Assembly (NCBI RefSeq): GCF_005280655.1
Contig: NZ_CP040058.1
Location: 1,898,001 to 1,962,000 of the forward strand
Direction: 5' to 3'
DNA: 64,000 nt
From: Anaerostipes rhamnosivorans
GTDB lineage: Bacteria; Bacillota; Clostridia; Lachnospirales; Lachnospiraceae
Below, piece by piece: positions 1 through 64,000 of this stretch (positions are counted from its first letter, which is position 1; each line of letters begins with the position of its first letter). A program made the position numbers and the translations under genes. Under the pieces are notes generated by a model that did no database searches, was not told the DNA's origin, and worked only from the letters and a program-made list of their open reading frames with translations.

Positions 1-364
1 CCGGTGTCAAAAAGATCAGAATCCCGGCGATGACAGCACCTCCCGTCAACAGTCCGGTAAACAGAGCCGTGGAGGCCGTCCGGTCAGCCAGCTCATACTC
101 TTTTGCCCCAAGCAGCCTGGATATATAGGACGATGCTCCTGCCCCGAACATCATTCCAAGTCCGATCACCAGCTGGACAATCGGGAAGACCACAGAGACA
201 GCGCCCATCTGGCTGGTACCCAGTCCTCCGACAAAATAGGCATCCACGGCGTTGTAAAGGGCAGAGATCAGCATTCCAATCATGGTCGGGATTCCAAGTT
301 TTAACAGCGCCTTTGCCACCGTCTCCTCCCCCAGAAGATGATTGTTTTTCTTCGCTTCTTTCAT
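1..364 (-). CDS. MATE family multidrug efflux transporter, N-terminal part (runs off the window)
   Basis: Only the first 121 codons are present; the rest lies beyond base 1. The visible protein opens with a short polar segment and then a hydrophobic core containing 'LGIPTMIGMLISALYNAVDAYFV', the usual start of MATE (multidrug and toxin extrusion) cation antiporters, followed by 'GAGASSYISRLLGAKEYE', also typical. The ATG at 362-364 is preceded by a good GGAGG. An operator matching that of the upstream TetR gene sits 67 bp before the start (431-454), so the pump is probably repressed by that TetR. Family assignment is firm; substrate is unknown. Confidence 0.88.
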   Translation of the reverse strand, partial: MKEAKKNNHLLGEETVAKALLKLGIPTMIGMLISALYNAVDAYFVGGLGTSQMGAVSVVFPIVQLVIGLGMMFGAGASSYISRLLGAKEYELADRTASTALFTGLLTGGAVIAGILIFLTP

Positions 365-430
365 TTTTCTTACCTCCAAATTTTTATTTATCTGAACGGT
401 TCCAAAGACCGTACAAATCCTACTCAGTTC

Positions 431-454
431 AATATTGAATATATATTCAATATT
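431..454. promoter_or_regulatory. TetR operator upstream of the MATE gene
   Basis: Perfect inverted repeat AATATTGAA-N6-TTCAATATT. The full symmetric stretch extends one base each side (430-455). The same arms with the same 6-base spacer recur at 1049-1072 in front of the TetR gene, so this is very probably the binding site of the 478-1038 regulator. Confidence 0.8.
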
Positions 455-477
455 GTTCAATAAAAAAAGGAACCGGT

Positions 478-1038
478 TTAAAAACCAATTCCCTGTAAAT
501 ACATTTTTGATATCTTGTTTAGTAGTTTCATGGCCCACTCCTCGCTTTCATAGTGGTATGCGATCTGCAATAGTGCATCTAAAAAATTGTTGGCTATGAT
601 GTGTACAAACACTGGATCGTAATGCCTGCACAGATCCCGGTGCGAGTTCAGATGGCCCTCGATCTCACAGACCAGGTTTTCCTTTTCACACTCATATTTT
701 GTCTTAGTGCTTTTATCCATCATAATGATGAATTCCTTATGGTGCCTGAAAAGACTTCTGATACAGTCCTCTTCCATCTGGCTCAGATACTGGTAATTCT
801 GATGGTCCGATGATCCGCTGCCTTTCATGACCCGCTTCCAGTCAAAATGCACCGGGCGTAGGACTTCATCAAACAATGCCTCTTTATTTTTATAATAAGA
901 ATAAATAAGACCGGCCGGTATCCCGGCTCTGTCAGCGATACTGCGCATGGTCGCCTGGACATATCCATTTTCATAAAACTCCTCCAGGGCCGCATGGAGA
1001 ATCCCCTGCCGGATCTCTTCTTTTAAAACTTGTGCCAT
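478..1038 (-). CDS. TetR/AcrR family transcriptional regulator
   Basis: A 186-residue TetR-type repressor. The N-terminal helix-turn-helix reads 'GYVQATMRSIADRAGIPAGLIYSYYKNKEALF' (about residues 25-55), a standard TetR_N domain; the C-terminal ligand domain is unassigned. The ATG at 1036-1038 is chosen because AGGAGG lies 4 bases upstream and because a longer reading frame starting at 1068 would run through the operator at 1049-1072. An ATG directly before it (1039-1041) is also possible. The gene lies upstream of a MATE pump on the same strand, each with its own copy of one operator, which suggests autoregulation plus control of the pump. Confidence 0.88.
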   Translation of the reverse strand: MAQVLKEEIRQGILHAALEEFYENGYVQATMRSIADRAGIPAGLIYSYYKNKEALFDEVLRPVHFDWKRVMKGSGSSDHQNYQYLSQMEEDCIRSLFRHHKEFIIMMDKSTKTKYECEKENLVCEIEGHLNSHRDLCRHYDPVFVHIIANNFLDALLQIAYHYESEEWAMKLLNKISKMYLQGIGF

Positions 1039-1048
1039 CATTCCTCCT

Positions 1049-1072
1049 AATATTGAACTGTAATTCAATATT
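1049..1072. promoter_or_regulatory. TetR operator overlapping the tetR promoter
   Basis: Perfect inverted repeat AATATTGAA-N6-TTCAATATT, identical in arms and spacing to 431-454. On the minus strand a TTGACA box lies at 1091-1096, and -10 candidates (TAATAT at 17 bp spacing, TATAAT at 15) overlap the outer end of the palindrome, so binding would block polymerase. Confidence 0.8.
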
Positions 1073-1085
1073 ATAATAGTTCTAA
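1071..1085 (-). promoter_or_regulatory. Candidate MarR-type site in the tetR promoter
   Basis: The minus strand reads TTAGAACTATTATAA between the -35 and -10 of the tetR promoter. It matches 14 of 15 bases with the plus-strand site at 1138-1152 in the marR promoter. One copy in each of two divergent promoters suggests that the MarR protein touches both; this is inference. Confidence 0.45.
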
Positions 1086-1109
1086 TTCTTTGTCAATATT
1101 TTTAACTCA

Positions 1110-1152
1110 TTGACAGCCTATGCCCTAATAGTTATAATTAGAACTGTTATAA
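1110..1152 (+). promoter_or_regulatory. Consensus promoter and operator of the marR-tauE unit
   Basis: TTGACA at 1110-1115 and TATAAT at 1133-1138 are separated by exactly 17 bp, a perfect sigma-70 type promoter. The -10 box lies inside a near-palindrome of 16 bp at 1130-1145 (AGTTATAATTAGAACT, one mismatched pair), a likely autoregulatory MarR operator. Confidence 0.75.
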
Positions 1153-1183
1153 AAATAACTTTTAACAGAAAGGACTGATTTTC

Positions 1184-1621
1184 ATGCAGAATCATGTTTT
1201 GACCTATGCAAACCATTTTAAGCATTTGTATCGGCAGACATTCCAGCCTTTGTCGGATCAGTACGAACTTTCGCAGCTGGAAATTGATGTCTTGCTTTTT
1301 CTAAAAAATAATCCAATGCATAATACTGCCAAGGATATCTCCATCATGAGGGGCTTTGCCAAATCCAATGTCTCGAAGGCCGTGGAATCTCTCAGAATGC
1401 AGAAGTATCTCACTTCTTCTCCTGACCCTGTAAACCGGAAGGTGCACCGGCTGATCCTATCTGCTGATATGAAAGACCGGATTAATGCCCTGGCTGGCTG
1501 TCAGGAACAATGCTTTGCACTTTTGCTGGATGGTTTTTCTAAGGCAGAACGGGAAAAACTCCAGGAGTTTTTCAGCAGGATCGATGATAATATCACAAAG
1601 TCACTGAAAGAAAAAAAATAA
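1184..1621 (+). CDS. MarR family transcriptional regulator
   Basis: A 145-residue winged-helix protein. The recognition region 'NTAKDISIMRGFAKSNVSKAVESLRMQKYL' followed by the wing 'SSPDPVNRKVHRLILS' (about residues 45-95) is typical of MarR repressors. The start has AAAGGA 9 bases upstream. It is followed after 19 bases by a TauE/SafE permease on the same strand, so the two probably form an operon driven by the perfect promoter at 1110-1138. The ligand is unknown. Confidence 0.88.
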   Translation: MQNHVLTYANHFKHLYRQTFQPLSDQYELSQLEIDVLLFLKNNPMHNTAKDISIMRGFAKSNVSKAVESLRMQKYLTSSPDPVNRKVHRLILSADMKDRINALAGCQEQCFALLLDGFSKAEREKLQEFFSRIDDNITKSLKEKK

Positions 1622-1640
1622 CAAGTATGAGGTAACGATT

Positions 1641-2408
1641 ATGTTATATAAATTTATCATTTGTTTTTTGGCAGGAATCGGCGCGGGGCTGGGCACAGGT
1701 TTTGCCGGTATGAGCGCAGCTGCTGTCATCAGTCCCATGCTCATAGCCTTTCTCGGAATGAATCCTTACATGGCAGTGGGCATTGCCCTGGCAAGCGATG
1801 TGTGTGCCAGCGCTGTATCTGCCTATACCTATGGCAAACATAAGAACCTGGATATTAAAAACGGATTGGTCATGATGGCCTCCGTGCTATGCTTTACTTT
1901 AGTTGGGAGCTATATTTCAAGCCTTGTACCAAGCACAGCCATGGGCGGTTTTTCTACTTTCATGACCTTGCTGCTTGGAATTAAGTTCCTCGTCCGCCCG
2001 GTCATGACCACAAAAAGCAGCATGGAATCTGTGAACGCAAAAAAGAGATTCCTTCAGTCTGTCATCTGCGGTGCTGTTGTGGGATTTATCTGCGGTTTCG
2101 TCGGTGCAGGCGGAGGTATGATGATGCTTCTTCTGCTGACCAGTGTCCTGGGATATGAGCTGAAGACTGCCGTAGGCACCAGCGTCTTCATCATGACTTT
2201 TACCGCGCTGACTGGCTCTTTAAGTCATTTTGCCATCGGAGGACGTCCGGATATGTTAAGCCTGATATTCTGTGTATTAAGTACCTTCCTCTGGGCCAGG
2301 GTCGCAGCCAAATTTGCCAACAAAGCTTCCGCCATTGTATTAAACCGTGCCACCGGAGCAGTTCTCACAGTACTTGGACTGGCTATTGTTGCTGTGAATT
2401 ATTTTTAG
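1641..2408 (+). CDS. TauE/SafE family sulfite/organosulfonate exporter-like permease
   Basis: A 255-residue integral membrane protein with about eight hydrophobic segments. The two homologous halves typical of TauE/SafE (former DUF81) are visible as 'GIGAGLGTGFAGMSAAAVISP' near the N-terminus and 'GFICGFVGAGGGMMMLLLLTSVLGYELKTAVGTS' near residue 150. Members move sulfite, sulfoacetate or related anions, but the substrate here cannot be read from sequence. It follows marR closely and converges on the MATE gene ending at 2414. Confidence 0.85.
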   Translation: MLYKFIICFLAGIGAGLGTGFAGMSAAAVISPMLIAFLGMNPYMAVGIALASDVCASAVSAYTYGKHKNLDIKNGLVMMASVLCFTLVGSYISSLVPSTAMGGFSTFMTLLLGIKFLVRPVMTTKSSMESVNAKKRFLQSVICGAVVGFICGFVGAGGGMMMLLLLTSVLGYELKTAVGTSVFIMTFTALTGSLSHFAIGGRPDMLSLIFCVLSTFLWARVAAKFANKASAIVLNRATGAVLTVLGLAIVAVNYF

Positions 2409-2413
2409 AACGT

Positions 2414-3763
2414 CTAGTCATCATTCGGAAGATGCTGAAAGAACTGTACCACAAACGGAACGGTGATCACAAATGTCAGAAAATCCGCCACGGTCTGGGA
2501 TACTTCCACTCCGGTGAGCCCCAACAAACGGGGCAGCAAAAAGATCACCGGGATAAAGCAGATTCCGCTTCTTAACATTGCCAAAAAGGAAGCGGTCCCA
2601 TTTTTTCCGATGCTCTGAAACATCATGTTGGCACATACTGCCATTGGCTGCAGAAACAATGTGAGAAGCTGGGCTCTCAACGCAAAGGTCCCGATTTCAA
2701 TGACAGCGGGATCATTCCGGAACCAGCCTACTAGCTGTGAGGATAGGAAAAAGCCTATGACCGCAAGGCTGCCGAGACATAACTCCCCCGCCCCCAGTGT
2801 AAACCGGAACGCTTTCCGTACTCTGGAATATTTTTTTGCTCCAAAGTTAAAAGCTGAAACTGGCTGGAATCCCTGTCCGATGCCAAGGCCCACGGCAAAT
2901 AGAAAAAAGCAGATCCGGTTGACGATCGCCATAGCGGCTACGGCTGCATCACCATAAATGCCAGCCTGTCCATTCAGTACCATCGTTGAAATGCTGGTCA
3001 GTCCCTGACGGATCAAGCTTGGAAATCCGGTTTTGATGATGGAAGAAAAAACTTGGCGGTCCCTGGAGAAAAACCGGACAGACAGCCTGCTCTGAGTCTT
3101 CTTTCCGAAAAATATACTAAACAGAATCAAAAAGCTCACCACCTGGGACACTGCCGTTGAAATTCCGGCTCCCAGGATCCCCATATGAAATTTTGTCATT
3201 AGTACCCAGTCTCCAAAAATATTCAGAAAACCTCCGGCTGTCAGACCAATCATAGCCAAGGATGCCTTTCCCTCATACCGCAGAATATTGTTTAGAACAA
3301 AGCTGCTGGTCATCAAGGGCGCGGAAATAAGGATACAGGCGGCATAGGTTCTGGCAAAGGGAAGGATCGTATCCGTACTGCCAAGCAGGCGCATCAAAGG
3401 ATCCAGAAAGATAAGCCCAAAAAGGCCCAAAAGAATTCCTAAAAGGATAGACCAGATAAAGCTTGTGGATGCAAAGGACGACGCACTCTCCGTATCTTTT
3501 GCTCCCAGTTTTCTTGAAATATTGCTTCCTGCTCCGTGTCCCAGCATGAAACCCACTGCCTGGATAATGGACATGAGGCCAAAGACAATGCCCACCGCGC
3601 CGCTGGCACTGGTTCCGATCTTTCCAACAAAATAGGTATCTGCCATATTATAAATGTTCGTCACCAGCATACTGATGATGGTTGGGATCCCCAGGGATAT
3701 GACCAGTCTGGAAACCGGGGTCTCCGTCATCTTCTTATAATGTTCTAACGCCTTGTCTTCCAC
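2414..3763 (-). CDS. MATE family efflux transporter (second)
   Basis: A twelve-helix MATE antiporter of about 450 residues. Marker segments are 'LVISLGIPTIISMLVTNIYNMADTYFVG' at the N-terminus and 'GHGAGSNISRKLGAKDTESASSF' near residue 85. The start is uncertain. The longest frame begins with TTG at 3784; the GTG at 3763 has an AAGGTG six bases upstream and is preferred; an ATG at 3730 is a third choice. The first two overlap the end of the upstream TetR gene (stop at 3735-3737), so translation is probably coupled. The TetR protein likely regulates this pump. Confidence 0.85.
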   Translation of the reverse strand: MEDKALEHYKKMTETPVSRLVISLGIPTIISMLVTNIYNMADTYFVGKIGTSASGAVGIVFGLMSIIQAVGFMLGHGAGSNISRKLGAKDTESASSFASTSFIWSILLGILLGLFGLIFLDPLMRLLGSTDTILPFARTYAACILISAPLMTSSFVLNNILRYEGKASLAMIGLTAGGFLNIFGDWVLMTKFHMGILGAGISTAVSQVVSFLILFSIFFGKKTQSRLSVRFFSRDRQVFSSIIKTGFPSLIRQGLTSISTMVLNGQAGIYGDAAVAAMAIVNRICFFLFAVGLGIGQGFQPVSAFNFGAKKYSRVRKAFRFTLGAGELCLGSLAVIGFFLSSQLVGWFRNDPAVIEIGTFALRAQLLTLFLQPMAVCANMMFQSIGKNGTASFLAMLRSGICFIPVIFLLPRLLGLTGVEVSQTVADFLTFVITVPFVVQFFQHLPNDD

Positions 3764-4334
3764 TGCTTTCACCTTCTTTTCCAATCGAATCGATAAACTG
3801 CTCCACCATAAATAGAAAACTATCCTCCGGGCCGATCTCCAGGCGGTTCATATATCCAGTCATTTCGAGGGAAATAAAGCCATGAAGCATACTTCTGAAA
3901 GCCCGTTCAAAATGAATGATAGGTTCCTTCTCCTTTACCTTCTCAGAGATCACCCTGATGATAGGTGCTACGATCCGTTTCAGTGCATTTTTTAATTCTT
4001 CATCCTCCGACATTTGAAGACCTATGACTGCCTGATATAATTCAGGATTGTTTTTGGCATAATCCCGGTACCAGAGTGCCATTTTTTTTAATGCCTGCTC
4101 CATACTTCTCCCTCTTGAGGCTTCTGTCAGGCCTTTTTCCATCTCATGTATCCCATACAGGCCGACGGCTTTTTGAATCTCGTTGATCCCTCTTATGTGG
4201 TTATACAACGAGGAAGGCTGTACCTGTAGCTCAGCGGCCAGCTCCCTAAGAGAAAAATTGTTGAATCCCTTTTGTTCTACCAATTTGATAGCAGTTTTCA
4301 TAATACTTTCATAAGATAAACTTCTTCTGCTCAT
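3735..4334 (-). CDS. TetR family regulator with TetR_C-type ligand domain
   Basis: A 199-residue TetR protein. The helix-turn-helix is 'GFNNFSLRELAAELQVQPSSLYNHIRGINEIQKAV' (about residues 24-58). The C-terminal half ('FERAFRSMLHGFISLEMTGYMNR') matches the WHG/TetR_C class that binds hydrophobic ligands. Start ATG at 4332-4334 has GGAGG 7 bases upstream. The gene overlaps the following MATE gene, and a strong inverted repeat sits in its promoter, so it probably represses its own two-gene operon. Confidence 0.87.
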   Translation of the reverse strand: MSRRSLSYESIMKTAIKLVEQKGFNNFSLRELAAELQVQPSSLYNHIRGINEIQKAVGLYGIHEMEKGLTEASRGRSMEQALKKMALWYRDYAKNNPELYQAVIGLQMSEDEELKNALKRIVAPIIRVISEKVKEKEPIIHFERAFRSMLHGFISLEMTGYMNRLEIGPEDSFLFMVEQFIDSIGKEGESSGRQGVRTL

Positions 4335-4360
4335 ATAAATCCTCCACCACGCTCAAACAA

Positions 4361-4405
4361 ACACTGTTCGTTTATATTCTAATATGAACAGTGTTCGTTT
4401 GTCAA
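4361..4405 (-). promoter_or_regulatory. TetR operator and promoter of the second tetR-MATE operon
   Basis: ACACTGTTC at 4361-4369 and GAACAGTGT at 4386-4394 form a perfect 9-bp inverted repeat, and each arm is itself close to the palindrome GAACA-C/G-TGTTC. On the minus strand a TTGACA (4400-4405) lies upstream with a plausible -10 (TAGAAT, spacing 18) between the arms. Confidence 0.7.
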
Positions 4406-4869
4406 ATTCTTGCGAATAAATGCTAGGATATTATAAGTACTTCCAAGAGAGGGCTTTTTTTATTTGTTTCTTCTGTCTATTCACCAAATATGGAAAACAG
4501 GGAAATTTTATAGGGATGATGAGTACACTTCTGTAAACGGAAAAGAAAAGACTTTACAAGATACTTATGATAAAATGTGACTAATAGCTATGAAATATTA
4601 TCGCTTGAACAACAAAATCCAAAATGAATGACTTCTCTTGAAAGAACTTTCTGATGAAGAATGTTTTAAAAGAAATGAATCTTGGAATCAAGGTTATCCG
4701 GTATTCACCAGAAAACAATCATAATTTGTTGCTTCATAGTAAGATAAAGCCTTGTATATTCCGTTTATAGTTAATGAAAAGGAGTGGGAGAAAATTAGAA
4801 TTTGTGTTTTAAAAAGTAATATAAAAACTTTATGAACTTCATTTATTAAGTATTAAGGAGAAACTTAGG
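4406..4869. other. Gene-free AT-rich stretch with decayed coding sequence
   Basis: No intact gene is visible. On the plus strand around 4499-4577 a short open stretch reads like protein ('DDEYTSVNGKEKTLQDTYDKM') and further protein-like pieces with stops follow to about 4710, which suggests a degraded gene. The composition is more AT-rich than the flanking MATE and corrin genes, like the rest of 4.4-13.9 kb. Confidence 0.4.
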
Positions 4870-5700
4870 ATGTATAAAACTTTAAATTCAGTATTAAAAA
4901 AACCCCCGCTTTACACAAAGACACAAATTCCATTTTGGGACGATGAACATATATCCAGCCAAATGCTTAAGGCTCATCTTGCCCCTGACTTTGAGGGAGC
5001 AAGCAGAAAATTGCAGTTTATCGAAAAATCCGTACGATGGATAGAAGAACTTGTACCTGCCACCAGTTATCATCAACTGATTGATTTTGGGTGTGGCCCT
5101 GGCATCTATGCCGAAAAATTCACGCAGGCTGGCTATAAAGTAACAGGTATTGATTTGTCTCGACGCTCCATACAGTATGCCATAGAATCAGCGGAAAAGA
5201 AGAACATGGATATTTGTTATCTCTGTCACGACTATCTAAAGATGGATTTAGGCAAAACTTTTGATTTTGCATCTATGATTTATTGTGATTATGGAGCGTT
5301 GTCAACAAATGACAGAAAAATTTTAATGCAAACGGTATATCAGCATCTTAGAAAAGGTGGTAAATTCTTACTGGATGTTTTTTCAACTTTTAAATATGAA
5401 GAGTTTAACGAAATACAAACTTGGGATGTCTGTGAAAATGGTGGATTTTGGAGCCTGGAACCGTATATTTGCTTTAACGGGTGTTATAAGTATTCAGGCA
5501 AAGTTACTTTGGAGCATACTGCTCTTGTTTCTGGAGATATTATCCGCAATTTTTATCTTTGGAATACCTATTTTTCGCCGAGAACTCTGAAACAAGAAGC
5601 TACAGACGCAGGTTTTAAGGTTATTGACCTATATGGTGACGTAGCTGGATGTACCTATCATAACGGAAGTCCTACAATTGCAATACTGTTAGAAAAATAA
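4870..5700 (+). CDS. Class I SAM-dependent methyltransferase
   Basis: A 276-residue Rossmann-fold methyltransferase. Motif I 'LIDFGCGPGIYAEKF' (about residues 73-87) binds S-adenosylmethionine; 'GYKVTGIDLSRRSIQYA' gives motif II with its acidic residue; 'HLRKGGKFLLDVFS' is the usual later strand. The start has AAGGAG about 9 bases upstream. The target molecule is not recognisable; relatives annotated as small-molecule methyltransferases are common in Clostridia. Codon use is AT-rich like the neighbouring mobile region. Confidence 0.85.
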   Translation: MYKTLNSVLKKPPLYTKTQIPFWDDEHISSQMLKAHLAPDFEGASRKLQFIEKSVRWIEELVPATSYHQLIDFGCGPGIYAEKFTQAGYKVTGIDLSRRSIQYAIESAEKKNMDICYLCHDYLKMDLGKTFDFASMIYCDYGALSTNDRKILMQTVYQHLRKGGKFLLDVFSTFKYEEFNEIQTWDVCENGGFWSLEPYICFNGCYKYSGKVTLEHTALVSGDIIRNFYLWNTYFSPRTLKQEATDAGFKVIDLYGDVAGCTYHNGSPTIAILLEK

Positions 5701-5737
5701 ATTGAGTTAGGACAAATTAGTTTGATGGAGGTATGGT

Positions 5738-6076
5738 ATGACAACAGTAAATATTATTTGCTTTGCTATTTATTTTTTAGTTGCACTGCTCATGATAAGT
5801 ATCGGGGTATCCCAATTAAAAAGTCAGGAACCTGTAGGCTTTTATTCAGGTGAGAAACCACCCAATAAAGATGAATTAACAGATGTTATTTCATGGAATA
5901 AAAAGCACGGAACAATGTGGGTATTGTATGGAATCATCATCATGATTTCCTATTTTATTGGAGCGATGATTGGTGATTCCGCTTGGAGTGTTGTACCAAT
6001 GTGTGGAGGTCTTTTGATTCCAGTAGTTTTCATGATTCTGTATCACAACAAATTAAAAAAGAAATATCTGCGGTAA
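5738..6076 (+). CDS. Small membrane protein of unknown function, three predicted helices
   Basis: A 112-residue protein with hydrophobic segments at about residues 5-22, 61-78 and 82-101, separated by a polar loop containing 'SWNKKHGTMW'. The ATG is preceded by GGAGG. It follows the methyltransferase by 37 bases on the same strand. I do not recognise a function; similar small membrane proteins of the DUF3784 kind occur in Firmicutes, but that assignment is a guess. Confidence 0.6.
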   Translation: MTTVNIICFAIYFLVALLMISIGVSQLKSQEPVGFYSGEKPPNKDELTDVISWNKKHGTMWVLYGIIIMISYFIGAMIGDSAWSVVPMCGGLLIPVVFMILYHNKLKKKYLR

Positions 6077-6122
6077 ACTCTAAAAAAGTAAACTGTACAA
6101 TCAATCATTATATCTGTTTTTT

Positions 6123-6140
6123 CTAGACATTGTTGTCTAG
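6123..6140. promoter_or_regulatory. Inverted repeat, possible operator of the split XRE gene
   Basis: CTAGACA-TTGT-TGTCTAG, a perfect 7-bp inverted repeat about 85 bases upstream of the XRE start codon. Position and symmetry suit autoregulation by the XRE protein, but this is inference. Confidence 0.4.
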
Positions 6141-6225
6141 TCACCCAAAACGGCATTTTCTCGCTTCGTGTCGTGTTATGGATAAGAAAACAGTGCTATT
6201 CTGTGAGTGAAAGGAGGAGTGCAGC

Positions 6226-6372
6226 ATGAATCAACAAAAGGTCGGAGGTTTCCTCAAACAACTTCGGAAGGAAAAACAACTCACACAGGAACAGTTGGCA
6301 GAACAATTAAATGTATCTGGAAGAACCGTCTCAAGATGGGAAACTGGTGTTTCCCAAACAAAAAGATATTAA
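6226..6372 (+). pseudogene. XRE family regulator, 5' half, interrupted by the mobilizable element
   Basis: The frame opens with a strong GGAGG and encodes 'VGGFLKQLRKEKQLTQEQLAEQLNVSGRTVSRWETG', a complete XRE helix-turn-helix. It then leaves the family consensus and stops at 6370-6372 after 48 codons. Family members continue with '(E)TGNNMPEISLL', and exactly that continuation lies at 13455 on the other side of the element. Joining the two at the shared GGGAAAC keeps the frame and gives a protein of about 196 residues. The fragment could still be translated as a bare DNA-binding domain. Confidence 0.85.
6338..6344 (+). repeat. attL core GGGAAAC
   Basis: GGGAAAC here is repeated at 13453-13459, in the same codon phase of the split XRE gene. 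It marks the left junction of the element. It also forms a hairpin-like repeat with GTTTCCC at 6349-6355 just inside the element. Confidence 0.75.
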
Positions 6373-6425
6373 GAAACAGCCCATGTTTACCTGCTTGCAA
6401 ACAAAAGAATATTGCTACTAGACTA

Positions 6426-6461
6426 AGAGATACTACATAAGTGTGTTGGTATCTCTTTTTT
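6426..6461 (+). terminator. Intrinsic terminator inside the left end of the element
   Basis: AGAGATAC (6426-6433) pairs with GTATCTCT (6449-6456), followed by a run of T. It would stop transcripts coming from the XRE promoter before they enter the resistance genes. Confidence 0.75.
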
Positions 6462-6766
6462 GTTGCCGTGAAACAGCAGACTATTTCATTTCTGCTTGAT
6501 TACCTTAAAACTTATTAGTCTATGGTTTGTCAAGGGCTTGTTGCGTGAGAAATGCTGAATATCACCCTTTACAAAACATAGGCTGATAAGTAACTTTTCA
6601 AAAGCAGAAAAGAAATGGCAATGCTTATAACAATATGATATAATGCAGATGAAGACAAAAAAGGAATTTGTCGAGCTGGTTAGTTCGAGATAATTTTGAG
6701 TTTGTTAAGATGTGGTGCACTTGATGGAATCACAGGTACGACATCATATTATGGAGGATGAAATAG
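6462..6766. promoter_or_regulatory. Leader region of dfrF
   Basis: No gene is visible. A TATAAT box lies at 6640-6645 and is the best candidate for the -10 of the dfrF promoter, although no good -35 is seen. The rest is AT-rich and unassigned. Confidence 0.4.
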
Positions 6767-7240
6767 ATGATAGGTTTGATTGTTGCGAGGTCAAAGAATA
6801 ATGTTATAGGCAAGAATGGTAATATACCATGGAAAATAAAGGGAGAACAAAAGCAATTTAGAGAGTTAACAACGGGTAATGTGGTTATTATGGGGCGAAA
6901 GTCTTATGAAGAAATCGGTCATCCGTTGCCTAATAGAATGAATATTGTTGTTTCCACCACAACAGAGTATCAAGGAGATAATTTAGTTTCAGTTAAATCA
7001 TTAGAAGATGCATTATTATTGGCTAAAGGACGAGATGTATACATATCTGGTGGATATGGACTATTTAAGGAAGCTTTGCAAATAGTAGATAAAATGTATA
7101 TCACAGAAGTAGATTTAAATATTGAAGATGGAGATACATTCTTTCCAGAATTTGATATCAATGATTTTGAAGTTTTGATAGGGGAAACACTTGGTGAGGA
7201 AGTGAAATATACGAGAACATTTTATGTAAGGAAAAAATGA
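6767..7240 (+). CDS. dfrF: Dihydrofolate reductase, DfrF-like (trimethoprim resistance)
   Basis: A 157-residue bacterial DHFR that reduces dihydrofolate to tetrahydrofolate with NADPH. The N-terminal 'IGLIVARSKNNVIGKNGNIPWKI' carries the NADPH/substrate loop, 'VVIMGRKSYEEIG' the cofactor site, and 'VYISGGYGLFKEAL' the conserved GG motif. From memory it is close to DfrF of enterococci and streptococci, a trimethoprim-insensitive enzyme. The C-terminus looks frameshifted: with one A fewer in the six-A run near 7234 the protein would continue 'NELSKFWI' to a TAG, as I recall for DfrF. The missing tail lies beyond the last core strand, so activity is probably kept. GGAGG precedes the start. Confidence 0.85.
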   Translation: MIGLIVARSKNNVIGKNGNIPWKIKGEQKQFRELTTGNVVIMGRKSYEEIGHPLPNRMNIVVSTTTEYQGDNLVSVKSLEDALLLAKGRDVYISGGYGLFKEALQIVDKMYITEVDLNIEDGDTFFPEFDINDFEVLIGETLGEEVKYTRTFYVRKK

Positions 7241-7321
7241 ATTGAGTAAATTTTGGATTTAGGGTGTTTTCATAAATATATTGCTTTTTATGCATATATA
7301 AATTGTTGTAAGACAAATTCC

Positions 7322-7383
7322 AGTTGAACCAAATCGCTGCGCGATGGCCTGCCAAGGCTGTGGCGCAGCGATTTGGTTCAATT
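7322..7383. repeat. Large perfect hairpin between dfrF and the DinB-like gene
   Basis: Nineteen-base perfect arms (7324-7342 with 7363-7381), extendable by about three more pairs with one mismatch, around a 20-base loop. No T run follows on the plus strand. It is stronger than a usual terminator; it may terminate dfrF, protect mRNA or be the scar or end of a small insertion. Confidence 0.7.
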
Positions 7384-7389
7384 GGTAAA

Positions 7390-7466
7390 AATCGGTGTGC
7401 AGTCCAGAGGAATGGGCAGATACATTCTAAATGTAGTCTGCTTTTTCCTCTGTCCTGACGCCGATT
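7390..7466 (+). ncRNA. Nested inverted repeats, structured leader of the DinB-like gene
   Basis: Three stems nest within each other: AATCGG (7390-7395) with CCGATT (7461-7466); CAGAGGAA (7405-7412) with TTCCTCTG (7445-7452); and the GCAGATACAT side (7416-7425) with ATGTAGTCTGC (7431-7441). It lies directly after the big hairpin and 57 bases before the next start codon. It looks like a folded RNA leader or attenuator, class unknown. Confidence 0.5.
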
Positions 7467-7522
7467 GTTTACGAAATAATTTGTATGGGGCGATAAAATC
7501 AGAATTTGAGAGAGTATTGAAT

Positions 7523-8179
7523 ATGAATAAGGAATGGTCTGAACTTAATAAAACAATGCAGGCACAAATAAAAAAGAAAGATACTTATAAGAGGGGTATT
7601 GATACTTTACTTACTTTACGAAGTCAGTTAATACAAACCTTAGTATCTTTCAAAGAAGAATTATGCAGAGAAGATTTTAACTCAATCCCCTTCATAAACG
7701 CTGATGGTTATCATAGTAAGACGATTGCTTATTCTATTTGGCATATTTTCCGCATTGAAGATATAGTTGTGCATACAGTGATAAATGAAGATGAACAAGT
7801 ATTTTTTGCAGGCAATTATCAAGAGCGTATCAATTCACCTATCATTACAACAGGAAATGAACTCATGAAACAGCAGATTGCAGACTTTTCAAAACAGCTT
7901 AATCTGGAAGAATTATATTTATATATTTTCGAAGTATGGGAAAGCACTGAGAAAATGCTTGAACGGTTATCTTATGATGAATTGAAAAGAAAAATACCGA
8001 AAGAAAGAAAAGGATACTTAGAATCGTTGAATGTAGTAAACGACAATGAAAAAGCAATTTGGCTGATTGATTATTGGTGTAATAAAGATATTTGTGGACT
8101 AATTCAAATGCCGTTTTCAAGACATTGGATTATGCACACAGAAGCCTGTTTGCGTATAAAGAACAAGATACATTCATAG
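7523..8179 (+). CDS. DinB/YfiT-like superfamily protein
   Basis: A 218-residue protein. The start at 7523 is preferred over an upstream start at 7373, because the upstream frame runs through the folded leader and reads like non-coding sequence. 'KTIAYSIWHIFRIEDIVVHTVI' (about residues 70-91) and the C-terminal 'HWIMHTEACLRIK' supply the spaced histidines of the DinB four-helix metal-binding fold. Relatives include thiol-dependent enzymes and resistance-island hypotheticals; the substrate is unknown. It sits between two reductase genes as likely element cargo. Confidence 0.65.
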   Translation: MNKEWSELNKTMQAQIKKKDTYKRGIDTLLTLRSQLIQTLVSFKEELCREDFNSIPFINADGYHSKTIAYSIWHIFRIEDIVVHTVINEDEQVFFAGNYQERINSPIITTGNELMKQQIADFSKQLNLEELYLYIFEVWESTEKMLERLSYDELKRKIPKERKGYLESLNVVNDNEKAIWLIDYWCNKDICGLIQMPFSRHWIMHTEACLRIKNKIHS

Positions 8180-8234
8180 GCAAAAATTTCAGTTTGTAGA
8201 ACTAAGGAAATTGGAATTTAAGGAGGAATAAAGT

Positions 8235-8330
8235 ATGGTTAGTGATTTTATAAGAGCAGCATTTCCATGGATTTTAATGGGTTTATTTGTAGCAATCAGT
8301 TGTTCCCTTATGAGTAAAAAAGAGAAATAA
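8235..8330 (+). CDS. Very small membrane peptide (31 residues)
   Basis: ATG at 8235 is preceded by AGGAGG with good spacing. The peptide has one hydrophobic helix ('FPWILMGLFVAISCSLM') followed by a basic tail 'SKKEK' and a stop at 8328-8330. The strong ribosome site and clean single-helix layout argue that it is translated. Function unknown; single-helix peptides of this kind occur next to resistance genes. Confidence 0.6.
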   Translation: MVSDFIRAAFPWILMGLFVAISCSLMSKKEK

Positions 8331-8360
8331 ATTCCTGTTTGTATTTATAAAAGAGAAAAA

Positions 8361-8891
8361 ATGAGAAAAGTAGTTTTATTTATTGCCATGAGCCTTGACG
8401 GATATATTGCGGACGGTAATGGTGGAGTAGCTTGGCTAAATGGTCATGGAAATGACAATGAAAACATCGACACTTATACAGAATTTACCAAAGATATAGA
8501 TACTGTCTTAATGGGGTGGAATACTTCTCATCAGGTTGTTACTGAACTTTCTCCGCAAGAATGGGTATATAATAAATTTACAACTTATGTATTAACACAT
8601 AAAGAGTGCAATTCTTCCCAACAAATTCATTTTACAAGTGAAAATCCTGTTTTATTATTGGAACGGCTAAAACAAGAAGCAGGAAAGGATATTTGGATTT
8701 GTGGCGGAGCAAATCTTGTTCAGCAGTTGGTAAGCAAAAATATGATTGATAAATATTACATTTCTGTTATTCCTACTCTGTTAGGAAATGGGGTTCGTCT
8801 TTTGGGCAACATAGACAGGGAAATAAAGTTAAGGCTTTGTAAAACACAGACTTATAACGGAATAACCGATTTGATTTATATGCGTAGATAA
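8361..8891 (+). CDS. RibD C-terminal/dihydrofolate reductase-like protein
   Basis: A 176-residue protein of the YyaP/YwjB type. 'VVLFIAMSLDGYIADGNGGVAWL' is the standard N-terminus, 'DTVLMGWNTSHQVV' the central strand-helix and 'DIWICGGANLVQQLV' the NADPH-site GG motif. Such proteins share the fold of DHFR and RibD reductase but their substrate is usually unknown; some are found with resistance genes. It is the second DHFR-fold protein in this element, only distantly similar to dfrF. The ribosome site is weak (AAGAG). Confidence 0.78.
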   Translation: MRKVVLFIAMSLDGYIADGNGGVAWLNGHGNDNENIDTYTEFTKDIDTVLMGWNTSHQVVTELSPQEWVYNKFTTYVLTHKECNSSQQIHFTSENPVLLLERLKQEAGKDIWICGGANLVQQLVSKNMIDKYYISVIPTLLGNGVRLLGNIDREIKLRLCKTQTYNGITDLIYMRR

Positions 8892-8942
8892 CTAGAGAGA
8901 AACAGAAAAGCTGTTAAACCGACGGAGCGATCCGACCACGTT

Positions 8943-9053
8943 GGCGGGAAAATCCTTAAGATTTTTCCGCCATGCTTGCAAGGGGGCGGTTCGCTTCGGC
9001 GGTTCGGCGAGCTTGCGAGCCGTTCAAAGCCCCCGTTATCTAACAAGGGGGGC
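8943..9053 (+). other. Origin of transfer (oriT), Tn916/ICEBs1 type
   Basis: The core at 9029-9053 is GCCCCC, then GTTATCTAACAA, then GGGGGC. Blocks of C and G flanking TCTAACA/GCTAACA are what I recall of the ICEBs1 and Tn916 oriT nick regions, which MobT/NicK-type relaxases cut. An additional stem-loop lies at 8943-8954/8960-8971. It is placed just upstream of the MobT relaxase gene, where Tn916 also has its oriT. The nick position cannot be fixed here. Confidence 0.75.
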
Positions 9054-9141
9054 ACAAAAAACAAGAGTCAATATACATTAACAAGCGGAAAACGCTGTAT
9101 TTACAAGGCGAAACTGCATTTTACATGGTGTGATATAAATT

Positions 9142-9294
9142 ATGCCATTATCACTTGGGAAAATTGAACAAGACATAGGAAAGACAGTTGATTTCAAACG
9201 AGAAATTGATTGTCTTTTTCTTTTGCAGAAATTTAAGTATAGGCAATTATCAAATACGGTAGTTGCTTTTTTGATTGGAGGAATTTTAGAATGA
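9142..9294 (+). CDS. Possible small protein coupled to the relaxase gene
   Basis: An open frame of 50 residues starts at ATG 9142 and ends with TGA 9292-9294, overlapping the ATG of the relaxase at 9291. The overlap suggests translational coupling. There is no convincing ribosome site and no recognised domain; it may be a leftover of a longer upstream gene. Confidence 0.35.
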   Translation: MPLSLGKIEQDIGKTVDFKREIDCLFLLQKFKYRQLSNTVVAFLIGGILE

Positions 9295-10505
9295 ATGATA
9301 AAAACTTTATTGAAGAACTAAGACAAAAGCGTGAGGAATACGGAGTAACACAAACAAGGCTTGCTGTTGCCTGTGGTATCAGCCGTGAATATTACAACCG
9401 CATTGAAAAAGGGAAACAGCCATTGAATGACGAATTAAGAGAAGTCATAGAAAAACAGATTGAGCGTTTCAATCCGCAAGAACCACTATTCTTATTGATT
9501 GATTACTTTCGTGTCCGCTTTCCTACTACGGACGCATTGGCGATTATCCGTGATGTATTACAACTGAAATCTGATTATATGCTTTATGAAGATTATGGAA
9601 AATACGGATATGAAAGCAAATATGTACTTGGCGACATCAATATCATGTGTTCCATGCAGGAGCATTTAGGTGTTTTATTGGAACTGAAAGGCAAAGGCTG
9701 TCGGCAAATGGAATGTTATCTGCTGGCACAGGAACGCTCATGGTATGACTTCATGCTGGATTGTATGACGGCTGGTGGTGTGATGAAACGGCTTGATTTG
9801 GCTATCAATGACCGAGCAGGAATATTGGATATTCCAAAGTTAAAGGAAAAATACAAAGCTGGCGAATGTGTTTCCTATTTTCGTATGCAGAAAGATTACA
9901 GCGGTACAGAAAAATGCGGTAGCGATTTACCAAAGAATACAGGAGAAACCTTATATCTCGGTTCAACAAGTAGCGAATTATATATGTGTGCTTATCAGAA
10001 AAATTATGAGCAGTATGTCAAGAATGGCACAGAAATTGAAGATACGGAGATTAAGAACCGTTTTGAAATACGCATGAAGAATGAACGAGCCTATTATGCG
10101 GTTGTAGATTTACTGACCTATCGGGACGCTGAACGCACCGCTTTTTCTATCATCAATCATTATGTCCGCTTTGTTGACAGAGAGGACGACAAGCCAAAAA
10201 GTCAATGGATAACAAATGATGATTGGGCATGGTTTGTAGGGGAAAACAGAGAGCCGATACGCTTAACCACAAAGCCAGAGCCTTACACTTTACAAAAAGC
10301 GTTGCATTGGCTACAAAGACAAGTTGCACCAACAATAAAAATGGTACAGGCATTAGACAGAGAAAATCATACAACGATACTGAAAGATATGATTGAGCAG
10401 GCAGAACTTAAAGACAAGCATAAACATTTATTACAATTAGAGAAATCAACCATAGAAGAACGTATAGATACCGCTGTTCCACAAGAGAATGACGGTATTT
10501 TTTAA
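9291..10505 (+). CDS. MobT family relaxase / Rep_trans replication initiator
   Basis: A 404-residue protein resembling Tn916 Orf20 and ICEBs1 NicK. Residues 1-65 form an XRE-like helix-turn-helix ('YGVTQTRLAVACGISREYYNRIEKGKQPL'). The rest matches the Rep_trans family, with the signature 'GGVMKRLDLAINDRAG' near residues 160-175 (RxDxxxD-type acidic metal site) and 'YLGSTSSELYMCAYQK' near 220. It should nick oriT at about 9.04 kb and start rolling-circle transfer or replication. GGAGG precedes the start. It is full length for the family. Confidence 0.88.
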   Translation: MNDKNFIEELRQKREEYGVTQTRLAVACGISREYYNRIEKGKQPLNDELREVIEKQIERFNPQEPLFLLIDYFRVRFPTTDALAIIRDVLQLKSDYMLYEDYGKYGYESKYVLGDINIMCSMQEHLGVLLELKGKGCRQMECYLLAQERSWYDFMLDCMTAGGVMKRLDLAINDRAGILDIPKLKEKYKAGECVSYFRMQKDYSGTEKCGSDLPKNTGETLYLGSTSSELYMCAYQKNYEQYVKNGTEIEDTEIKNRFEIRMKNERAYYAVVDLLTYRDAERTAFSIINHYVRFVDREDDKPKSQWITNDDWAWFVGENREPIRLTTKPEPYTLQKALHWLQRQVAPTIKMVQALDRENHTTILKDMIEQAELKDKHKHLLQLEKSTIEERIDTAVPQENDGIF

Positions 10506-10550
10506 TGTAATTGAAAAATTTCAGATTTAGTCAGCAAAGAGCTGTTTTCA

Positions 10551-11095
10551 TTCCCTATGTGAAGTGAAAGAAGAAAAATAAATTTTTTATTAAATCTGCA
10601 ACAAAACGGCTACTTGCGTACAGATATGGTGCGAGAAAAGGAAATCTAAACTTTTTTTGAAAATAGGTCATTAAATCGGGGCTTGCTGTCCCTATATGAA
10701 GTGAAAGAAGAAAAAAGTTTTGAAAAAATGACGGAAATTCGTGATTAGTGGACAGTGTTCTATGAAAAGAAGAAAAGCATCATCATTTTGTATTCAAACA
10801 GGCATTAGCAGTTGAGTGTTGATGTGAAAAGAGGAAAATACTTTATTCTAAACTTAACAATTTAAGGTTTCCGTTCCCTATATGGTGCAAAGAAAATATT
10901 TCATTCTATTGTTGGCAGTAACGGTATGGTTTGGGTAGTTAGGGTGTGAAAAGAAAAATAATCTTTTTTCGTCATTAACTTAGCAAAATGACAATGTCTA
11001 TCCCTATATGGTGCAAGAAAAGAAGTTAAAATTTTTCCATTTCAACTTAGCAAATGGACGTTTGCTGTACAGATAGTAGTGAAAAAGGAGAAAAT
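10551..11095 (+). repeat. Array of about nine degenerate repeats, period about 64 bp
   Basis: A motif close to CCCTATATGGTGMAAGAAAAG recurs with its GTG(A/C)AA at 10564, 10629, 10701, 10762 (degenerate), 10824, 10885, 10946, 11011 and 11079, that is every 61-72 bases. The better copies are preceded by a second block like TTAGCAAAATG. Spacer sequence is variable and AT-rich. There is no long open frame. It lies directly downstream of the relaxase. Confidence 0.75.
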
Positions 11096-11533
11096 CAACC
11101 GTTGATTGCCAAAATGAACCGTTCCATTTGTACTAATAACGGAAAAAGTTTTGGATTTTGGTTACGTTTCCCCTCTTTTCCAACGCGGTATATAGGAAAG
11201 ATGATTTTCTTCTTTCGTGTTCTTTGACAACTGAATAAAGCAATTCAATACGTTTGACAGACAGCGAGCCGTTGAAACAAATACGCCACGACCTTTCCCC
11301 TGCAAGAGCGAGCGAAAACCTATTTGTGTTCTTATAAAAGATTTGTCCTCTTTTATCGCCATGACCTGTACTGTCAGATAATGATACTCCCGTACAGCCA
11401 CAGCTTGAGCGTTCAGAGCGTCGCACGCAATGGGTACGGCTACATAAGAACTATGCAGAGGTGGAACTCCTGTGGGCTATGACAAAAGCCGTTGAATTGC
11501 TTAGAAAGATTTTACAGAAAGGGGGTATGTGTT
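11096..11533. other. Region between repeat array and TnpW-like gene
   Basis: There is no convincing complete gene. A frame on the plus strand is open from 11365 to a stop at 11536-11538 and reads like protein ('LERSERRTQWVRLHKNYAEV', then 'AMTKAVELLRKILQKGG') but has no ATG at its beginning and stops just upstream in the same frame; it may be a small gene with an unusual start or the tail of a decayed one. Minus-strand frames across 11133-11426 look like shadows. Confidence 0.35.
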
Positions 11534-11701
11534 ATTGATAATGCTGTAAAAACAATTCAAAAGAAAAATGGCAAGTGTGGCATTGGCAACAGAGGAAAGA
11601 CAAAGATTGTAGTAAAAGAGCATTTTTCCGAAAAGGGCAAAACAATGGAAGAACTTCTAACTGATGTCATGCTGGAAAAAGCAAAGCAGACAATCGCATA
11701 A
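11534..11701 (+). CDS. TnpW-like small transposon protein
   Basis: About 55 residues ending 'TKIVVKEHFSEKGKTMEELLTDVMLEKA', which fits the TnpW family found beside TnpX recombinases of Tn4451-type elements ('VHFSE...ETMEDKI'). The start is unclear. AAAGGGGG at 11518-11525 is an excellent ribosome site, but the only in-frame codon at normal spacing is ATT (11534); a TTG at 11492 is the next alternative. The role of TnpW is not established. Confidence 0.6.
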   Translation: MDNAVKTIQKKNGKCGIGNRGKTKIVVKEHFSEKGKTMEELLTDVMLEKAKQTIA

Positions 11702-11742
11702 AATCAGTGCAGTTGTAAGAAATAGATTGAATGACAAAAAGT

Positions 11743-11787
11743 ACCCGTGTTATACTTTACTTGCAAGCAGGTATTGTAAACACGGGT
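11743..11787. promoter_or_regulatory. Inverted repeat over the recombinase promoter
   Basis: ACCCGTGTT (11743-11751) pairs with AACACGGGT (11779-11787). A plausible -10 TATACT at 11751-11756 with TTGAAT at 11727-11732 (18 bp apart) overlaps the left arm. It may be an operator or a leader hairpin that limits recombinase expression. Confidence 0.5.
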
Positions 11788-11812
11788 TAGTTATAAAGGA
11801 GGATAACTGACA

Positions 11813-13426
11813 ATGAAACAACAGATTTACAATACTGCACTTTATCTTAGGTTAAGCCGAGATGATGAATTACAGGGCGAAAGTTCCAGCATTACCACAC
11901 AGAGAAGTATGTTGCGTTTATATGCAAAAGAACATCATTTGAATGTCATTGATGAATATATTGATGACGGCTGGTCGGGAACAAATTTTGACAGACCGAG
12001 TTTTCAAAGAATGATTGAGGATATAGAGGCAGGAAAAATCAACTGTGTTGTAACGAAAGACCTTTCCCGTCTTGGCAGAAATTATATTATGACAGGACAA
12101 TATACAGAATTGTATTTCCCTAGTCATAATGTCCGCTACATAGCGATTGATGACGGTGTAGACAGCGAAAAAGGCGAAAGTGAGATTGCACCATTTAAGA
12201 ACATCATCAATGAATGGGTGGCAAGAGATACAAGCCGTAAAGTCAAATCAGCATTTAAGACAAAGTTTGCGGAGGGGGCTCATTACAGTGCTTATGCTCC
12301 GTTAGGATATAAGAAACACCCTGACATCAAAGGAAAACTGTTGATTGATGATGAAACAAAATGGATTATTGAAAAAATCTTTTCCCTAGCCTATCAAGGT
12401 TACGGAAGTGCAAAAATCACAAAGCAGTTAAGAGCAGAAAAAGTTCCGACAGCGTCATGGCTAAATTTTACAAGATACGGTACTTTTGCACATATCTTTG
12501 AGGGAAAACCCGAAAGTAAGCGTTATGAGTGGACGATTGCTCATGTCAAGGCGATATTGAAAAGTGAGGTTTATATCGGAAACAGTGTTCACAATATGCA
12601 GTCTACGGTATCGTTCAAGAGTAAAAAGAAAGTGCGTAAACCCGAAAGTGAATGGTTTCGAGTAGAAAACACTCACGAGCCGATTATTGACAAGGAAGTG
12701 TTCTATCGTGTGCAGGAGCAGATAAAATCAAGACGCAGACAGACAAAGGAAAAGGCAACGCCGATTTTTGCAGGGCTTGTCAAGTGTGCGGATTGTGGCT
12801 GGTCTATGAGATTTGGAACGAATAAGGCAAATAAAACGCCTTACAGTTATTATGCTTGCAGTTACTACGGGCAGTTTGGCAAAGGTAATTGTTCTATGCA
12901 CTACATTCGTTATGATGTGCTGTATCAAGCCGTATTGGAACGCTTGCAGTATTGGGCTAAGGCAGTACAGCAGGACGAAGAAAAGGTATTGAACAAGATA
13001 CAGAAAGTCGGCAATGCAGAGCGAATACGGGAAAAGAAGAAAAAGGCAAGTACATTGAAGAAAGCCGAGAACAGACAAAATGAGATTGACCGTTTATTTG
13101 CGAAAATGTATGAAGATAGAGCCTGTGAGAAGATAACAGAGCGAAATTTTGTGATGTTGTCCAGCAAGTACCAAAAAGAACAGATAGAACTGGAACAGCA
13201 GATAACAAGCCTAAGAGAAGAACTAAGTAAAATGGAACAGGATATGATAGGTGCTGAAAAGTGGATTGAGTTAATCAAGGAATATTCCGTACCAAAGGAA
13301 CTGACAGCACCATTATTAAATGCCATGATAGAAAAAATCCTCATACATGAAGCAACAACGAATGAGGATAACGAAAGAATACAGGAAATTGAGATATATT
13401 ACCGATTTATCGGAAAAGTTGAGTAA
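11813..13426 (+). CDS. Large serine recombinase, TnpX/TndX type
   Basis: A 537-residue site-specific recombinase. Residues 6-150 are the resolvase domain with catalytic serine in 'ALYLRLSRDDE' and the conserved 'TKDLSRLGRNYIMTG'; then a recombinase domain ('GYKKHPDIKGKLLIDDE'), a zinc ribbon with 'CADCGWSMRF' and 'YYACSYYG...GNCS' (about residues 322-363), a long coiled coil (about 395-490) and a DUF4368-like end. It cuts both attachment sites and exchanges them, so it integrates and excises the element. AGGAGG precedes the start. It is at the right end of the element, 27 bases from the attR core. Confidence 0.93.
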   Translation: MKQQIYNTALYLRLSRDDELQGESSSITTQRSMLRLYAKEHHLNVIDEYIDDGWSGTNFDRPSFQRMIEDIEAGKINCVVTKDLSRLGRNYIMTGQYTELYFPSHNVRYIAIDDGVDSEKGESEIAPFKNIINEWVARDTSRKVKSAFKTKFAEGAHYSAYAPLGYKKHPDIKGKLLIDDETKWIIEKIFSLAYQGYGSAKITKQLRAEKVPTASWLNFTRYGTFAHIFEGKPESKRYEWTIAHVKAILKSEVYIGNSVHNMQSTVSFKSKKKVRKPESEWFRVENTHEPIIDKEVFYRVQEQIKSRRRQTKEKATPIFAGLVKCADCGWSMRFGTNKANKTPYSYYACSYYGQFGKGNCSMHYIRYDVLYQAVLERLQYWAKAVQQDEEKVLNKIQKVGNAERIREKKKKASTLKKAENRQNEIDRLFAKMYEDRACEKITERNFVMLSSKYQKEQIELEQQITSLREELSKMEQDMIGAEKWIELIKEYSVPKELTAPLLNAMIEKILIHEATTNEDNERIQEIEIYYRFIGKVE

Positions 13427-13452
13427 TCAACAAGAGTAATATTTTTAACTAA

Positions 13453-13459
13453 GGGAAAC
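13453..13459 (+). repeat. attR core GGGAAAC
   Basis: Right copy of the 7-base direct repeat, in the same codon phase as 6338-6344. To its right the XRE gene resumes. Confidence 0.75.
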
Positions 13460-13931
13460 CGGAAATAATATGCCGGAGATCAGTCTGCTGGTTGAAATCG
13501 CTGAGTTTTATGATGTGAGTATTCCAGAGATTATTGACGGAGAAAGGAAAAGCGAGAAAATGAAGGAAGAGTCAAAAGAAGTTGCAATGTCGTTATCTGA
13601 TTATGCGTTAAAAGAAAAGGAAAACCTTATAAAAAACATACGTATACAAAGTATATTCGGAGTAGCCGCTTTAGCAGTCTATTTTGTTATTGATACTGCC
13701 GGAGCAGCGATGCCATCATATGCCTGGATTGGGCTTTTGTCAAACTACTGTCATACACTGATCTTTGTTACGCCAGTTATGATATTACTATATACCACAG
13801 GACTATTGAAAACGACGGAAAATCGAAGAATTCAGAGTACAGCGCCAAAGAGTATCTTAATACTACTGGCCATCGTGGCTGCCACAGTGGTAAGTTGTTT
13901 TATCAAGTTTATTTCGTCACTTTTATTTTAA
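13455..13931 (+). pseudogene. XRE family regulator, 3' half
   Basis: From 13455 the frame reads 'ETGNNMPEISLLVEIAEFYDVSIPEIIDGE', the standard end of an XRE helix-turn-helix domain. A charged linker and three hydrophobic segments (starting near 13650, 13715 and 13845) follow. It lacks its own start and ribosome site; the ATG at 13470 is internal. Its missing first 38 codons are at 6226-6339. The intact protein would be a membrane-anchored regulator. Confidence 0.85.
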
Positions 13932-13975
13932 GGGTTCAAACGATCCCTGTCTGCCGGCATGATATGCCCATCACT

Positions 13976-14611
13976 CTATTTCTCCATCATATACAGCATC
14001 GCATTTACAATGCAGGCCGCAATATTGCTCCCGCCTTTTCTTCCCCGGGCAACAATATAAGGGACTCCAGCCTCCATGATCAGTTCCTTGGACTGTACCA
14101 CATTGACAAATCCCACTGGCACCCCGATAACCAGATGGGGATCCAGTTTTCCCTCTCTGATGAGCTCATACAGTCTGACCAATGCCGTAGGGGCGTTCCC
14201 AACTGCAAATATAAACCTCTCTCCCATGGAAGCCGCCTTATCCATGCTGGCCACCGCTCTTGTGGTCCCATCTTCCTTTGCTTTTACAGCCACGTCCTCA
14301 TCTGCCATAAAGCAGTGCACAGATCCACCGTACTTAAGAAGCTTCTTTTTGTTGATTCCTGCTCTGCCCATCTGTGTATCTGTCACAATCGAGGCGCCGT
14401 CTCTGATGGCCTCCAGCGCTTTCTCAACCGCGTGTTCGGAAAAACAGAGATTTTGGGCATAGTCAAAATCCGCACTGGTATGGATACAGCGCTTTACAAT
14501 CGGCTCCGTGCCTGGAATCAGGGAAACATCCCCCAGTTCCTCTGTAATAATCTCAAAACTTCTCGCCTCGATCTGTGCAGGCTTCACATTTTCCAGCTCA
14601 ATCTTCATCAA
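13976..14611 (-). CDS. cbiC: Cobalt-precorrin-8 methylmutase
   Basis: A 211-residue CbiC/CobH enzyme that moves the C11 methyl group to C12, turning cobalt-precorrin-8 into cobyrinic acid. '[21 protein letters not shown]' (about residues 45-66) holds the catalytic histidine, and '[16 protein letters not shown]' and '[14 protein letters not shown]' are family signatures. It is the last gene of the long corrin run and overlaps the end of cbiP by 4 bases (ATGA). Length is normal. Confidence 0.92.
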
Positions 14612-16122
14612 TCCTCCGCCCCTTCGTTAAGAATCTCATAAATCTTATCCATATCCAGATGTTTTCTCAGTTCCTCCGCCAAATGATCATACTGGCTCTC
14701 TTTCATCTGCCCAAAGTCCGTCACCGGTATCTCTGACAGATCGATCCCTTTCTTTTCTCCGATGGCCCGGACGACTTTCTCTGCCGTATCACCCACATCA
14801 AAAATTCCATGGAGATAGGTACCGTAAACATTTCCTTCCCAGGTCCCGCACAGCTTTGTGATCCCATTGACCTTATCCTCAAAGAATGTAAGCGGCTTGG
14901 CTTCTCCGTGCTGGATGGAATTCCCCATATGGATCTCGTAGCCTTCAATTGGTGCACCTGAGAGCAAAGAAAGATCTCCCTCCAGGGCAAGAAAACTTCC
15001 CTTGACCCTGCTCCTTGTCTTTGTTCTGGAAAATATAGTGTCAATGGGCAGTAGTCCCATTCCCTTGACCATTCCTCCCGTCTCCACATGGCATGGGTCG
15101 GACAGGACCTCCCCCAGCATCTGATACCCGCCGCAGATACCGAAAATGATCGTACCCTGGCCGGCCTTACGGAGGATCATATCTTCTAATCCGGATTGGC
15201 GTAGCCATAAAAGGTCCTCGATGGTATTCTTACTGCCGGGAAGCAGGATCATATCTGGGTTTCCCAGATCCCTGGGCTTTTTGACATAGCGCAGAGACAC
15301 ATGTGGAATCAGCTCAAAGACATTAAAATCCGTAAAGTTTGAGATCCTCGGAAGCCGGATCACGGCGATATCCACCAGACCTTTTTCCGTCACCTTTTCA
15401 AACCGTTCCGTCAGGCTGTCCTCGTCTTCGATGTCGATGTCCATGTAAGGAGTTACACCTACCACTGGGATCTGTGCCTTCTCTTCCAGCATGGTTACAC
15501 CTGGGTCCAGGATGGTTTTATCTCCCCGGAATTTATTGATGACAAGTCCTTTGATCCTCTTCTGCTCTTCTTTGGTCAGAAGCATAACCGTCCCGATCAG
15601 CTGGGCAAAGACACCTCCCCGGTCGATGTCCCCCACTAAGAGCACCGGTGCCTTGGCAAGCTTCGCCATGCCCATGTTGACGATATCGTCCTGTTTTAAA
15701 TTGATCTCCGCTGGGCTTCCTGCCCCTTCAATGACAACAATATCGTTTTCCCGGCTTACATCATCAAAGGCTTTTTGTATTTCTGGGATCAAAGTCTTTT
15801 TATACGCAAAATAATCCCTGGCACTCATATTTCCCAGGACCTTGCCGTTTACGATCACCTGAGAGCCAGTGTCACTGGATGGCTTTAACAGGATTGGATT
15901 CATGGATACCGAAGGTTCGATTCCTGCCGCTTCTGCCTGCATGACCTGTGCCCGTCCCATTTCCAGCCCGTCTTTTGTTATGTAAGAATTCAGCGCCATG
16001 TTCTGGGATTTAAACGGCGCCGCTTTGTATCCATCCTGTTTGAAGATTCTTAAAAGGCCTGCAGTGAGAAGGCTCTTTCCTACATTTGACATGGTTCCCT
16101 GAATCATAATCGTCTTTGCCAT
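14608..16122 (-). CDS. cbiP: Cobyric acid synthase
   Basis: A 504-residue CbiP/CobQ amidotransferase that amidates the b, d, e and g side chains of adenosylcobyrinic acid a,c-diamide with glutamine and ATP. The N-terminal P-loop-like '[17 protein letters not shown]' is the ATP site of the dethiobiotin-synthetase fold; '[13 protein letters not shown]' near residue 330 carries the glutaminase nucleophile cysteine and '[10 protein letters not shown]' the histidine. Its start overlaps the end of cobD by 19 bases. Confidence 0.94.
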
Positions 16123-17177
16123 GATGTTTCTCCTTTCGTAAACGTCTGAAGCAACTGGATCAGCTGTTTATTTTCCTCTCGCGTACGGACCGCGATGCGA
16201 AACCACCCTCTGGAAAGTCCCTGGTAGTTGCTGCAGTCCCTGATCAGAATCCCTTCTCTCAAACAGATGTCATAAAAATCCTCCGGTCCCTTAAAAAACA
16301 AATAATTGGCCCGGGAGCCATACACCTGGAATCCGGCACTTGTCAGCGCATTTCTCAAAAGGCTTTTTTGTTCCTCCACAAAACGGACAGAAGCCTCCAC
16401 ATAAGCCGTTTCCAAAAGCGCCGCTGTCCCTGCGGCCTGTGCCGGGGCCGATACTCTCCATGGCTGGGTGACTTCCTCTATTTTTTCAAGGACCCCGGCA
16501 TCTGAACACATTCCATATCCAAGACGGATGCCTGCCATAGCATAACGTTTTGTAAAGGCCTTGAGCAAAAACAGGTTTGAATATTCTCCCAACAGACCAG
16601 ACAATTCATAGTCTCTGCCATCCGGCACAAAATCCAAAAAGCACTCATCCACCGCCGCAAGTACGTGATTTTTTCTGCATCTTTCCAGCAGCTTTATCAG
16701 AAGCTCTCTCTGGATCAGTTCCCCGGTAGGATTGTTTGGGTTGCATAAAAACACCATATCTAACGAGTCCGTGATCTGTGAGAGGATCCCGCCTGTTACC
16801 CGGAAGCCTTCCTTCTCTTTCAGGTAAACATAGTCTATCTCACAGCCCACGCTGGAAAGCGCCTGTTCGTATTCCGCAAACGTAGGAGCCAGTACCAGAG
16901 CGCGTTTGGGCTTGACTGCCAGCGCCAGGGCAAAGATCAGATCAGCCGCGCCGTTTCCGCAGATCAGCCAGGATTCCGGGACCTGCTCATAGGCAGATAA
17001 GGCTTCCTTTAACCTCTGGCACCGGACGTCCGGATAATGCTCCACATGGTCTGCCGACTGCCTTACCGCCTCCCTGACGCTCTTTGGCGTACCAAGGGGA
17101 TTCACGTTCGCGGAAAAATCGATCACATCCCTGTGCTGGTAAATATCTCCCCCGTGTTTATGATTTTTCATGCCCAT
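16104..17177 (-). CDS. cobD: Threonine-phosphate decarboxylase
   Basis: A 357-residue PLP enzyme of aminotransferase fold class I. It decarboxylates threonine phosphate to aminopropanol phosphate, the linker of the nucleotide loop. '[17 protein letters not shown]' is the typical N-terminus, '[12 protein letters not shown]' the PLP/substrate motif, and the lysine in '[19 protein letters not shown]' forms the Schiff base. The start at 17177 (or the ATG two codons later) follows GGAGGG; a longer frame to 17252 overlaps cbiB and lacks a ribosome site. Confidence 0.9.
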
Positions 17178-17188
17178 ACTCCCTCCAG

Positions 17189-18157
17189 TCAGAATTTTAA
17201 TCCCAGGATGATAAGAACAACTCCAAAAACAGCCGCCGCCAAAAGACTGCATCCATACATCAGCCCATTGGCTCTTTTGATGTCCTCCGGTTCCGGTTCC
17301 CTTAAATCATCGCCGATGGTCGGTTTTTCATAAAGCTTTCCGAAATAACATGCGTTCCCTGCCAGTTGAATGTGCAGGGCTCCAGCTGTCACCGCCTCTG
17401 TATGGGCGGCGTTGGGGCTTTTATGATTCCTTTTATCTCTTCTGTAGATCCTTTTAGCCATAGAGGCATCGTCTTTTGTAAAAAAGCAGGCGGCGATCAT
17501 CAGCCATGCGGAGATCCTGGCCGGCAGGAAATTTGCCAGATCGTCCAGTTTCGCCGGGTATCTCCCGAAGTTCAGATAGGTATCGCTGCGATAACCGACC
17601 ATAGAATCCATAGTGTTGATGCCTTTGTAAAGAAACAGAAGCGGTGCCCCGCCCAATGCCATGTAGAACAGCGGAGCCACCACCCCGTCAGAGGTGTTTT
17701 CCGCCACCGTTTCTACCGCTGCCTTGATGATACCCTTTTTCGTAAGCTCTTTGGTATCTCTCCCTACGATCATAGAAACCGCTTTTCTGGCGCCGGGGAT
17801 GGAACCCTTTTGAAGCTCTTCAAAAACTTTCATACTTTCGTCCTTTAATGACTTTGCGGCAACCATCTGATAACAAAAGAAGGATTCTAAAAGAAAACCG
17901 GCAGCCTGATTCCATCCGTAACATAGTTTCAGAAGAAAAAATGGAATACAGAAGCTTAATGAGCCGATCAATAAGATCAGAATAATACCCCCCAGCCGTT
18001 CTCCCCCTTCAGATTTAGGTAAAATAGCTCTTAGCCCTTTTTCAAGAAAGGATATGGCTGATCCGATCAGACGGACAGGATGATAGAGCCAGTGGGGATC
18101 TCCGATCAAAAAATCCAGAAATACTCCGAGAAATAATGCCGCTGCTCTTACCTCCAT
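17189..18157 (-). CDS. cbiB: Adenosylcobinamide-phosphate synthase
   Basis: A 322-residue membrane protein (CbiB/CobD family) that condenses adenosylcobyric acid with aminopropanol phosphate. 'LDFLIGDPHWLYHPVRLIG' at residues 15-33 and 'ENTSDGVVAPLFYMALGGAPLLFLYKGINTMDSMVGY' near 150-185 are family hallmarks; several hydrophobic helices are visible. It overlaps the phosphatase gene upstream by 10 bases and lies 11 bases before cobD, matching the order of the reactions. Confidence 0.94.
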   Translation of the reverse strand: MEVRAAALFLGVFLDFLIGDPHWLYHPVRLIGSAISFLEKGLRAILPKSEGGERLGGIILILLIGSLSFCIPFFLLKLCYGWNQAAGFLLESFFCYQMVAAKSLKDESMKVFEELQKGSIPGARKAVSMIVGRDTKELTKKGIIKAAVETVAENTSDGVVAPLFYMALGGAPLLFLYKGINTMDSMVGYRSDTYLNFGRYPAKLDDLANFLPARISAWLMIAACFFTKDDASMAKRIYRRDKRNHKSPNAAHTEAVTAGALHIQLAGNACYFGKLYEKPTIGDDLREPEPEDIKRANGLMYGCSLLAAAVFGVVLIILGLKF

Positions 18158-18756
18158 ACGTCTGCTTCCTTTCTAACTGTGCGGATGCTGCGGTTTCCGG
18201 CAATCCACTGTTGTTCTTCTATCTGTATCTTAAATCCCTCCAGGTTTTTGACCTGCCATTCAAAATATTCCCTGTGTGGGACAACCAGCGCATCCAGAAT
18301 GCTCATGATCGTTCCTCCGTGGACCACCATGGCAAAGGTTTTATAACGATTCTGCATACAATGTTCTAAACAAAAGAAAAATCCCTGCAGACATCTGGTC
18401 TGAAACTGCTCCCTGCTCTCCCCTCCGGGAAAAGGAAGTGTCCCTCTGCTGTCGATCCATTGCTGATACAGGGGTTCTCCAGACAATTCTTTATAATTCT
18501 TCCCTTCAAAAATACCAAAATCGCACTCAGAAAGCAGCTCCTGGGTGATAACATCACGGTCAGGATAAAGCAGGGAGGCGGTCTGTACACACCGTCTCAA
18601 AGGACTTGTATAGATCACGTCCGCCCGAGGGCAGACCCTGTTCTTACACTGTTCTTTTCCCTCCGGACTCAGCTCCTCATTGGTTCTTTTTCCCACATAC
18701 CGCCCGTCCAGATTTCCAGGAGTCCTGCCATGACGGATCAGATAACCGGTCATCAT
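18148..18756 (-). CDS. cobC: Histidine phosphatase, probable alpha-ribazole phosphatase
   Basis: A 202-residue phosphoglycerate-mutase-fold protein. 'LIRHGRTPGNLDGRYVG' carries the catalytic RHG histidine, and 'MVVHGGTIMSIL' the second histidine. In this operon the likely job is removing phosphate from alpha-ribazole phosphate or from cobalamin phosphate (CobC). The start at 18756 gives an ATGA overlap with the preceding gene; a longer frame to 18822 is rejected because it lies inside that gene. Confidence 0.82.
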   Translation of the reverse strand: MMTGYLIRHGRTPGNLDGRYVGKRTNEELSPEGKEQCKNRVCPRADVIYTSPLRRCVQTASLLYPDRDVITQELLSECDFGIFEGKNYKELSGEPLYQQWIDSRGTLPFPGGESREQFQTRCLQGFFFCLEHCMQNRYKTFAMVVHGGTIMSILDALVVPHREYFEWQVKNLEGFKIQIEEQQWIAGNRSIRTVRKEADVWR

Positions 18757-19136
18757 CCCTTGATCACCGTCCCTATGCCGCACACAACCCTGTGCACCTC
18801 TGTACTCTTTTTGGCCAGGCATGTTAAGAGCCTTCCTTCCGTCTCCCGGAAGTTTCGGTCAAATGCATCCACCGGGACAACTCCGCAGCCCAACTCATTG
18901 GCAATGATGACCACATCGGGATTTGCCTCAAAAATATGTTTTGCTTCCCTTTCCCAGTCTCCCATATCCGCCATCCTGCGCCTGACCCACTCATGAAAAT
19001 GATAGATGCAGTGGCAGGAATAGATCTCCTCTAAACCACACTGGGCACCATCTGCCATCTGTTCCGGCAAAAGGCCCAGGATCTCTTGTGCATATGCTTT
19101 TTTCCCCTGAAAAGCTCCTCCTATAATCAATATCAT
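18753..19136 (-). CDS. Short CobU-like protein
   Basis: A 127-residue protein that resembles a shortened CobU. It opens 'MILIIGGAFQGKKAYAQEIL', a modified P-loop, and keeps 'PDVVIIANELGCGVVPVDAFDRNFRETEGRLLTCLA', the second CobU motif containing the usual NE(V/L)G. It lacks the middle third of a normal CobU (about 175-180 residues). The start follows AAGGAGAG; upstream in-frame codons belong to cobS. A separate full-length CobU lies at 19909, so this one may have a regulatory or partial catalytic role. The function is inferred only from family and place. Confidence 0.7.
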   Translation of the reverse strand: MILIIGGAFQGKKAYAQEILGLLPEQMADGAQCGLEEIYSCHCIYHFHEWVRRRMADMGDWEREAKHIFEANPDVVIIANELGCGVVPVDAFDRNFRETEGRLLTCLAKKSTEVHRVVCGIGTVIKG

Positions 19137-19147
19137 GTCTCTCTCCT

Positions 19148-19912
19148 TTAGATAATGTTTGCCAGGACAGCCAGGCATACCGCCAGAGCCAGCTCGTTTA
19201 CCTGCAGGAACCACCCCGCAAGATCCCCAGTGATGCCGCCGAACTGTTTCTTTGACATCCGGTAATACCAGAGAAATGTAAATAGCGCTGCCAAAATACA
19301 TAACATACCGGCAATGAGATGAAACAGACACATCAGTACCAGAGAGCCGAAAGCCCAGAAAACCGATGAAATGCGGACGGTCTGTTTCTTTGCCGCCCCG
19401 GAAAAGGCGGCGGCAAGCCCTGTTTCCTTTGCCATTGGAAAGGATGCTATGGAATATGCGCTCAGTGCCCGTGACAAAACAAAGCCACAGCTAAATACTG
19501 GGAGCAGGTCCGGGCGGATCTCGCTGACAGCACCTCCCCAGGCAATAAAATAGCAGACGCAGGCAATGACCGCGAACGCACCGCAGTGGGGATCCTTTAA
19601 AATCTCCAGCTTTTTTTCCCTGTCCTGATAGGAGTTCAATGCATCCGACGTATCCAGGAAACCGTCCATGTGGATTCCACCTGTGACAAAAACAGGAATC
19701 AACACCAGACCTGCTGTATAGGCCAGGATTCCCAGATCAAGAAAAGCTCCGGCCTTTGCCCAGAGGATCACAAGAAGACCGATCACAGCCCCCACCGCCG
19801 GAAAAAAGCAGAGGGTATATTTCATATTTTCGTCTGTCCATTCACTTTTTGGCATAGGGATTCTGGAATACATCGAAAACGCAATTTTCAAGCTGTTCCA
19901 CATCTGCTTCAT
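19148..19912 (-). CDS. cobS: Adenosylcobinamide-GDP ribazoletransferase (cobalamin synthase)
   Basis: A 254-residue polytopic membrane enzyme joining alpha-ribazole (phosphate) to adenosylcobinamide-GDP. 'AFSMYSRIPMP' and the acidic motif 'GGIHMDGFLDTSDAL' (about residues 77-91, metal binding) with 'RDREK'-like following residues are CobS signatures; 'FGGITGDLAGWFLQVNEL' is the typical C-terminal motif. It overlaps cobU by 4 bases. Confidence 0.93.
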   Translation of the reverse strand: MKQMWNSLKIAFSMYSRIPMPKSEWTDENMKYTLCFFPAVGAVIGLLVILWAKAGAFLDLGILAYTAGLVLIPVFVTGGIHMDGFLDTSDALNSYQDREKKLEILKDPHCGAFAVIACVCYFIAWGGAVSEIRPDLLPVFSCGFVLSRALSAYSIASFPMAKETGLAAAFSGAAKKQTVRISSVFWAFGSLVLMCLFHLIAGMLCILAALFTFLWYYRMSKKQFGGITGDLAGWFLQVNELALAVCLAVLANII

Positions 19913-20433
19913 TGTTTGTCTCTTCCTTTCTGTTCGATCGGAATGCCGCAGACTACCTCCACCACCTGATCAGCCATCTGTGCCATCCGGCAGTTAAGTA
20001 AGCCCAGATACTCCTGATACCGGACTGTTTCCGGGGCATACTCCATTCCGTCGGAGAAAATCTCGTTGGTGACGATGCAGACATCCTCTGCCTTCATAAG
20101 GAGTTTTTCCACCCCAGACAAGATCTCTTTAACGGTTCTTGATCCGGCCCCATTTTCCATATACTTCTCATTGGCTGCCAGATTTGACATACAGTCTAAG
20201 AGCACATGAGATCCTTCCGGCAGACAAAGCCCTGACAGGCCGGTAAAACACTCCACAGTGTGAAATCCTTTGTGTCTGCGCATTTCCCGGTGCCTCTGGA
20301 TCTTCTTTTCGCTCTCCCTGTCATAGGGAAACATGGTCGCTATGTAGATTTTGGGCGTTTCCCAGGATTCAGTGAGGCTTTCGGCATATTCTGATTTTCC
20401 GCTTCCGCTGCCGCCAGTGACTAAGGTAAACAT
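19909..20433 (-). CDS. cobU: Adenosylcobinamide kinase / guanylyltransferase
   Basis: A 174-residue CobU. The P-loop 'LVTGGSGSGKSEYAES' is at residues 4-19 and 'KIQRHREMRRHKGFHTVE' supplies the histidine that becomes guanylylated. It phosphorylates adenosylcobinamide and transfers GMP from GTP to it. 'IVTNEIFSDGMEYAPETVRYQEYLG' replaces the usual NEVGxGIVP motif, a slight deviation. The neighbours are cobT (11 bases upstream) and cobS. Confidence 0.9.
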   Translation of the reverse strand: MFTLVTGGSGSGKSEYAESLTESWETPKIYIATMFPYDRESEKKIQRHREMRRHKGFHTVECFTGLSGLCLPEGSHVLLDCMSNLAANEKYMENGAGSRTVKEILSGVEKLLMKAEDVCIVTNEIFSDGMEYAPETVRYQEYLGLLNCRMAQMADQVVEVVCGIPIEQKGRDKQ

Positions 20434-20444
20434 AAGATCTCCTT

Positions 20445-21494
20445 TCAGACAAGAGGGACGTACTGCTCTACATCGATTTCCTCAAAGGTACTCATCCCGT
20501 GATAAACTGCCAGCGCCAGATCTAAAAGCGGATACAGGGCCAGCGCCCCGGTCCCCTCCCCAAGGCTCATGGAGCAGTCCAGACAGGTCTCCAATCCAAG
20601 GGCATCTAAAAGGATCTTGGCGGCAGGCTCTTTTGACCTGTGGGAAGGAAGGATGTAGTGGACAGCATCCGGACATATGGTTACCGCCGCCAGGGCCGCA
20701 GTGCCGGAGATAAAGCCATCCATTACGATAGGAATCTTTGCCGCGGCTCCCCCAAGAAACAGCCCAAAAAGGGCCGCCAGATCAAACCCTCCCACCTTAG
20801 AGAGCACATCCACCGGGTCCTGCGGATCTGGATTGTGTAAGTTTACCGCCTGTTCGATCACACGGATCTTCCTGCTAAGCCCCTGGCTGCTAAGGCCCGC
20901 TCCCCGTCCGGTCATCTCACTTACGGAGCGGTTTAGAAGAACGGAGGCCACGGCGCTGCTGGTTGTGGTGTTGCCGATCCCCATCTCCCCTGTAGCGATG
21001 ATCTGGTATCCCTTCTTTTTCAGCTCATAGGCCATGGATATCCCAGCATTGACAGCGCTTAAGGTTTCCTCTCTGGTCATAGCCGGCTCCTTAACCATAT
21101 TTTTTGTGCCATAAGCTGTTTTTTTCTGGATCAGTCTGGTTTCACAGGCGATCCCCACATCCACGGCAAACAGGTCCACATTCAGATGCCTGCACATGAC
21201 ACTGGAAGTAGCCTTTCCCGTAAGCAGATTCTCTGACACGATGGCGGTGACGTCCTGACCGGACTGGGAGATGCCCTCCTTTACCACACCGTTGTCAGCA
21301 CACATGCACACCAGCGCTTTTTTAGAAAGGTCTAAGTTACAGTCCCCTGTGATCCCTGCAATCTTAACAATGAGGTCTTCTAATTTCCCAAGACTGTGAA
21401 GGGGCTTTGCTATACTGTCCCATCGCCTCCTGCATTCTTTCATCGCTTTTTCATCCGGCAGCATGATGTTACCGCAGATTTCCCTCATATCCAT
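20445..21494 (-). CDS. cobT: Nicotinate-nucleotide-dimethylbenzimidazole phosphoribosyltransferase
   Basis: A 349-residue CobT that makes alpha-ribazole phosphate (or the analogue with another base) from nicotinate mononucleotide. 'RWDSIAKPLHSLGKLEDLIVKIAGI' is the classic N-terminus, 'MCADNGVVKEGISQSGQDVT' and 'GEMGIGNTTTSSAV' line the active site, and 'SLGEGTGALALYPLLDLAL' is near the end. The start at 21494 has GAGGAG upstream and overlaps cbiA by 26 bases. A nucleotide-base synthesis gene such as bluB is not in the window. Confidence 0.94.
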   Translation of the reverse strand: MDMREICGNIMLPDEKAMKECRRRWDSIAKPLHSLGKLEDLIVKIAGITGDCNLDLSKKALVCMCADNGVVKEGISQSGQDVTAIVSENLLTGKATSSVMCRHLNVDLFAVDVGIACETRLIQKKTAYGTKNMVKEPAMTREETLSAVNAGISMAYELKKKGYQIIATGEMGIGNTTTSSAVASVLLNRSVSEMTGRGAGLSSQGLSRKIRVIEQAVNLHNPDPQDPVDVLSKVGGFDLAALFGLFLGGAAAKIPIVMDGFISGTAALAAVTICPDAVHYILPSHRSKEPAAKILLDALGLETCLDCSMSLGEGTGALALYPLLDLALAVYHGMSTFEEIDVEQYVPLV

Positions 21495-22884
21495 CCTGTC
21501 TCCTCTTTTCTGTCTGATATTCATGGCATTTCATCAAAAACGCCTTTGGCAGTTCCTGGTTTCCATAGTAATAAAAATGAGGAAATCCGGCAAACAACGT
21601 TTCGGTTCCATGGATACATTCCCAGTTCTGGCTCCCCACCGGCTTTTTGGCACAAAAGCCATCTCCGCAGCCATCCGAGTCATAATAATGGAATTCATGG
21701 GCATTAAGCTCTGCCCCTTTGACTCCAAACATGGATCCCTCTTTCTGGGTTAAATGAATATAGCCAAACCTTACCAGCTTGTCCCGTTTGAATGCTTTTG
21801 CCGGGATCACTCCTGCCATCTTTCGCAGAATGCCGTCCTGATCTTCCATTTCTCTGTGCAGATATAAAAATCCGCCGCACTCTGCCATACAGGGAAGCCC
21901 TGAGGATACCTTAGAAAACACTTCCTGTCTCATGGATTTGTTGGCCTCCAGTTCCCTGCCATACAGTTCAGGATAACCTCCATACAAAATCAGCCCGTCC
22001 AGATCTTTGGGCAGATGCCTGTGGTGAAGCAGAGAAAACGGAACGATTTCCGCTCCCATTTTCCTAAGCAGCTCCAGATTCTCCCTGTAAATAAAACAAA
22101 ATGCTTCATCCTGGGCCACTCCGATCTTGACCGGACGGTACCCGGCCTTTTTTAGAGAAAAAGGCTGTGGTGTCTTGGTATCTTCCTCCAGTTTGGGGGC
22201 ATTTTCTGCGATCTGAAACAGTGTATCCCATTCAATGGTTTCTTTCATGATACCAGCAAGAAGGCAAAGCTTTTCCCGGATGTCCCTGACCTCATCCGGC
22301 AGGACCAGCCCGAGATGGCGGCTTTCCAACGTACATCCGCGGACCTCTGGCACATATCCGGCAACCGGGATGTGAAGCTGCTCCTCAATGAGTTTCTTCA
22401 GACGCGGATACATCATAGGCGAGATCCGGTTCAGAAGGATCCCCCGAATCCCGCTGTCTTTTTGCCATGACAGGAATCCGTGGATCTGTGCAAGAACGGA
22501 CGTGCTCATGCCCTTAGCATTCACTGCAAGGAGCGCCGGCGTTTTGGTGATTTTGCAAAGTTCATAGGCGCTGGCTTTTGTGGTCGTTCCTCCGAGACCG
22601 TCATAGTATCCCATAACGCCTTCCATCACAGCGATCCCTGCATTCTCTGCATGGCCGGCAAGGAACTTTCTGATCTGATCTGGGGAAGAAAAGAAGGGAT
22701 CCAAATTCCACGATTCTGTCCCGATGGCTTTCCGGTGGAACATGGGGTCAATATAGTCCGGCCCGCATTTAAAGGAAACCGGGTTTTTTCCCATTTCTGC
22801 CAGAGCGGCGAGGATACCGCAGGTGATCATAGTTTTCCCACCTGCGCTTGCCAGTGCTGTGATCATGATTCTGTCAAGCTTCAT
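21469..22884 (-). CDS. cbiA: Cobyrinate a,c-diamide synthase
   Basis: A 471-residue glutamine amidotransferase that amidates the a and c side chains. The N-terminal nucleotide site is 'ITALASAGGKTMITCGIL'; 'SFKCGPDYIDPMFH' is the CbiA substrate motif; 'LPCMAECGGFLYLH' near residue 330 carries the class I glutaminase cysteine, and 'HEFHYYDSDGCG' the following histidine region. Its start overlaps the end of the cbiJET fusion by 11 bases. Confidence 0.94.
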   Translation of the reverse strand: MKLDRIMITALASAGGKTMITCGILAALAEMGKNPVSFKCGPDYIDPMFHRKAIGTESWNLDPFFSSPDQIRKFLAGHAENAGIAVMEGVMGYYDGLGGTTTKASAYELCKITKTPALLAVNAKGMSTSVLAQIHGFLSWQKDSGIRGILLNRISPMMYPRLKKLIEEQLHIPVAGYVPEVRGCTLESRHLGLVLPDEVRDIREKLCLLAGIMKETIEWDTLFQIAENAPKLEEDTKTPQPFSLKKAGYRPVKIGVAQDEAFCFIYRENLELLRKMGAEIVPFSLLHHRHLPKDLDGLILYGGYPELYGRELEANKSMRQEVFSKVSSGLPCMAECGGFLYLHREMEDQDGILRKMAGVIPAKAFKRDKLVRFGYIHLTQKEGSMFGVKGAELNAHEFHYYDSDGCGDGFCAKKPVGSQNWECIHGTETLFAGFPHFYYYGNQELPKAFLMKCHEYQTEKRRQDGYEGNLR

Positions 22885-24886
22885 GTTCCACCTCCGGATT
22901 TCCCATACCAGAAAGGATAAAAACCGGATTCTCTCCCATCATCAGATGATAGCTGCCCGCTTTTTTAGCCTTTGCCACTGAAACGTTCACCACATCCAGG
23001 TCCGCCACCGGAAGCCTTTTGAAAGCCTGGACTGCCTCAGAAAGCGTCTCCAGGGTAATACAGTTTATGACGATTTTAACCCTTGGATTTTTCAAAAGAA
23101 GCGTCTCCAGTATCGGAAAAAGGCTTCCGGAAGAACCGCCGATAAACACATGAGTCGGAGGCTCCAGGCCGCTTAATGCCTCCGGTGCTATTCCTTTGAT
23201 GATCTGCATCGTATCTGCCCGGAATTTCCTGCGGTTTTCATATAAAAGTTCTGCCGCCTGAGGATTTTTCTCCACTGCGTAGACCCGTCCCCTTGGGGTT
23301 CTCATTGCCATCTCCACCGACACAGAGCCTGTCCCTGCCCCGATATCATAGCACACCGCATCCTCTGTCAGACAAAGCTTAGAAAGAGTGATGCTCCGTA
23401 CTTCCTCCTTGGTCATGGGCACCTTTCCCCGCACAAACAGATCATCTCTAAGCCCATGGGTGCTGTGTGGGCTCTTTGCCTTCGAATTCTGGACACAGAG
23501 TACACTTAAACGGTCTGTCTTGCAGTCAAGAAATTCTGAGGGCCTGCCGGATCTTATTTTTTCATCCGGATAAGAAAGCCGTTCCCCCACATGGAGGGTC
23601 ACATCGTTCATTCCATAGTCCAAAAGCTCCCCTGCCAGCTTTCTGACTTCAGTTCCTGTGCCAAGAATGGCAAAGACTTTTTCGTTGGAAGCGATCCTGT
23701 GAATGAAATCTGCCTTTTGGCCATGGCTGTTTACAAACACAGCATCTTCCCATGATAAATGGAGCCGGGACATAAAGTAAGATAAAGATGAAATTCCGCA
23801 GACAAGCTTAATATCCCATTCGGTCTCTGTTGAAAGAAGCTCGCAGAGCTTTTTTGCCCCGCTGTAAAATCCCGGATCTCCGGACATGGCAATGACGATG
23901 TGTTCATAAAAAGGATGTTCCTTGATATAAGACAGGATAATTTCCGCCCGGTATTCCTGAAACAGATCTGCCTGTCTGTGCTCTCCGGCCGCTGTTTTTG
24001 CTGTCTCTAAAGGCCGACCGGCTCCGATCAGAAGATCTGCTTTATTACAGGCGCTTATTGCTTCCAGGGTCATAGTCTCTGTGCCGCCCATGCCTACGCC
24101 TACGACGCAGACTTCTGGACAAAACGGGATCTGAAACCGCTTTTGAAGCAGCTTTACGCACTCTCTTAACGTAACCCCAGACTCTTCTCTCGGACGGCCG
24201 ATGACTACAAGCCTGGCCCCCGCCTCTCTGGCTGCCTCCTGCTTTTCAAAGAATCCCCCCTCTTTTCCGGAATCCTTCGTCACCATCCAGCTGCAGTGAA
24301 ACTGTCTGAGAATAGCCGTATTCAGCTCCCTGGAAAAGGGCCCCTGCATACAGATCAGATGATTTCCCTGAAATCCCAGCCTGGCACAATTTTCGACCAC
24401 ATCCGGCAGAGAGAGCACTCTGGCAAAGATTCTTTTCTCATAATCGGTGACTTCTGTATACTGGGCCAGATCTTTGCTCCCGGTGGTAAGCAGGATATTT
24501 CCCTCCGTCTGTGAGAGAAACTGCGCCGCCTCCCTGGCAGAATCCACATAAATCACATCTTCTGCGCACTCTAATGCCACATCTCTGATGAGGCGTACAT
24601 ACTCCGTCTGTGTTTTCGTACAGGCAAAGCGGATATTGTCCGTGACTTTCTCTGCATAGGGATGTGTGGCGTCCAAAACCAGATCCGGCCTTTGAGTGAC
24701 AATCTGATCCTCTATTTCCTCTGCGGTAAGTCTTTGATGGGATAAGATCAAATGTTTCCCCTGCTCCATGAGGCTCTCCCCGTATTCTGTTGCAGTAAAT
24801 GCATACACCATCACGCCGGACCGGCACAAAAATTCTGCCAGCTTCCGCCCCTCTGTGGTTCCTGCAAATAAAAATACTTTATACAT
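22874..24886 (-). CDS. cbiJET: Triple fusion: precorrin-6A reductase, C5/C15 methyltransferase and decarboxylase
   Basis: A 670-residue protein with three corrin enzymes in line. Residues 1-250 are CbiJ/CobK ('LFAGTTEGRKLAEFL', 'ATHPYAEKVTDNI', 'TTGSKDLAQY'). Residues about 255-465 are the CbiE methyltransferase ('VGVGMGGTETMTLEAISA', 'AMSGDPGFYSGAKKL'). Residues about 475-670 are CbiT ('VRSITLSKLCLTEDAVCYDIGAGTGSVSVEMA'). Together they perform reduction of cobalt-precorrin-6A, methylation at C5 and C15 and decarboxylation. The start at 24886 has AGAGGA upstream; a longer frame to 24949 lies inside cbiH. It overlaps cbiH by 8 bases. Confidence 0.92.
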   Translation of the reverse strand: MYKVFLFAGTTEGRKLAEFLCRSGVMVYAFTATEYGESLMEQGKHLILSHQRLTAEEIEDQIVTQRPDLVLDATHPYAEKVTDNIRFACTKTQTEYVRLIRDVALECAEDVIYVDSAREAAQFLSQTEGNILLTTGSKDLAQYTEVTDYEKRIFARVLSLPDVVENCARLGFQGNHLICMQGPFSRELNTAILRQFHCSWMVTKDSGKEGGFFEKQEAAREAGARLVVIGRPREESGVTLRECVKLLQKRFQIPFCPEVCVVGVGMGGTETMTLEAISACNKADLLIGAGRPLETAKTAAGEHRQADLFQEYRAEIILSYIKEHPFYEHIVIAMSGDPGFYSGAKKLCELLSTETEWDIKLVCGISSLSYFMSRLHLSWEDAVFVNSHGQKADFIHRIASNEKVFAILGTGTEVRKLAGELLDYGMNDVTLHVGERLSYPDEKIRSGRPSEFLDCKTDRLSVLCVQNSKAKSPHSTHGLRDDLFVRGKVPMTKEEVRSITLSKLCLTEDAVCYDIGAGTGSVSVEMAMRTPRGRVYAVEKNPQAAELLYENRRKFRADTMQIIKGIAPEALSGLEPPTHVFIGGSSGSLFPILETLLLKNPRVKIVINCITLETLSEAVQAFKRLPVADLDVVNVSVAKAKKAGSYHLMMGENPVFILSGMGNPEVEHEA

Positions 24887-25613
24887 CTTTGTATCCTCTT
24901 GGAGTGACCATGGCACCGGACACGACCTTGGTCTGGGAATTACCCACAAATACGGTAGTAAACATATCCACGCCGGTGTCCCTCAGTCTTTCAAGCGTCA
25001 TAAGTTCCTTTTCCTGGCCCTGTCTTCCGATCATCTTTCCTATGCCGCACACCGTGTCCGGAGATTTATATTGAAGCATCAGGTCACATGCTTTTTTCAG
25101 ATAATCCTGTCTCTTTTTGCTGGACGGATTATAAAGGCAGACAGCGAAATCTGCCTTGGAGGCTGCCAGAAGGCGCTCCTCAATCAGCGCCCAAGGTGTC
25201 AGCAGGTCACTTAAACTGATCACACAGAAATCATGGGTCAGCGGTGCCCCAAGCAACGCGGCCCCTGCAGTGGCCGCCGTGACTCCCGGCACGATCTCAA
25301 GCTCGATGTCCGGATATTTGGCACCGATCTCATACATCAGCCCGGCCATGCCGTAGACTCCCGCATCGCCGCTGCAGATCATGGATACGGTTCTGCCCTT
25401 TTGTGCTTCCGAAAATGCCATGCGGCACCGGTCTGCCTCCTTTGTCATAGGGGTAGACAAAAACTCCTTGCCCGGAAGATGGTCTCTTACCAGGTCGATG
25501 TATACGGTATACCCGATGATCACATCACTTTCCTTTAAAACTCTTGCCGCCTTGACGGTCATCTGTTCAAAATCGCCAGGACCGATGCCGACCACATATA
25601 CTTTATGACTCAA
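24879..25613 (-). CDS. cbiH: Precorrin-3B / cobalt-factor III C17-methyltransferase
   Basis: A 244-residue SAM-dependent uroporphyrin-methyltransferase-fold protein. 'VYVVGIGPGDFEQMTVKAARVL' is the N-terminal glycine-rich loop, 'MICSGDAGVYGMAGLMYE' and 'EIVPGVTAATAGAALLGAPLTHDFCVISLSDLLTPW' identify CobJ/CbiH. It methylates C17 with ring contraction. It overlaps cbiG by 11 bases and cbiJET by 8. Confidence 0.93.
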   Translation of the reverse strand: MSHKVYVVGIGPGDFEQMTVKAARVLKESDVIIGYTVYIDLVRDHLPGKEFLSTPMTKEADRCRMAFSEAQKGRTVSMICSGDAGVYGMAGLMYEIGAKYPDIELEIVPGVTAATAGAALLGAPLTHDFCVISLSDLLTPWALIEERLLAASKADFAVCLYNPSSKKRQDYLKKACDLMLQYKSPDTVCGIGKMIGRQGQEKELMTLERLRDTGVDMFTTVFVGNSQTKVVSGAMVTPRGYKDV

Positions 25614-26649
25614 ACCTAATCCTCCATTCTTTTAATGCAAGGGCCGCCGTGACCCCGCATCCAGCCTGCTTTCCCGCTATGAGGCGGCCGCCCTTCCCTG
25701 CCGCCAGTACGGCGCTTCTCTCGCACACATTGTCTGCTCCTGTCACACTGCTGACAAAATCGGATGCCGAAAACACACCCCGAGCCTCCATCAGTTCCCC
25801 GGCATCATAGGTTACAAAAGGCATCCCCTCTTCCCTGCAGAAGGCAAGGATCCCTGGCTCCTCCTTTTTCAGGTCAATACTCGCCGCCAGCCCTACTGCA
25901 TTGGGTTCTATCCTCTCATTTTTCAGCATCCTCTGCACTGACTGCCGGATTGTCTCTGCTTTGGTTCCTTTCCTGCATCCAATTCCAAGCACCACTGCCT
26001 TTGGTACCAGCCTTAACGTATTAGGAAAAGGACGACAGTTGTCTCTCACCGAGATACAGATGCCAGACTCCGTGTCCCTGGCTGTAACCAGCCCTGCGGG
26101 AAGCTTTCCTGATACAGGAAAATCACTGTGAAATCCCACCGAAATACCCGCCAGAAGTGAGGCCGAAATTTCCTTTGCCGCTGCAAGGTCTGTGATGTGC
26201 AGATCGTTGTCCTTTGCAAACAAATCCACTGCAAACAGCTGATGAACGTCAGTAGCCGTGGTAATGACCGGGACAGCTCCAGTAACAGATGCGGCCTGCT
26301 CTGCAAGACGATTGGCTCCTCCCAAATGGCCGGACAGCAGGGGCACGGCAAAGGTTCCCTTTTCGTCAATGGCGATCACGGCCGGATCCGTATCCTTACT
26401 CCTTACAAAAGGAGCGACAGCCCGCACCGCAATGCCACAGGCCCCAACAAAGATAAAAGCTTCTTTCTGGTTAAACTGCCGCCCGGTCCAGTCGTTTAGC
26501 GGTTCTTCTATACAAAAGATGTCATCCTCCTGTATATGCCTGGATTTCACCGAAATCTCTGTTTCAAACCCATGACATTCCAGTCCTGTCTGCAATTTCT
26601 GTGCAATCCTCAGCCCCTGCTGGCTGAAACAGATGATGGCTGTCTTCAT
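25603..26649 (-). CDS. cbiG: Cobalt-precorrin-5A hydrolase
   Basis: A 348-residue CbiG, which opens the delta-lactone of cobalt-precorrin-5A and releases acetaldehyde; it marks the anaerobic pathway. The central 'FVGACGIAVRAVAPFVRSKDTDPAVIAIDEKGTFAVPLLSGHLGGANRLAE' (about residues 67-117) and the C-terminal 'VLGIGCRKGTKAE' and 'VCERSAVLAAG' are family signatures. It overlaps cbiF by 4 bases. Confidence 0.93.
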   Translation of the reverse strand: MKTAIICFSQQGLRIAQKLQTGLECHGFETEISVKSRHIQEDDIFCIEEPLNDWTGRQFNQKEAFIFVGACGIAVRAVAPFVRSKDTDPAVIAIDEKGTFAVPLLSGHLGGANRLAEQAASVTGAVPVITTATDVHQLFAVDLFAKDNDLHITDLAAAKEISASLLAGISVGFHSDFPVSGKLPAGLVTARDTESGICISVRDNCRPFPNTLRLVPKAVVLGIGCRKGTKAETIRQSVQRMLKNERIEPNAVGLAASIDLKKEEPGILAFCREEGMPFVTYDAGELMEARGVFSASDFVSSVTGADNVCERSAVLAAGKGGRLIAGKQAGCGVTAALALKEWRIRFES

Positions 26650-27407
26650 TTCTGCTTTCCCTTTCTGTACCCTGTGGTAAATTCCGGATCATAAAGCCTG
26701 GACCGCTGATAGTGGTGATGAGAGACAGCATCCCCCACAATTATCAGGGCTGTTTTTGTGATCCCGTACCGCTTGGCAGTCTCAGAGAGGGTCCCCACCG
26801 TACAGAGTCTGGTCATCTCATCTTCCCAGGTCGCTTTATATACAATGGCCGCGGGGGTTTCCTCCCTATAACCGCCGTCCACCAGTCTGCCGGAAAGCTC
26901 CTCCAACATGCCGGTGCTCAAAAAGATGACCATAGTGGCCTGATGGGCCGCAAAGGATTCTATACTTTCCTTTTCCGGTACCGGTGTCCGGCCTGCCATT
27001 CGGGTTATGACCACACTCTGTGACACACCGGGAAGCGTATACTCCAGGTTCAGGGCAGATGCCGCCCCGCAAAAGGAACTGACGCCTGGACAGGAATCAT
27101 AACCGATGCCCTTCTCATCCAAAAGATCCATCTGCTCCCGGATTGCCCCGTAAAGACACGGATCTCCAGTGTGCAGGCGGACGGTGTCTTTTCTAGCCGC
27201 CTCCCCTTCCTCCATCACCTGAAGCACTTCTTCCAGAGTCATTTTTGCGCTATTGTAAAGTTCACATTCGGATTTTGTATAAGAAAGCAGCTGAGGGTTC
27301 ACCAGGGAGCCTGCGTAAATCACAATATCCGCTGTCTCAAGAAAACGCTTTCCCCTTACGGTGATCAGATCCGGCGCCCCACTGCCCGCTCCTACAAAAT
27401 GAATCAT
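26646..27407 (-). CDS. cbiF: Cobalt-precorrin-4 C11-methyltransferase
   Basis: A 253-residue CbiF/CobM. 'MIHFVGAGSGAPDLITVRGKRFLETADIVIYAGSLVNP' is the diagnostic N-terminus, and 'LEYTLPGVSQSVVITRMAGRTPVPEKESIESFA' the CobM substrate loop. It methylates C11 with SAM. Start and stop overlap cbiL and cbiG by 4 bases each. Confidence 0.95.
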   Translation of the reverse strand: MIHFVGAGSGAPDLITVRGKRFLETADIVIYAGSLVNPQLLSYTKSECELYNSAKMTLEEVLQVMEEGEAARKDTVRLHTGDPCLYGAIREQMDLLDEKGIGYDSCPGVSSFCGAASALNLEYTLPGVSQSVVITRMAGRTPVPEKESIESFAAHQATMVIFLSTGMLEELSGRLVDGGYREETPAAIVYKATWEDEMTRLCTVGTLSETAKRYGITKTALIIVGDAVSHHHYQRSRLYDPEFTTGYRKGKQK

Positions 27408-28099
27408 TTGGTTTCCTCCTGTTCCTTTACAATAATCAGAGAATAATACCCTGCCTCCAGCGGAATTTCATCGGTACATCCATAGAGCTTTTCATCTGTC
27501 ATGCCGCAGTTTTCCACCATTTTCCCGGAAAGATTTCGCTGTACCAGCTTCTCCTTAAGCTTCGACAGATTTTTTCCCGCCTTCATAAATACCTTGGTCC
27601 CTGAAAGCTTTAAGCTGTTTTCCACCTCATAAGCTGCCGGAATAATATGAAGCGGCTGGTTTTTTTCCGCAAGCCCGGTATCCATCCTGGCCGCCGCCGC
27701 ACAGAAGGAAGGAATTCCGTTGATGATCTTTGCCGTAAATCCCTGCTTTCTGAGCATCCGGTGCAGATAAAGATAGGTGGAATATACGGTGGGGTCCCCC
27801 AGGGTTAAAAATGCCACATCCTCCCCCTTCAAAAGATATTCCCTAAGAACACTGGCGCCTGTCTCATGGCTTTCCCGTAGCTTTGTCTCATCCCTTGTCA
27901 TGGGCATATGAATCCCTGCCAATTCCTTTTCCCTGATCTCCGGGCAGATCTTCACCGCAATCTGAAATGCCGTACTATCCTCCGGTTGTCTGCCGGGAAC
28001 TGCGATCACACTGCATTCCCTGATCTTGCGCACCGCTTTTAAGGTCATAAGCTCCGGGTCCCCAGGCCCTACTCCGATTCCATATAAAACTCCACTCAT
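27404..28099 (-). CDS. cbiL: Cobalt-factor II C20-methyltransferase
   Basis: A 231-residue CbiL/CobI. 'YGIGVGPGDPELMTLKAVRKI' and 'FLTLGDPTVYSTYLYLHRML' are typical, as is 'EIINGIPSFCAAAA'-like 'KIINGIPSFCAAAARMDTG'. It adds the C20 methyl group after cobalt insertion. The start at 28099 follows AAGGAGAAAA and shares ATGA with the end of cbiD; a longer frame to 28123 is rejected for lack of a ribosome site. Confidence 0.92.
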   Translation of the reverse strand: MSGVLYGIGVGPGDPELMTLKAVRKIRECSVIAVPGRQPEDSTAFQIAVKICPEIREKELAGIHMPMTRDETKLRESHETGASVLREYLLKGEDVAFLTLGDPTVYSTYLYLHRMLRKQGFTAKIINGIPSFCAAAARMDTGLAEKNQPLHIIPAAYEVENSLKLSGTKVFMKAGKNLSKLKEKLVQRNLSGKMVENCGMTDEKLYGCTDEIPLEAGYYSLIIVKEQEETK

Positions 28100-29244
28100 T
28101 TTTTCTCCTTCAGTCTCTTCCATAATGTATCTGTGTGCTCTGTCTGTCCAAGGAATCCGTAAACATTGGAAAATACCACCGCCCCGGTTTTGATTCTTCC
28201 ATAGGCACGCCGGGAAAGGTTCTCTCCGATCCTCCTTATCACATCGTCCATAGCCGGTTTCAAAAGACCTTCTGAATGCAGATAGTCTAAAGCCTCCTCC
28301 GTTGTTTTTGCCTCAAGGATCTGCTTTACCGTTTGAAGTCCAACACCGCTCCTGACCGCCGCAGCCGCCAAAAGCTCCGAACGGCAGTCAGCCTCTCTTG
28401 AGTGGGTATTCATGATCCCGCCTGACACCTTGATGAATTTTCCGATGTGTGAGACAAACAAAATGCCCTTAGCCCTTAGATTTACTGCCATATCAATGGT
28501 CTCACCGACATAATTGCTGCACTTTAAGATCTGATCCTTTTCTATTTTGTACTGTTCCTTTACATAATCCGCGCCATAATTTCCCGGCGTCACCAAAAGA
28601 TAACCGTTTCCCTCACAAAGGCGGATCCGCATCTCAACTTCTATGCTTTTCACGAGGGCTTCCTCACTCATGGGCTCCACGATCCCTGTGGTACCGAGGA
28701 TCGATATGCCGCCCTCAATTCCGAGACGGGGGTTGAACGTCTTTTTTGCTGTCTCTTCCCCCTCCGGCGTCCACACTGTGACTTTCAGTCCCCCTTCAAA
28801 ATCCGAACAGTCAAGGACTTCCCTGACCGCCTCCGTGATCATAGCCCGGGGCACACGGTTGATGGCCGACTCCCCCGGTGCCTGGGAAAGGCCTTTTTTT
28901 GTGACTCTCCCGATGCCTTTTCCCCCTTCAATGAGAATTTCAGGGGAAGGAATCTTTGTTACATCCGCATAAATATGGATGCCGTCTGTCACATCCGGGT
29001 CATCCCCTGCGTCCTTTTTCACACAGCAGGAAACAGATTCCTCGGAGATCTTTAAATCCTTAAGGGGCAGTGAGAGCCGGATACCCGCAGGAGTCAGCAG
29101 GGAAACGTTCTGCACCTTTCCTCCCAAAAGAAGGCACCTTGCCGCTCCTTTGGCCGCTGCCGCCGCGCAGGAACCTGTGGTGTAACCGCATTTAAGCTCC
29201 TTATTCTGTTTGATGATCACACGGTCTTTTAATCCTCTGCCCAT
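28096..29244 (-). CDS. cbiD: Cobalt-precorrin-5B C1-methyltransferase
   Basis: A 382-residue CbiD, the C1 methylase of the anaerobic route. 'LKCGYTTGSCAAAAAKGAARCLL' at residues 17-39 is the hallmark, followed by 'CCVKKDAGDDPDVTDGI' and 'SILGTTGIVEPMSEEAL'. It lies 25 bases after hemL and begins the cbi block of the run. Confidence 0.95.
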   Translation of the reverse strand: MGRGLKDRVIIKQNKELKCGYTTGSCAAAAAKGAARCLLLGGKVQNVSLLTPAGIRLSLPLKDLKISEESVSCCVKKDAGDDPDVTDGIHIYADVTKIPSPEILIEGGKGIGRVTKKGLSQAPGESAINRVPRAMITEAVREVLDCSDFEGGLKVTVWTPEGEETAKKTFNPRLGIEGGISILGTTGIVEPMSEEALVKSIEVEMRIRLCEGNGYLLVTPGNYGADYVKEQYKIEKDQILKCSNYVGETIDMAVNLRAKGILFVSHIGKFIKVSGGIMNTHSREADCRSELLAAAAVRSGVGLQTVKQILEAKTTEEALDYLHSEGLLKPAMDDVIRRIGENLSRRAYGRIKTGAVVFSNVYGFLGQTEHTDTLWKRLKEKK

Positions 29245-29269
29245 ACAAATTCTCCTTGATCGGTACGTT

Positions 29270-30556
29270 TTATTCCTTGAGGGCGAAATAGGAATCCATC
29301 ACTCGCAGGGTCTGATCCACATCCTTTGGCTTCATGGCATTGTTAAAGAAAATAGCCTCAAACTGGGACGGCGCCAGGTGGATGCCATGGTCCAGCATAT
29401 AGTGGAAATAGTCGGCAAATGCCTGTACATCCGAGGTTTTCGCCTCTTCATAATTGGTCACCGGGATATCCGTAAAGAACAGACAGCTTAAGGATCCGGT
29501 CCCTGTGATCTGACACTTTGCCCCGTGCTTTTTAAGAATATCTCTTACACCGCTCCGGAAAGTCTCCCCAAGCTCCTCCAGATGTCCATAGATCTCCGGG
29601 TGCTCCTTTAAGATTGAAAGTTCTTTCAGACCTGCGGCCATGGCGACGGGATTGCCGCTTAACGTTCCGGCCTGGTAGACACTTCCAAGGGGAGCGATCA
29701 TCTCCATGATCTCCCTTCGTCCTCCGTAGCATCCAACCGGCATTCCGCCTCCGATGATCTTTCCAAACGTGGCCAGATCCGGAGTGACCCCGTAAGCCCC
29801 TTGGGCTCCCTGAAGTCCCAGCCGGAAGCCTGTGATCACCTCGTCAAAGATCAGAAGGGTGCCGTTTTGTGTACAAATCTTTCGCAGTTCTTTTAAAAAG
29901 CCTTCCTCTGGAAGCACAACTCCCATGTTGGCCGCCACCGGCTCTATGATCAAGGCCGCGATCTGGCCCTGGTTATCTTCAAATAATGTTCTCACACTGT
30001 CCATATCGTTATAAACGGCAGTCAGGGTATCCTTGGCACAGCCCTTTGGCACCCCGGAACTGTCCGGGATCCCCGCAGTCATGACACCGGAGCCTGCCTT
30101 GACCAGCAGTGCGTCAAAATGCCCATGGTAGCAGCCCTCAAACTTGATAATCTTATCCCTGCCTGTGAATCCTCTTGCGGCGCGGATAGCGCTCATAACC
30201 GCCTCTGTGCCGGAATTGACCATACGGACCATGTCAAAACAGGGAACCAGCTCACAGAGCAGTTCACCCATTTGGACTTCCATCTCCGTAGCCGTGCCAA
30301 AACTCAGGCCGTTCCTTGCGGCCCCGATTACAGCTTCCTGGATCTCTGGATGATTATGCCCTAAGATCATCGGCCCCCAGGAACCTATGTAGTCAAGGTA
30401 CCGTTTTCCCTCTTCATCGTACACATAAGTGCCTTCCGCCTTTTTGATAAAGCGTGGACAGCCTCCCACAGACTGGTATGCCCTGACCGGGCTGTTGACA
30501 CCTCCCGGCAGCACCCGTTTCGCACGCTCAAACAAGCTTTCTGATCGACTCATCAT
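29270..30556 (-). CDS. hemL: Glutamate-1-semialdehyde 2,1-aminomutase
   Basis: A 428-residue PLP enzyme converting glutamate-1-semialdehyde to 5-aminolevulinate. 'FERAKRVLPGGVNSPVRAYQSVGG' is the N-terminal signature, the lysine in 'TFGKIIGGGMPVGCYGGRREIM' binds PLP and 'YQAGTLSGNPVAMAAG' is the conserved loop. It overlaps hemB by 4 bases. With hemA it gives the C5 pathway. Confidence 0.95.
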   Translation of the reverse strand: MMSRSESLFERAKRVLPGGVNSPVRAYQSVGGCPRFIKKAEGTYVYDEEGKRYLDYIGSWGPMILGHNHPEIQEAVIGAARNGLSFGTATEMEVQMGELLCELVPCFDMVRMVNSGTEAVMSAIRAARGFTGRDKIIKFEGCYHGHFDALLVKAGSGVMTAGIPDSSGVPKGCAKDTLTAVYNDMDSVRTLFEDNQGQIAALIIEPVAANMGVVLPEEGFLKELRKICTQNGTLLIFDEVITGFRLGLQGAQGAYGVTPDLATFGKIIGGGMPVGCYGGRREIMEMIAPLGSVYQAGTLSGNPVAMAAGLKELSILKEHPEIYGHLEELGETFRSGVRDILKKHGAKCQITGTGSLSCLFFTDIPVTNYEEAKTSDVQAFADYFHYMLDHGIHLAPSQFEAIFFNNAMKPKDVDQTLRVMDSYFALKE

Positions 30557-31536
30557 CCGATTCTCCCTTCCTTCATAAATCCTGCAATCTCCTTAGCAAA
30601 ATAGGTCAGCAGGATATCGCAGCCTGCCCGGTAGATTCCGGCCGTGGTCTCACAGATCATCTGCTCCTCATCGATCCAGCCTTTCATGGCCGCGGCTTTT
30701 ATCATGGCATATTCCCCGCTGACACTGTATGCAGCCACAGGAAGGTCCACCGTATTGCGCACCTCCCTTACGATATCCAGGTAAGACAGGGCAGGTTTGA
30801 CCATAATGATATCAGCCCCCTCTTTGCAGTCCTGTTTTACTTCCTTTAATGCCTCCAGGCGGTTGTGGTAATCCATCTGATAGCTTTTCCGATCCCCAAA
30901 GGAAGGAGCAGACCCGGCCGCATCCCGGAACGGGCCGTAAAATGCGGAGGCATATTTGGAAGCATAGGACATGATCGGAACATCCGTGTAGCCGTTTTGG
31001 TCCAACAGATGTCTGATCTCACCTACCCTGCCGTCCATCATATCAGACGGTGCCACCATGTCGGCTCCGGCCTGCACTTGGGACAGGGCGGTCTTGGCGA
31101 TCATGGGAAGGGTCTTATCGTTGTCCACCTGGTCTCCAGTCAGAATGCCGCAGTGGCCGTGGGACGTATATTCACACATACACACATCGGTAATGTAATA
31201 AAGGTCCGGCACTTCCTTTTTTGCTTTTAAAAGCGCTCTCTGAATAATACCGTCTTCTGCCCATGCCCCGGTGCCGCACTCATCCTTTTGTCCCGGAATT
31301 CCAAACAACATAACGCTTGGCACTCCCGCATCCGCCATCTCAGTGAGCACTTCCGGCATCCGGTCCAGACTGTACCTGTACTGGCCCGGCATGGATGGGA
31401 TCTCTTCTTTCTTATCTTCCCCTTCTGTCACAAAGAGCGGGTAAATAAGAGAAGATGCATCCATTCTCGTTTCCCTCACCATTTTCCTCAACACCGGCGT
31501 AGACCGGAGTCTTCTTGATCGTATTGTCATATCCAT
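30553..31536 (-). CDS. hemB: Porphobilinogen synthase (5-aminolevulinate dehydratase)
   Basis: A 327-residue HemB condensing two 5-aminolevulinates. 'RPRRLR'-type start 'RSRRLRSTPVLRKMVRET', the Schiff-base lysines in 'SYASKYASAFYGPFRDA' and 'IIMVKPALSYLDIV', and 'DVCMCEYTSHGHCG' are visible. The cysteine triplet of zinc enzymes appears only as C-x-C plus C, in 'CMCEYTSHGHC'. It lies 22 bases after hemC with no gene between. Confidence 0.94.
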   Translation of the reverse strand: MDMTIRSRRLRSTPVLRKMVRETRMDASSLIYPLFVTEGEDKKEEIPSMPGQYRYSLDRMPEVLTEMADAGVPSVMLFGIPGQKDECGTGAWAEDGIIQRALLKAKKEVPDLYYITDVCMCEYTSHGHCGILTGDQVDNDKTLPMIAKTALSQVQAGADMVAPSDMMDGRVGEIRHLLDQNGYTDVPIMSYASKYASAFYGPFRDAAGSAPSFGDRKSYQMDYHNRLEALKEVKQDCKEGADIIMVKPALSYLDIVREVRNTVDLPVAAYSVSGEYAMIKAAAMKGWIDEEQMICETTAGIYRAGCDILLTYFAKEIAGFMKEGRIG

Positions 31537-31558
31537 TTTAACTTCCTTCTTTCTGCCT

Positions 31559-32443
31559 CTATGATTCCGATTTCATCTGTTTCGCCAGACAGCACCCAAG
31601 CTCTTTTGCATCCTCCAAACTGCCTTTGACACTCTGTTTCCGGTAGATCTTTTCCGCCTCATCATAAAATAGCCCGGTAAGGCACAAGCCCTTTCCCAAG
31701 ACAGTGCCGTACGCCGCGATAGGGGATGAACAGCCTCCATCCAGCGTACGCACAAAGCTCCGTTCTGCTAAAGTCACAAGCTCCGTCTGCCTGTCGTGGA
31801 TACAGGAAAAAAAGGACTGGTCAAAATCCTTTCTCACCTGAATGCACAAGGTTCCCTGTCCTGCCGCCGGCAGCATCTCTTCCACTGAAAGATAACGGCT
31901 GATCCTGTCCTGAAGTCCCGCTCTTTTAAGCCCCGCCGCCGCCATAATCAATGCCGAGTACTGGCCTTGATCCAGCTTATTAAGACGAGTATGAATATTT
32001 CCCCGGACACTTTGAAACTTTGCATCCGGAAACAGTTCCTTTGCCTGCAGGACCCTTCTTAAGCTGGAAGAACCGATCACCTGCTCTCGGTTCTCCCTGT
32101 CCTCTTTACCAGGCAGTACCAGCACATCCCTTGGATCCCCTCTTTTGGGAACCGCTGCAATGGGCAGGTCAGGAGAAATCTCCATCGGCAGGTCCTTCAT
32201 ACTGTGGACTGCCATATCGATCCTGCCGTCGAGCAGCGCTTGGTCCAATTCCTTTACAAAAAGTCCCTTGCCCCCTATTTTATCCAATGTCTTATGAAGA
32301 ATCTTGTCCCCGGTAGTCTTCATCGTCACCAGCTCCACGGAAAGATCCGGATAATGTTCCTTCAGCTGTCTGATTACAAGCTCTGTCTGGGCCACGGCCA
32401 AAAGGCTTTCGCGGCTTCCAATCCTCAATCTTTTTGGTTCCAT
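31559..32443 (-). CDS. hemC: Hydroxymethylbilane synthase
   Basis: A 294-residue porphobilinogen deaminase. 'LRIGSRESLLAVAQTELV' is the N-terminus, 'KGLFVKELDQALLDGRIDMAVHSMKDLP' the active-site stretch, and the cysteine in 'LDGGCSSPIAAYG' carries the dipyrromethane cofactor. It overlaps sirC by 19 bases. The usual next step enzyme, uroporphyrinogen-III synthase (HemD), is absent from the adjoining sequence. Confidence 0.94.
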   Translation of the reverse strand: MEPKRLRIGSRESLLAVAQTELVIRQLKEHYPDLSVELVTMKTTGDKILHKTLDKIGGKGLFVKELDQALLDGRIDMAVHSMKDLPMEISPDLPIAAVPKRGDPRDVLVLPGKEDRENREQVIGSSSLRRVLQAKELFPDAKFQSVRGNIHTRLNKLDQGQYSALIMAAAGLKRAGLQDRISRYLSVEEMLPAAGQGTLCIQVRKDFDQSFFSCIHDRQTELVTLAERSFVRTLDGGCSSPIAAYGTVLGKGLCLTGLFYDEAEKIYRKQSVKGSLEDAKELGCCLAKQMKSES

Positions 32444-32883
32444 ATCATACTCCTGATTCTGTCTGCTGTCTGCTTTGTCTTTTTATGGTCTGTACCTCCC
32501 GACGTGACTCCGATGACAATATCCCCGTTCTTTATGACAGAAGGAAAATAAAAGCTGCATTCCTCCTTGCAGTCACAGATATTGACCGGAAGGCCTGCTT
32601 TTCGGGCCTCCTGAAAAACTGCGTGGTTGACCGCCCGTGAGTCTGTGGCCGCAAACACCATATCAAAGCCATTAAGATCCCCGGGAACATAACTCCTCTG
32701 GATCCACTGGACAAACCCGCTGCAGATCATGTCCTCGATTCCGCTGCATACCAAAGGAGAGATGACCGTAACCTGGTCATGGAACATCTTAAGTGTACGG
32801 AGCCGGCGCAGGGCGATGTTTCCCCCTCCCACCATAATAAGCTGCAAATCCTGCATATCAATATATAACGGAAAATACGACAT
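32425..32883 (-). CDS. sirC: Precorrin-2 dehydrogenase / sirohydrochlorin synthase (CysG N-terminal type)
   Basis: A 152-residue NAD-dependent dehydrogenase. 'LIMVGGGNIALRRLRTL' at residues 15-31 is the NAD-binding motif, 'VFAATDSRAVNHAVFQEARKAGLPVNICD' and 'CSFYFPSVIKNGDIVIGVTSGG' are CysG/Met8 signatures. It oxidises precorrin-2 to sirohydrochlorin. A Met8-like protein can also insert metal, which may matter because no chelatase gene is visible. Start after AAGGAGG; a frame to 32952 overlaps hemA. Confidence 0.88.
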   Translation of the reverse strand: MSYFPLYIDMQDLQLIMVGGGNIALRRLRTLKMFHDQVTVISPLVCSGIEDMICSGFVQWIQRSYVPGDLNGFDMVFAATDSRAVNHAVFQEARKAGLPVNICDCKEECSFYFPSVIKNGDIVIGVTSGGTDHKKTKQTADRIRSMIWNQKD

Positions 32884-32894
32884 AAAAGCCCTCC

Positions 32895-34124
32895 TTAATA
32901 AATACTGACCTCTTCTGCTGAGGCTTCCAGCGCCTTTAAAATCTGCGGCCATTCTTCTCTCGGCAGGATGTCCTTAAGCCCGAAGAGGATCCGTTCCAAT
33001 GCTGATGCAGAAGCCCGTTCCACTTCCTGTTTAAGCCTGCAGACATCGGCTCCCTCCTTCCGAAGCTCCTTATAAGAATTCTTTAACTTGGCGTTGGTCA
33101 GCTCTGCCGCAGCGTTGCTGACTGCATGGACCAGAGGAATATAATTTCTGAAATAGTACCAGTTCATAAATTCACCGGTCTGCTCCCGAAGAATCTTCCG
33201 AGCCTTCTGCATCTCTTTTTCATTGACTGATGCCTGAATGCCCAAATCATCCATACCAAGCAGTTTACAGCCGTTAAGTTCTGAGAGCTTCGGATCCAAA
33301 TCCCTGGGAACTGCCAGATCCGCAAACACATAAGTGTGCTGTTTTTGAAATGTCTCCGAAGCCTGCTGTGCATAGACCGTATAATGAGGACTCCTGGTGG
33401 CGCTGAAGATAAAATCCATAGCACCCATAGCCTCATAACGTTCCTTATATGGGACTACCTGGCAGCCTGCCGGAATCATCACATCCTGTTTTCTGTATTG
33501 TCTCAAGGTCATGGACACTTGGGCTTTTTTATGTACAAGCCAGGAAGCCAGCAGACGTCCCATCTCCCCATTACCTATGACCAGGCAGCGTTTCCCCTGA
33601 AAAGAACCGTACCGCTCTTCCAAGATTGACACTGCCCTCTCCGGCACAGAGGTATCCCTGCTGCCGATCCGGGTGTCGGTCTTCACCTTTTTGGCGGCGG
33701 TCACCGCCATTCTAAAAAGTGTATCCAGCACTGAATCCGGTTTACAGCATTCCCTTGCCCTTTCAAGGGCGTCCCTGACCTGGGAGACGATCTGGTCTTC
33801 GCCGAGAATCTGGGAATGAATCCCGCTGGCCAGCTCCATGAGATAAAGCACCGCCTCCTCACCGGATCGTCTGACAAACAGCCTGCGTTTGGAATCGTCT
33901 ATTATAGATAGCTGTGAGAACAAATACTCAAGAGGATCTCTTCCCAGATGATAAAACCACAGTTCAGTCCGGTTGCATGTAGACAGGACAATACAGGAAG
34001 CCTTTGGATCTGCATCCTTTACGGACTGCATAAACCGTACCGCCCCTGAATCTGTAAATGCAAAGGGTTCCCGCTCGTCCACCGATGCCGTATGATAATC
34101 AATTCCTATCATCGAAAGTTCCAT
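32895..34124 (-). CDS. hemA: Glutamyl-tRNA reductase
   Basis: A 409-residue HemA reducing glutamyl-tRNA(Glu) to glutamate-1-semialdehyde with NADPH. The catalytic cysteine is in 'IVLSTCNRTELWFY' (about residues 45-58), 'SQILGEDQIVSQVRDAL' is the substrate motif, and 'RCLVIGNGEMGRLLASWLVHKKA' the NADPH site. It is the first gene of the 20-kb corrin run; AAGGAG precedes its ATG. Confidence 0.94.
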   Translation of the reverse strand: MELSMIGIDYHTASVDEREPFAFTDSGAVRFMQSVKDADPKASCIVLSTCNRTELWFYHLGRDPLEYLFSQLSIIDDSKRRLFVRRSGEEAVLYLMELASGIHSQILGEDQIVSQVRDALERARECCKPDSVLDTLFRMAVTAAKKVKTDTRIGSRDTSVPERAVSILEERYGSFQGKRCLVIGNGEMGRLLASWLVHKKAQVSMTLRQYRKQDVMIPAGCQVVPYKERYEAMGAMDFIFSATRSPHYTVYAQQASETFQKQHTYVFADLAVPRDLDPKLSELNGCKLLGMDDLGIQASVNEKEMQKARKILREQTGEFMNWYYFRNYIPLVHAVSNAAAELTNAKLKNSYKELRKEGADVCRLKQEVERASASALERILFGLKDILPREEWPQILKALEASAEEVSIY

Positions 34125-34598
34125 AAATAACTCCTTTTTTATATCTGAGAGAATTTTAGCACGTTTTGTGGAAAGTCCGCAACTTTAATGACCATTATAC
34201 CATAACATTTTCCACATGATTTCCGTTCAGCTCTTAGAATGCTTCACTCCAATCATGTAGAAAATGGACGTAATGTCTGCTGGAGAAGGGCTTCTTTTGA
34301 CTTATATCATTTTACTTTTTTGTGTGTTCTCTAAGAGTTACATATTCGTTCTGGCTTATTGGTAACTCATTAGAAAATAGATGTAATATCTGTTGATAGA
34401 TGCAATTCAGAAAAACTATCGTAAGTGGTGCCTTTTGTCTTGCAGCTGCCTTTTCCAGCGGACATGATGTCCATTTTTACCAGTTCTCCGGCTTGCATTC
34501 GAAGGAATGTAAAATTTTCTATCTTTCAGAATTCTTTTAGTTCAATCTGAAACATAAGGAGAGGGAAGGCTGTCCCTCTGACAGAACAGCACTTCCCT
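34125..34598 (-). promoter_or_regulatory. Upstream region of hemA with three related motif copies
   Basis: No gene is visible. A motif close to AAAATGGACGTAATGTCTGC occurs at 34261-34289 (plus), as a diverged copy at 34374-34400 (plus) and inverted at 34449-34478 (minus). The outer copies extend to GAATGC at 34237-34242 and its complement at 34495-34500, giving an inverted pair around about 260 bp. A TATAAT lies on the minus strand just before hemA (34195-34200). No cobalamin riboswitch could be confirmed. Confidence 0.5.
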
Positions 34599-34599
34599 C
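34561..34599. terminator. Hairpin at the end of the GGDEF-EAL gene
   Basis: GAGGGAAG (34561-34568) pairs with CTTCCCTC (34592-34599), touching the stop codon at 34599-34601. There is no clear T run, so terminator function is only likely. Confidence 0.45.
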
Positions 34600-36707
34600 T
34601 ATTTTATGTATTTCTCTATAAATTCCTCAATGGCAATCGGTCTGGAAAAATAATATCCTTGGCCGCAGTCACATTGAAGTTTCTTTAGAAGCTCCATCTG
34701 CTCCTCTGTCTCAATTCCCTCTGCCGTGGTTTTTGTAGCTCCGAATCCCCTGCACATATAAATAGTAGAGCGGACAATGGCTCTGGCCCTTTCATTGGTC
34801 ATGATCTCCGATATGATGCTCTTATCTAATTTCACCTCATCAAATTTGATATTGGAGAGCAGTGTAATATTTGAATATTTAGCACCGTAATCATCTAAGG
34901 ATAGATAAAACCCGGCGTCCTTGATCTTTTGTGACAGAGCCACCAATTCTGAGGTTTTAAGCTTCGACACGGATTCCGTCACCTCAATACAAATCTGTCC
35001 TGCGTCCACATCATATTTTCTACAGACTGCAAGGATCCGGTCTACAATATCATATTCCAGAAGAGTGACCCTGGAAAAATTCACTGAAATCTTTCCTATG
35101 TCATGGCCCTGGCTGTGCATCTTATTTATGAGCCGGCAGACACATTCCAGTGCGTAGAAGTCGATGTGGCGGATCACACCTTCTGCTTCATATAAAGGGA
35201 TGAACCGATCCGGAAATATCAGATCTCCGTTGTTATCCACTCTTCTGATCAGCGCTTCCGCTCCAGAAAGTTTTCCTGTCCCAAGATACACTTTGGGCTG
35301 CAAAAACACCCGGTACCTGTCCTGGTTAATATCTTTTATGACCTGTTTGGCAATTGTGGAATCATGGTTGTATCCCTCATAAACTGAAAATTCATAATAC
35401 TTTTGTTTATTGGCATACATAAGCTCATCCGCATGGTTGATCAGCTCATTGATATCTGTGATAGCTTCCTCCCATGTAGTTCCGATGGATGCACTGATCT
35501 CTTTATGCTCCTTTACCTTGTTTCTCAGCACTAGTTCCTTTTTATGAAACTCTTCCTGGCTGATATTCCTGCACAGGACAACAAATTCGTCTCCGCCTAT
35601 GCGGTAGATCTGTTCCCGGAACACGGCCTTCAAGATCTCTGCCATACAGATAATCAGCTTATCCCCGTACTCATGGCCAAACCGGTTATTGGCTACTTTA
35701 AGGCCGTTTAAATCCACATAAGCGACACCGATATTGCTGCAGCCGTGCTTTTCAATGTCAAACACCTCTTCCATGTATTTGTTCCGGTTCCAGAGCCCCG
35801 TCAAAATATCCACATAGCTTAAATGCTCCAGTCTGGAAACCATTCTGCGCTTCTGCAGGTCATTGGCGATAAAATAGGTCACTGATTTTAAAAGGTCTGG
35901 ATTCTCCCTGTTTCTTTTGGGGTCATCCACGCCTATAAATCCGCAGACCTTTCCCATCTCATACAGCGGAGCTGCCATCAGGCTATGAATCCCCTGCCCG
36001 TTGAGTATGTCATATGCCTCACTTTCCGGATCAATCTCCTGGTCAAGGGATGATACGGAAAAGCTTCCGCTCTTTTCAAATTGTCTGAGCCATTTTTCCA
36101 GGGTTGACAGTGAAATCTCCTGAAGATTTCCGATCTCACTTGTGACATTCTCTGCACACCATTCATAAGTATTGCACGCAATTTTCTGATCGTGGTCAAT
36201 TTCAAAAATATAAGTCCGGTCCCCGCCATAATGCTCCGCGATCAATTCCAAAAGCCTGTGGATGGCACAGTCCAGATCCAGCGTATCATTTAGAGTTTTA
36301 ATACACTGCAGAAGTGTTTCGTCCTGTTGCACTTTACTGCCCAGCAACTTTTTCTGCCGCTCTTTGTCCGTGATATCCGTTGCGATCTCCATCCGCACAC
36401 GATAGCCAGGGACAGGCTCTATGAGATAATCTACGATCACAAAGTATCGGTCCAGATATTTATTATAACGGGTCCAGCGGCTGCTGCCTTCCGCGCGCAG
36501 CCTCTCATTGGTACAGAATTCACATGGTTCCCGCTTCCCCTGAAGGAGCTCATAACACTTCTGCCCTTTATAATCATCTCCGGTAATCTGATACCGTTTT
36601 TTCCCGGATCCATTGATGTATAAAACTTCATAAGTATCAATGTCACTGACATATATAATATTGTCGGTGCTGTCCAAAATTGCTTTTCTGAGGATATTTT
36701 CATTCAT
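34599..36707 (-). CDS. PAS-GAF-GGDEF-EAL cyclic-di-GMP signalling protein
   Basis: A 702-residue cytoplasmic protein. Residues 1-115 are a PAS-like domain, about 130-290 a GAF domain ('CIKTLNDTLDLDCAIHRLLELI'), about 300-440 a GGDEF domain with intact 'RIGGDEFVVLC', and 450-702 an EAL domain with 'SGAEALIRRV' and the metal-ligand stretch 'FYLSLDDYGAKYSNITLLSNIKFDEVKLDKS'. It could both make and degrade cyclic di-GMP; typically one activity dominates. There are no membrane segments, so the signal is probably intracellular. Confidence 0.9.
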   Translation of the reverse strand: MNENILRKAILDSTDNIIYVSDIDTYEVLYINGSGKKRYQITGDDYKGQKCYELLQGKREPCEFCTNERLRAEGSSRWTRYNKYLDRYFVIVDYLIEPVPGYRVRMEIATDITDKERQKKLLGSKVQQDETLLQCIKTLNDTLDLDCAIHRLLELIAEHYGGDRTYIFEIDHDQKIACNTYEWCAENVTSEIGNLQEISLSTLEKWLRQFEKSGSFSVSSLDQEIDPESEAYDILNGQGIHSLMAAPLYEMGKVCGFIGVDDPKRNRENPDLLKSVTYFIANDLQKRRMVSRLEHLSYVDILTGLWNRNKYMEEVFDIEKHGCSNIGVAYVDLNGLKVANNRFGHEYGDKLIICMAEILKAVFREQIYRIGGDEFVVLCRNISQEEFHKKELVLRNKVKEHKEISASIGTTWEEAITDINELINHADELMYANKQKYYEFSVYEGYNHDSTIAKQVIKDINQDRYRVFLQPKVYLGTGKLSGAEALIRRVDNNGDLIFPDRFIPLYEAEGVIRHIDFYALECVCRLINKMHSQGHDIGKISVNFSRVTLLEYDIVDRILAVCRKYDVDAGQICIEVTESVSKLKTSELVALSQKIKDAGFYLSLDDYGAKYSNITLLSNIKFDEVKLDKSIISEIMTNERARAIVRSTIYMCRGFGATKTTAEGIETEEQMELLKKLQCDCGQGYYFSRPIAIEEFIEKYIK

Positions 36708-36776
36708 GTCTTCTACCTCTTTTGTTTATCTTAAAGTTTATATAAAAGTCATTATAGCATATTTTTCCTGCCGCCG

Positions 36777-36805
36777 TTGCTGTCTTTTTCAGATTCATGT
36801 ATAAT
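36777..36805 (+). promoter_or_regulatory. Promoter of the Fic-like gene
   Basis: TTGCTG at 36777-36782 and TATAAT at 36800-36805, 17 bp apart, 43 bases before the ATG, which has AGGAGG. Confidence 0.6.
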
Positions 36806-36847
36806 TAAATTCCAGACAACAACGACTGAATTACAGGAGGAACCGCC

Positions 36848-37429
36848 ATGTCAAAACTACAGGAACTGCTTCGTCAGGCAGATGCGTACAAAGAAATCAT
36901 ACTGAAGGCTGATACCCATTCAGATAAACCTATAGAAACCGCCGAGCTCCAGACCACTGATATCACAGAAAACCTCATAAAGGATCTGCACAGAACCATC
37001 TATAGCGGAACAGATTCCTCACAGGCAGGCCGATACCGCACTTCCCCGGCAAAAGATCCGGATGCGGACTTTCTCCCGCCTTCCCCGGAGGATCTGCCCC
37101 GGCTCATGAGCCATCTGGAAAACCAGATCCACTCCTCAAAATCTGCCCTGCATCCGGTGGAGCTTGCGGCAATGGCGCAGAAACGCCTGATCGATATCCA
37201 TCCTTTTGCAGACGGAAATGAAAAAACCGCAGAAGCCTTGGGGAATTTGATCCTGTCCAGATCAGGCTACTGCCCGGTCACAGTCCCTGCCTGCAGGGAA
37301 AAGGATTTTTTGGACGCACTTGCATCCTCCAGGAGATCCAGCGATATGGAACCTTTATCAATCCTTCATGCAGAGCTTGTCATTGAAGCTCAGAGAAATC
37401 ATATCCGCAGCATGGGAATCTCGCTTTAA
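36848..37429 (+). CDS. Fic/DOC-like protein with altered active site
   Basis: A 193-residue all-helical protein. 'HPFADGNEKTAEALGNLIL' (about residues 117-135) aligns with the Fic motif HPFx(D/E)GNGRxxR, but the GNGR part is GNEK and the last arginine is missing. Standard Fic proteins transfer AMP from ATP to target hydroxyls; the second glycine and the arginine bind phosphates, so this protein may have another donor, another reaction or none. 'LHRTIYSGTDSSQAGRYRTS' resembles the start of a Fic domain. No antitoxin gene is adjacent. Confidence 0.7.
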   Translation: MSKLQELLRQADAYKEIILKADTHSDKPIETAELQTTDITENLIKDLHRTIYSGTDSSQAGRYRTSPAKDPDADFLPPSPEDLPRLMSHLENQIHSSKSALHPVELAAMAQKRLIDIHPFADGNEKTAEALGNLILSRSGYCPVTVPACREKDFLDALASSRRSSDMEPLSILHAELVIEAQRNHIRSMGISL

Positions 37430-37460
37430 CAGTGCGGAATTTTAGGAGTTTTATAGAATA

Positions 37461-37578
37461 AAGTGGACAAGTCCGCTTTACGCGCCGATGTACAGCTGCA
37501 AAGCAGCCTTCCTTGGCACATCGTGCGCATCATGCCTTCATGGCTTTTTTCTTCCATAGGGAGAACTATCCTATGGAA
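37461..37578 (+). repeat. Dispersed intergenic repeat, copy A (diverged)
   Basis: It shares with 42969-43143 and 60801-60941 a 5' segment beginning AA(A)GTGG.C(A)AG and a 3' hairpin TTCCATAGG (37552-37560) / CCTATGGAA (37570-37578) after a T run. The middle is more diverged than in the other two copies. Confidence 0.6.
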
Positions 37579-37585
37579 TAACATT

Positions 37586-37616
37586 AAACAGCATCCGTTT
37601 GTATGCTGTTTTTTTA
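37586..37616 (+). terminator. Intrinsic terminator
   Basis: AAACAGCAT (37586-37594) pairs with ATGCTGTTT (37603-37611) and is followed by T's. It would end transcripts coming from the Fic-like gene through repeat copy A. Confidence 0.7.
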
Positions 37617-37825
37617 AAACCAATGATAAGGTTTCTTCTTTGTTCTTCGTTTCCAGCTGAGATTCTGATACTAAGAAAATTGAGAAACAAAAGAAATCCG
37701 CATGGCATTCACTGTTCCCATTCCCTTTTTTGCCGGCGATTTGTTATCATATCAGGCATGAACTTCCATTTTTTCTGTCACAGAGAGGTATGTCTGCTGT
37801 CTAATCAGATAAGGAGGTAACATAC

Positions 37826-38677
37826 ATGAGAAAATATTCAAACGAAGAACTATCTGAATTGATCGACAAAGCGGCTGCAGGTGATAAAGAATCTCTGGAA
37901 GCCATCATTTTAAGCGTCCAGGACCTGATCTTTAACCTATCTCTGAGGATGCTGGGCACATTTGCAGATGCTGAAGATGCCACACAGGACATTATCCTAA
38001 AGATTATGACCCACCTGTCCACCTTTAAAAAAGAGAGTTCCTTTTCCACTTGGGTTTTCAGCATTTCTAAGAATCATCTACTCAACTACAAAAAACACAT
38101 GTTTGCCCATCGTCCGCTGAGCTTTGAATTTTACGGAAATGATATTGAAAACGCCCCGCTTTATGATATTCCTGATCTGACACAAAATGTGGAGGAGTCC
38201 ATATTGGCAGAGGAGCTGAAAATGTCCTGCACCAATGTAATGCTCCAGTGTCTCGATGCAGAAAGCCGGTGCATCTTTATTCTTGGAACCATGTTTCAGC
38301 TGGACAGCCGGACAGCCGGTGAGATCCTAGAGCTGTCTCCGGAAGCTTACCGGCAGAGGCTTTCAAGAATCCGCCACAGAATGGCTGATTTTCTTGAAGC
38401 TTACTGCGGCGAATACGGAGGCGGCAAATGCCGGTGCAAAAACAGGATCAACTATGCAGTCCAAAGCCGCAGACTGGATCCCTCAAATCTGGATTACACA
38501 AGCGCTGAACCTGCCCTAGACCAAGTCCGTCTGGAGTTTAAAAATGCAATGGAGGACATCGACGGCCTCTCACAAAAATTTTCTTTCTGCAGGCTCTACG
38601 AATCTCCGGAAACTGTTACAAAGTTTGTCTCAGACTTTTTAGATTCCGTGTCACTCTCTGTCATAAAAAATTCATAA
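37826..38677 (+). CDS. ECF-like RNA polymerase sigma factor with C-terminal extension
   Basis: A 283-residue sigma-70 family protein. Region 2 is 'DLIFNLSLRMLGTFADAEDATQDIILKIMTHLSTFKKESSFSTWVFSISKNHLLNY' (about residues 33-88), and region 4 'CLDAESRCIFILGTMFQLDSRTAGEILELSPEAYRQRLSRIRHRM' (about 140-184). Residues 190-283 are an extra tail starting with cysteines in 'YCGEYGGGKCRCKNR', not found in minimal ECF factors and possibly a sensing or self-inhibiting part. No anti-sigma gene follows. AAGGAGG precedes the start. Confidence 0.82.
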   Translation: MRKYSNEELSELIDKAAAGDKESLEAIILSVQDLIFNLSLRMLGTFADAEDATQDIILKIMTHLSTFKKESSFSTWVFSISKNHLLNYKKHMFAHRPLSFEFYGNDIENAPLYDIPDLTQNVEESILAEELKMSCTNVMLQCLDAESRCIFILGTMFQLDSRTAGEILELSPEAYRQRLSRIRHRMADFLEAYCGEYGGGKCRCKNRINYAVQSRRLDPSNLDYTSAEPALDQVRLEFKNAMEDIDGLSQKFSFCRLYESPETVTKFVSDFLDSVSLSVIKNS

Positions 38678-38690
38678 AAGGGGGATTCTT

Positions 38691-39377
38691 ATGGATACAA
38701 ATATGATATTGTCATACTTAACGGATTTAAATAAGAACAACAACCGTGAATGGTACCATGCACATAAAAAAGAATTTCAAAAGGCAAATGCACAGTTTGA
38801 GGCCTTACTGCAGGAATTGATCTATAAGATAGGAGAATTTGACAGCAGCATTCTGTACTTTAAGCCAAAAGAACTAACCTTTAAAATCGTCCGGGATACC
38901 CGGTTCAGCCATGACAAGAAACCCTATCTTCCGGCATTTCGGGCGCATATAGGCCCAAAGGGCAAACTTCCCGTACCTGTGGGATATTATCTTTTAATTA
39001 TGCCGGGAGACCATTCCTTCCTTGGAGGAGGGCTCTTTGCTGGCATGTTTAAGGATGCGACTGCCATGGTAAGGGACTATATATCAGAAAATCCAAAAGA
39101 GTGGGATAATGTACTCCATTCTGATGAATTTGAACCCTTTTTTACTGTACAGGGCGATTCCCTAAAAAATGTTCCCAGCGGATATGACAAGGAACATCCG
39201 CATGCCGAATATCTGAAATACAAAAGCTGGTACGTGGAATATCCTTTTAAGGACAATGACCTGATGGATACAGATTGTTTTATCCGGCATGCCGCAGAAA
39301 TATTCCAAAGGATGAAACCATTTCATGATTTTCTGAATAAGGCTCTGGCCGGGTTTGAGATGCCTAAGAGGCCTTAA
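38691..39377 (+). CDS. DUF2461 family protein
   Basis: A 228-residue protein of the DUF2461 (TIGR02453) family. 'LTDLNKNNNREWYHAHKKEFQKA' and 'FKIVRDTRFSHDKKPYLPAFRAHIGPKGK' are the recognisable family blocks, followed by 'YYLLIMPGDHSFLGGGLF'. Function is unknown. It lies 13 bases after the sigma factor and likely shares its transcript. Confidence 0.85.
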   Translation: MDTNMILSYLTDLNKNNNREWYHAHKKEFQKANAQFEALLQELIYKIGEFDSSILYFKPKELTFKIVRDTRFSHDKKPYLPAFRAHIGPKGKLPVPVGYYLLIMPGDHSFLGGGLFAGMFKDATAMVRDYISENPKEWDNVLHSDEFEPFFTVQGDSLKNVPSGYDKEHPHAEYLKYKSWYVEYPFKDNDLMDTDCFIRHAAEIFQRMKPFHDFLNKALAGFEMPKRP

Positions 39378-39393
39378 CTTCACACGTTTTACC

Positions 39394-39434
39394 AAAAAAC
39401 CGTCTGCCTTAAGTATGATCCGGCAGACGGTTTT
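39394..39434. terminator. Bidirectional intrinsic terminator
   Basis: AACCGTCTGCC pairs with GGCAGACGGTT, flanked by A's on the left and T's on the right, between convergent genes ending at 39377 and 39446. Confidence 0.9.
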
Positions 39435-39445
39435 CTCTTATGATC

Positions 39446-40078
39446 TTATTTTCCCAGCTGTTTCACACAGCCGGACTGAATGGCCACGATGTTTCTTTTA
39501 ATCTTTTCCCTCGGCCAGTCCCACCACTTGGACTCAAGCAGCAAGGAGACAGTCTCTTCTGAAAATCTCTTTTTAATAGGTTTGGCAGGGACACCTCCCA
39601 CAACCGTATAGGCCGGGACATCTTTTGTCACCACTGCGCGGCTTCCGATGACCGCGCCGTCACCGATTGTGACACCTGCCATAATGACAGCCTCGTAACC
39701 GATCCATACATCATTACCGATGATGATATCTCCTTTGTTGTCCCATGCGTCAGTGACATTTTCCATCCTAAGCTCCCATTCTTCAAAGAAGAGGGGAAAT
39801 GGATAAGTGGATAAGGATGACATGGCATGATTGGCGCTGTTGAAAAGGAACTTGGCACCACATGCGATGGAACAGAACTTTCCGATCACAAGCCTGTCAT
39901 GATTGATTGGATAGTGGTATAAAACATTATTGGTCTCAAATAAGACCGGATCATTGACAAAGTCGTTATACATTGTATAATCTCCGACAATGATATTAGG
40001 ATCTGTGATCACATGTTTTAAATATATTGTTTCGTTATCTCCCGTACGGGGATATATTTGTTTTTCTGGAACAGCCAT
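39446..40078 (-). CDS. Vat/CatB-like hexapeptide-repeat O-acetyltransferase
   Basis: A 210-residue left-handed beta-helix acyltransferase. '[12 protein letters not shown]', '[26 protein letters not shown]' (histidine of the active site) and '[57 protein letters not shown]' are close in layout to streptogramin-A (Vat) and xenobiotic acetyltransferases. Chromosomal relatives are common and need not give resistance. The start at 40078 has AGGAGG; a longer frame to 40174 is not supported. Confidence 0.85.
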
Positions 40079-40243
40079 TTGAAATCCTCCTGTAGTCTGA
40101 TGTTTTCTGCAACTATTCCAGTCAATGCAATACAAAGTTTCAACAGCCTCACCTCTTTTGCTTTCTTGATACAACCCTATTTTATCATGAATATTTTATC
40201 CCGTCACTCAAATACTACCTCCTGAGGTGATTAGATTTGAGAA

Positions 40244-40281
40244 AGGAAGCCGCAGATCCATATTGGTGTCTGCGGCTTCCT
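40244..40281. terminator. Terminator of the metal-ATPase operon
   Basis: AGGAAGCCGCAGA (40244-40256) pairs perfectly with TCTGCGGCTTCCT (40269-40281); on the minus strand it is followed by TTTCTC. It ends the ArsR-HMA-ATPase transcript. Confidence 0.85.
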
Positions 40282-40293
40282 GGGTCCTATTGT

Positions 40294-42171
40294 TTATTCA
40301 TCAAAGTTTATTTTTAATGCCCTCATGGAATTCAGAATCGCAATGACGGAAACTCCCACATCTGCAAAGACTGCTTCCCACATATTCGCCATACCCAGGG
40401 CTCCAAGGGCCAATACCAGCGCCTTGACCGCCAGGGCAAACACAATATTCTGTTTTACGATGCGCAGTGTCTTTCTGGAGATATACACGATTGACGCGAT
40501 TTTCCTTACGTCATCATCCATGAGCACCACGTCCGCGGCCTCAATGGCTGCGTCAGATCCCATACTTCCCATAGCGATGCCGATATCTGCTCTTGTGAGG
40601 ACTGGTGCATCATTGATGCCGTCCCCGACGAACGCAAGCTTTTCTTTATCCCGCTGTCTTTCCAACAAACCTTCCACTTTAGAGACCTTATCTCCCGGGA
40701 GAAGTTCAGAATATACCTCATCAATCCCAAGTTCTGCCGCAACGGATTCCGCCGCTTCTTTTCTGTCTCCGGTGAGCATGACGCATTTCTTCACTCCCAC
40801 ACGCTTCATGCTTCTGATAGCCTCTTTAGCCCCTTCCTTAACGGTGTCAGAGATGACGATTGCCCCGACAAATTCGCCCTGCCTTGCCACATAGACGACG
40901 GTGCCTGCTTCCTTGCAGGAAGCATAATCAATCTTCTGCTGTCTCATCAATTTGCCATTGCCCACCAGAATCTCTTTTCCGTCGATCATAACACGGATTC
41001 CGTGTCCGGCAATCTCCTCTGCATCAGACACACGGTTCATATCCAGCGTCTTTCCATACGCTTCTTTGATCGAACCGGCAATCGGGTGGTTAGAATAACC
41101 TTCCCCCAGTGCGGCCAGCTCCAGCAGTTCCTCCTCCCCACAGTTCTGCGGAAGGATCTGCGTCACCTTAAATTCACCCTTTGTCAGTGTCCCTGTCTTA
41201 TCAAAGACGATGGTAGTCATCTCAGATACTGCTTCCAGATAATTGCTTCCTTTTACCAACACACCGATCTTGGATGCGGCTCCAATCCCTCCAAAGAATC
41301 CCATAGGCACAGAAATAACAAGTGCACATGGACAAGAAATAACAAGGAAAATACATGCTCTCTGGATCCATTCACCCCATCCGCCTCCTAAGATCAGTGG
41401 TGGCAGCACAGCAAGCAGCACTGCTCCCACTGTCACGACCGGGGTATAGTACTTGGCGAATTTTGTGATAAAATTCTCTACCTTAGCTTTTTTGCTGCTG
41501 GCATTTTCCACAAGCTCCAGGATTTTTGCCACTGTGGAATCCTCAAACTCTTTTGTCACCTTTACTTTTAATGTGCCGCTGCCGTTGACGCAGCCGCTGA
41601 TGATCTCATCCCCTGCAGACGCTTTTCTTGGTACAGACTCCCCTGTCAAAGCCGCAGTATCAATCAGAGATTCTCCTTCTGTCACTATCCCATCCAGAGG
41701 AATCCGCTCGCCAGGTTTTACCACAATGATCGTTCCCACTTCCACGTCATCCGGGTCTACCTGAGTCAGTTCTCCATCTGCCTCAATGTTGGCATACTCC
41801 GGACAGATATCCATCATCGCGGAAATGGACTGGCGGGATTTCCCCACCGCATAACTCTGAAACAGCTCTCCAACCTGATAAAAAAGCATGACGGCCACTG
41901 CTTCTGAATACTCCTTCACACCAAGGGCCCCAAAGGTAGCAATCATCATTAAAAAATTCTCATCAAAGATCTGTCCATGGCTGATGTTTCTGACTGCTTT
42001 GAAAATAATGTCATACCCGATCACTAAGTACGGGATCAGATAGATCAAAAACAAAAGCCAGGAACCCTTAAGGCCATCAAGCCCTCCTGTATGCTCCGCT
42101 GTCATCAGCCCTGCCAGCAAAAGAAACGCTATGACAATGCGGACCAGCATTATTTTATGTTTTTTGGTCAT
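40294..42171 (-). CDS. cadA: Heavy-metal-translocating P-type ATPase (CadA/ZntA type)
   Basis: A 625-residue P1B ATPase exporting divalent metal. 'ISCPCALVISVPMGFFGGIGAASKIGVLVKG' carries the membrane CPC metal site, 'VFDKTGTLTKGEF' the phosphorylated aspartate, 'SNHPIAGSIKEAYG' the HP motif and 'VGDGINDAPVLTRADIGIAMG' the hinge. CPC in this context fits Zn/Cd/Pb pumps. It has no N-terminal HMA domain; a separate 72-residue HMA protein is encoded just upstream. Regulation is by the ArsR protein at 42488. Confidence 0.92.
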   Translation of the reverse strand: MTKKHKIMLVRIVIAFLLLAGLMTAEHTGGLDGLKGSWLLFLIYLIPYLVIGYDIIFKAVRNISHGQIFDENFLMMIATFGALGVKEYSEAVAVMLFYQVGELFQSYAVGKSRQSISAMMDICPEYANIEADGELTQVDPDDVEVGTIIVVKPGERIPLDGIVTEGESLIDTAALTGESVPRKASAGDEIISGCVNGSGTLKVKVTKEFEDSTVAKILELVENASSKKAKVENFITKFAKYYTPVVTVGAVLLAVLPPLILGGGWGEWIQRACIFLVISCPCALVISVPMGFFGGIGAASKIGVLVKGSNYLEAVSEMTTIVFDKTGTLTKGEFKVTQILPQNCGEEELLELAALGEGYSNHPIAGSIKEAYGKTLDMNRVSDAEEIAGHGIRVMIDGKEILVGNGKLMRQQKIDYASCKEAGTVVYVARQGEFVGAIVISDTVKEGAKEAIRSMKRVGVKKCVMLTGDRKEAAESVAAELGIDEVYSELLPGDKVSKVEGLLERQRDKEKLAFVGDGINDAPVLTRADIGIAMGSMGSDAAIEAADVVLMDDDVRKIASIVYISRKTLRIVKQNIVFALAVKALVLALGALGMANMWEAVFADVGVSVIAILNSMRALKINFDE

Positions 42172-42245
42172 ATTTATAGTCTCCTTATTTATAATATGAA
42201 ACCCCGAAAACTGGAATCATATCCTATGCATCCGGGGTATCTCTG

Positions 42246-42464
42246 CTACATTAAAATCTTGCAGTCTGGCTCTACCTTGGCACAGGCATTGACCACCTTC
42301 TGCATAATCTCATCAAATTGCTCGTCTTCTGCATTGATCGTCATTTTCTGGGTCATAAAGCTTACACTTGCATCGTTCACACCCGGAATCTTTTTAATTG
42401 CTTCTTCCATCTTGGCAGCGCAGTTCGCACAGTCTAAATCCTCTAATTTAAATTTTTTCTTCAT
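42246..42464 (-). CDS. Stand-alone heavy-metal-associated (HMA) domain protein
   Basis: Seventy-two residues, the whole of one ferredoxin-like HMA domain. 'FKLEDLDCANCAAKMEEAIKKIPGVNDASVSF' holds the metal-binding C-x-x-C at residues 11-14. It lies between ArsR and an ATPase that lacks its own HMA domain, so it probably delivers metal to the pump or replaces its regulatory domain. Confidence 0.88.
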   Translation of the reverse strand: MKKKFKLEDLDCANCAAKMEEAIKKIPGVNDASVSFMTQKMTINAEDEQFDEIMQKVVNACAKVEPDCKILM

Positions 42465-42487
42465 AACAACCTTCCCTTCTTTTATGA

Positions 42488-42880
42488 TTATTCCTCAATA
42501 TGATCTCTTCCCTGGGCAATGATTGTCCTTACGTGACCATCTGCCAGTGAATAAAATACGGATTTTCCTTCTCTCCTGGACTTTACAAGCTTTGCCTGTT
42601 TCAGGATCTTCAGCTGATGCGAGATCGCAGACTGGGTCATGTTGAGAGCCTCCGCCAAGTCACACACGCAGACCTCCGCTTCAAACAGGACAAATAAAAT
42701 CCTGATCCTTGTAAAATCGCCGAATACTTTAAACAGCTCGGCTAAGTCGTGCAGTTCTTCTTCCTCAGGCATCTTGTCACTTACGATTTTCAGCAAATCA
42801 TCGTGTACCTGAAATGTATCGCAGCATTCCACGTCATTTACAGCCAATTTCTCACCCACTTTCTTCTTACTATCATTCAT
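42488..42880 (-). CDS. ArsR/SmtB family metal-responsive repressor (CadC/CzrA type)
   Basis: A 130-residue winged-helix repressor. 'LFKVFGDFTRIRILFVLFEAEVCVCDLAEALNMTQSAISHQLKILKQAKLVKSRREGKSVFYSLADGHVRTII' is the full ArsR domain; 'EVCVCDLAE' gives an alpha-3 cysteine pair and the N-terminal 'VECCDTF' further cysteines, as in CadC-like Cd/Pb/Zn sensors. There is no ribosome site before the ATG, and the operator covers it (42878-42899), so the mRNA is nearly leaderless or translation begins at an internal GTG. Confidence 0.88.
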   Translation of the reverse strand: MNDSKKKVGEKLAVNDVECCDTFQVHDDLLKIVSDKMPEEEELHDLAELFKVFGDFTRIRILFVLFEAEVCVCDLAEALNMTQSAISHQLKILKQAKLVKSRREGKSVFYSLADGHVRTIIAQGRDHIEE

Positions 42881-42931
42881 ATGAACAATTATTCATATGT
42901 TTATAATATAACTCTTTCTCCATAATGTCAA
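42878..42931 (-). promoter_or_regulatory. Promoter and operator of the metal-ATPase operon
   Basis: On the minus strand TTGACA (42926-42931) and TATTAT (42903-42908) are 17 bp apart. The operator CATATGAA-N6-TTCATATG (42878-42899), typical of ArsR/SmtB sites, lies over the expected transcription start and reaches the start codon. Confidence 0.8.
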
Positions 42932-42968
42932 TGGAGAAAGCAAAGTTTAATTGATATTTTTTTTCAAG

Positions 42969-43143
42969 AACAAAGTGGGCAAGCCACTTCATCTCCCCAC
43001 CTCCTCACTCTTTGAGGGGCTTGTGCACTTTGCGCGCCAAATGCGATTTGACGTAGTCAAATGATTTTCTTACGCATTTGTGTGCATACTGCCCGCAGGG
43101 CTTTTTTATTCCATAGGGAGGTTCGCAGAACTTTCCTATGGAA
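42969..43143 (+). repeat. Dispersed intergenic repeat, copy B
   Basis: About 175 bp with blocks shared with 60801-60941: the CAAAGT-GGC-(G)CCACTTCATCTCCCC start, CTCACTCTTTGAGGG, GTGCATACTG(C/A)CCGCAGG with a T run, then the hairpin TTCCATAGG (43109-43117) / CCTATGGAA (43135-43143). The GCCCGCAGGGC stem plus T's inside it can act as a terminator. Confidence 0.75.
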
Positions 43144-43229
43144 CAAAAAAAAGAAACAGCGGCAAGCCTTCTTTTCATTGTCTGCTTGCCGCTGCTTCTC
43201 TCGTATTGCCATAAGGGTCATATATGGCT

Positions 43230-43847
43230 TTAATCGTTCCACTCCGTTGCGTCCTTCGGCATCGGCGCATTATAATACCCCAGTTTGTGCAAATTAAACC
43301 ATTCTGCGATCTTAGGCTCCGGGGCGGCTTTTAAAGTGAGCAATACCCCCTTGGCAAATTCTAAAGGAGCCGTTCCGTTTGCCGTGATAACATTTTTATC
43401 GCTGACAGCCTGCTCCATCATGTACAGCTTTTCTCCCGTGTACGCCGCGCCTGCCCATTGTTTCAAGTCGTTCAGATCATTGCACGTATGTCTGACATGA
43501 TTCAGGGCGCCGGTTGTTCCAAGAAATGCGGAGGCGTCGCAGATGCCGCCCAGCACCTTTTTCTCCGACAGGCATTGACAGACCAAAGGCTTGATTTCCG
43601 CGGCATTTTCATTTCTCCATGCCATGCCCCCGATCAATATCAGTGCTTCATAATCAGACGGTACAGAGTCAATGCCATAATCGGGCACCATATGAAACCC
43701 TCCGATCGATGTAACCGTATCCGTTGTTAAAGATACAGTTTTAACTTCATACTGACCTTCTCCCAGCATATAGAGCGCAGAAGACAGGTAGGCAGCCTCC
43801 CAATCCGCATACTGGTCCAATAATACAAATAAAATCTGTTTTTTCAT
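43230..43847 (-). CDS. DJ-1/PfpI family protein
   Basis: A 205-residue DJ-1 superfamily protein. 'ILFVLLDQYADWEAAYLSSAL' is the N-terminal strand with the conserved acidic residue, and 'VLGGICDASAFLGTTGAL' (about residues 95-112) carries the nucleophilic cysteine in the elbow. Relatives act as glyoxalases, chaperones or stress proteins; the role here is unknown. It follows the DUF3781 gene by three bases. Confidence 0.85.
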   Translation of the reverse strand: MKKQILFVLLDQYADWEAAYLSSALYMLGEGQYEVKTVSLTTDTVTSIGGFHMVPDYGIDSVPSDYEALILIGGMAWRNENAAEIKPLVCQCLSEKKVLGGICDASAFLGTTGALNHVRHTCNDLNDLKQWAGAAYTGEKLYMMEQAVSDKNVITANGTAPLEFAKGVLLTLKAAPEPKIAEWFNLHKLGYYNAPMPKDATEWND

Positions 43848-43850
43848 AAC

Positions 43851-44120
43851 TTAACTCTCCCTTTTGTTTTCTTGGCGGCTCCTATGGGCCGTGATAATGG
43901 TATAACTGTAAGCATTGATCGTAATGACGCAGTTGTCTATGCCTACATACCAGTTCTTCCCGTTTCTTTTGATATCGGCTTCAGCGGATTTAATCTTCGT
44001 TTGGCACCACTGGACCACATCATCTGTGTCCAGGGAGAGATTCTTTTTGATCCGTCCAACGCCCAATTCTGTTGTATGCAGTTTCTCTAAGTTTTCCAGT
44101 AATTGATTCTTTCCGTTCAT
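43851..44120 (-). CDS. DUF3781 family protein
   Basis: About 89 residues. 'LLENLEKLHTTELGVGRIKKNLSLDTDDVVQWCQTKIKSAEADIKRNGKNWYVGIDNCVITINAYSYTIITAH' matches the DUF3781 family. The start is uncertain; 44120 fits the family N-terminus, but ATG 44156 and TTG 44174 are also in frame. Function unknown; probably one operon with the DJ-1 gene. Confidence 0.7.
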   Translation of the reverse strand: MNGKNQLLENLEKLHTTELGVGRIKKNLSLDTDDVVQWCQTKIKSAEADIKRNGKNWYVGIDNCVITINAYSYTIITAHRSRQENKRES

Positions 44121-44244
44121 TCTCCCATAACACCATTCAGACTTCAGCAAGCCCATCCTCCCCGTTTGACTCAAAATCAGTTATTCCATAGTTCTGCTTC
44201 AGGATTCTATTTTATCACTAAGAAAGGCTGAAGTCCTCTTAATT

Positions 44245-45108
44245 TTAACAATGATTTTGTAAGTTATCTGCTTCTTTCTTACCATCAGGCCTCAGCGGTC
44301 CATAGAAATAAGATGCTGTTGCGCCGCCATCGATCAGAACATCCGATCCTGTAATAAAAGCGCCCTGATGGCTCATCAAAAGCCCGGCAACGTTAGCGAT
44401 CTCATCTGCCGTTCCTGGCCTGCCTGCTGGACATTTTGCAAACATCGTTTTGTAGAATTCTCCCCTTTGCCCGTTAAATTCATCCATGGCAAGCGGTGTA
44501 ACCACAATCCCCGGTGAAATGGAATTGATCCTCGCCCCCTTTACGCCCCACTTGACCGCCTCTGCCATGACACGTTTCTCATTACACCTTTTTGCCATCT
44601 GATATGCATGAAGGGTATTCCTCAAATTTCGAGGCTGCAGCACTTCCAGAGATAACAATTGTCCTGTAGGACAGGTTGCCAGCTGTTCATCAATTTCAGG
44701 TGACAGAGCCGGCATCCGATGGCCGGACTGGCTGGAAATCGTAACTCCGACGCCGCCTTTTGTAATCACCTTTCCGACTTCTTCCAACAGCACCGCTGTT
44801 CCGTACAGATCCACTTTGAGAATCGTTTCTATGGAAGCCTGGCTGGGCGAAACCCCTGCCGCATTAATGAACATAGAAATATCTCCGTACCGCATTGCCT
44901 CTTTTATAAAATTCAAAATGGACTCTCTTGAAGAAAGATCCATTTCCATCCAATCTGAATCAAATCCGGCATGATTAAGAATCTCAACTGCTGCCTCTGC
45001 TTGATCCTGATCTTTATCACCCACCACGATTTTCCTGCCATAACCCATTCTTCTAGCAATCGCCATTCCAATCTGCCCCGCACCGGTTAACAACATAACA
45101 TCACTCAT
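44245..45108 (-). CDS. SDR family oxidoreductase
   Basis: A 287-residue short-chain dehydrogenase. 'VMLLTGAGQIGMAIARRMG' (residues 4-22) is the TGxxxGxG cofactor motif, 'INAAGVSPSQ' the NAG motif, and 'YQMAKRCNEKRV' the catalytic YxxxK. 'SISPGIVVTPLAMDEF' and 'FITGSDVLIDGGA' complete the fold. The substrate is unknown. Confidence 0.88.
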   Translation of the reverse strand: MSDVMLLTGAGQIGMAIARRMGYGRKIVVGDKDQDQAEAAVEILNHAGFDSDWMEMDLSSRESILNFIKEAMRYGDISMFINAAGVSPSQASIETILKVDLYGTAVLLEEVGKVITKGGVGVTISSQSGHRMPALSPEIDEQLATCPTGQLLSLEVLQPRNLRNTLHAYQMAKRCNEKRVMAEAVKWGVKGARINSISPGIVVTPLAMDEFNGQRGEFYKTMFAKCPAGRPGTADEIANVAGLLMSHQGAFITGSDVLIDGGATASYFYGPLRPDGKKEADNLQNHC

Positions 45109-45221
45109 AAAACGAACCTCCCAAATACTTTTTTCTACACTGCTCTTCTGAGTTTATTGTAAAGATGCAGAAAAAAAACAGCAATCTCAATTCCGAATGA
45201 TAAAGATAAGAAAAACTTATA

Positions 45222-45340
45222 CCTACAGGGCACACCGTTTAAGGGCGTCCAGGATTCGCATATTGTGGGTGATGATCAAAAACGAGCCTTTGTGGTTCTT
45301 CTGGTTTTCTTCAATGCCTCTGGAGAATCTCCATAGCCTT
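45222..45340 (-). pseudogene. ABC transporter ATPase fragment (SufC-like end)
   Basis: On the minus strand the frame reads 'GIEENQKNHKGSFLIITHNMRILDALKR' to a TAG, which contains the H-loop 'IITHNMRIL' of an ABC ATPase of SufC type. A few bases upstream another frame reads 'NKAMEILQR', so the remnant is also frameshifted. Walker motifs are gone. Confidence 0.6.
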
Positions 45341-45544
45341 GTTTAACTCCCACTTAAAGTTCCACATCTGCTTCTATAATCAAAGTATTTTAGATCCCAC
45401 TATTTTTATAGGAATTCTCGCAGCCTCATTGTTTACCTGTTCTCTGTATGATGCAAAATGAACGGCAGTAAATAAGAACATTTCTCAAAACATCTTCCAG
45501 ATCTTAGTGCATCAAGTCGATTTGGTGATATACCAAAAATTACT

Positions 45545-45572
45545 AAGGAGCCGGAATTCTATCCGGCTCCTT
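45545..45572. terminator. Hairpin, possible terminator
   Basis: AAGGAGCCGG (45545-45554) pairs with CCGGCTCCTT (45563-45572). Short T run only. Confidence 0.55.
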
Positions 45573-45600
45573 TGAATAATATAGAATCAAGGTGTATAAT
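45572..45600 (+). promoter_or_regulatory. Promoter of the DUF6465 gene
   Basis: TTGAAT (45572-45577) and TATAAT (45595-45600) are 17 bp apart, 37 bases before the ATG. Confidence 0.65.
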
Positions 45601-45637
45601 AGTAAAGACTTTTTAACCACAACGAAGGAGGTTCCCC

Positions 45638-45856
45638 ATGAAGATCAAGACAGAAGTGCAGTTTCAAGGCCATAACGTTTCTATAACGGATGTGGAAAAG
45701 ATGGTAAAAGAAGATATTAAATCAAAAGGGTTCAAATTAAATTCCCTAAGCTCGCTGGAGATCTACTACCAGCCGGAAAACCGTTCCATCTTTTACGTAG
45801 CAGCAGCCAAAGACGGCAGTATCATCGACAATGAAGATGCATTGACCGTTGAATAA
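45638..45856 (+). CDS. DUF6465 family small protein
   Basis: Seventy-two residues, 'MKIKTEVQFQGHNVSITDVEKM...LNSLSSLEIYYQPENRSIFYVAAAKDG'. This is the pattern of DUF6465 proteins, common in Lachnospiraceae and of unknown function. Strong AAGGAGG before the start. Confidence 0.8.
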   Translation: MKIKTEVQFQGHNVSITDVEKMVKEDIKSKGFKLNSLSSLEIYYQPENRSIFYVAAAKDGSIIDNEDALTVE

Positions 45857-45882
45857 TTTATGAAAGCCATACGGTAATACAT

Positions 45883-45911
45883 ATACCCCGCCATTTGGCA
45901 GGGGTATTTTG
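45883..45911. terminator. Intrinsic terminator
   Basis: ATACCCCGCC pairs with GGCAGGGGTAT (one bulge) followed by TTTTG, between the convergent DUF6465 and helicase genes. Confidence 0.8.
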
Positions 45912-45923
45912 TTATGATCTGCG

Positions 45924-48593
45924 TCATTCCAGTGCCCCCTTTACCCTCTTTTTCCGTCTGCACATCCGGTCCTCCGCCTGTCTGACCTGGTTTGCATAAG
46001 CGTGCTTCCTTCCCTTCAGAAGAATCTTCCTTCCTTTTTCGTTTCTTGTATAGACCAATCTGTACGGGCCAATGCTCTTTTGCATGATCCAGGCAAATAA
46101 ATCTGCTTCATCTCTATTTTTTGCAAACAGCTCCGGTACACAAAAATAATTCTGCATGCTTTTCCATCTCTTTTTCGCATAGAGCAGATACCGCTGGTTA
46201 TCCACCTCTCCCAAAAATTCACTGACGCATGCGGCAAACAGGTCTTTTTCCCTGACTGTCCCTCCCGTGAGACAGACATAAAACATAAGGCCCTGTTCTT
46301 CCTCCACCACAACCTTGGTATCTGATTCAATCTGTTGTGTTTGAAATAGCGCATCCCGGATTCCTTCGCCGATGGCTTTTAGACGCTTCAGAGGAGTCAT
46401 CAGCTTGACAATTCCGGCGCCAAAACGAACGGTCAAAAATAGAAACAGGACAGATACGGCTGTCACTGCCAGTAAGGAAAACACACTGTATGTATGTGCT
46501 GTTTTCGTATAAATGCTGATGGTAAAGATCTCCACAAATATATTCATGAGCTGAAAACCGATGAGATTAAAAAAGGAGACACCCGGCTTCAGATTCTCTT
46601 TCGGCACTCCGCATTCATCAGCCACTTCCATTTTTCTGTTGATGACTGTGGCTTGTTCCCATTTCTGCCGGAGGGATTCCCTGTCCGCTGCCCGTTCTGC
46701 CATATCCCTGTTGATCTTTTCCACCTGCTTCGGTGCAGGGACATCCCCGGCCAGTCCAAGTCTTTCGATTCCGTTTTCGATGATATCTCCGGTATAACTA
46801 ACACCGAGAACTCCATCCATCCTGCGGGACAGCATGGCAAAATCTTCGGACACCAGGGTATCCTTAAGTCCCAAAAGCTGTCCCGTCTTGTCCTTCTTCT
46901 CTGGATCAATGCACACTAAATGCCAGATATTGCTCGTCTTCTTCGGATTTCCTGTCATTGTTCTGATAGCACGCCCCCTCATCTGGTTGCTGAGGATAAA
47001 GGAACCGACAAAGCTGGCAAGAATCAAGGTGTTGATACATGGAGAATCCCATCCTTCCCCCAGAAGAGACTTTGTCCCGACCATGACCTGTACATATCCG
47101 GCTTCAAAGACCTGTGTGGCCAGCCTTACTGCATCCTGTCTTCTCCCCCGGATCGTGACATTCAAATACCCCAGAGGAAGCCCTGAGCGATCATTCATCT
47201 CCCGGAAAACGATTCTGCCGCTGTCTATAAGCAGGGTCTGCGCCGCTTTCTCCAAAGCACCCTCCGCTTCAGCTGGAAGTATCAAAAACTCACCGCACAA
47301 AACACCAAGCCGGAGCTTTGGCGGCAATTCCCGGCGGAGCAGCTCAAATAAAGACAGGACTCCAAGCTTGCTTACCGGCTGTGACAGATCACCGATGGCA
47401 GTTACATATTCCCTGCGTATATAATCTGTCAGGATCAGCAGCTTCAAATCCTCCCCCAAAGTTCCGTATTCTGTCAGAACAATCTGTCTAACACTTTCCA
47501 GTTTCCCTGCGCTGTTCACCAGCATCTTTTCAATGGATGGATTGACAAGAAGCGTAACTTTCTTACGCTCAATACAGTTCCTCCGTTTCAGATCCCTATA
47601 AAGGTCATTGCGTAGACCGGGCTCCCACTCATAGCTGTCGGTATCATCAAACAGCATTCCCTGCAGGAGCTGTTCCAGTTTCGGGATATCAAAGCCGGGT
47701 AAAGAATGAATATTCAAGATTTTCAGCCATTTGTGCGGGTAATGGATTCCTGCTGAGTCCAAAAAGCTTAAAATAGACACCAGGTAGGAGGGATCTTCCA
47801 ACAGTTCATCCGCGGAATCTTCCAGATTCATGATTCCCCGACGAGACACCACAGCCTTTTTCAATGACTCATTTTCAAGCAGTTCCCTGAAGATCTGTCC
47901 TGTCTCCCTGCGGAATCTGCTGATCGTTTCTTTTTCTTCCCTTGTCGGGCGGCTGAAATATACATAGTCCTGATGTGGGCACAGGCTGTGGTCCCGGACC
48001 AACTCAGGCACGATGATCTCCTCATCGATCTCCCCGCAGAGGCTGATATACCGTTTCCATGCAGCCGGTGTGGAGTCATAGGGAGGCGTGGCAGTCAGGG
48101 AAACCACCTGGATATCCCCTAATTGCTGTAAAAAACTCTCCAGTGCTTTCCACCACTCACTGCGCAGATGGTGGCATTCGTCCAGGCAGATAGTGCCGAT
48201 GCCTGCCTCTCTCACTGTCCGTAAGAGATCAAAGCCTCTGAAATCCTCATCTGCCTGTGACATGCCGGAATAAAGCGACTGGTATGTCAGGGATGTGATC
48301 AGAGCAGGCTGACGGATATCGTCCGAGAGAATATTTCCGTCATCCCTTTCTAAAAAAGCTTCCCTGATTCGCTGGAGCCACTGCTGCCGGATTACCAGCG
48401 TCGGAGATAAGATCAAGCACGGTCTGCCCAGACGTCTGATCAGCTCGATTCCCAGAGTGGTTTTGCCTGACCCCGGAGGCGCCACAATGTGAATCTTTCC
48501 ATCTTTTAAATAAGTGTCCGCAGACTCCAGGATCCGGCTCTGATAAGGCCGCCATGTTCCTTGAAAGCTTAGAATATTGTCATAGAGATTCAT
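45924..48593 (-). CDS. DEAD/DEAH-box superfamily 2 helicase with two transmembrane segments
   Basis: An 889-residue protein. Motif I 'VAPPGSGKTTLGIEL' near residue 40, motif II 'CLDECHHLR' near 140, motif III 'SLTATPPYD' near 170 and motif VI 'NQMRGRAIRT' near 545 show an intact SF2 ATPase core like that of restriction-type or Rad3/UvrB-like translocases. Unusually, two hydrophobic helices follow at about residues 680-735 ('IFVEIFTISIY' and 'VFSLLAVTAVSVLFLFLTV'), then a basic C-terminal domain of about 150 residues. The protein seems anchored to the membrane by its tail. No methylase, nuclease or other defence gene is adjacent. Role unknown. Confidence 0.82.
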   Translation of the reverse strand: MNLYDNILSFQGTWRPYQSRILESADTYLKDGKIHIVAPPGSGKTTLGIELIRRLGRPCLILSPTLVIRQQWLQRIREAFLERDDGNILSDDIRQPALITSLTYQSLYSGMSQADEDFRGFDLLRTVREAGIGTICLDECHHLRSEWWKALESFLQQLGDIQVVSLTATPPYDSTPAAWKRYISLCGEIDEEIIVPELVRDHSLCPHQDYVYFSRPTREEKETISRFRRETGQIFRELLENESLKKAVVSRRGIMNLEDSADELLEDPSYLVSILSFLDSAGIHYPHKWLKILNIHSLPGFDIPKLEQLLQGMLFDDTDSYEWEPGLRNDLYRDLKRRNCIERKKVTLLVNPSIEKMLVNSAGKLESVRQIVLTEYGTLGEDLKLLILTDYIRREYVTAIGDLSQPVSKLGVLSLFELLRRELPPKLRLGVLCGEFLILPAEAEGALEKAAQTLLIDSGRIVFREMNDRSGLPLGYLNVTIRGRRQDAVRLATQVFEAGYVQVMVGTKSLLGEGWDSPCINTLILASFVGSFILSNQMRGRAIRTMTGNPKKTSNIWHLVCIDPEKKDKTGQLLGLKDTLVSEDFAMLSRRMDGVLGVSYTGDIIENGIERLGLAGDVPAPKQVEKINRDMAERAADRESLRQKWEQATVINRKMEVADECGVPKENLKPGVSFFNLIGFQLMNIFVEIFTISIYTKTAHTYSVFSLLAVTAVSVLFLFLTVRFGAGIVKLMTPLKRLKAIGEGIRDALFQTQQIESDTKVVVEEEQGLMFYVCLTGGTVREKDLFAACVSEFLGEVDNQRYLLYAKKRWKSMQNYFCVPELFAKNRDEADLFAWIMQKSIGPYRLVYTRNEKGRKILLKGRKHAYANQVRQAEDRMCRRKKRVKGALE

Positions 48594-48692
48594 GCTTCCC
48601 CTTTCTGGATTGCCTCATGTTCTTTTCCGCCATCAAATTCTTTACTCATTATACCTTCGAACCACCGGTGTATCAAATCAATATTCATAAAA

Positions 48693-48729
48693 GCAAAAAA
48701 GACAAAGGAAATATCCTTTGCCTTTTTTC
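48693..48729. terminator. Bidirectional terminator after the sugar operon
   Basis: CAAAGGA (48703-48709) pairs with TCCTTTG (48714-48720), with A's to the left and T's to the right. It ends the symporter transcript on the minus strand. Confidence 0.85.
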
Positions 48730-50127
48730 TTACAATTCTCCCCTGGACTCCCGTTCTGTCAATTCTTCCATAATATTCGGATACATCTTATCCAGTTTAT
48801 ATAGAAACAGTGTGATGATCACTGCCACCCACACGACCATAGGCCCAAATTTATAGATGTTAATAATCATATGTATAGCGCTGTCCGGCTGCACCATACT
48901 TCCGGCTGTGGAGCTCAGATAACCTGCAGCTGACAAAAGGCTTGTGATGATAGCAGAAGTCAGCCCTGCCCCAAGCTTCATCCCAACGGAACTTCCTGCA
49001 AAGATCAGACTCTCCTGCCGGATATGGGTCTTCCATTGGCCGAATTCTACCACGTCTCCAAGGAACCCGAATACTATGGAATTAAGAGGTGCCAGCCCGA
49101 TTCCCCGGATCACACAGCTGAAGACCATAAATCCGAAATTCTGTGGATTGATAAAGAAGATTAGATGCCCTATAAATGCAAGGCAGGCACCGGCCAAGGA
49201 CATATTCCTCTTACCAAAACGTCTCAGCAGCAGAGGACTCATAAAAGTTACACCCACAATGATCAGTGTCTCTGTCAGATACAGGGTGCTGTACATCCAT
49301 GTGTCATTGTGGAAAATATATTTGCAATAATAAGGAAGGATTGTTCCAGTCACACAGTAGATACCATTCTGCATCGTCCACAGTATGACCACTGCCCAAA
49401 AATACTGGTTTGTCACTAAAGCTTTCAGTGCCTTCCTGGCAGGCACTTTGGACTGCTTTTTCTTGGCCTCGATCACGACAGTTTCTCTACACTTAAAAAA
49501 GCAGACTAGAAGCAGGATCAACGCGATAGAGGCCCAGAGAGCCATGGTTTTGATCCATGCAGCCTGGTCATTTCCGAATAATTTCACTACCGGCATAGTA
49601 CAGGTAACTGCCAGGATCCTTCCGAATGGAGACAGCCCCATTCTCACCACACTCAGCATATCCCGCTCTGAAGAAATCCTGGTCATCATAGCGGACAGAC
49701 TGCTGTACGGAAGGTTAATCGCTGTATAACAGACCGTGTTGCAGAAATTATAGGTCACGAACATATAGGCAAACTGCACAGTGGCTGTGCTGTTTGGAAC
49801 CGCAAATAATAGAACCGCTGAGATAGCAAAGGGCACACACATCCAGAGCAGCCATGGTCTTGATTTTCCCCACTTAGTGTCTGTCTTCTCAACGATCACC
49901 CCCATAATGGCATCGGAGACTCCGTCAAACATCCTGGACAGAAGCATGACCAGACCGACCGTCGCTGCACTCACACCCACATAATCCGTATAAAATAACG
50001 TGAGCAGTGTACTGATCATACCGAAGACCACATTGCACGCGGTGTCTCCGCATCCGTAGGCAAATCTGGTTCCCCACCCGAGTCTCCCGGGGGCTAAATT
50101 TTCCTTGGGCTTATTCTTTTTATTCAT
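48730..50127 (-). CDS. GPH family (glycoside-pentoside-hexuronide):cation symporter
   Basis: A 465-residue transporter with about twelve hydrophobic helices. 'RLGWGTRFAYGCGDTACNVVFGMISTLLTLFYTDYVGVSA' and 'RMFDGVSDAIMGVIVEKTDTKWGKSRPWLLWMCVPFAIS' are hallmark GPH/MelB motifs (the second includes the conserved aspartates). It is the last gene of the operon and lies 22 bases after an isomerase gene, so it probably imports the glycoside or sugar that the other enzymes process. Confidence 0.9.
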   Translation of the reverse strand: MNKKNKPKENLAPGRLGWGTRFAYGCGDTACNVVFGMISTLLTLFYTDYVGVSAATVGLVMLLSRMFDGVSDAIMGVIVEKTDTKWGKSRPWLLWMCVPFAISAVLLFAVPNSTATVQFAYMFVTYNFCNTVCYTAINLPYSSLSAMMTRISSERDMLSVVRMGLSPFGRILAVTCTMPVVKLFGNDQAAWIKTMALWASIALILLLVCFFKCRETVVIEAKKKQSKVPARKALKALVTNQYFWAVVILWTMQNGIYCVTGTILPYYCKYIFHNDTWMYSTLYLTETLIIVGVTFMSPLLLRRFGKRNMSLAGACLAFIGHLIFFINPQNFGFMVFSCVIRGIGLAPLNSIVFGFLGDVVEFGQWKTHIRQESLIFAGSSVGMKLGAGLTSAIITSLLSAAGYLSSTAGSMVQPDSAIHMIINIYKFGPMVVWVAVIITLFLYKLDKMYPNIMEELTERESRGEL

Positions 50128-50149
50128 TCTTATCTCCCTTCCTTATTCA

Positions 50150-51064
50150 TCAGAGAAGCTCTTTCTCGATCCGTTCTCTCGCTTCCGGCGCCTGCTTCTC
50201 CATCTTTTCCGGGAATCCGAACATGGACACACATGCGATGTTGTCTCCTCCGGCTTTTGGCGCGTCTTTCTTTAACTGGCTGTTGGCAAAGTCCATATCC
50301 CTTAACGTCTCAAAGATCCCGTCAAAGTCCACGTCTCCCTCACCCATAGCTAAATGCTGGTGGATGGTCACATCCGCTTTTCCCCTTCCGTTTAACCAAG
50401 GCGGGTTGGCGATATAGCGGCAGTCCAACGTCTGGTTGAACGTGTCCGCAAACAGTACATGGGTCAGTTCTTCCCCTGCATATTGTAACATGGATTGCAC
50501 ATCTCCTTTTCCCTCGTCATAAAAGAATCCGTGAGGAGAAGAGTACACATACCCAAGGTTCGGGGAGCGGAAGGATTTCACCAGGTCACAGGTCTCATTG
50601 TTTAATTCACAGAAGTCATACGGATGGGACTGTATTTCCACCCGGAGCCCCTCCCTTTCAATAATCGGTAAAAGCTCTTCCATGGAGCGAAACCACATGC
50701 CGTTGCAGATCTCCTGCTGGTTGGGATCCCCGGAGAGTTCCGTGTTGATCACCGGAACTCCCATGTCCACGGCGATCTCAATCATCCGCTTCCAGTTGGC
50801 CACTGCCATCTGTCTCTGCTCCTCCGTGGGTCCCGACCAGCGGTACACCACAATAAAAGATGAAATCTCTATCCCGGTCTCTTTTAGGGCTTTCCTGTAT
50901 TCTGCCTCACATTCCCTGGAAAACAGCGGGTGTTTATAGAATGGGTTGATCCTTGGATGCGGAGACTGTTCGATGTACTTATAACCCCAGTCCGCGACTT
51001 GATGCACCATCTGGTTGATATCCATCTGCTTTGCCAGCACATCCACATCAAATGCTATCTTCAT
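50150..51064 (-). CDS. Sugar phosphate isomerase/epimerase family protein (TIM barrel)
   Basis: A 304-residue xylose-isomerase-like TIM-barrel protein. 'MKIAFDVDVLAKQMDINQMVHQVADWGYKYIEQSP' is the usual N-terminal strand-helix, 'VPVINTELSGDPN' and 'GLRVEIQSHPYDF' carry candidate metal ligands (E, H), and 'LAMGEGDVDFDGIFETLRDMDF' resembles the final 'GEGxxD' block of IolE/IolH-type proteins. Substrate unknown. It is preceded by a hairpin at 51091-51126 in the operon. Confidence 0.82.
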   Translation of the reverse strand: MKIAFDVDVLAKQMDINQMVHQVADWGYKYIEQSPHPRINPFYKHPLFSRECEAEYRKALKETGIEISSFIVVYRWSGPTEEQRQMAVANWKRMIEIAVDMGVPVINTELSGDPNQQEICNGMWFRSMEELLPIIEREGLRVEIQSHPYDFCELNNETCDLVKSFRSPNLGYVYSSPHGFFYDEGKGDVQSMLQYAGEELTHVLFADTFNQTLDCRYIANPPWLNGRGKADVTIHQHLAMGEGDVDFDGIFETLRDMDFANSQLKKDAPKAGGDNIACVSMFGFPEKMEKQAPEARERIEKELL

Positions 51065-51090
51065 AATACAATACCTCCTTTATGACAAAA

Positions 51091-51126
51091 CGGATATTCA
51101 TCCCAAAAAGGAGTTATGAATATCCG
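51091..51126. promoter_or_regulatory. Inverted repeat between the two isomerase genes
   Basis: CGGATATTCAT (51091-51101) pairs with ATGAATATCCG (51116-51126) around 14 bases. There is no long T run, so it may adjust mRNA stability or act as a weak terminator inside the operon. Confidence 0.55.
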
Positions 51127-51152
51127 CTTATGTCTTACATACTCTGGTCTGT

Positions 51153-52091
51153 TTACTTGCTGATGGTCTGGTTCAGTGCATCGATAGAAGTGAGAACTCC
51201 TGCCTCCACAGACATGGTCAGGTCTTCCATCTCCAGGGATACATCTCCATCATATCCCATCATGCTGAGAACTGAGAAGAATTCCTTCCACCACTGTAAA
51301 TCCTTACCGCATCCTACTGCTACATAGTTCCACACACGTTTTGCGGACTCTGTCACCGGCCTTGGCTCCAGGAGTCCATTGGTGTCAGCAAGACCCCGTT
51401 CAATACGGGCATCCTTTCCGTGTACATGGAAAATGCAGCCTTTCAGCGCTCTGGCCGCCGCAATCGGATCAGCCCCAAGGATCATCATGTGGGACGGGTC
51501 CAGATTAATGCCGATCATTGGATCTGTCGCTTCCCTGAGTTTTAACATAGTCTCGGCTGACCACACCATGGTTCCCGGGAACTCTTCAATGGCGATCTGT
51601 TCCACACCGCATTTCTTGCAGTGGGCCGCAAATTCCTTCCAGAAAGCGATGGTCACTTTCCACTGGTATTCATAAGCGGGTGCCATAAAGTCCGGCCATG
51701 ATACAGTGGATGTGATCCAGTTTGGAGTTGTATCTGTCTCATTTCCGCCAGGAAGTCCCGCCATTGCAACAATTTTTTTAACTCCAAGCTTTCCAGCCAA
51801 TTCGGCACATGCATACATGGAATCTTTATACCCTTCTCCGGTTTCTGAAGGCCACAATGGATTGCAGGACGTATTCAGTGCAGAAATCCGCATTCCTCTT
51901 TTTGAAAGTTCCTCCTGAAAGGCTTCCAGCTTAGCCGGATCTGAGAGCAACTCTTCGGTGTTACAGTGCTTACGTGCACCCCAGCCCCCTGCGGTCATTT
52001 CCACCGCATTAATTCCAAGAGATTTCACCTTGTCGAGCATATCTGTATAAGAAAGTTCTGCAAATACATCGGTACATATTGCTAACTGCAT
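51153..52091 (-). CDS. Sugar phosphate isomerase/epimerase family protein (TIM barrel), second
   Basis: A 312-residue xylose-isomerase-like protein. Candidate metal ligands are seen in order: 'AIEEFPGTMVW' (E), 'GINLDPSHMM' (D, H), 'CIFHVHGKDARI' (H) and 'DGDVSLEMEDL' (E). That is the complete metal set of the AP-endonuclease-2 fold, so it is probably an active isomerase, epimerase or 3-keto-sugar lyase. It lies 15 bases after the oxidoreductase gene. Confidence 0.84.
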   Translation of the reverse strand: MQLAICTDVFAELSYTDMLDKVKSLGINAVEMTAGGWGARKHCNTEELLSDPAKLEAFQEELSKRGMRISALNTSCNPLWPSETGEGYKDSMYACAELAGKLGVKKIVAMAGLPGGNETDTTPNWITSTVSWPDFMAPAYEYQWKVTIAFWKEFAAHCKKCGVEQIAIEEFPGTMVWSAETMLKLREATDPMIGINLDPSHMMILGADPIAAARALKGCIFHVHGKDARIERGLADTNGLLEPRPVTESAKRVWNYVAVGCGKDLQWWKEFFSVLSMMGYDGDVSLEMEDLTMSVEAGVLTSIDALNQTISK

Positions 52092-52106
52092 ATCATTTCC
52101 TCCTAA

Positions 52107-53285
52107 TTATTCAAAATCAACCCAGACTCCGCCTTTGTCAGCAGATTCTACACATTTGGTTACCCATCGGATGCCTTCAATACCGGCATTAATATCCGGA
52201 TAAACGAGATTCTTTAAGGTCTCTTCATCGCCTCGGTCTTTTGCGTCCATTGCTACGGCAAATTTCAGATAAATATTTGCCCAGCTCTCAGGAAGACCTT
52301 CTGCGTGCAGTGCACCGAGCCGCTCATCTGCATTGCACTCTTCATACAGATAAGGCATGGAGCGGATCATCTTGCGGATCGGTTCCCCCTGTACCTGATA
52401 CAGAAGTTCGTTTGGCTGATTATCTGAAAATTCCACAGATGCTTTGGAACCTACGATACGGATCCTGTGGCCGTCCATACATCCGGCGTTTACTGCGGAT
52501 GCCCACATACGTCCTACTGCCCCGTTTTCATAGCGCATCATCACATAAGCGTTATCTTCCAATGGTGCACGGGATTTTACGAAACTCTGGCGGTCGCATA
52601 AGAGCTCTTTCAGTTTCAGCTCCGGGCATACCAGCTCGGACATATAAAATGTATGGGTGGATAGATCACCCAGTACAAAGGATGGTCCTGATTTTTCAGG
52701 GTCAACACGCCATTTCTGTCCTTCTGACTCCTTATCTCCGATCTCGTCACACGCAAATCCGTGAGTATACTGAAGTTCTACCATATGGATGTCTCCCAGA
52801 TCGCCGTTCTTTACCATCTGGCGCATCTGTAAGAGAAGCTGGCTTCCTGAGAATCCGTAGGTAACTCCCACAATCTTGTTCATCTTTTCTGCCAGTGCTT
52901 TGATCTCTTCTCCCTGTTCCACCTTAAAGAATAAAGGTTTCTCACAGATCACGTGAAGCCCTGCTTCCAGAGCAGCTTTTGTAATCTCAAAGTGGGTAAA
53001 GTTCGGTGTTGCTATAGAAACCACTTCGATTCCATCCGGGCGTTTTGCTTCCTCCTCAAACATCGTCTTATAGTCAGGGTAAAGTCTGTCTTCGCTGACG
53101 CCTAAATTTTTACCAAAATCCTTGCAGCGTTCGTAATCAATATCAAATGCTCCTGCCACAAGTTCAAACGCCGTATTGTCTCTTAAAGCTCCCAGGCGGT
53201 GTTTATAGCCTACATTTCCTGTACGTCCGCCTCCAACCATAGCCCAGCGGTAAGGTCTTTTGATCTTCTTTTCACCGTTTAACAT
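52107..53285 (-). CDS. Gfo/Idh/MocA family oxidoreductase
   Basis: A 392-residue NAD(P)-dependent sugar dehydrogenase. 'RWAMVGGGRTGNVGYKHRLGAL' is the Rossmann GxGxxG-type motif, 'GIEVVSIATPNFTHFEITKAALEAGLHVICEKPLFF' holds the catalytic EKP lysine. The start ATG at 53285 has AAGGAG 9 bases upstream; a GTG at 53303 is in frame but lacks a site. As first gene of the operon it probably oxidises a sugar or inositol, giving the keto form for the isomerases. Confidence 0.88.
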   Translation of the reverse strand: MLNGEKKIKRPYRWAMVGGGRTGNVGYKHRLGALRDNTAFELVAGAFDIDYERCKDFGKNLGVSEDRLYPDYKTMFEEEAKRPDGIEVVSIATPNFTHFEITKAALEAGLHVICEKPLFFKVEQGEEIKALAEKMNKIVGVTYGFSGSQLLLQMRQMVKNGDLGDIHMVELQYTHGFACDEIGDKESEGQKWRVDPEKSGPSFVLGDLSTHTFYMSELVCPELKLKELLCDRQSFVKSRAPLEDNAYVMMRYENGAVGRMWASAVNAGCMDGHRIRIVGSKASVEFSDNQPNELLYQVQGEPIRKMIRSMPYLYEECNADERLGALHAEGLPESWANIYLKFAVAMDAKDRGDEETLKNLVYPDINAGIEGIRWVTKCVESADKGGVWVDFE

Positions 53286-53531
53286 CTTACATATCTCCTT
53301 CACATAAACTTCATTATTTTTGTTTTCCTAATTGGACAGGGAATCCCTATTGATACAGAATGCGCATTTTGGATATATTGAACAAATTTTATGTATCTTC
53401 CTTGCTTTATTTGTTCATTTCCTTTACTGTAACTGCATTATAATCTATAATAGACTTATGGTAAATACTGCATCTTGTCTAAAAGTTCATCATTCTTGCT
53501 TTGTTAATAATTAAAAAAAGGAGAGATCATT

Positions 53532-54377
53532 ATGAAAAGTGTTGACCCGGGGATTCTACCCCAGTCCGTTTGTTTTTCTTTTACCCCGTCAGAAACGGCG
53601 AAGCAGCTGTATTTCTATCCCACCTGGTGCGGGCACTATTTCTGCAATAAGAATTACTATATGAAGCGGCAGTCTTTTCCGCCTCTTCTGATCGTATTCG
53701 TCAGAGAGGGAGTCTTTCATTTTGAATACAGGGATATGGTATTTGATGCCCAGAAGGGCGATGTGGTTTTGCTGGACTGCAGTGAGCCCCACTATTATTA
53801 CGCCGATGACGGATTGGAGTTTTTGTATATGCACTTTGACGGTTCCAATGCCCATGATATCTGCCAAAATATCTTAAACCAGAGCGGTCCCCTGATCCAG
53901 CAGGAACATAACGTACTAATCGGACAGCAGTTATATAGTATGGTAAAGTTTCATATGCATGACGGCATCGAGACCATGTTTCAGAGTTCCATGAGGGTGT
54001 ATAAGATCTTTGAATGCTTGCTGGCCCCTGACAGGCAGCAGCTCAAAGAGGATAATCCCATTGACACTGTGATCCGCTATATCCGCTCGAATATAGGAAA
54101 AGATATTTCTCTGGAAGAAATGTCTGAGGTGGCAAATCTAAGCACCTTTTACCTGGCACACTGCTTTAAGCAGCAGACAGGCTTTTCACCGAAGGAATAT
54201 GTGATCAATACGAGGCTTGACCAGACCAAGATTCTTCTCGCCAGAACGACCAAGTCCGTAGCTGAGATCGCCTATGAGGTGGGCTACTCCTCAAGCAGCA
54301 GCCTTACCAATATGTTTGTAAAGCGGATGGATATGTCTCCCCGGCAGTACCGGATGATCTATCAGAGTTCCTCCTAG
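53532..54377 (+). CDS. AraC family transcriptional regulator
   Basis: A 281-residue regulator divergent from the sugar operon. Residues 30-140 form a cupin-like sensing domain ('VFHFEYRDMVFDAQKGDVVLLDCSEPHYYYAD'). Residues about 175-275 are two helix-turn-helix motifs ('ISLEEMSEVANLSTFYLAHCFKQQTGFSPKEYVINTRL' and 'SVAEIAYEVGYSSSSSLTNMFVKRMDMSPRQYR'). It probably activates the oxidoreductase-isomerase-symporter operon when a sugar is present. GGAGAG lies before the start. Confidence 0.9.
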   Translation: MKSVDPGILPQSVCFSFTPSETAKQLYFYPTWCGHYFCNKNYYMKRQSFPPLLIVFVREGVFHFEYRDMVFDAQKGDVVLLDCSEPHYYYADDGLEFLYMHFDGSNAHDICQNILNQSGPLIQQEHNVLIGQQLYSMVKFHMHDGIETMFQSSMRVYKIFECLLAPDRQQLKEDNPIDTVIRYIRSNIGKDISLEEMSEVANLSTFYLAHCFKQQTGFSPKEYVINTRLDQTKILLARTTKSVAEIAYEVGYSSSSSLTNMFVKRMDMSPRQYRMIYQSSS

Positions 54378-54416
54378 ACAGAGATTATCTTTCCCAGGCC
54401 GGAATATCCATATAAA

Positions 54417-54460
54417 AACACCTCTGAACGCAGCCTGGAAAGCTGTTTTCAGAGGTGTTT
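54417..54460. terminator. Bidirectional intrinsic terminator
   Basis: AACACCTCTGAA pairs with TTCAGAGGTGTT, with A's before and T's after, between the convergent araC and GGDEF genes. Confidence 0.85.
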
Positions 54461-54478
54461 CCGCTTATTATTTTAAAA

Positions 54479-55732
54479 CTAACGTTCTTCTTTTGTGTGA
54501 TGAAAATCTCTTTTATTTGCCTTTTTGCACTGATACATTGCAGCATCGGCCTCCTTTATAATCTCATCCATCGTCATGGTATTATCTTTACCTTCTACAT
54601 TCACCACACCATAACTGAAGCTTACGGGATATTCTTTATCATTCTCTTCCACAAACTTATTCAGAAGGGCCGCCAATCTCTCCTCCACTATCTTTTTATC
54701 ATTATAGGGAAGAATTAGGCAGAATTCATCTCCGCCGATCCGTGCGAATACGTCCGAGCTTCGGAAGGAATTCTCAATATAAGAAACGAATCTACATAGA
54801 TAATCGTCCCCTTCATTATGCCCATAATGATCATTGACAGATTTTAATCCGTCCAGGTCCAGATAGCACAGAGTAACAATCTGCTTTTCTTTCAAAAGTG
54901 TTTCCATATACTCTTCAAAGGACAGTCTGTTGCGGATACCGGTCAGGGAATCATAATATGCCTTGTTAAACAGATTGCTCTCCAATTTTTTCTCATCTGT
55001 AATGTCATCCACGATGTGGACGAAAGCATCATGGCCCGCCCATTCCGTGGCAAAGGTTGTGATCCGATAGTAGCCGTTCTGCTCATCCCCCAGTTCCCAA
55101 ACCTTATACTGCTTGCCGTCCTGCCAATTTAAAATCTTGTCTCTGAAAAAAAGCCTGTCTTTACAGAATTCGCATAAGTCAGGATCCACCTGCTGTTCCT
55201 CTTTCCTCTTGTTGCAGTATACAATATCTCTGGTATCTGCATCCACTATCAGGATCCACTCTTCTCTCTTTTTGATGACATCCACCAGCAAGTTATTATA
55301 TTCTTCGATTACCTGGGCTCTTTTGTTGGCTATTTCTGCTTTTTCTTTTAAAAGCGCTTCTCTCTCCTTTAGCTGGGCTGTCAGCGTATTAAAGGCCTCA
55401 GAAAAGTCTCCAAGATAAGATACACGCTGAGAATAATCCCCGGCCGCGACCTGCTTTGCCTGCCAGGTCAAATGATTCAGGTTTGCATGGAGATTTTTCA
55501 TATTTGAACACAACATATTCTCTCTGGACGGAACAGGACCAGAGAGATTCCCTTGAGAAATATCCGCTGAAAATGTAAGCAGCTCCTCTACGGACTGCTG
55601 TAAGACCAAAAGCCCCTGTCCTAACTTTCTGTAGGGCTCATCCAGGGCTTCTATATCAGGCGCTGTGATCGGCCGTTCATACAGGATACTTCTCAGATAT
55701 TCAAACAGCACCTCACAATTCTTGTTCTCCAT
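54479..55732 (-). CDS. Diguanylate cyclase with PAS-like sensor
   Basis: A 417-residue protein. The C-terminal GGDEF domain (about residues 255-415) has 'LTGIRNRLSFEEYMETLL', 'YLDLDGLKSVNDHYGHNEGDDYL' and the intact 'ARIGGDEFCLILPY', so it should make cyclic di-GMP from GTP. Residues 100-145 look like a HAMP-like or coiled linker, and 155-245 a PAS-like domain with several cysteines ('YCNKRKEEQQVDPDLCEFCKDRLFF'), possibly metal or redox sensing. It lies 18 bases after the V4R gene, so they are probably a sensor-output pair. Confidence 0.88.
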   Translation of the reverse strand: MENKNCEVLFEYLRSILYERPITAPDIEALDEPYRKLGQGLLVLQQSVEELLTFSADISQGNLSGPVPSRENMLCSNMKNLHANLNHLTWQAKQVAAGDYSQRVSYLGDFSEAFNTLTAQLKEREALLKEKAEIANKRAQVIEEYNNLLVDVIKKREEWILIVDADTRDIVYCNKRKEEQQVDPDLCEFCKDRLFFRDKILNWQDGKQYKVWELGDEQNGYYRITTFATEWAGHDAFVHIVDDITDEKKLESNLFNKAYYDSLTGIRNRLSFEEYMETLLKEKQIVTLCYLDLDGLKSVNDHYGHNEGDDYLCRFVSYIENSFRSSDVFARIGGDEFCLILPYNDKKIVEERLAALLNKFVEENDKEYPVSFSYGVVNVEGKDNTMTMDEIIKEADAAMYQCKKANKRDFHHTKEER

Positions 55733-55750
55733 GTCAACTCCCCACTACTT

Positions 55751-56290
55751 TCAACTTTTTTTCGGCTCTACCCGGAATCTGCACACCCTGTCCCCAGTGG
55801 CCCAGCAGTCAACTTCCTCTGCCGAATATTCCTTCTTCATGTAGACCGTCATGACCCCGGATATAAACCCCTCATCATAGTTACACACGGTCTCCCCCAA
55901 AAGCGGCAATCCTGAGCAGTCCGCGTCCTCTGAGATGGTCAGTATAAACTTTCCACTCTCTTCGTCATATTTTTCAATACGGAGAACACCGATCTTCAGT
56001 TCTTCCATGCGCTCCTGCAGCTGCGCTACAAATTGGTTCAGTTCCTTTGTCAGGTCCAGCATCTTTTTGGCGAAATACACGCCGGCTCGGAATCCTGCTC
56101 CTCTCAGAACACGGATCTGCTCCTCCCTGCCGTATCGTTCCTCCAATTCTTCCCTCAAGGAATATTCCATCAGCCGGTAAACAGCGACTGGAATGTCCTC
56201 CCCTAAATTGCCCCGGCCGTCCAGATTATAGTCCATATACTCCGCCAGCCCTAACTTTTTCTGATCCTTCAGAAATATATTTTCATTCAT
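55751..56290 (-). CDS. V4R (4-vinyl reductase-type) ligand-binding domain protein
   Basis: A 179-residue single-domain protein. 'VLRGAGFRAGVYFAKKML' and the end 'DCSGLPLLGETVCNYDEGFISGVMTVYMKKEYSAEEVDCWATGDRVCRFRVEP' match the V4R domain, a small-molecule or metal-binding relative of heme-NO-binding domains; the cysteines in 'DCWATGDRVCRF' are typical. It probably senses a small ligand and passes the signal to the GGDEF protein encoded directly downstream. Confidence 0.75.
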   Translation of the reverse strand: MNENIFLKDQKKLGLAEYMDYNLDGRGNLGEDIPVAVYRLMEYSLREELEERYGREEQIRVLRGAGFRAGVYFAKKMLDLTKELNQFVAQLQERMEELKIGVLRIEKYDEESGKFILTISEDADCSGLPLLGETVCNYDEGFISGVMTVYMKKEYSAEEVDCWATGDRVCRFRVEPKKS

Positions 56291-56520
56291 TGCATAACCC
56301 CTTTCCAGCCTTCTGCCAACATGGAGACATCCATTCTATCTTGTATTATTGTAAGCCTCCCCGGCAAAAACTTCAATGAGATCTTACTTTTTCTACATTA
56401 TTTTTGCCTATTATATACATTCAGACTGGGAAACCTAGAACCGGACCTGCTTCACTCTCTGGTTGCTGGTATCAGATGAAAGTAATAGAGCAAATCGGGC
56501 AGACCTACATCATCTGACAT
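56291..56520. other. Intergenic stretch without gene
   Basis: Upstream of the V4R gene. The promoter of the V4R-GGDEF pair must be here but no clear consensus was found. No conserved gene is visible. Confidence 0.4.
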
Positions 56521-56578
56521 AAAAATGCTCCCTGACAACATAAGATGCGTTCTGTGCATCGATGTCAGAGAGCTTTTT
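56521..56578. terminator. Terminator of the hydrogenase operon
   Basis: GCTC-C-CTGACA on the left pairs with TGTCAG-A-GAGC on the right around an inner GATGC/GCATC stem, flanked by A and T runs on both sides, so it can end transcripts in either direction. It lies 46 bases past the hydrogenase stop. Confidence 0.8.
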
Positions 56579-56623
56579 ATAGAAAAATCGAACTATGGTT
56601 TAATTTCATTCAATTTCTGTGTT

Positions 56624-58306
56624 TTATTCATTGTGAAGCAGCTTATGCTCCTTTCCTTTTAAAAGGCCGTCATAGACAGTCGCAACGATAGGATTCTGGC
56701 TGGAAAGTTTGATCTGGGCCATTTTATCGATCTTGTAAAGACCCTGCACTCTCGCCTTCTTGGTTCTCGGTCCGATCGGCACCGGCTGGCCTCCTCCTGT
56801 GATGCAGCCTCTTTTGCAAGCCATGACTTCTACAAAATCATAATGTACTTCTCCTGCTTCTATCTTATCCAGCACCTCAGACGCACAGCGCAGTCCATTG
56901 ACTACCGCAATCTTTACGTCACGGTCTCCAAGCTTCACGGAAGCTTCCTTGATCCCGTCCACCCCGCGTACACCGGTAAAACTGATGGCTTCCAGGTCTT
57001 CTGCCCTGTCACTGTTCATCAGCCGGCGCAGAACTGCCTCCGTTACACCTCCGGTCACACCGAAGATCGCACCTGCGCCGGAGGAGATACCAAACGGCAT
57101 ATCCAGTGCCTCCGGCTCCAGCTGAGCCAGATCGATGCCGGCCTCCTGGATCATACGGGCTGCTTCTGTGGTAGTGATCACATAGTCCACGTTCTGTTCT
57201 CCGTCATTAAAGTGCTCCGGCCTTGTGATCTCCGCTTTCTTTGCAGTACACGGCATGATGGAGACCACCATTACCTTCCTGGAATCACTGGCGTCATTCA
57301 TGCGTGCTTCCTCTTTCATCAGCGCCCCAAACATCTCCTGAGGGGACCGGCAGGTAGAAATGTGATCCTTAAACTGCGGATACCTGTTCTCACAGAATTT
57401 CACCCACGCAGGACAGCAGGAAGTAAACAACGGAAGGTTATCCCCCACCTCCAGGCGCTCTAACAGTTCTTTGGACTCTTCCATAACCGTCAGATCTGCA
57501 CCGAAATTGGTGTCATATACCTCATCAAATCCGATCCTCCGCAGTGCGGCCACGAGCCGGCCGAGCACATTTTCTCCTTTTGGAATACCGAACTTATCTC
57601 CCACGGCCACTCTCACTGCCGGCGCGATCTGTACTACAACCCGGATCTCAGGATCAGACAGCGCATCCCACACCTGCTCGATATTCTGTTTGATCGTAAT
57701 GGCTCCGGTTGGACAGACCGCACGGCACTGCCCACATCCCACACAGTCTGTTTGTGCCAGATCCTTGTTAAAGGCCGTCGTCACCTGCATCTTAGATCCG
57801 CGGAACGCAAAGTCCAGGATTCCCATTCCCTGGATTTCATCGCAGGTCCTGACACAGTCGCCACACAAAATACACTTGTTTGGATCCCGGATAATACATT
57901 CGGAAGACAAATCCTTCGGCAGCTGTTTTTTATTATTCGGAAAACGCACTTCCTTGATGCCCAGCTGCCTGGATAGTTTCTGTAGGACACAGACTCCGTT
58001 TTTCGTGCAGGTAGTACAGTCTCTGCAGTGGGAAGCCAGCAAAAGCTCAATGATCATTTTTCTGTGGTGTTTCAGTCTCGGGGTGTTGGTATAGATCACC
58101 ATCTTATCCCGGGGAGTCTCAGAACAGGATGCAAAAATCCTTCCCCGGTCATCCTCAACGACACACATGCGGCATGCACCATATGTGGAAAGCTCTGAAT
58201 GATAGCAGAAGGTAGGAAGATCTATTCCGGACTTGCGGATCACAGACAGAACATTTTTTTCGTCTGTAAATTCCACCCTTCTGTTATTGATCGTCATATA
58301 ACTCAT
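56624..58306 (-). CDS. hydA: [FeFe] hydrogenase catalytic subunit (HydA/HndD)
   Basis: A 560-residue iron hydrogenase. The N-terminal [2Fe-2S] domain ('TFCYHSELSTYGACRMC') is followed by the His-ligated cluster motif ('CRDCTTCTKNGVC'), two [4Fe-4S] ferredoxin motifs ('CILCGDCVRTC', 'CVGCGQCRAVCP'), and the H-cluster domain with L1 'FTSCCPAWVKFCE', L2 'SIMPCTAKKAEI' and L3 'EVMACKRGCITGGGQP'. All H-cluster cysteines are present. It reversibly makes H2. Together with the next two genes it forms a cytosolic, NAD(H)- and probably ferredoxin-linked bifurcating complex. Confidence 0.95.
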   Translation of the reverse strand: MSYMTINNRRVEFTDEKNVLSVIRKSGIDLPTFCYHSELSTYGACRMCVVEDDRGRIFASCSETPRDKMVIYTNTPRLKHHRKMIIELLLASHCRDCTTCTKNGVCVLQKLSRQLGIKEVRFPNNKKQLPKDLSSECIIRDPNKCILCGDCVRTCDEIQGMGILDFAFRGSKMQVTTAFNKDLAQTDCVGCGQCRAVCPTGAITIKQNIEQVWDALSDPEIRVVVQIAPAVRVAVGDKFGIPKGENVLGRLVAALRRIGFDEVYDTNFGADLTVMEESKELLERLEVGDNLPLFTSCCPAWVKFCENRYPQFKDHISTCRSPQEMFGALMKEEARMNDASDSRKVMVVSIMPCTAKKAEITRPEHFNDGEQNVDYVITTTEAARMIQEAGIDLAQLEPEALDMPFGISSGAGAIFGVTGGVTEAVLRRLMNSDRAEDLEAISFTGVRGVDGIKEASVKLGDRDVKIAVVNGLRCASEVLDKIEAGEVHYDFVEVMACKRGCITGGGQPVPIGPRTKKARVQGLYKIDKMAQIKLSSQNPIVATVYDGLLKGKEHKLLHNE

Positions 58307-58318
58307 GTTCGTCTCCTC

Positions 58319-60205
58319 CTACCCTTCAATATGGATCGCACCAAATGCACAGGCGCTCTCACAGGCCCCGCATTTAATACATTTATCATTATCAATTACA
58401 TACGGCTCCTTGATCTGCCCGCTGATGGCGCCGGCCGGGCAGTTTCTTGCGCATTTGGAGCATCCTTTGCACCGTTCCGGACTGATGACAAATCTCCGAA
58501 GAGCACTGCAGTTGTGGGATACACACTTTTTGTCGACCACATGCTCCACGTACTCATCCCGGAACAGTTTTAAAGTACTCATTACAGGAAGCGCCGCGCT
58601 TTTTCCCAATCCGCAGAGTGCCGTCTCTGTGATGGTCGTGGCAAGCTCCTCCAGAAGGTCAAGATCCTCAGGTTCTCCTTTTCCTCCCACGATTCTCTCC
58701 AGGATCTCCAGCATCCGTTTTGTACCTTCCCGGCATGGGACACATTTCCCGCAGCTCTCATTCTGGGTAAAGTTCATAAAAAACCGTGCCACTTCCACCA
58801 TACAGGTGCTGTCATCCATGACAACCAGCCCTCCGGACCCAATCATGGCACCCATTTTCTTCAAGGAATCAAAGTCCAGTTTTACATCCAGATGGGGTGT
58901 GATCAGACATCCTCCGGACGGCCCTCCGATCTGTACGGCCTTGAACTTGCCGTCTCCCTTGATTCCTCCCCCGATGTCATAAATAACCTCCTTTAGAGTC
59001 GTTCCCATCGGAACCTCGATCAGTCCCGTATGCTTGACGCTTCCGGTAAGGGCAAACGCTTTTGTACCAGGACTTTTCTCCGGTCCGATCCCTTTAAACC
59101 ACTGTGCTCCCTCCCCGATGATCATAGGAACATTGGCAAAGGTCTCAACGTTATTCAGTACCGTCGGCTTTCCGAACAGACCCTGTTCCACCGTCCTCGG
59201 CGGCTTCACCCGCGGCATTCCACGGTTGCCTTCAATGGATGCGGTCAGCGCGCTTCCCTCTCCGCACACAAAAGCTCCTGCACCCTTATTGATATGTAAA
59301 TGGAAGGAAAAATCCGTTCCCAGGATATGATCTCCCAACAGCCCGCTTTCTTCCGCCTGTTCAATGGCACGCTTCAGCCGGCTGATGGCAAGCGGATATT
59401 CTGCCCGGACATAGATATATCCCTCTTCTGCCCCTACTGCATAGGCCGCAAGCATGATTCCCTCGATCATCTTGTGGGGATCGCCTTCCATGATACTCCG
59501 GTCCATGAACGCACCAGGATCACCTTCGTCTCCGTTGCAGACCACATAGCGCACTTTTTCCGGCTGTCCGGCCACCTGGGACCACTTATATCCTGTGGGG
59601 AAGCCTCCGCCTCCGCGTCCACGAAGATTTGACTCAGTGATCTCACGGATCACGTCTTCCGGCTTCATCTCAAATAATGCTTTCTCCAAAGCCTCATACC
59701 CGCCCACGGACAGGTATTCTTCGATATGCTCCGCATCAATGTGGCCACAGTTTTTCAGCACATTTCTTGTCTGTTTTTTATAGAAAGGAATGTCTTCCTG
59801 TTTTTGATACTCAATACCGTCTCTCTTAAAAAGCAGGTGACGGATCGGCTCCCCTTTTTCTATAGTCCTATGAAAAATCTCATCACAGTCTTCCGGCTGA
59901 ACTTTCGTATATAAGATACCGTGGGGCTCAATCCTCATAAGCGGTCCCATCTCGCAAAATCCGTGACAGCCGCTTTTCTTAATGCCGATCTCCCCATCCC
60001 CGTGTGCAATCTCAGGGCCAAAATGGATCTCCACGTCAGGATATTCTTTTACCAGTTCACACATCCGGTCATAGATCTCCCCTGATCCGCCGGAAAGGCA
60101 GCCTGTGCCGGCACAGATCAGAACTCTGCATTTACTTTTTTTCACCTGTTCTCTGGAAGCTTCGCGGATCCGGCCGAGAGCTTCTCTGTTTTCTATCTTT
60201 TTCAT
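58319..60205 (-). CDS. hydB: NuoF-like hydrogenase subunit (HydB/HndC), flavin and NADH binding
   Basis: A 628-residue diaphorase subunit. An N-terminal thioredoxin-like [2Fe-2S] part ('ICAGTGCLSGGSGEIYDRM'), then the NuoF core with FMN/NADH motifs 'LRGRGGGGFPTGYKWS' and 'VCNGDEGDPGAFMDRSIMEGDPHK', the N3-type cluster 'NESCGKCVPCREGTKRMLEIL', and two C-terminal ferredoxin motifs 'CKGCSKCARNCPAGAI' and 'CIKCGACESACAFGAI'. It links NAD(H) to the hydrogenase; flavin-based bifurcation is inferred from the family. It lies 3 bases after hydC. Confidence 0.94.
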   Translation of the reverse strand: MKKIENREALGRIREASREQVKKSKCRVLICAGTGCLSGGSGEIYDRMCELVKEYPDVEIHFGPEIAHGDGEIGIKKSGCHGFCEMGPLMRIEPHGILYTKVQPEDCDEIFHRTIEKGEPIRHLLFKRDGIEYQKQEDIPFYKKQTRNVLKNCGHIDAEHIEEYLSVGGYEALEKALFEMKPEDVIREITESNLRGRGGGGFPTGYKWSQVAGQPEKVRYVVCNGDEGDPGAFMDRSIMEGDPHKMIEGIMLAAYAVGAEEGYIYVRAEYPLAISRLKRAIEQAEESGLLGDHILGTDFSFHLHINKGAGAFVCGEGSALTASIEGNRGMPRVKPPRTVEQGLFGKPTVLNNVETFANVPMIIGEGAQWFKGIGPEKSPGTKAFALTGSVKHTGLIEVPMGTTLKEVIYDIGGGIKGDGKFKAVQIGGPSGGCLITPHLDVKLDFDSLKKMGAMIGSGGLVVMDDSTCMVEVARFFMNFTQNESCGKCVPCREGTKRMLEILERIVGGKGEPEDLDLLEELATTITETALCGLGKSAALPVMSTLKLFRDEYVEHVVDKKCVSHNCSALRRFVISPERCKGCSKCARNCPAGAISGQIKEPYVIDNDKCIKCGACESACAFGAIHIEG

Positions 60206-60208
60206 GAT

Positions 60209-60682
60209 TTAAGCTCCTCTCAGTTCTCGGATCAATTCAGCTGCGGCGTCCGGAGTCATAGCCGGATATACCTTGTCATTTACCGTGAGCACCGGCGCAA
60301 GTCCGCAGGCCCCCAGGCAGGAGACCGTCTCCAGTGTGAACAGCATATCGTCTGTGGTGGCTTTTTCCCCCGAAAGCCCCAGTTCACTGTACAGCCGTTC
60401 CAGAATAGCAACCGACTTGCGGACATGGCAGGCCGTTCCATTGCAGACTTTAATGATATACTTTCCTTTTGGCTCAAAGGAAAAATTCTCATAAAATGTC
60501 GCAACACTGTACGCCTTTGCCTCATCGATGGACAGTTTACCTGCCACATAACTCAAAAGCTCAGGCGGAAGATAGCGGTATTCAGCCTGAATGTCCTGAA
60601 TGACCGGAATCAACGCCGCCTGTGTAAGCCCGTGAGACGCTATGATTTCATCTGTTTTGTCATAATAGGCCTGATCTAACAT
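60209..60682 (-). CDS. hydC: NuoE-like hydrogenase subunit (HydC/HndA)
   Basis: A 157-residue thioredoxin-fold [2Fe-2S] protein. 'GLTQAALIPVIQDIQAEYRYLPPELLSYVAGKL' is the NuoE N-terminus, and 'VCNGTACHVRKS' with 'ETVSCLGACGLAPVLTVNDKVY' supply the four cluster cysteines. It is the first gene of the hydrogenase operon; AAGGAGG lies before the start. Confidence 0.94.
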   Translation of the reverse strand: MLDQAYYDKTDEIIASHGLTQAALIPVIQDIQAEYRYLPPELLSYVAGKLSIDEAKAYSVATFYENFSFEPKGKYIIKVCNGTACHVRKSVAILERLYSELGLSGEKATTDDMLFTLETVSCLGACGLAPVLTVNDKVYPAMTPDAAAELIRELRGA

Positions 60683-60736
60683 GTGATACCTCCTTCAAAT
60701 TGTGCATTTTGGTTAATTTTTTATCAATCACTGTTA

Positions 60737-60765
60737 ATTATATGTCAAAATTGTCGGATTATCAA
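60737..60765 (-). promoter_or_regulatory. Promoter of the hydrogenase operon
   Basis: On the minus strand TTGATA (60760-60765) and TATAAT (60737-60742) are 17 bp apart, about 55 bases before the hydC start. Confidence 0.7.
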
Positions 60766-60800
60766 TAACAACGTTCTGATTCTCAGTAAAAAAGTACAAA

Positions 60801-60941
60801 AACAAAGTAGGCGGGTCCACTTCATCTCCCCAACCCCTCACTCTTTGAGGGACTTAGCAATTTTAAGCGCTAAATGCGATTGGTTGCGTGCATACTGACC
60901 GCAGGTTTTTTTTATTCCATAGGGAGAACTTTCCTATGGAA
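60801..60941 (+). repeat. Dispersed intergenic repeat, copy C
   Basis: Best match to copy B: CAAAGTAGGC..., CTCACTCTTTGAGGG, GTGCATACTGACCGCAGG with T run, and the hairpin TTCCATAGG (60915-60923) / CCTATGGAA (60933-60941). Confidence 0.75.
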
Positions 60942-60949
60942 CAAAAAAC

Positions 60950-61111
60950 AGGCCCCCTTTCCTTAAGGGACCTGCTATTTACGAATTCGTCAATCTCCGT
61001 TATGATTCGTTAGTGGATACTAACTCAATTGTCACTGCAGAGGATATGGAGCTAGTGGAATGCCTGAAATATGTCAGCTTAGAATAAACTTTCCCTCTGA
61101 CACGGACCAGA
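60950..61111. other. Short stretch with a possible coding remnant
   Basis: A plus-strand frame is open from before 60965 to a TAA at 61085-61087 and reads 'YEFVNLRYDSLVDTNSIV', then 'AEDMELVECLKYVSLE'. It has no start codon or ribosome site and may be the tail of a lost gene. Confidence 0.3.
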
Positions 61112-61741
61112 TCACTGGAAGGTTCCCTTACCACCTAGTATTCTAATCTTATCCCCCTCAACCAATAATGCCTGGTTGTCATTTATCACTTTTAAATCCA
61201 ACTCCTCGGAATAGTTATTGATAATCTCTTCTACCGCCTTTTTGAACTCCCGGTTCTGGTAATGGGGCACAACATAAAAGCCAGTCACGCTTAATCCCGA
61301 AGAATTCTGCAATTCCGGTGCCTTTTCTTTATGGTCCATTCGGGCTGAATACTCAATATCAGGGGCTGTTGCGATGGCCCCGGCAGACTCACCGATATAG
61401 AACTTCCCTTTTTCTATTTCACTTACCAGCAGCCTGTCCGCACCGGTCCTTTTTAATTCCTGCATCAAGAAAAAGGTATTGCCTCCGGTTACATAAATAT
61501 AATCGTTCTTCTCTAACTTGTCTTTTATCGTGTCATAAGATGCGGTAGAAACTTCAAGTTCATCAACGGACAATCCCAGTCTCTTTAATCTCCATTTCCC
61601 AATTTTCACAAAGAACCCTAATGGCTCAACTTTACTGGCCGTGGGAATATAGGTTACTGTTTTGTTTTTTAGATCAGGTTCGATTGTTTTTAAGATATTG
61701 GCAACGTTTTGGAACATAGAGACTAACATCATCCTTTTCAT
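61112..61741 (-). CDS. Peptidase S51 (peptidase E-like) family protein
   Basis: A 209-residue protein of the class I glutamine-amidotransferase fold. 'YIYVTGGNTFFLMQELKRTG' and 'GKFYIGESAGAIATAPDIEY' (nucleophilic serine in GESAGA, near residue 125) are the S51 signatures; 'VTGFYVVPHYQNREF' carries the histidine. Classic peptidase E cleaves Asp-X dipeptides; the substrate here is unknown. The start follows GGAGGGGAG; a longer frame to 61813 overlaps the pseudogene upstream. Confidence 0.85.
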   Translation of the reverse strand: MKRMMLVSMFQNVANILKTIEPDLKNKTVTYIPTASKVEPLGFFVKIGKWRLKRLGLSVDELEVSTASYDTIKDKLEKNDYIYVTGGNTFFLMQELKRTGADRLLVSEIEKGKFYIGESAGAIATAPDIEYSARMDHKEKAPELQNSSGLSVTGFYVVPHYQNREFKKAVEEIINNYSEELDLKVINDNQALLVEGDKIRILGGKGTFQ

Positions 61742-61742
61742 T

Positions 61743-62299
61743 TTATCTCCCCTCCTCCGTTCTTGGCTTTTGAAACAGAAAATTATTGACTCTCTCTGTG
61801 ACCCATATTTCATCGTCCGTGATCTTTAGGTTATAACCCGCAATCACATCATGGTCAAATCTGTTCAGAATGTCTTCAAATCCCCATGCAGTTTCCCGCT
61901 TTTTCGGAAAGCGGATGCTTGTTTCAAATCCATCTATATAGTGAAGCCCTGCCGCTTCCCCTATCTCTTCCCACTCTCGTTTTGTATAAAACTTTATGTG
62001 TCCGTCCTTTTTCATCTGCATGTATGCATCCACAAACCGTTCTGCATCATTTTCATTTGGTGCAGGATCCGCAACAAAACATCGGAAAGTGATGCAATGC
62101 ATAACGGCTGATAACCGGTACCTGTACCCAGATCAAGGATCTTCCTGCCTGGTCTGACTTCCAAGAAATCCAAGATGAGCTTCAAGTGCTTTTCATCCTG
62201 TGTCTGGTTGTTATAAAAGTTTTCCGCCTGAAAGCTCTCTTCAAATCCTCCTCTTGTTTTATTGATGCTGTCTTCTATGTCATTGCTTATAATCCTCAT
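61743..62299 (-). pseudogene. SAM-dependent methyltransferase, internally deleted and frameshifted
   Basis: The N-terminal part (62299 to about 62100) reads 'KLILDFLEVRPGRKILDLGTGTGYQP', a motif I of a methyltransferase. It then changes frame, and the C-terminal part (to 61743) reads 'VADPAPNENDAERFVDAYMQMKKDGHIKFYTKREWEEIGEAAGL', the end of such a protein. The central strands, about 80-100 residues in relatives, are missing. The two parts do not share a frame. Confidence 0.78.
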
Positions 62300-62345
62300 T
62301 ATCCTTTATTATAATCAAACCAACCATGGAAAACAATAAGACAGA

Positions 62346-62930
62346 CTATAACAGCTGATAAAAGAAGCCGTGTTTTGTACACTGCCAGATCAGCATTCCA
62401 TGTCCCACCGCAGGAATCCTTGTCTGGAGATCCCATTCGGGGTACAGCTTCTTTAGTATGATACTGTCTCCCGTAAGCAGTGCAGTAAATGAGATATAAT
62501 GTTCTCTGGTCATTTCATGCTCCGATGAAATATAATAGTCATTTTCTATCATTTCCACCGTAAGCTGTTCATCCTTGGCTGCCTTTTTCGGCTGAGCTGC
62601 CTTTAGTTTTTTGCCGCAGCAGGTGATCCCGCTGTCAGTCATAGCTGTTATCAAGTTACCGCAGTCCGGGCAGACATAAAACTTCATTTTTTTCATATTT
62701 CCTCCTAAAATATCATTGGCGGACAGATCCCCTGAAAGCAGCTTCTCCAAATCAATTCCAAACAGTTCTGATAATTTAGGAAGTAGAGACACATCCGGGC
62801 ATCCAAGGCCTCTCTCCCATTTTGAAACTGTTTTATCGCTGATATTCATACAGTCCGCCAGCTGTAATTGTGTCAGCTGTCTTTCTTTTCTCAATTCACA
62901 GATCAATCTGCCTATTTTTTTATTATCCAT
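62346..62930 (-). CDS. XRE regulator fused to a superoxide-reductase-like (desulfoferrodoxin) domain
   Basis: A 194-residue protein. Residues 1-65 are an XRE helix-turn-helix ('RLICELRKERQLTQLQLADCMNISDKTVSKWERGLGCPDVSLLPKLSELFGIDLEKLL'). Then comes a zinc-ribbon-like piece ('VCPDCGNLITAMTDSGITCCGKKL') and a C-terminal neelaredoxin-like part ('EHEMTREHYISF' and 'MLIWQCTKHGFFYQ') with the His and CxxH positions of the iron site. It may sense superoxide, oxygen or iron. The ATG at 62930 follows GAGGTGAG. Confidence 0.82.
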   Translation of the reverse strand: MDNKKIGRLICELRKERQLTQLQLADCMNISDKTVSKWERGLGCPDVSLLPKLSELFGIDLEKLLSGDLSANDILGGNMKKMKFYVCPDCGNLITAMTDSGITCCGKKLKAAQPKKAAKDEQLTVEMIENDYYISSEHEMTREHYISFTALLTGDSIILKKLYPEWDLQTRIPAVGHGMLIWQCTKHGFFYQLL

Positions 62931-63071
62931 CTTTCTCACCTCATTTGTCATTATAAAAACCCCAGCATAAAAACACAATCAACGCTCCGTAGAGTTTACG
63001 ACAAAACTCATTTGCTACGAAAAAAATCCGGTATAACCGGATTTTAAATGACAGCCTGCTATATTTCTGTT

Positions 63072-63902
63072 TTAATATCTTTTCTTAGCCACATAGCGGT
63101 CGACTGCAAAGCAGATCATTGACAATATGACCAGCGAAATAACATTGACCGCATCGCTGATCATATCTGACGTATAATCTTTCAAGAAATAGGATGTCAA
63201 ATGATTAATTGTCAGGCTCACAGCAATGGCCAACAAAAATAAACCTCCGAACGCACCCCACAATCTGTGTTTTAATTGATAAAACAGAAAGTACATACAC
63301 CAAATTCCTGCTAAAGAGACTCCTGAAACAGCAGAACCTAATGTATACACCAGAGGAAGATTTAAAATCTGCCCTAAAACAAACAGATAAATGAATATCG
63401 TAACGCTGAGTACATAAAGTGTCATCTTTATACAGCCCTGTTTCGCCTTTAATAAAGGCAATAAAAGCAGCCAGCTGAATACGAGGGAGGCAGTGACAAC
63501 CAAAGACCATGTCAGCCTTCCTGTAATATAGAAATCACAGATAAAACAGATAAAAACCGTTAACAAAAACGTCACGGAGCAAAAAATCAATACCCCCATC
63601 TTAATCTTTTCCAATCTATTTTTACTCGTTCGATCCGAATATTCCAGTGCTTCTTCAATAATAGTCTCAGTTTTTTTACTGGGAGGTTCGCTATCTTTAC
63701 ATCCGTTTAACAATTCACTGGCTGAAACTCCTAAGATCCTTGCCAATGGTATGATCAATGAGATATCCGGACAGCTTAATCCCCTCTCCCATTTGGATAT
63801 TGCCTTATCCGTAATATTCAACTGCTCTCCCAACTCCTTTTGGGTCAGATTATTTTCTTTTCTTAATTGTTGAATAAACGTGCCTATTTTTTGTTCCTTC
63901 AT
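63072..63902 (-). CDS. XRE regulator with C-terminal membrane domain
   Basis: A 276-residue protein. Residues 1-70 are an XRE helix-turn-helix ('FIQQLRKENNLTQKELGEQLNITDKAISKWERGLSCPDISLIIPLARILGVSASELLNG'). After a polar linker there are about six to seven hydrophobic helices (from about residue 100 to 265). It is a membrane-bound regulator of a kind frequent in Firmicutes. Its layout recalls the split regulator at 6226/13455, which also has a C-terminal membrane part. Confidence 0.82.
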   Translation of the reverse strand: MKEQKIGTFIQQLRKENNLTQKELGEQLNITDKAISKWERGLSCPDISLIIPLARILGVSASELLNGCKDSEPPSKKTETIIEEALEYSDRTSKNRLEKIKMGVLIFCSVTFLLTVFICFICDFYITGRLTWSLVVTASLVFSWLLLLPLLKAKQGCIKMTLYVLSVTIFIYLFVLGQILNLPLVYTLGSAVSGVSLAGIWCMYFLFYQLKHRLWGAFGGLFLLAIAVSLTINHLTSYFLKDYTSDMISDAVNVISLVILSMICFAVDRYVAKKRY

Positions 63903-64000
63903 TTTTATGTACCGCCTTTTAGTTTTTATTTCCAGAGACCTGAGACAATCAAACTATATCAGCAAATCACAAAAGGCACAACCGCCCATGGGTTTATAAA

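Follow-up and report, generated by a model that had tools for sequence, protein, structure and literature searches.

In the genome of Anaerostipes rhamnosivorans, a gene for an XRE-type regulator with an HTH_3 domain is cut in frame at 6346/13461 by an inserted element (positions refer to the window, the whole stretch of 64,000 nucleotides that was analysed). The locus raises the question of what directs such an element to such a gene, and whether the interruption serves the regulator or is incidental to it. The answer that we regard as highly probable is that the element would be addressed to a DNA motif formed by conserved HTH_3 codons, and not to one particular gene.

The interrupted regulator and the inserted element

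The two regulator pieces were kept separate and each was aligned on its own to uninterrupted homologues, with no artificial join. The 5' piece, correctly read in the preliminary description as 48 codons followed by a stop, owes its last 7 codons to element-end sequence, and its residues 10–43 match HTH_3 (PF01381, 42.1 bits against a Pfam cut-off of 23). The 3' piece has an orphan ATG at 13470 (153 aa), and its three hydrophobic stretches make the label "membrane-type" a fair one. The N piece is 63–88% identical to 11 uninterrupted homologues, in all of which exactly two residues separate its end (Gly41) from the start of the C piece; the missing two are N-N, the codons preceding the ATG. The proposed in-frame split by a recombinase-bearing element is thus borne out by 11/11 homologue alignments, and the restored frame, estimated at about 196 codons, has that length by coordinates (40 + 156). 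The continuation does lie on the far side of the element, but the regulator resumes at 13461 and not at 13455. The split goes beyond chance, because the same residue is cut in 19 other loci (see below). As for the suggested search for an uninterrupted form, the 11 homologues are consistent with the split, but the best full match to the window's own regulator is only 55% identical, and its own empty site was found in none of three sets of 61, 11 and 397 genomes, which overlap and include the genome itself.

The join had been placed at GGGAAAC. At the right end this string belongs to the terminal repeat of the element, which supplies the apparent GGGAAAC repeat. The elements at L050, L052 and L053, 98–99% identical to that of the window and lying in other targets, all terminate in ...AAGGGAAACCGG; the L052 element keeps this end although its target reads GAGAGAGG, and the uninterrupted orthologue of the L052 target has Arg, not Thr, at the position in question. 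A join at GGGAAAC is therefore ruled out, and for this locus we infer an exchange at the GG just after it, with which the Gly codon of W-E-x-G begins. The element so delimited spans 7,115 bp, from 6346/6348 to 13460/13462. One empty site is shown by the uninterrupted orthologue, 89% identical, of the target in another host. The conservative junctions, together with the uninterrupted orthologues of other targets, suggest that the regulator would be made whole again by excision at this GG, as had been proposed.

The gene content of the element (Table 1) is that of a putative integrative mobilizable element bearing dfrF, with its own recombinase, defined ends and its own relaxase. The relaxase matches PF02486 (242 bits) and PF18106 (105 bits), both above cut-off, and scores 572 bits against the NCBIfam MobT model, slightly under its cut-off of 600; no gene of a conjugation apparatus was found among the larger ORFs, to which the Pfam scan was confined. 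The inverted repeats 5' of the relaxase gene, with a predicted RNA fold of –66.5 kcal/mol over 151 nt, may at a guess be a candidate transfer origin. The cargo gene at 7523, to which we tentatively attach a DinB label, has no Pfam match, nor do the scanned last 56 residues of the small ORF 5' of the recombinase gene, which may be TnpW-like. All four domains of the recombinase score above their Pfam cut-offs, its N-terminal part is matched by TnpX in PDB, and it is 37.6% identical to TndX; the four-domain set and the occurrence of related recombinases in several distinct target genes place it in the DUF4368 (TnpX/TndX-like) clade. Near-identical copies of the element in other genera suggest recent transfer.

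Table 1. Features of the interrupted locus (window coordinates; strand as + or, where none applies, a dot).
Feature	Position	Strand	Details
5' piece of XRE/HTH_3 regulator	6226..6369	+	48 codons, stop at 6370-6372
Left GG exchange point	6346..6347	.	First two bases of Gly codon in W-E-T-G
Left terminal repeat of element	6346..6369	.	GTTTCCC ... GATAT
dfrF, trimethoprim-resistant dihydrofolate reductase	6767..7240	+	NCBIfam NF000333, 360.3 bits, cut-off 320
Cargo gene, weakly mycothiol-transferase/DinB-type-like	7523..8179	+	NF047843, 35.9 bits, far under cut-off 170
Cargo gene, RibD C-terminal domain (dihydrofolate-reductase-like)	8361..8891	+	PF01872, 78.4 bits, cut-off 24.1
Long stable inverted repeats directly 5' of relaxase gene	8915..9065	.	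RNA fold prediction
MobT-like relaxase (N-terminal HTH, Rol_Rep_N, Rep_trans)	9291..10505	+	Pfam, NCBIfam
Small ORF 5' of recombinase	11492..11701	+	
Large serine recombinase, presumed integrase	11813..13426	+	Resolvase, Recombinase, zinc ribbon, DUF4368
Right terminal repeat of element	13439..13462	.	ATATT ... GGGAAAC
Right GG exchange point	13461..13462	.	Junction comparison and orthologue of another target
3' piece of regulator	13461..13931	+	Linker and three hydrophobic stretches

Insertion sites of related recombinases

Eighty relatives of the recombinase were fetched, 77 of which (54–100% identical) have a readable flank of at least 150 bp after the recombinase gene, L064, L120 and L124 being too short. 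The W-E-x-G codons of an XRE-type regulator are the insertion site in 65 of the 77, plus the window. This count starts from a right-flank profile including W-E-x-G, which at a threshold of at least 8 bits is matched in 65/78 loci (with the window) versus 1/261 control windows; the false positive L054 was removed and L072 and L073, where XRE genes were entered in the opposite orientation, were added. A strict profile, built on the region after W-E-x-G and free of element-supplied residues, is matched at 5 bits or more in 54/77 relatives (55/78 with the window) and in 1/261 windows taken 1.5–6 kb further downstream; ten of the 65 positives of the first profile fall below 5 bits. On the left flank, a regulator N-terminus is cut at W-E-x-G in 20 loci, window included. 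The targets are diverse, with 54 right pieces forming 51 clusters and 20 left pieces forming 20 at 70% identity. A second set of 13 loci, drawn from 8 viral matches and 16 plasmid records after leaving out L222 (29% identical) and ten plasmid records (H11–H20, below 45%), gives an XRE target in 8/12 testable loci, or 7/12 by the strict profile.

No XRE gene was recognised at the insertion site in 11/77 relatives (L054, L061, L063, L079, L084, L117, L122, L123, L125, L126 and L128), among which L122, L123 and L125 have no recognisable element end after the gene; the right flank of L068 reads N. Among the most diverged relatives (54–56%), most showed no XRE gene. The recombinase tree comprises 93 sequences (L064, L068 and L120 excluded beforehand, two dropped as shorter than 450 aa, H16, which is TndX, added). 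No clean clade boundary is claimed, because the non-XRE rows are scattered and the diverged L122, L124, L125, L126 and L128 cluster with some XRE rows at a support of 0.48.

A DNA motif in HTH_3 codons and competing readings

The target regulators encode [VI]-S-x-W-E-x-G-x3-P-D-I, and the DNA of these codons forms an imperfect palindrome similar to the ends of the element. In the element ends the outer motif occupies half-site 19–23, versus 15–19 in the targets, a displacement of 4 bp further in that is as expected of attB versus attP and comparable to the case of the LI integrase, whose attP and attB are offset by 5 bp (PMC3783163). With centres recognised in 70/81 loci, GAYAT (at least four of five bases) stands at half-site 15–19 in 51/63 XRE targets and in 5/7 non-XRE targets, versus 0–2/7 of the latter at 12 other offsets; since most non-XRE targets retain this right-hand motif, recombination would read DNA and not protein. 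The centre is GA instead of GG in 5/55 right pieces (L082, L090, L094, L103 and L127), all from diverged relatives with recombinases 60–63% identical. Across the host genome the full motif is matched, allowing one mismatch, at eight sites and all eight are HTH_3 genes, in a scan that is partly circular, the motif having been drawn mostly from XRE targets; a comparison with untargeted regulators yielded 9 background sites, too few for judging preference within the family.

As deduced from these sequences, the element would be mobile and would enter a host HTH_3 regulator through conservative site-specific recombination, its serine recombinase recognising about 38 bp of imperfectly palindromic DNA with GG at the centre. 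The left arm would read RTNTC-N4-TGGGAR-N3-GG, in which RTNTC is loose (its last T and last C are each kept in 14/20), and the right arm GG-N13-GAYAT, with the GG common to both. HTH_3 regulators would hold this palindrome because the conserved residues are encoded there, and since the recombinase site coincides with those codons the address of the element would be a codon motif that a large gene family shares. Among the several paralogous regulators of each host it would enter one and break that gene after W-E-x-G, the lost regulation being a by-product of the address.

It is conceivable, though unlikely, that a clade of gut mobile elements uses the HTH_3 coding motif as a universal and reversible address, entry and exit amounting to a lottery at the level of the population by which different regulators are silenced and restored from host to host, with elements selected for the consequences. 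Very unlikely, in our estimate, is insertion of low specificity, in which a short core such as TGGGARNNNGG would be enough and XRE genes would be struck because they are numerous. An Enterococcus faecium plasmid carries a 98.6% identical element in what looks like a gene for an amino-acid permease, where TGGGA is present on the left and GAYAT missing on the right, and the clade described as multi-targeting in PMC10083194 is rich in DUF4368 recombinases. Against this, 228 sites in this genome match TGGGARNNNGG, compared with 83 for the reversed-pattern control, and of the first 30 TGGGARNNNGG sites only 1 lies in an XRE gene, versus 65/77 insertions, so that this core is rejected as a sufficient target; recurrence of the right-hand motif in non-XRE targets also speaks against it.

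The preliminary description had seen in the locus a possible genetic switch, and a reversible one, kept since regulated excision and re-entry would toggle the regulator and the genes that it controls, is highly unlikely. Conservative junctions would leave the regulator recoverable, and TndX, a distant relative, suffices for integration and excision according to the title of a paper that PMC4430133 cites. However, the regulators that related elements interrupt elsewhere are quite unlike this one, that of the window being one landing site of many, and near-identical elements at times sit in non-regulators (L054 and the E. faecium plasmid). Nor is control of the upstream methyltransferase and membrane protein supported: the pair was not clearly found within about 1.5 kb beside uninterrupted homologues at 12 loci, where each has one weak match (methyltransferase, L192, 21% identity, E 4e-5; membrane protein, L009, E 0.004), and the two were dropped as conserved partners. 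Selection after a fairly broad entry, with copies in XRE genes surviving through gene dispensability, is hardly credible, for although XRE regulators are often dispensable and the data consist of surviving insertions only, it leaves unexplained both the same-codon cut in 20/20 regulator left pieces and the motif in non-XRE targets.

Known systems and significance

The closest precedents for an address in HTH_3 codons, within the portions of the sources available, are Tn5397/TndX and an element of Streptococcus suis. Tn5397, a Tn916-related conjugative transposon with a large serine recombinase, likewise favours DNA of one widespread protein domain, but its target is Fic-coding DNA with a GA centre (PMC4430133), as against GG and HTH_3 codons here, where GA is confined to the five diverged relatives; moreover, a relaxase only was found in the window element. 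The S. suis elements, compared by description, resemble ours in being mobilizable, in carrying a serine integrase, in lying within an HTH_XRE regulator gene and, in one copy, in bearing a resistance gene; this is one reported integration specificity, related integrases occupying various intergenic sites, and the available description holds no family-wide codon motif (PMC7168690). In the multi-targeting clade of large serine recombinases most members have DUF4368, target genes are many and TndX-like enzymes are included; in the accessible text the motif given as an example combines a TT core with AT-rich ends, more complex motifs being only mentioned, and the clade is left out of the target-gene domain enrichment (PMC10083194). 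Tn6218, small, Tn916-related, non-conjugative, sometimes with resistance genes and with similar elements in Lachnospiraceae, was dropped as closest relative because it is described as having a tyrosine recombinase, and AT-rich sites, unlike the serine recombinase of the window element (PMC3914685, in part). A literature search extending to PMC10083194 short of its supplement met no precedent for a family-wide HTH_3 codon target.

If true, the address proposed here would reconcile, for a multi-targeting serine recombinase, site specificity with several landing sites per host: the enzyme would read DNA that an abundant gene family has to retain on account of a protein motif. A defined GG-centred motif would be on offer for a poorly understood recombinase clade, such elements would often disrupt transcription regulators, and their landing places, some of these elements being resistance-bearing, would become predictable.

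The interrupted regulator and its element

The host genome is a single contig of 3.59 Mb, and the features of the interrupted locus are collected in the table below. The preliminary description held that a recombinase-bearing element splits the regulator in frame, and this was confirmed by aligning the N-terminal and C-terminal pieces separately, without joining the halves beforehand, to uninterrupted homologues of other genomes. In 11/11 of these proteins (63–88% identical to the N piece and 39–61% to the C piece) the gap between the aligned pieces is exactly two residues, which are the two codons directly before ATG 13470. A close uninterrupted orthologue of this regulator was sought and not found, the best homologue being 55% identical.

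Features of the interrupted locus (window positions)
Feature	Position	Description
HTH_3 (XRE) regulator, 5' part	start 6226, stop 6370	AGGAGG site ahead; 41 own codons, then foreign DNA
Regulator, 3' part	from 13461	
Element between the regulator halves		7,115 bp
dfrF		element gene; NCBIfam 360 bits (cut-off 320)
RibD_C-like protein		element gene
MobT-like relaxase		element gene; Rep_trans 242 bits; NCBIfam MobT model 572 bits (600 required)
Large serine recombinase with DUF4368		element gene

Long GC-rich inverted repeats at 8915–9065, with the relaxase gene downstream, are a candidate transfer origin. Elsewhere the host genome encodes two more enzymes of the large serine recombinase type (loci L002 and L003, 44 and 36% identical).

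Recurrence of XRE regulators as targets

The best 80 of 237 recombinase relatives found were fetched and named as L-numbered loci (54–100% identical); three (L064, L120, L124) were left out for too little sequence past the recombinase gene, leaving 77. An XRE target is present in 65 of the 77, 63 with an in-phase regulator 3' part and two reversed; this is the count of a profile including the conserved W-E-x-G residues, minus the false positive L054, plus the reversed L072 and L073. With the window counted, that profile, which contains element-supplied residues, was positive in 65/78 loci versus 1/261 control windows. A strict profile starting after W-E-x-G gave 55/78 versus 1/261 at 5 bits and 50/78 versus 0/261 at 8 bits. 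The other 12 loci are L054, whose target we take to be an AAA/DUF4143-like gene, L084 and L117, in a nuclease-like gene as judged by eye, L068, where the right side reads N and an XRE piece lies at the left, L122, L123 and L125, where no element end was recognisable past the recombinase gene and the target is not readable, and L061, L063, L079, L126 and L128. In the two reversed Faecalibacterium loci the elements lie inside XRE genes at W-E-x-G in reverse orientation, and their right end is different.

On the left side, 20 loci (window counted) show a regulator N-terminus that breaks off at W-E-x-G and reads on into a few codons of the element; 19 of them have XRE sequence also at the right, the exception being L068. 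Left ends lie inside non-XRE sequence in three loci (L054, L061, L063) and were not recognised in the remaining 58 of 81, often with little sequence upstream. The target regulators are diverse: at 70% identity the 20 left pieces form 20 clusters, and 54 right pieces form 51 (one of 55 was too short to include). Two elements whose recombinases differ clearly (L066 and L096, with 84 and 61% identity to that of the window) occupy one and the same codon, in regulators more than 90% alike across the 32 residues compared.

Among the 21 recombinases at least 96% identical, a group including the window and an Enterococcus plasmid copy, the target is XRE in 16 and non-XRE in four (L054, L061, L063, L196), L064 being unreadable. 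A second set comprised seven IMG/VR and six plasmid loci, of which 12 were testable (L220 was too short); XRE targets were found in 8/12, or 7/12 by the strict profile, with two of these loci (L218 and L219) apparently one sequence. Of the other four, L196 (NZ_CP065930.1, 24134–41093) is an element copy, 98.6% identical, in an apparent amino-acid permease gene of an Enterococcus faecium plasmid. In L215 and L216, which lie on viral contigs (153 and 161 kb), the right end past the recombinase gene passes directly into an apparent left end; this is probably either attP in unintegrated form or a tandem arrangement. In the fourth, a Lactobacillus amylovorus plasmid (L226), the element end past the recombinase gene adjoins repeats resembling GTCATCCCCACTTACGTGGGTA, which may be a CRISPR array. 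Besides two transposase genes of the IS1251 family, the L196 copy carries other cargo.

Exchange point and proposed recognition motif

The join at GGGAAAC proposed earlier was not borne out. In three other genomes (L050, L052, L053), with elements 98–99% identical over most of their length, the left junctions depend on the target as far as the base preceding GG (GGGAAACAGG, GGGAGAGAGG, GGGAAACTGG) while the right junctions uniformly read AAGGGAAACCGG, and GGGAAACC must therefore be part of the element, forming the inner portion of a terminal inverted repeat whose left copy is GTTTCCC. The target of the Eubacterium ramulus copy (L052) has an uninterrupted orthologue, 89% identical, that reads W-E-R-G like the left flank and matches on the right from GG onward. 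At L066, where the left piece reads W-E-A, the corresponding residue is N, S or A in three uninterrupted homologues (65–77% identical); none has the Thr expected from the right end, and all three match from GG onward.

Counting outward from GG on each arm, both ends of the window's element carry GGGAA at 9–5 and ATAT[CT] at 23–19. Targets carry TGGGAR at 10–5 (20/20) and a looser RTNTC at 19–15 on the left arm, and GAYAT at 15–19 on the right; the inner motif thus keeps its position and the outer one lies 4 bp further inward in targets. For the LI integrase, PMC3783163 places the zinc-ribbon motif 5 bp inward in attB. Read as protein, the target motif is [VI]-S-x-W-E-x-G-x3-P-D-I, and since coding constraint alone could yield the pattern in XRE targets, the non-XRE targets are the informative cases. 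GAYAT (at least 4/5 bases) stands at position 15 in 51/63 XRE and in 5/7 non-XRE targets (L124 and L126 fail), against 0–2/7 at the 12 other offsets listed; the E. faecium copy, outside these seven, is without it.

The centre is GG in 20/20 left and 50/55 right pieces. The right piece begins with GA in five diverged relatives (L082, L090, L094, L103, L127), which may reflect regulators of W-E-x-[DE] type or another centre in those lines; the TndX centre is given as GA in PMC4430133. Allowing at most two mismatches, the full motif occurs at 18 places in the host genome versus two for a reversed-pattern control, a count that is partly circular because the motif derives mostly from XRE targets; 8/8 places with at most one mismatch, and 3/10 with two, fall inside HTH_3 matches. 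TGGGARNNNGG alone occurs at 228 places, with an XRE gene in one of the first 30.

A recombinase family probably directed at a shared codon motif

Published precedents are a TndX-type element, Tn5397, preferring DNA that encodes a widespread domain, Fic (PMC4430133); an integrative mobilizable element of S. suis that has a serine integrase and lies in a single XRE gene (PMC7168690); and DUF4368 recombinases of the multi-targeting kind (PMC10083194). Our literature search met no report of a whole family aimed at a codon motif common to paralogous HTH_3 regulators. We consider it highly probable that the present family targets such a motif with GG-centred exchange, with confidence slightly lowered by the five GA-centred relatives. 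No finding supports the earlier proposal of a switch for the upstream genes, and a benefit from regulator loss is unproven. Excision would be expected from the chemistry of the recombinase family, and the relaxase suggests mobilisation via a conjugative helper. Integration and its site are well-supported inferences: the recombinase would join the element's attP to the GG-centred attB encoded by HTH_3 genes, cutting the regulator within its HTH domain; the 5' product would end a few codons later, and the 3' part would be left without most of the DNA-binding domain.
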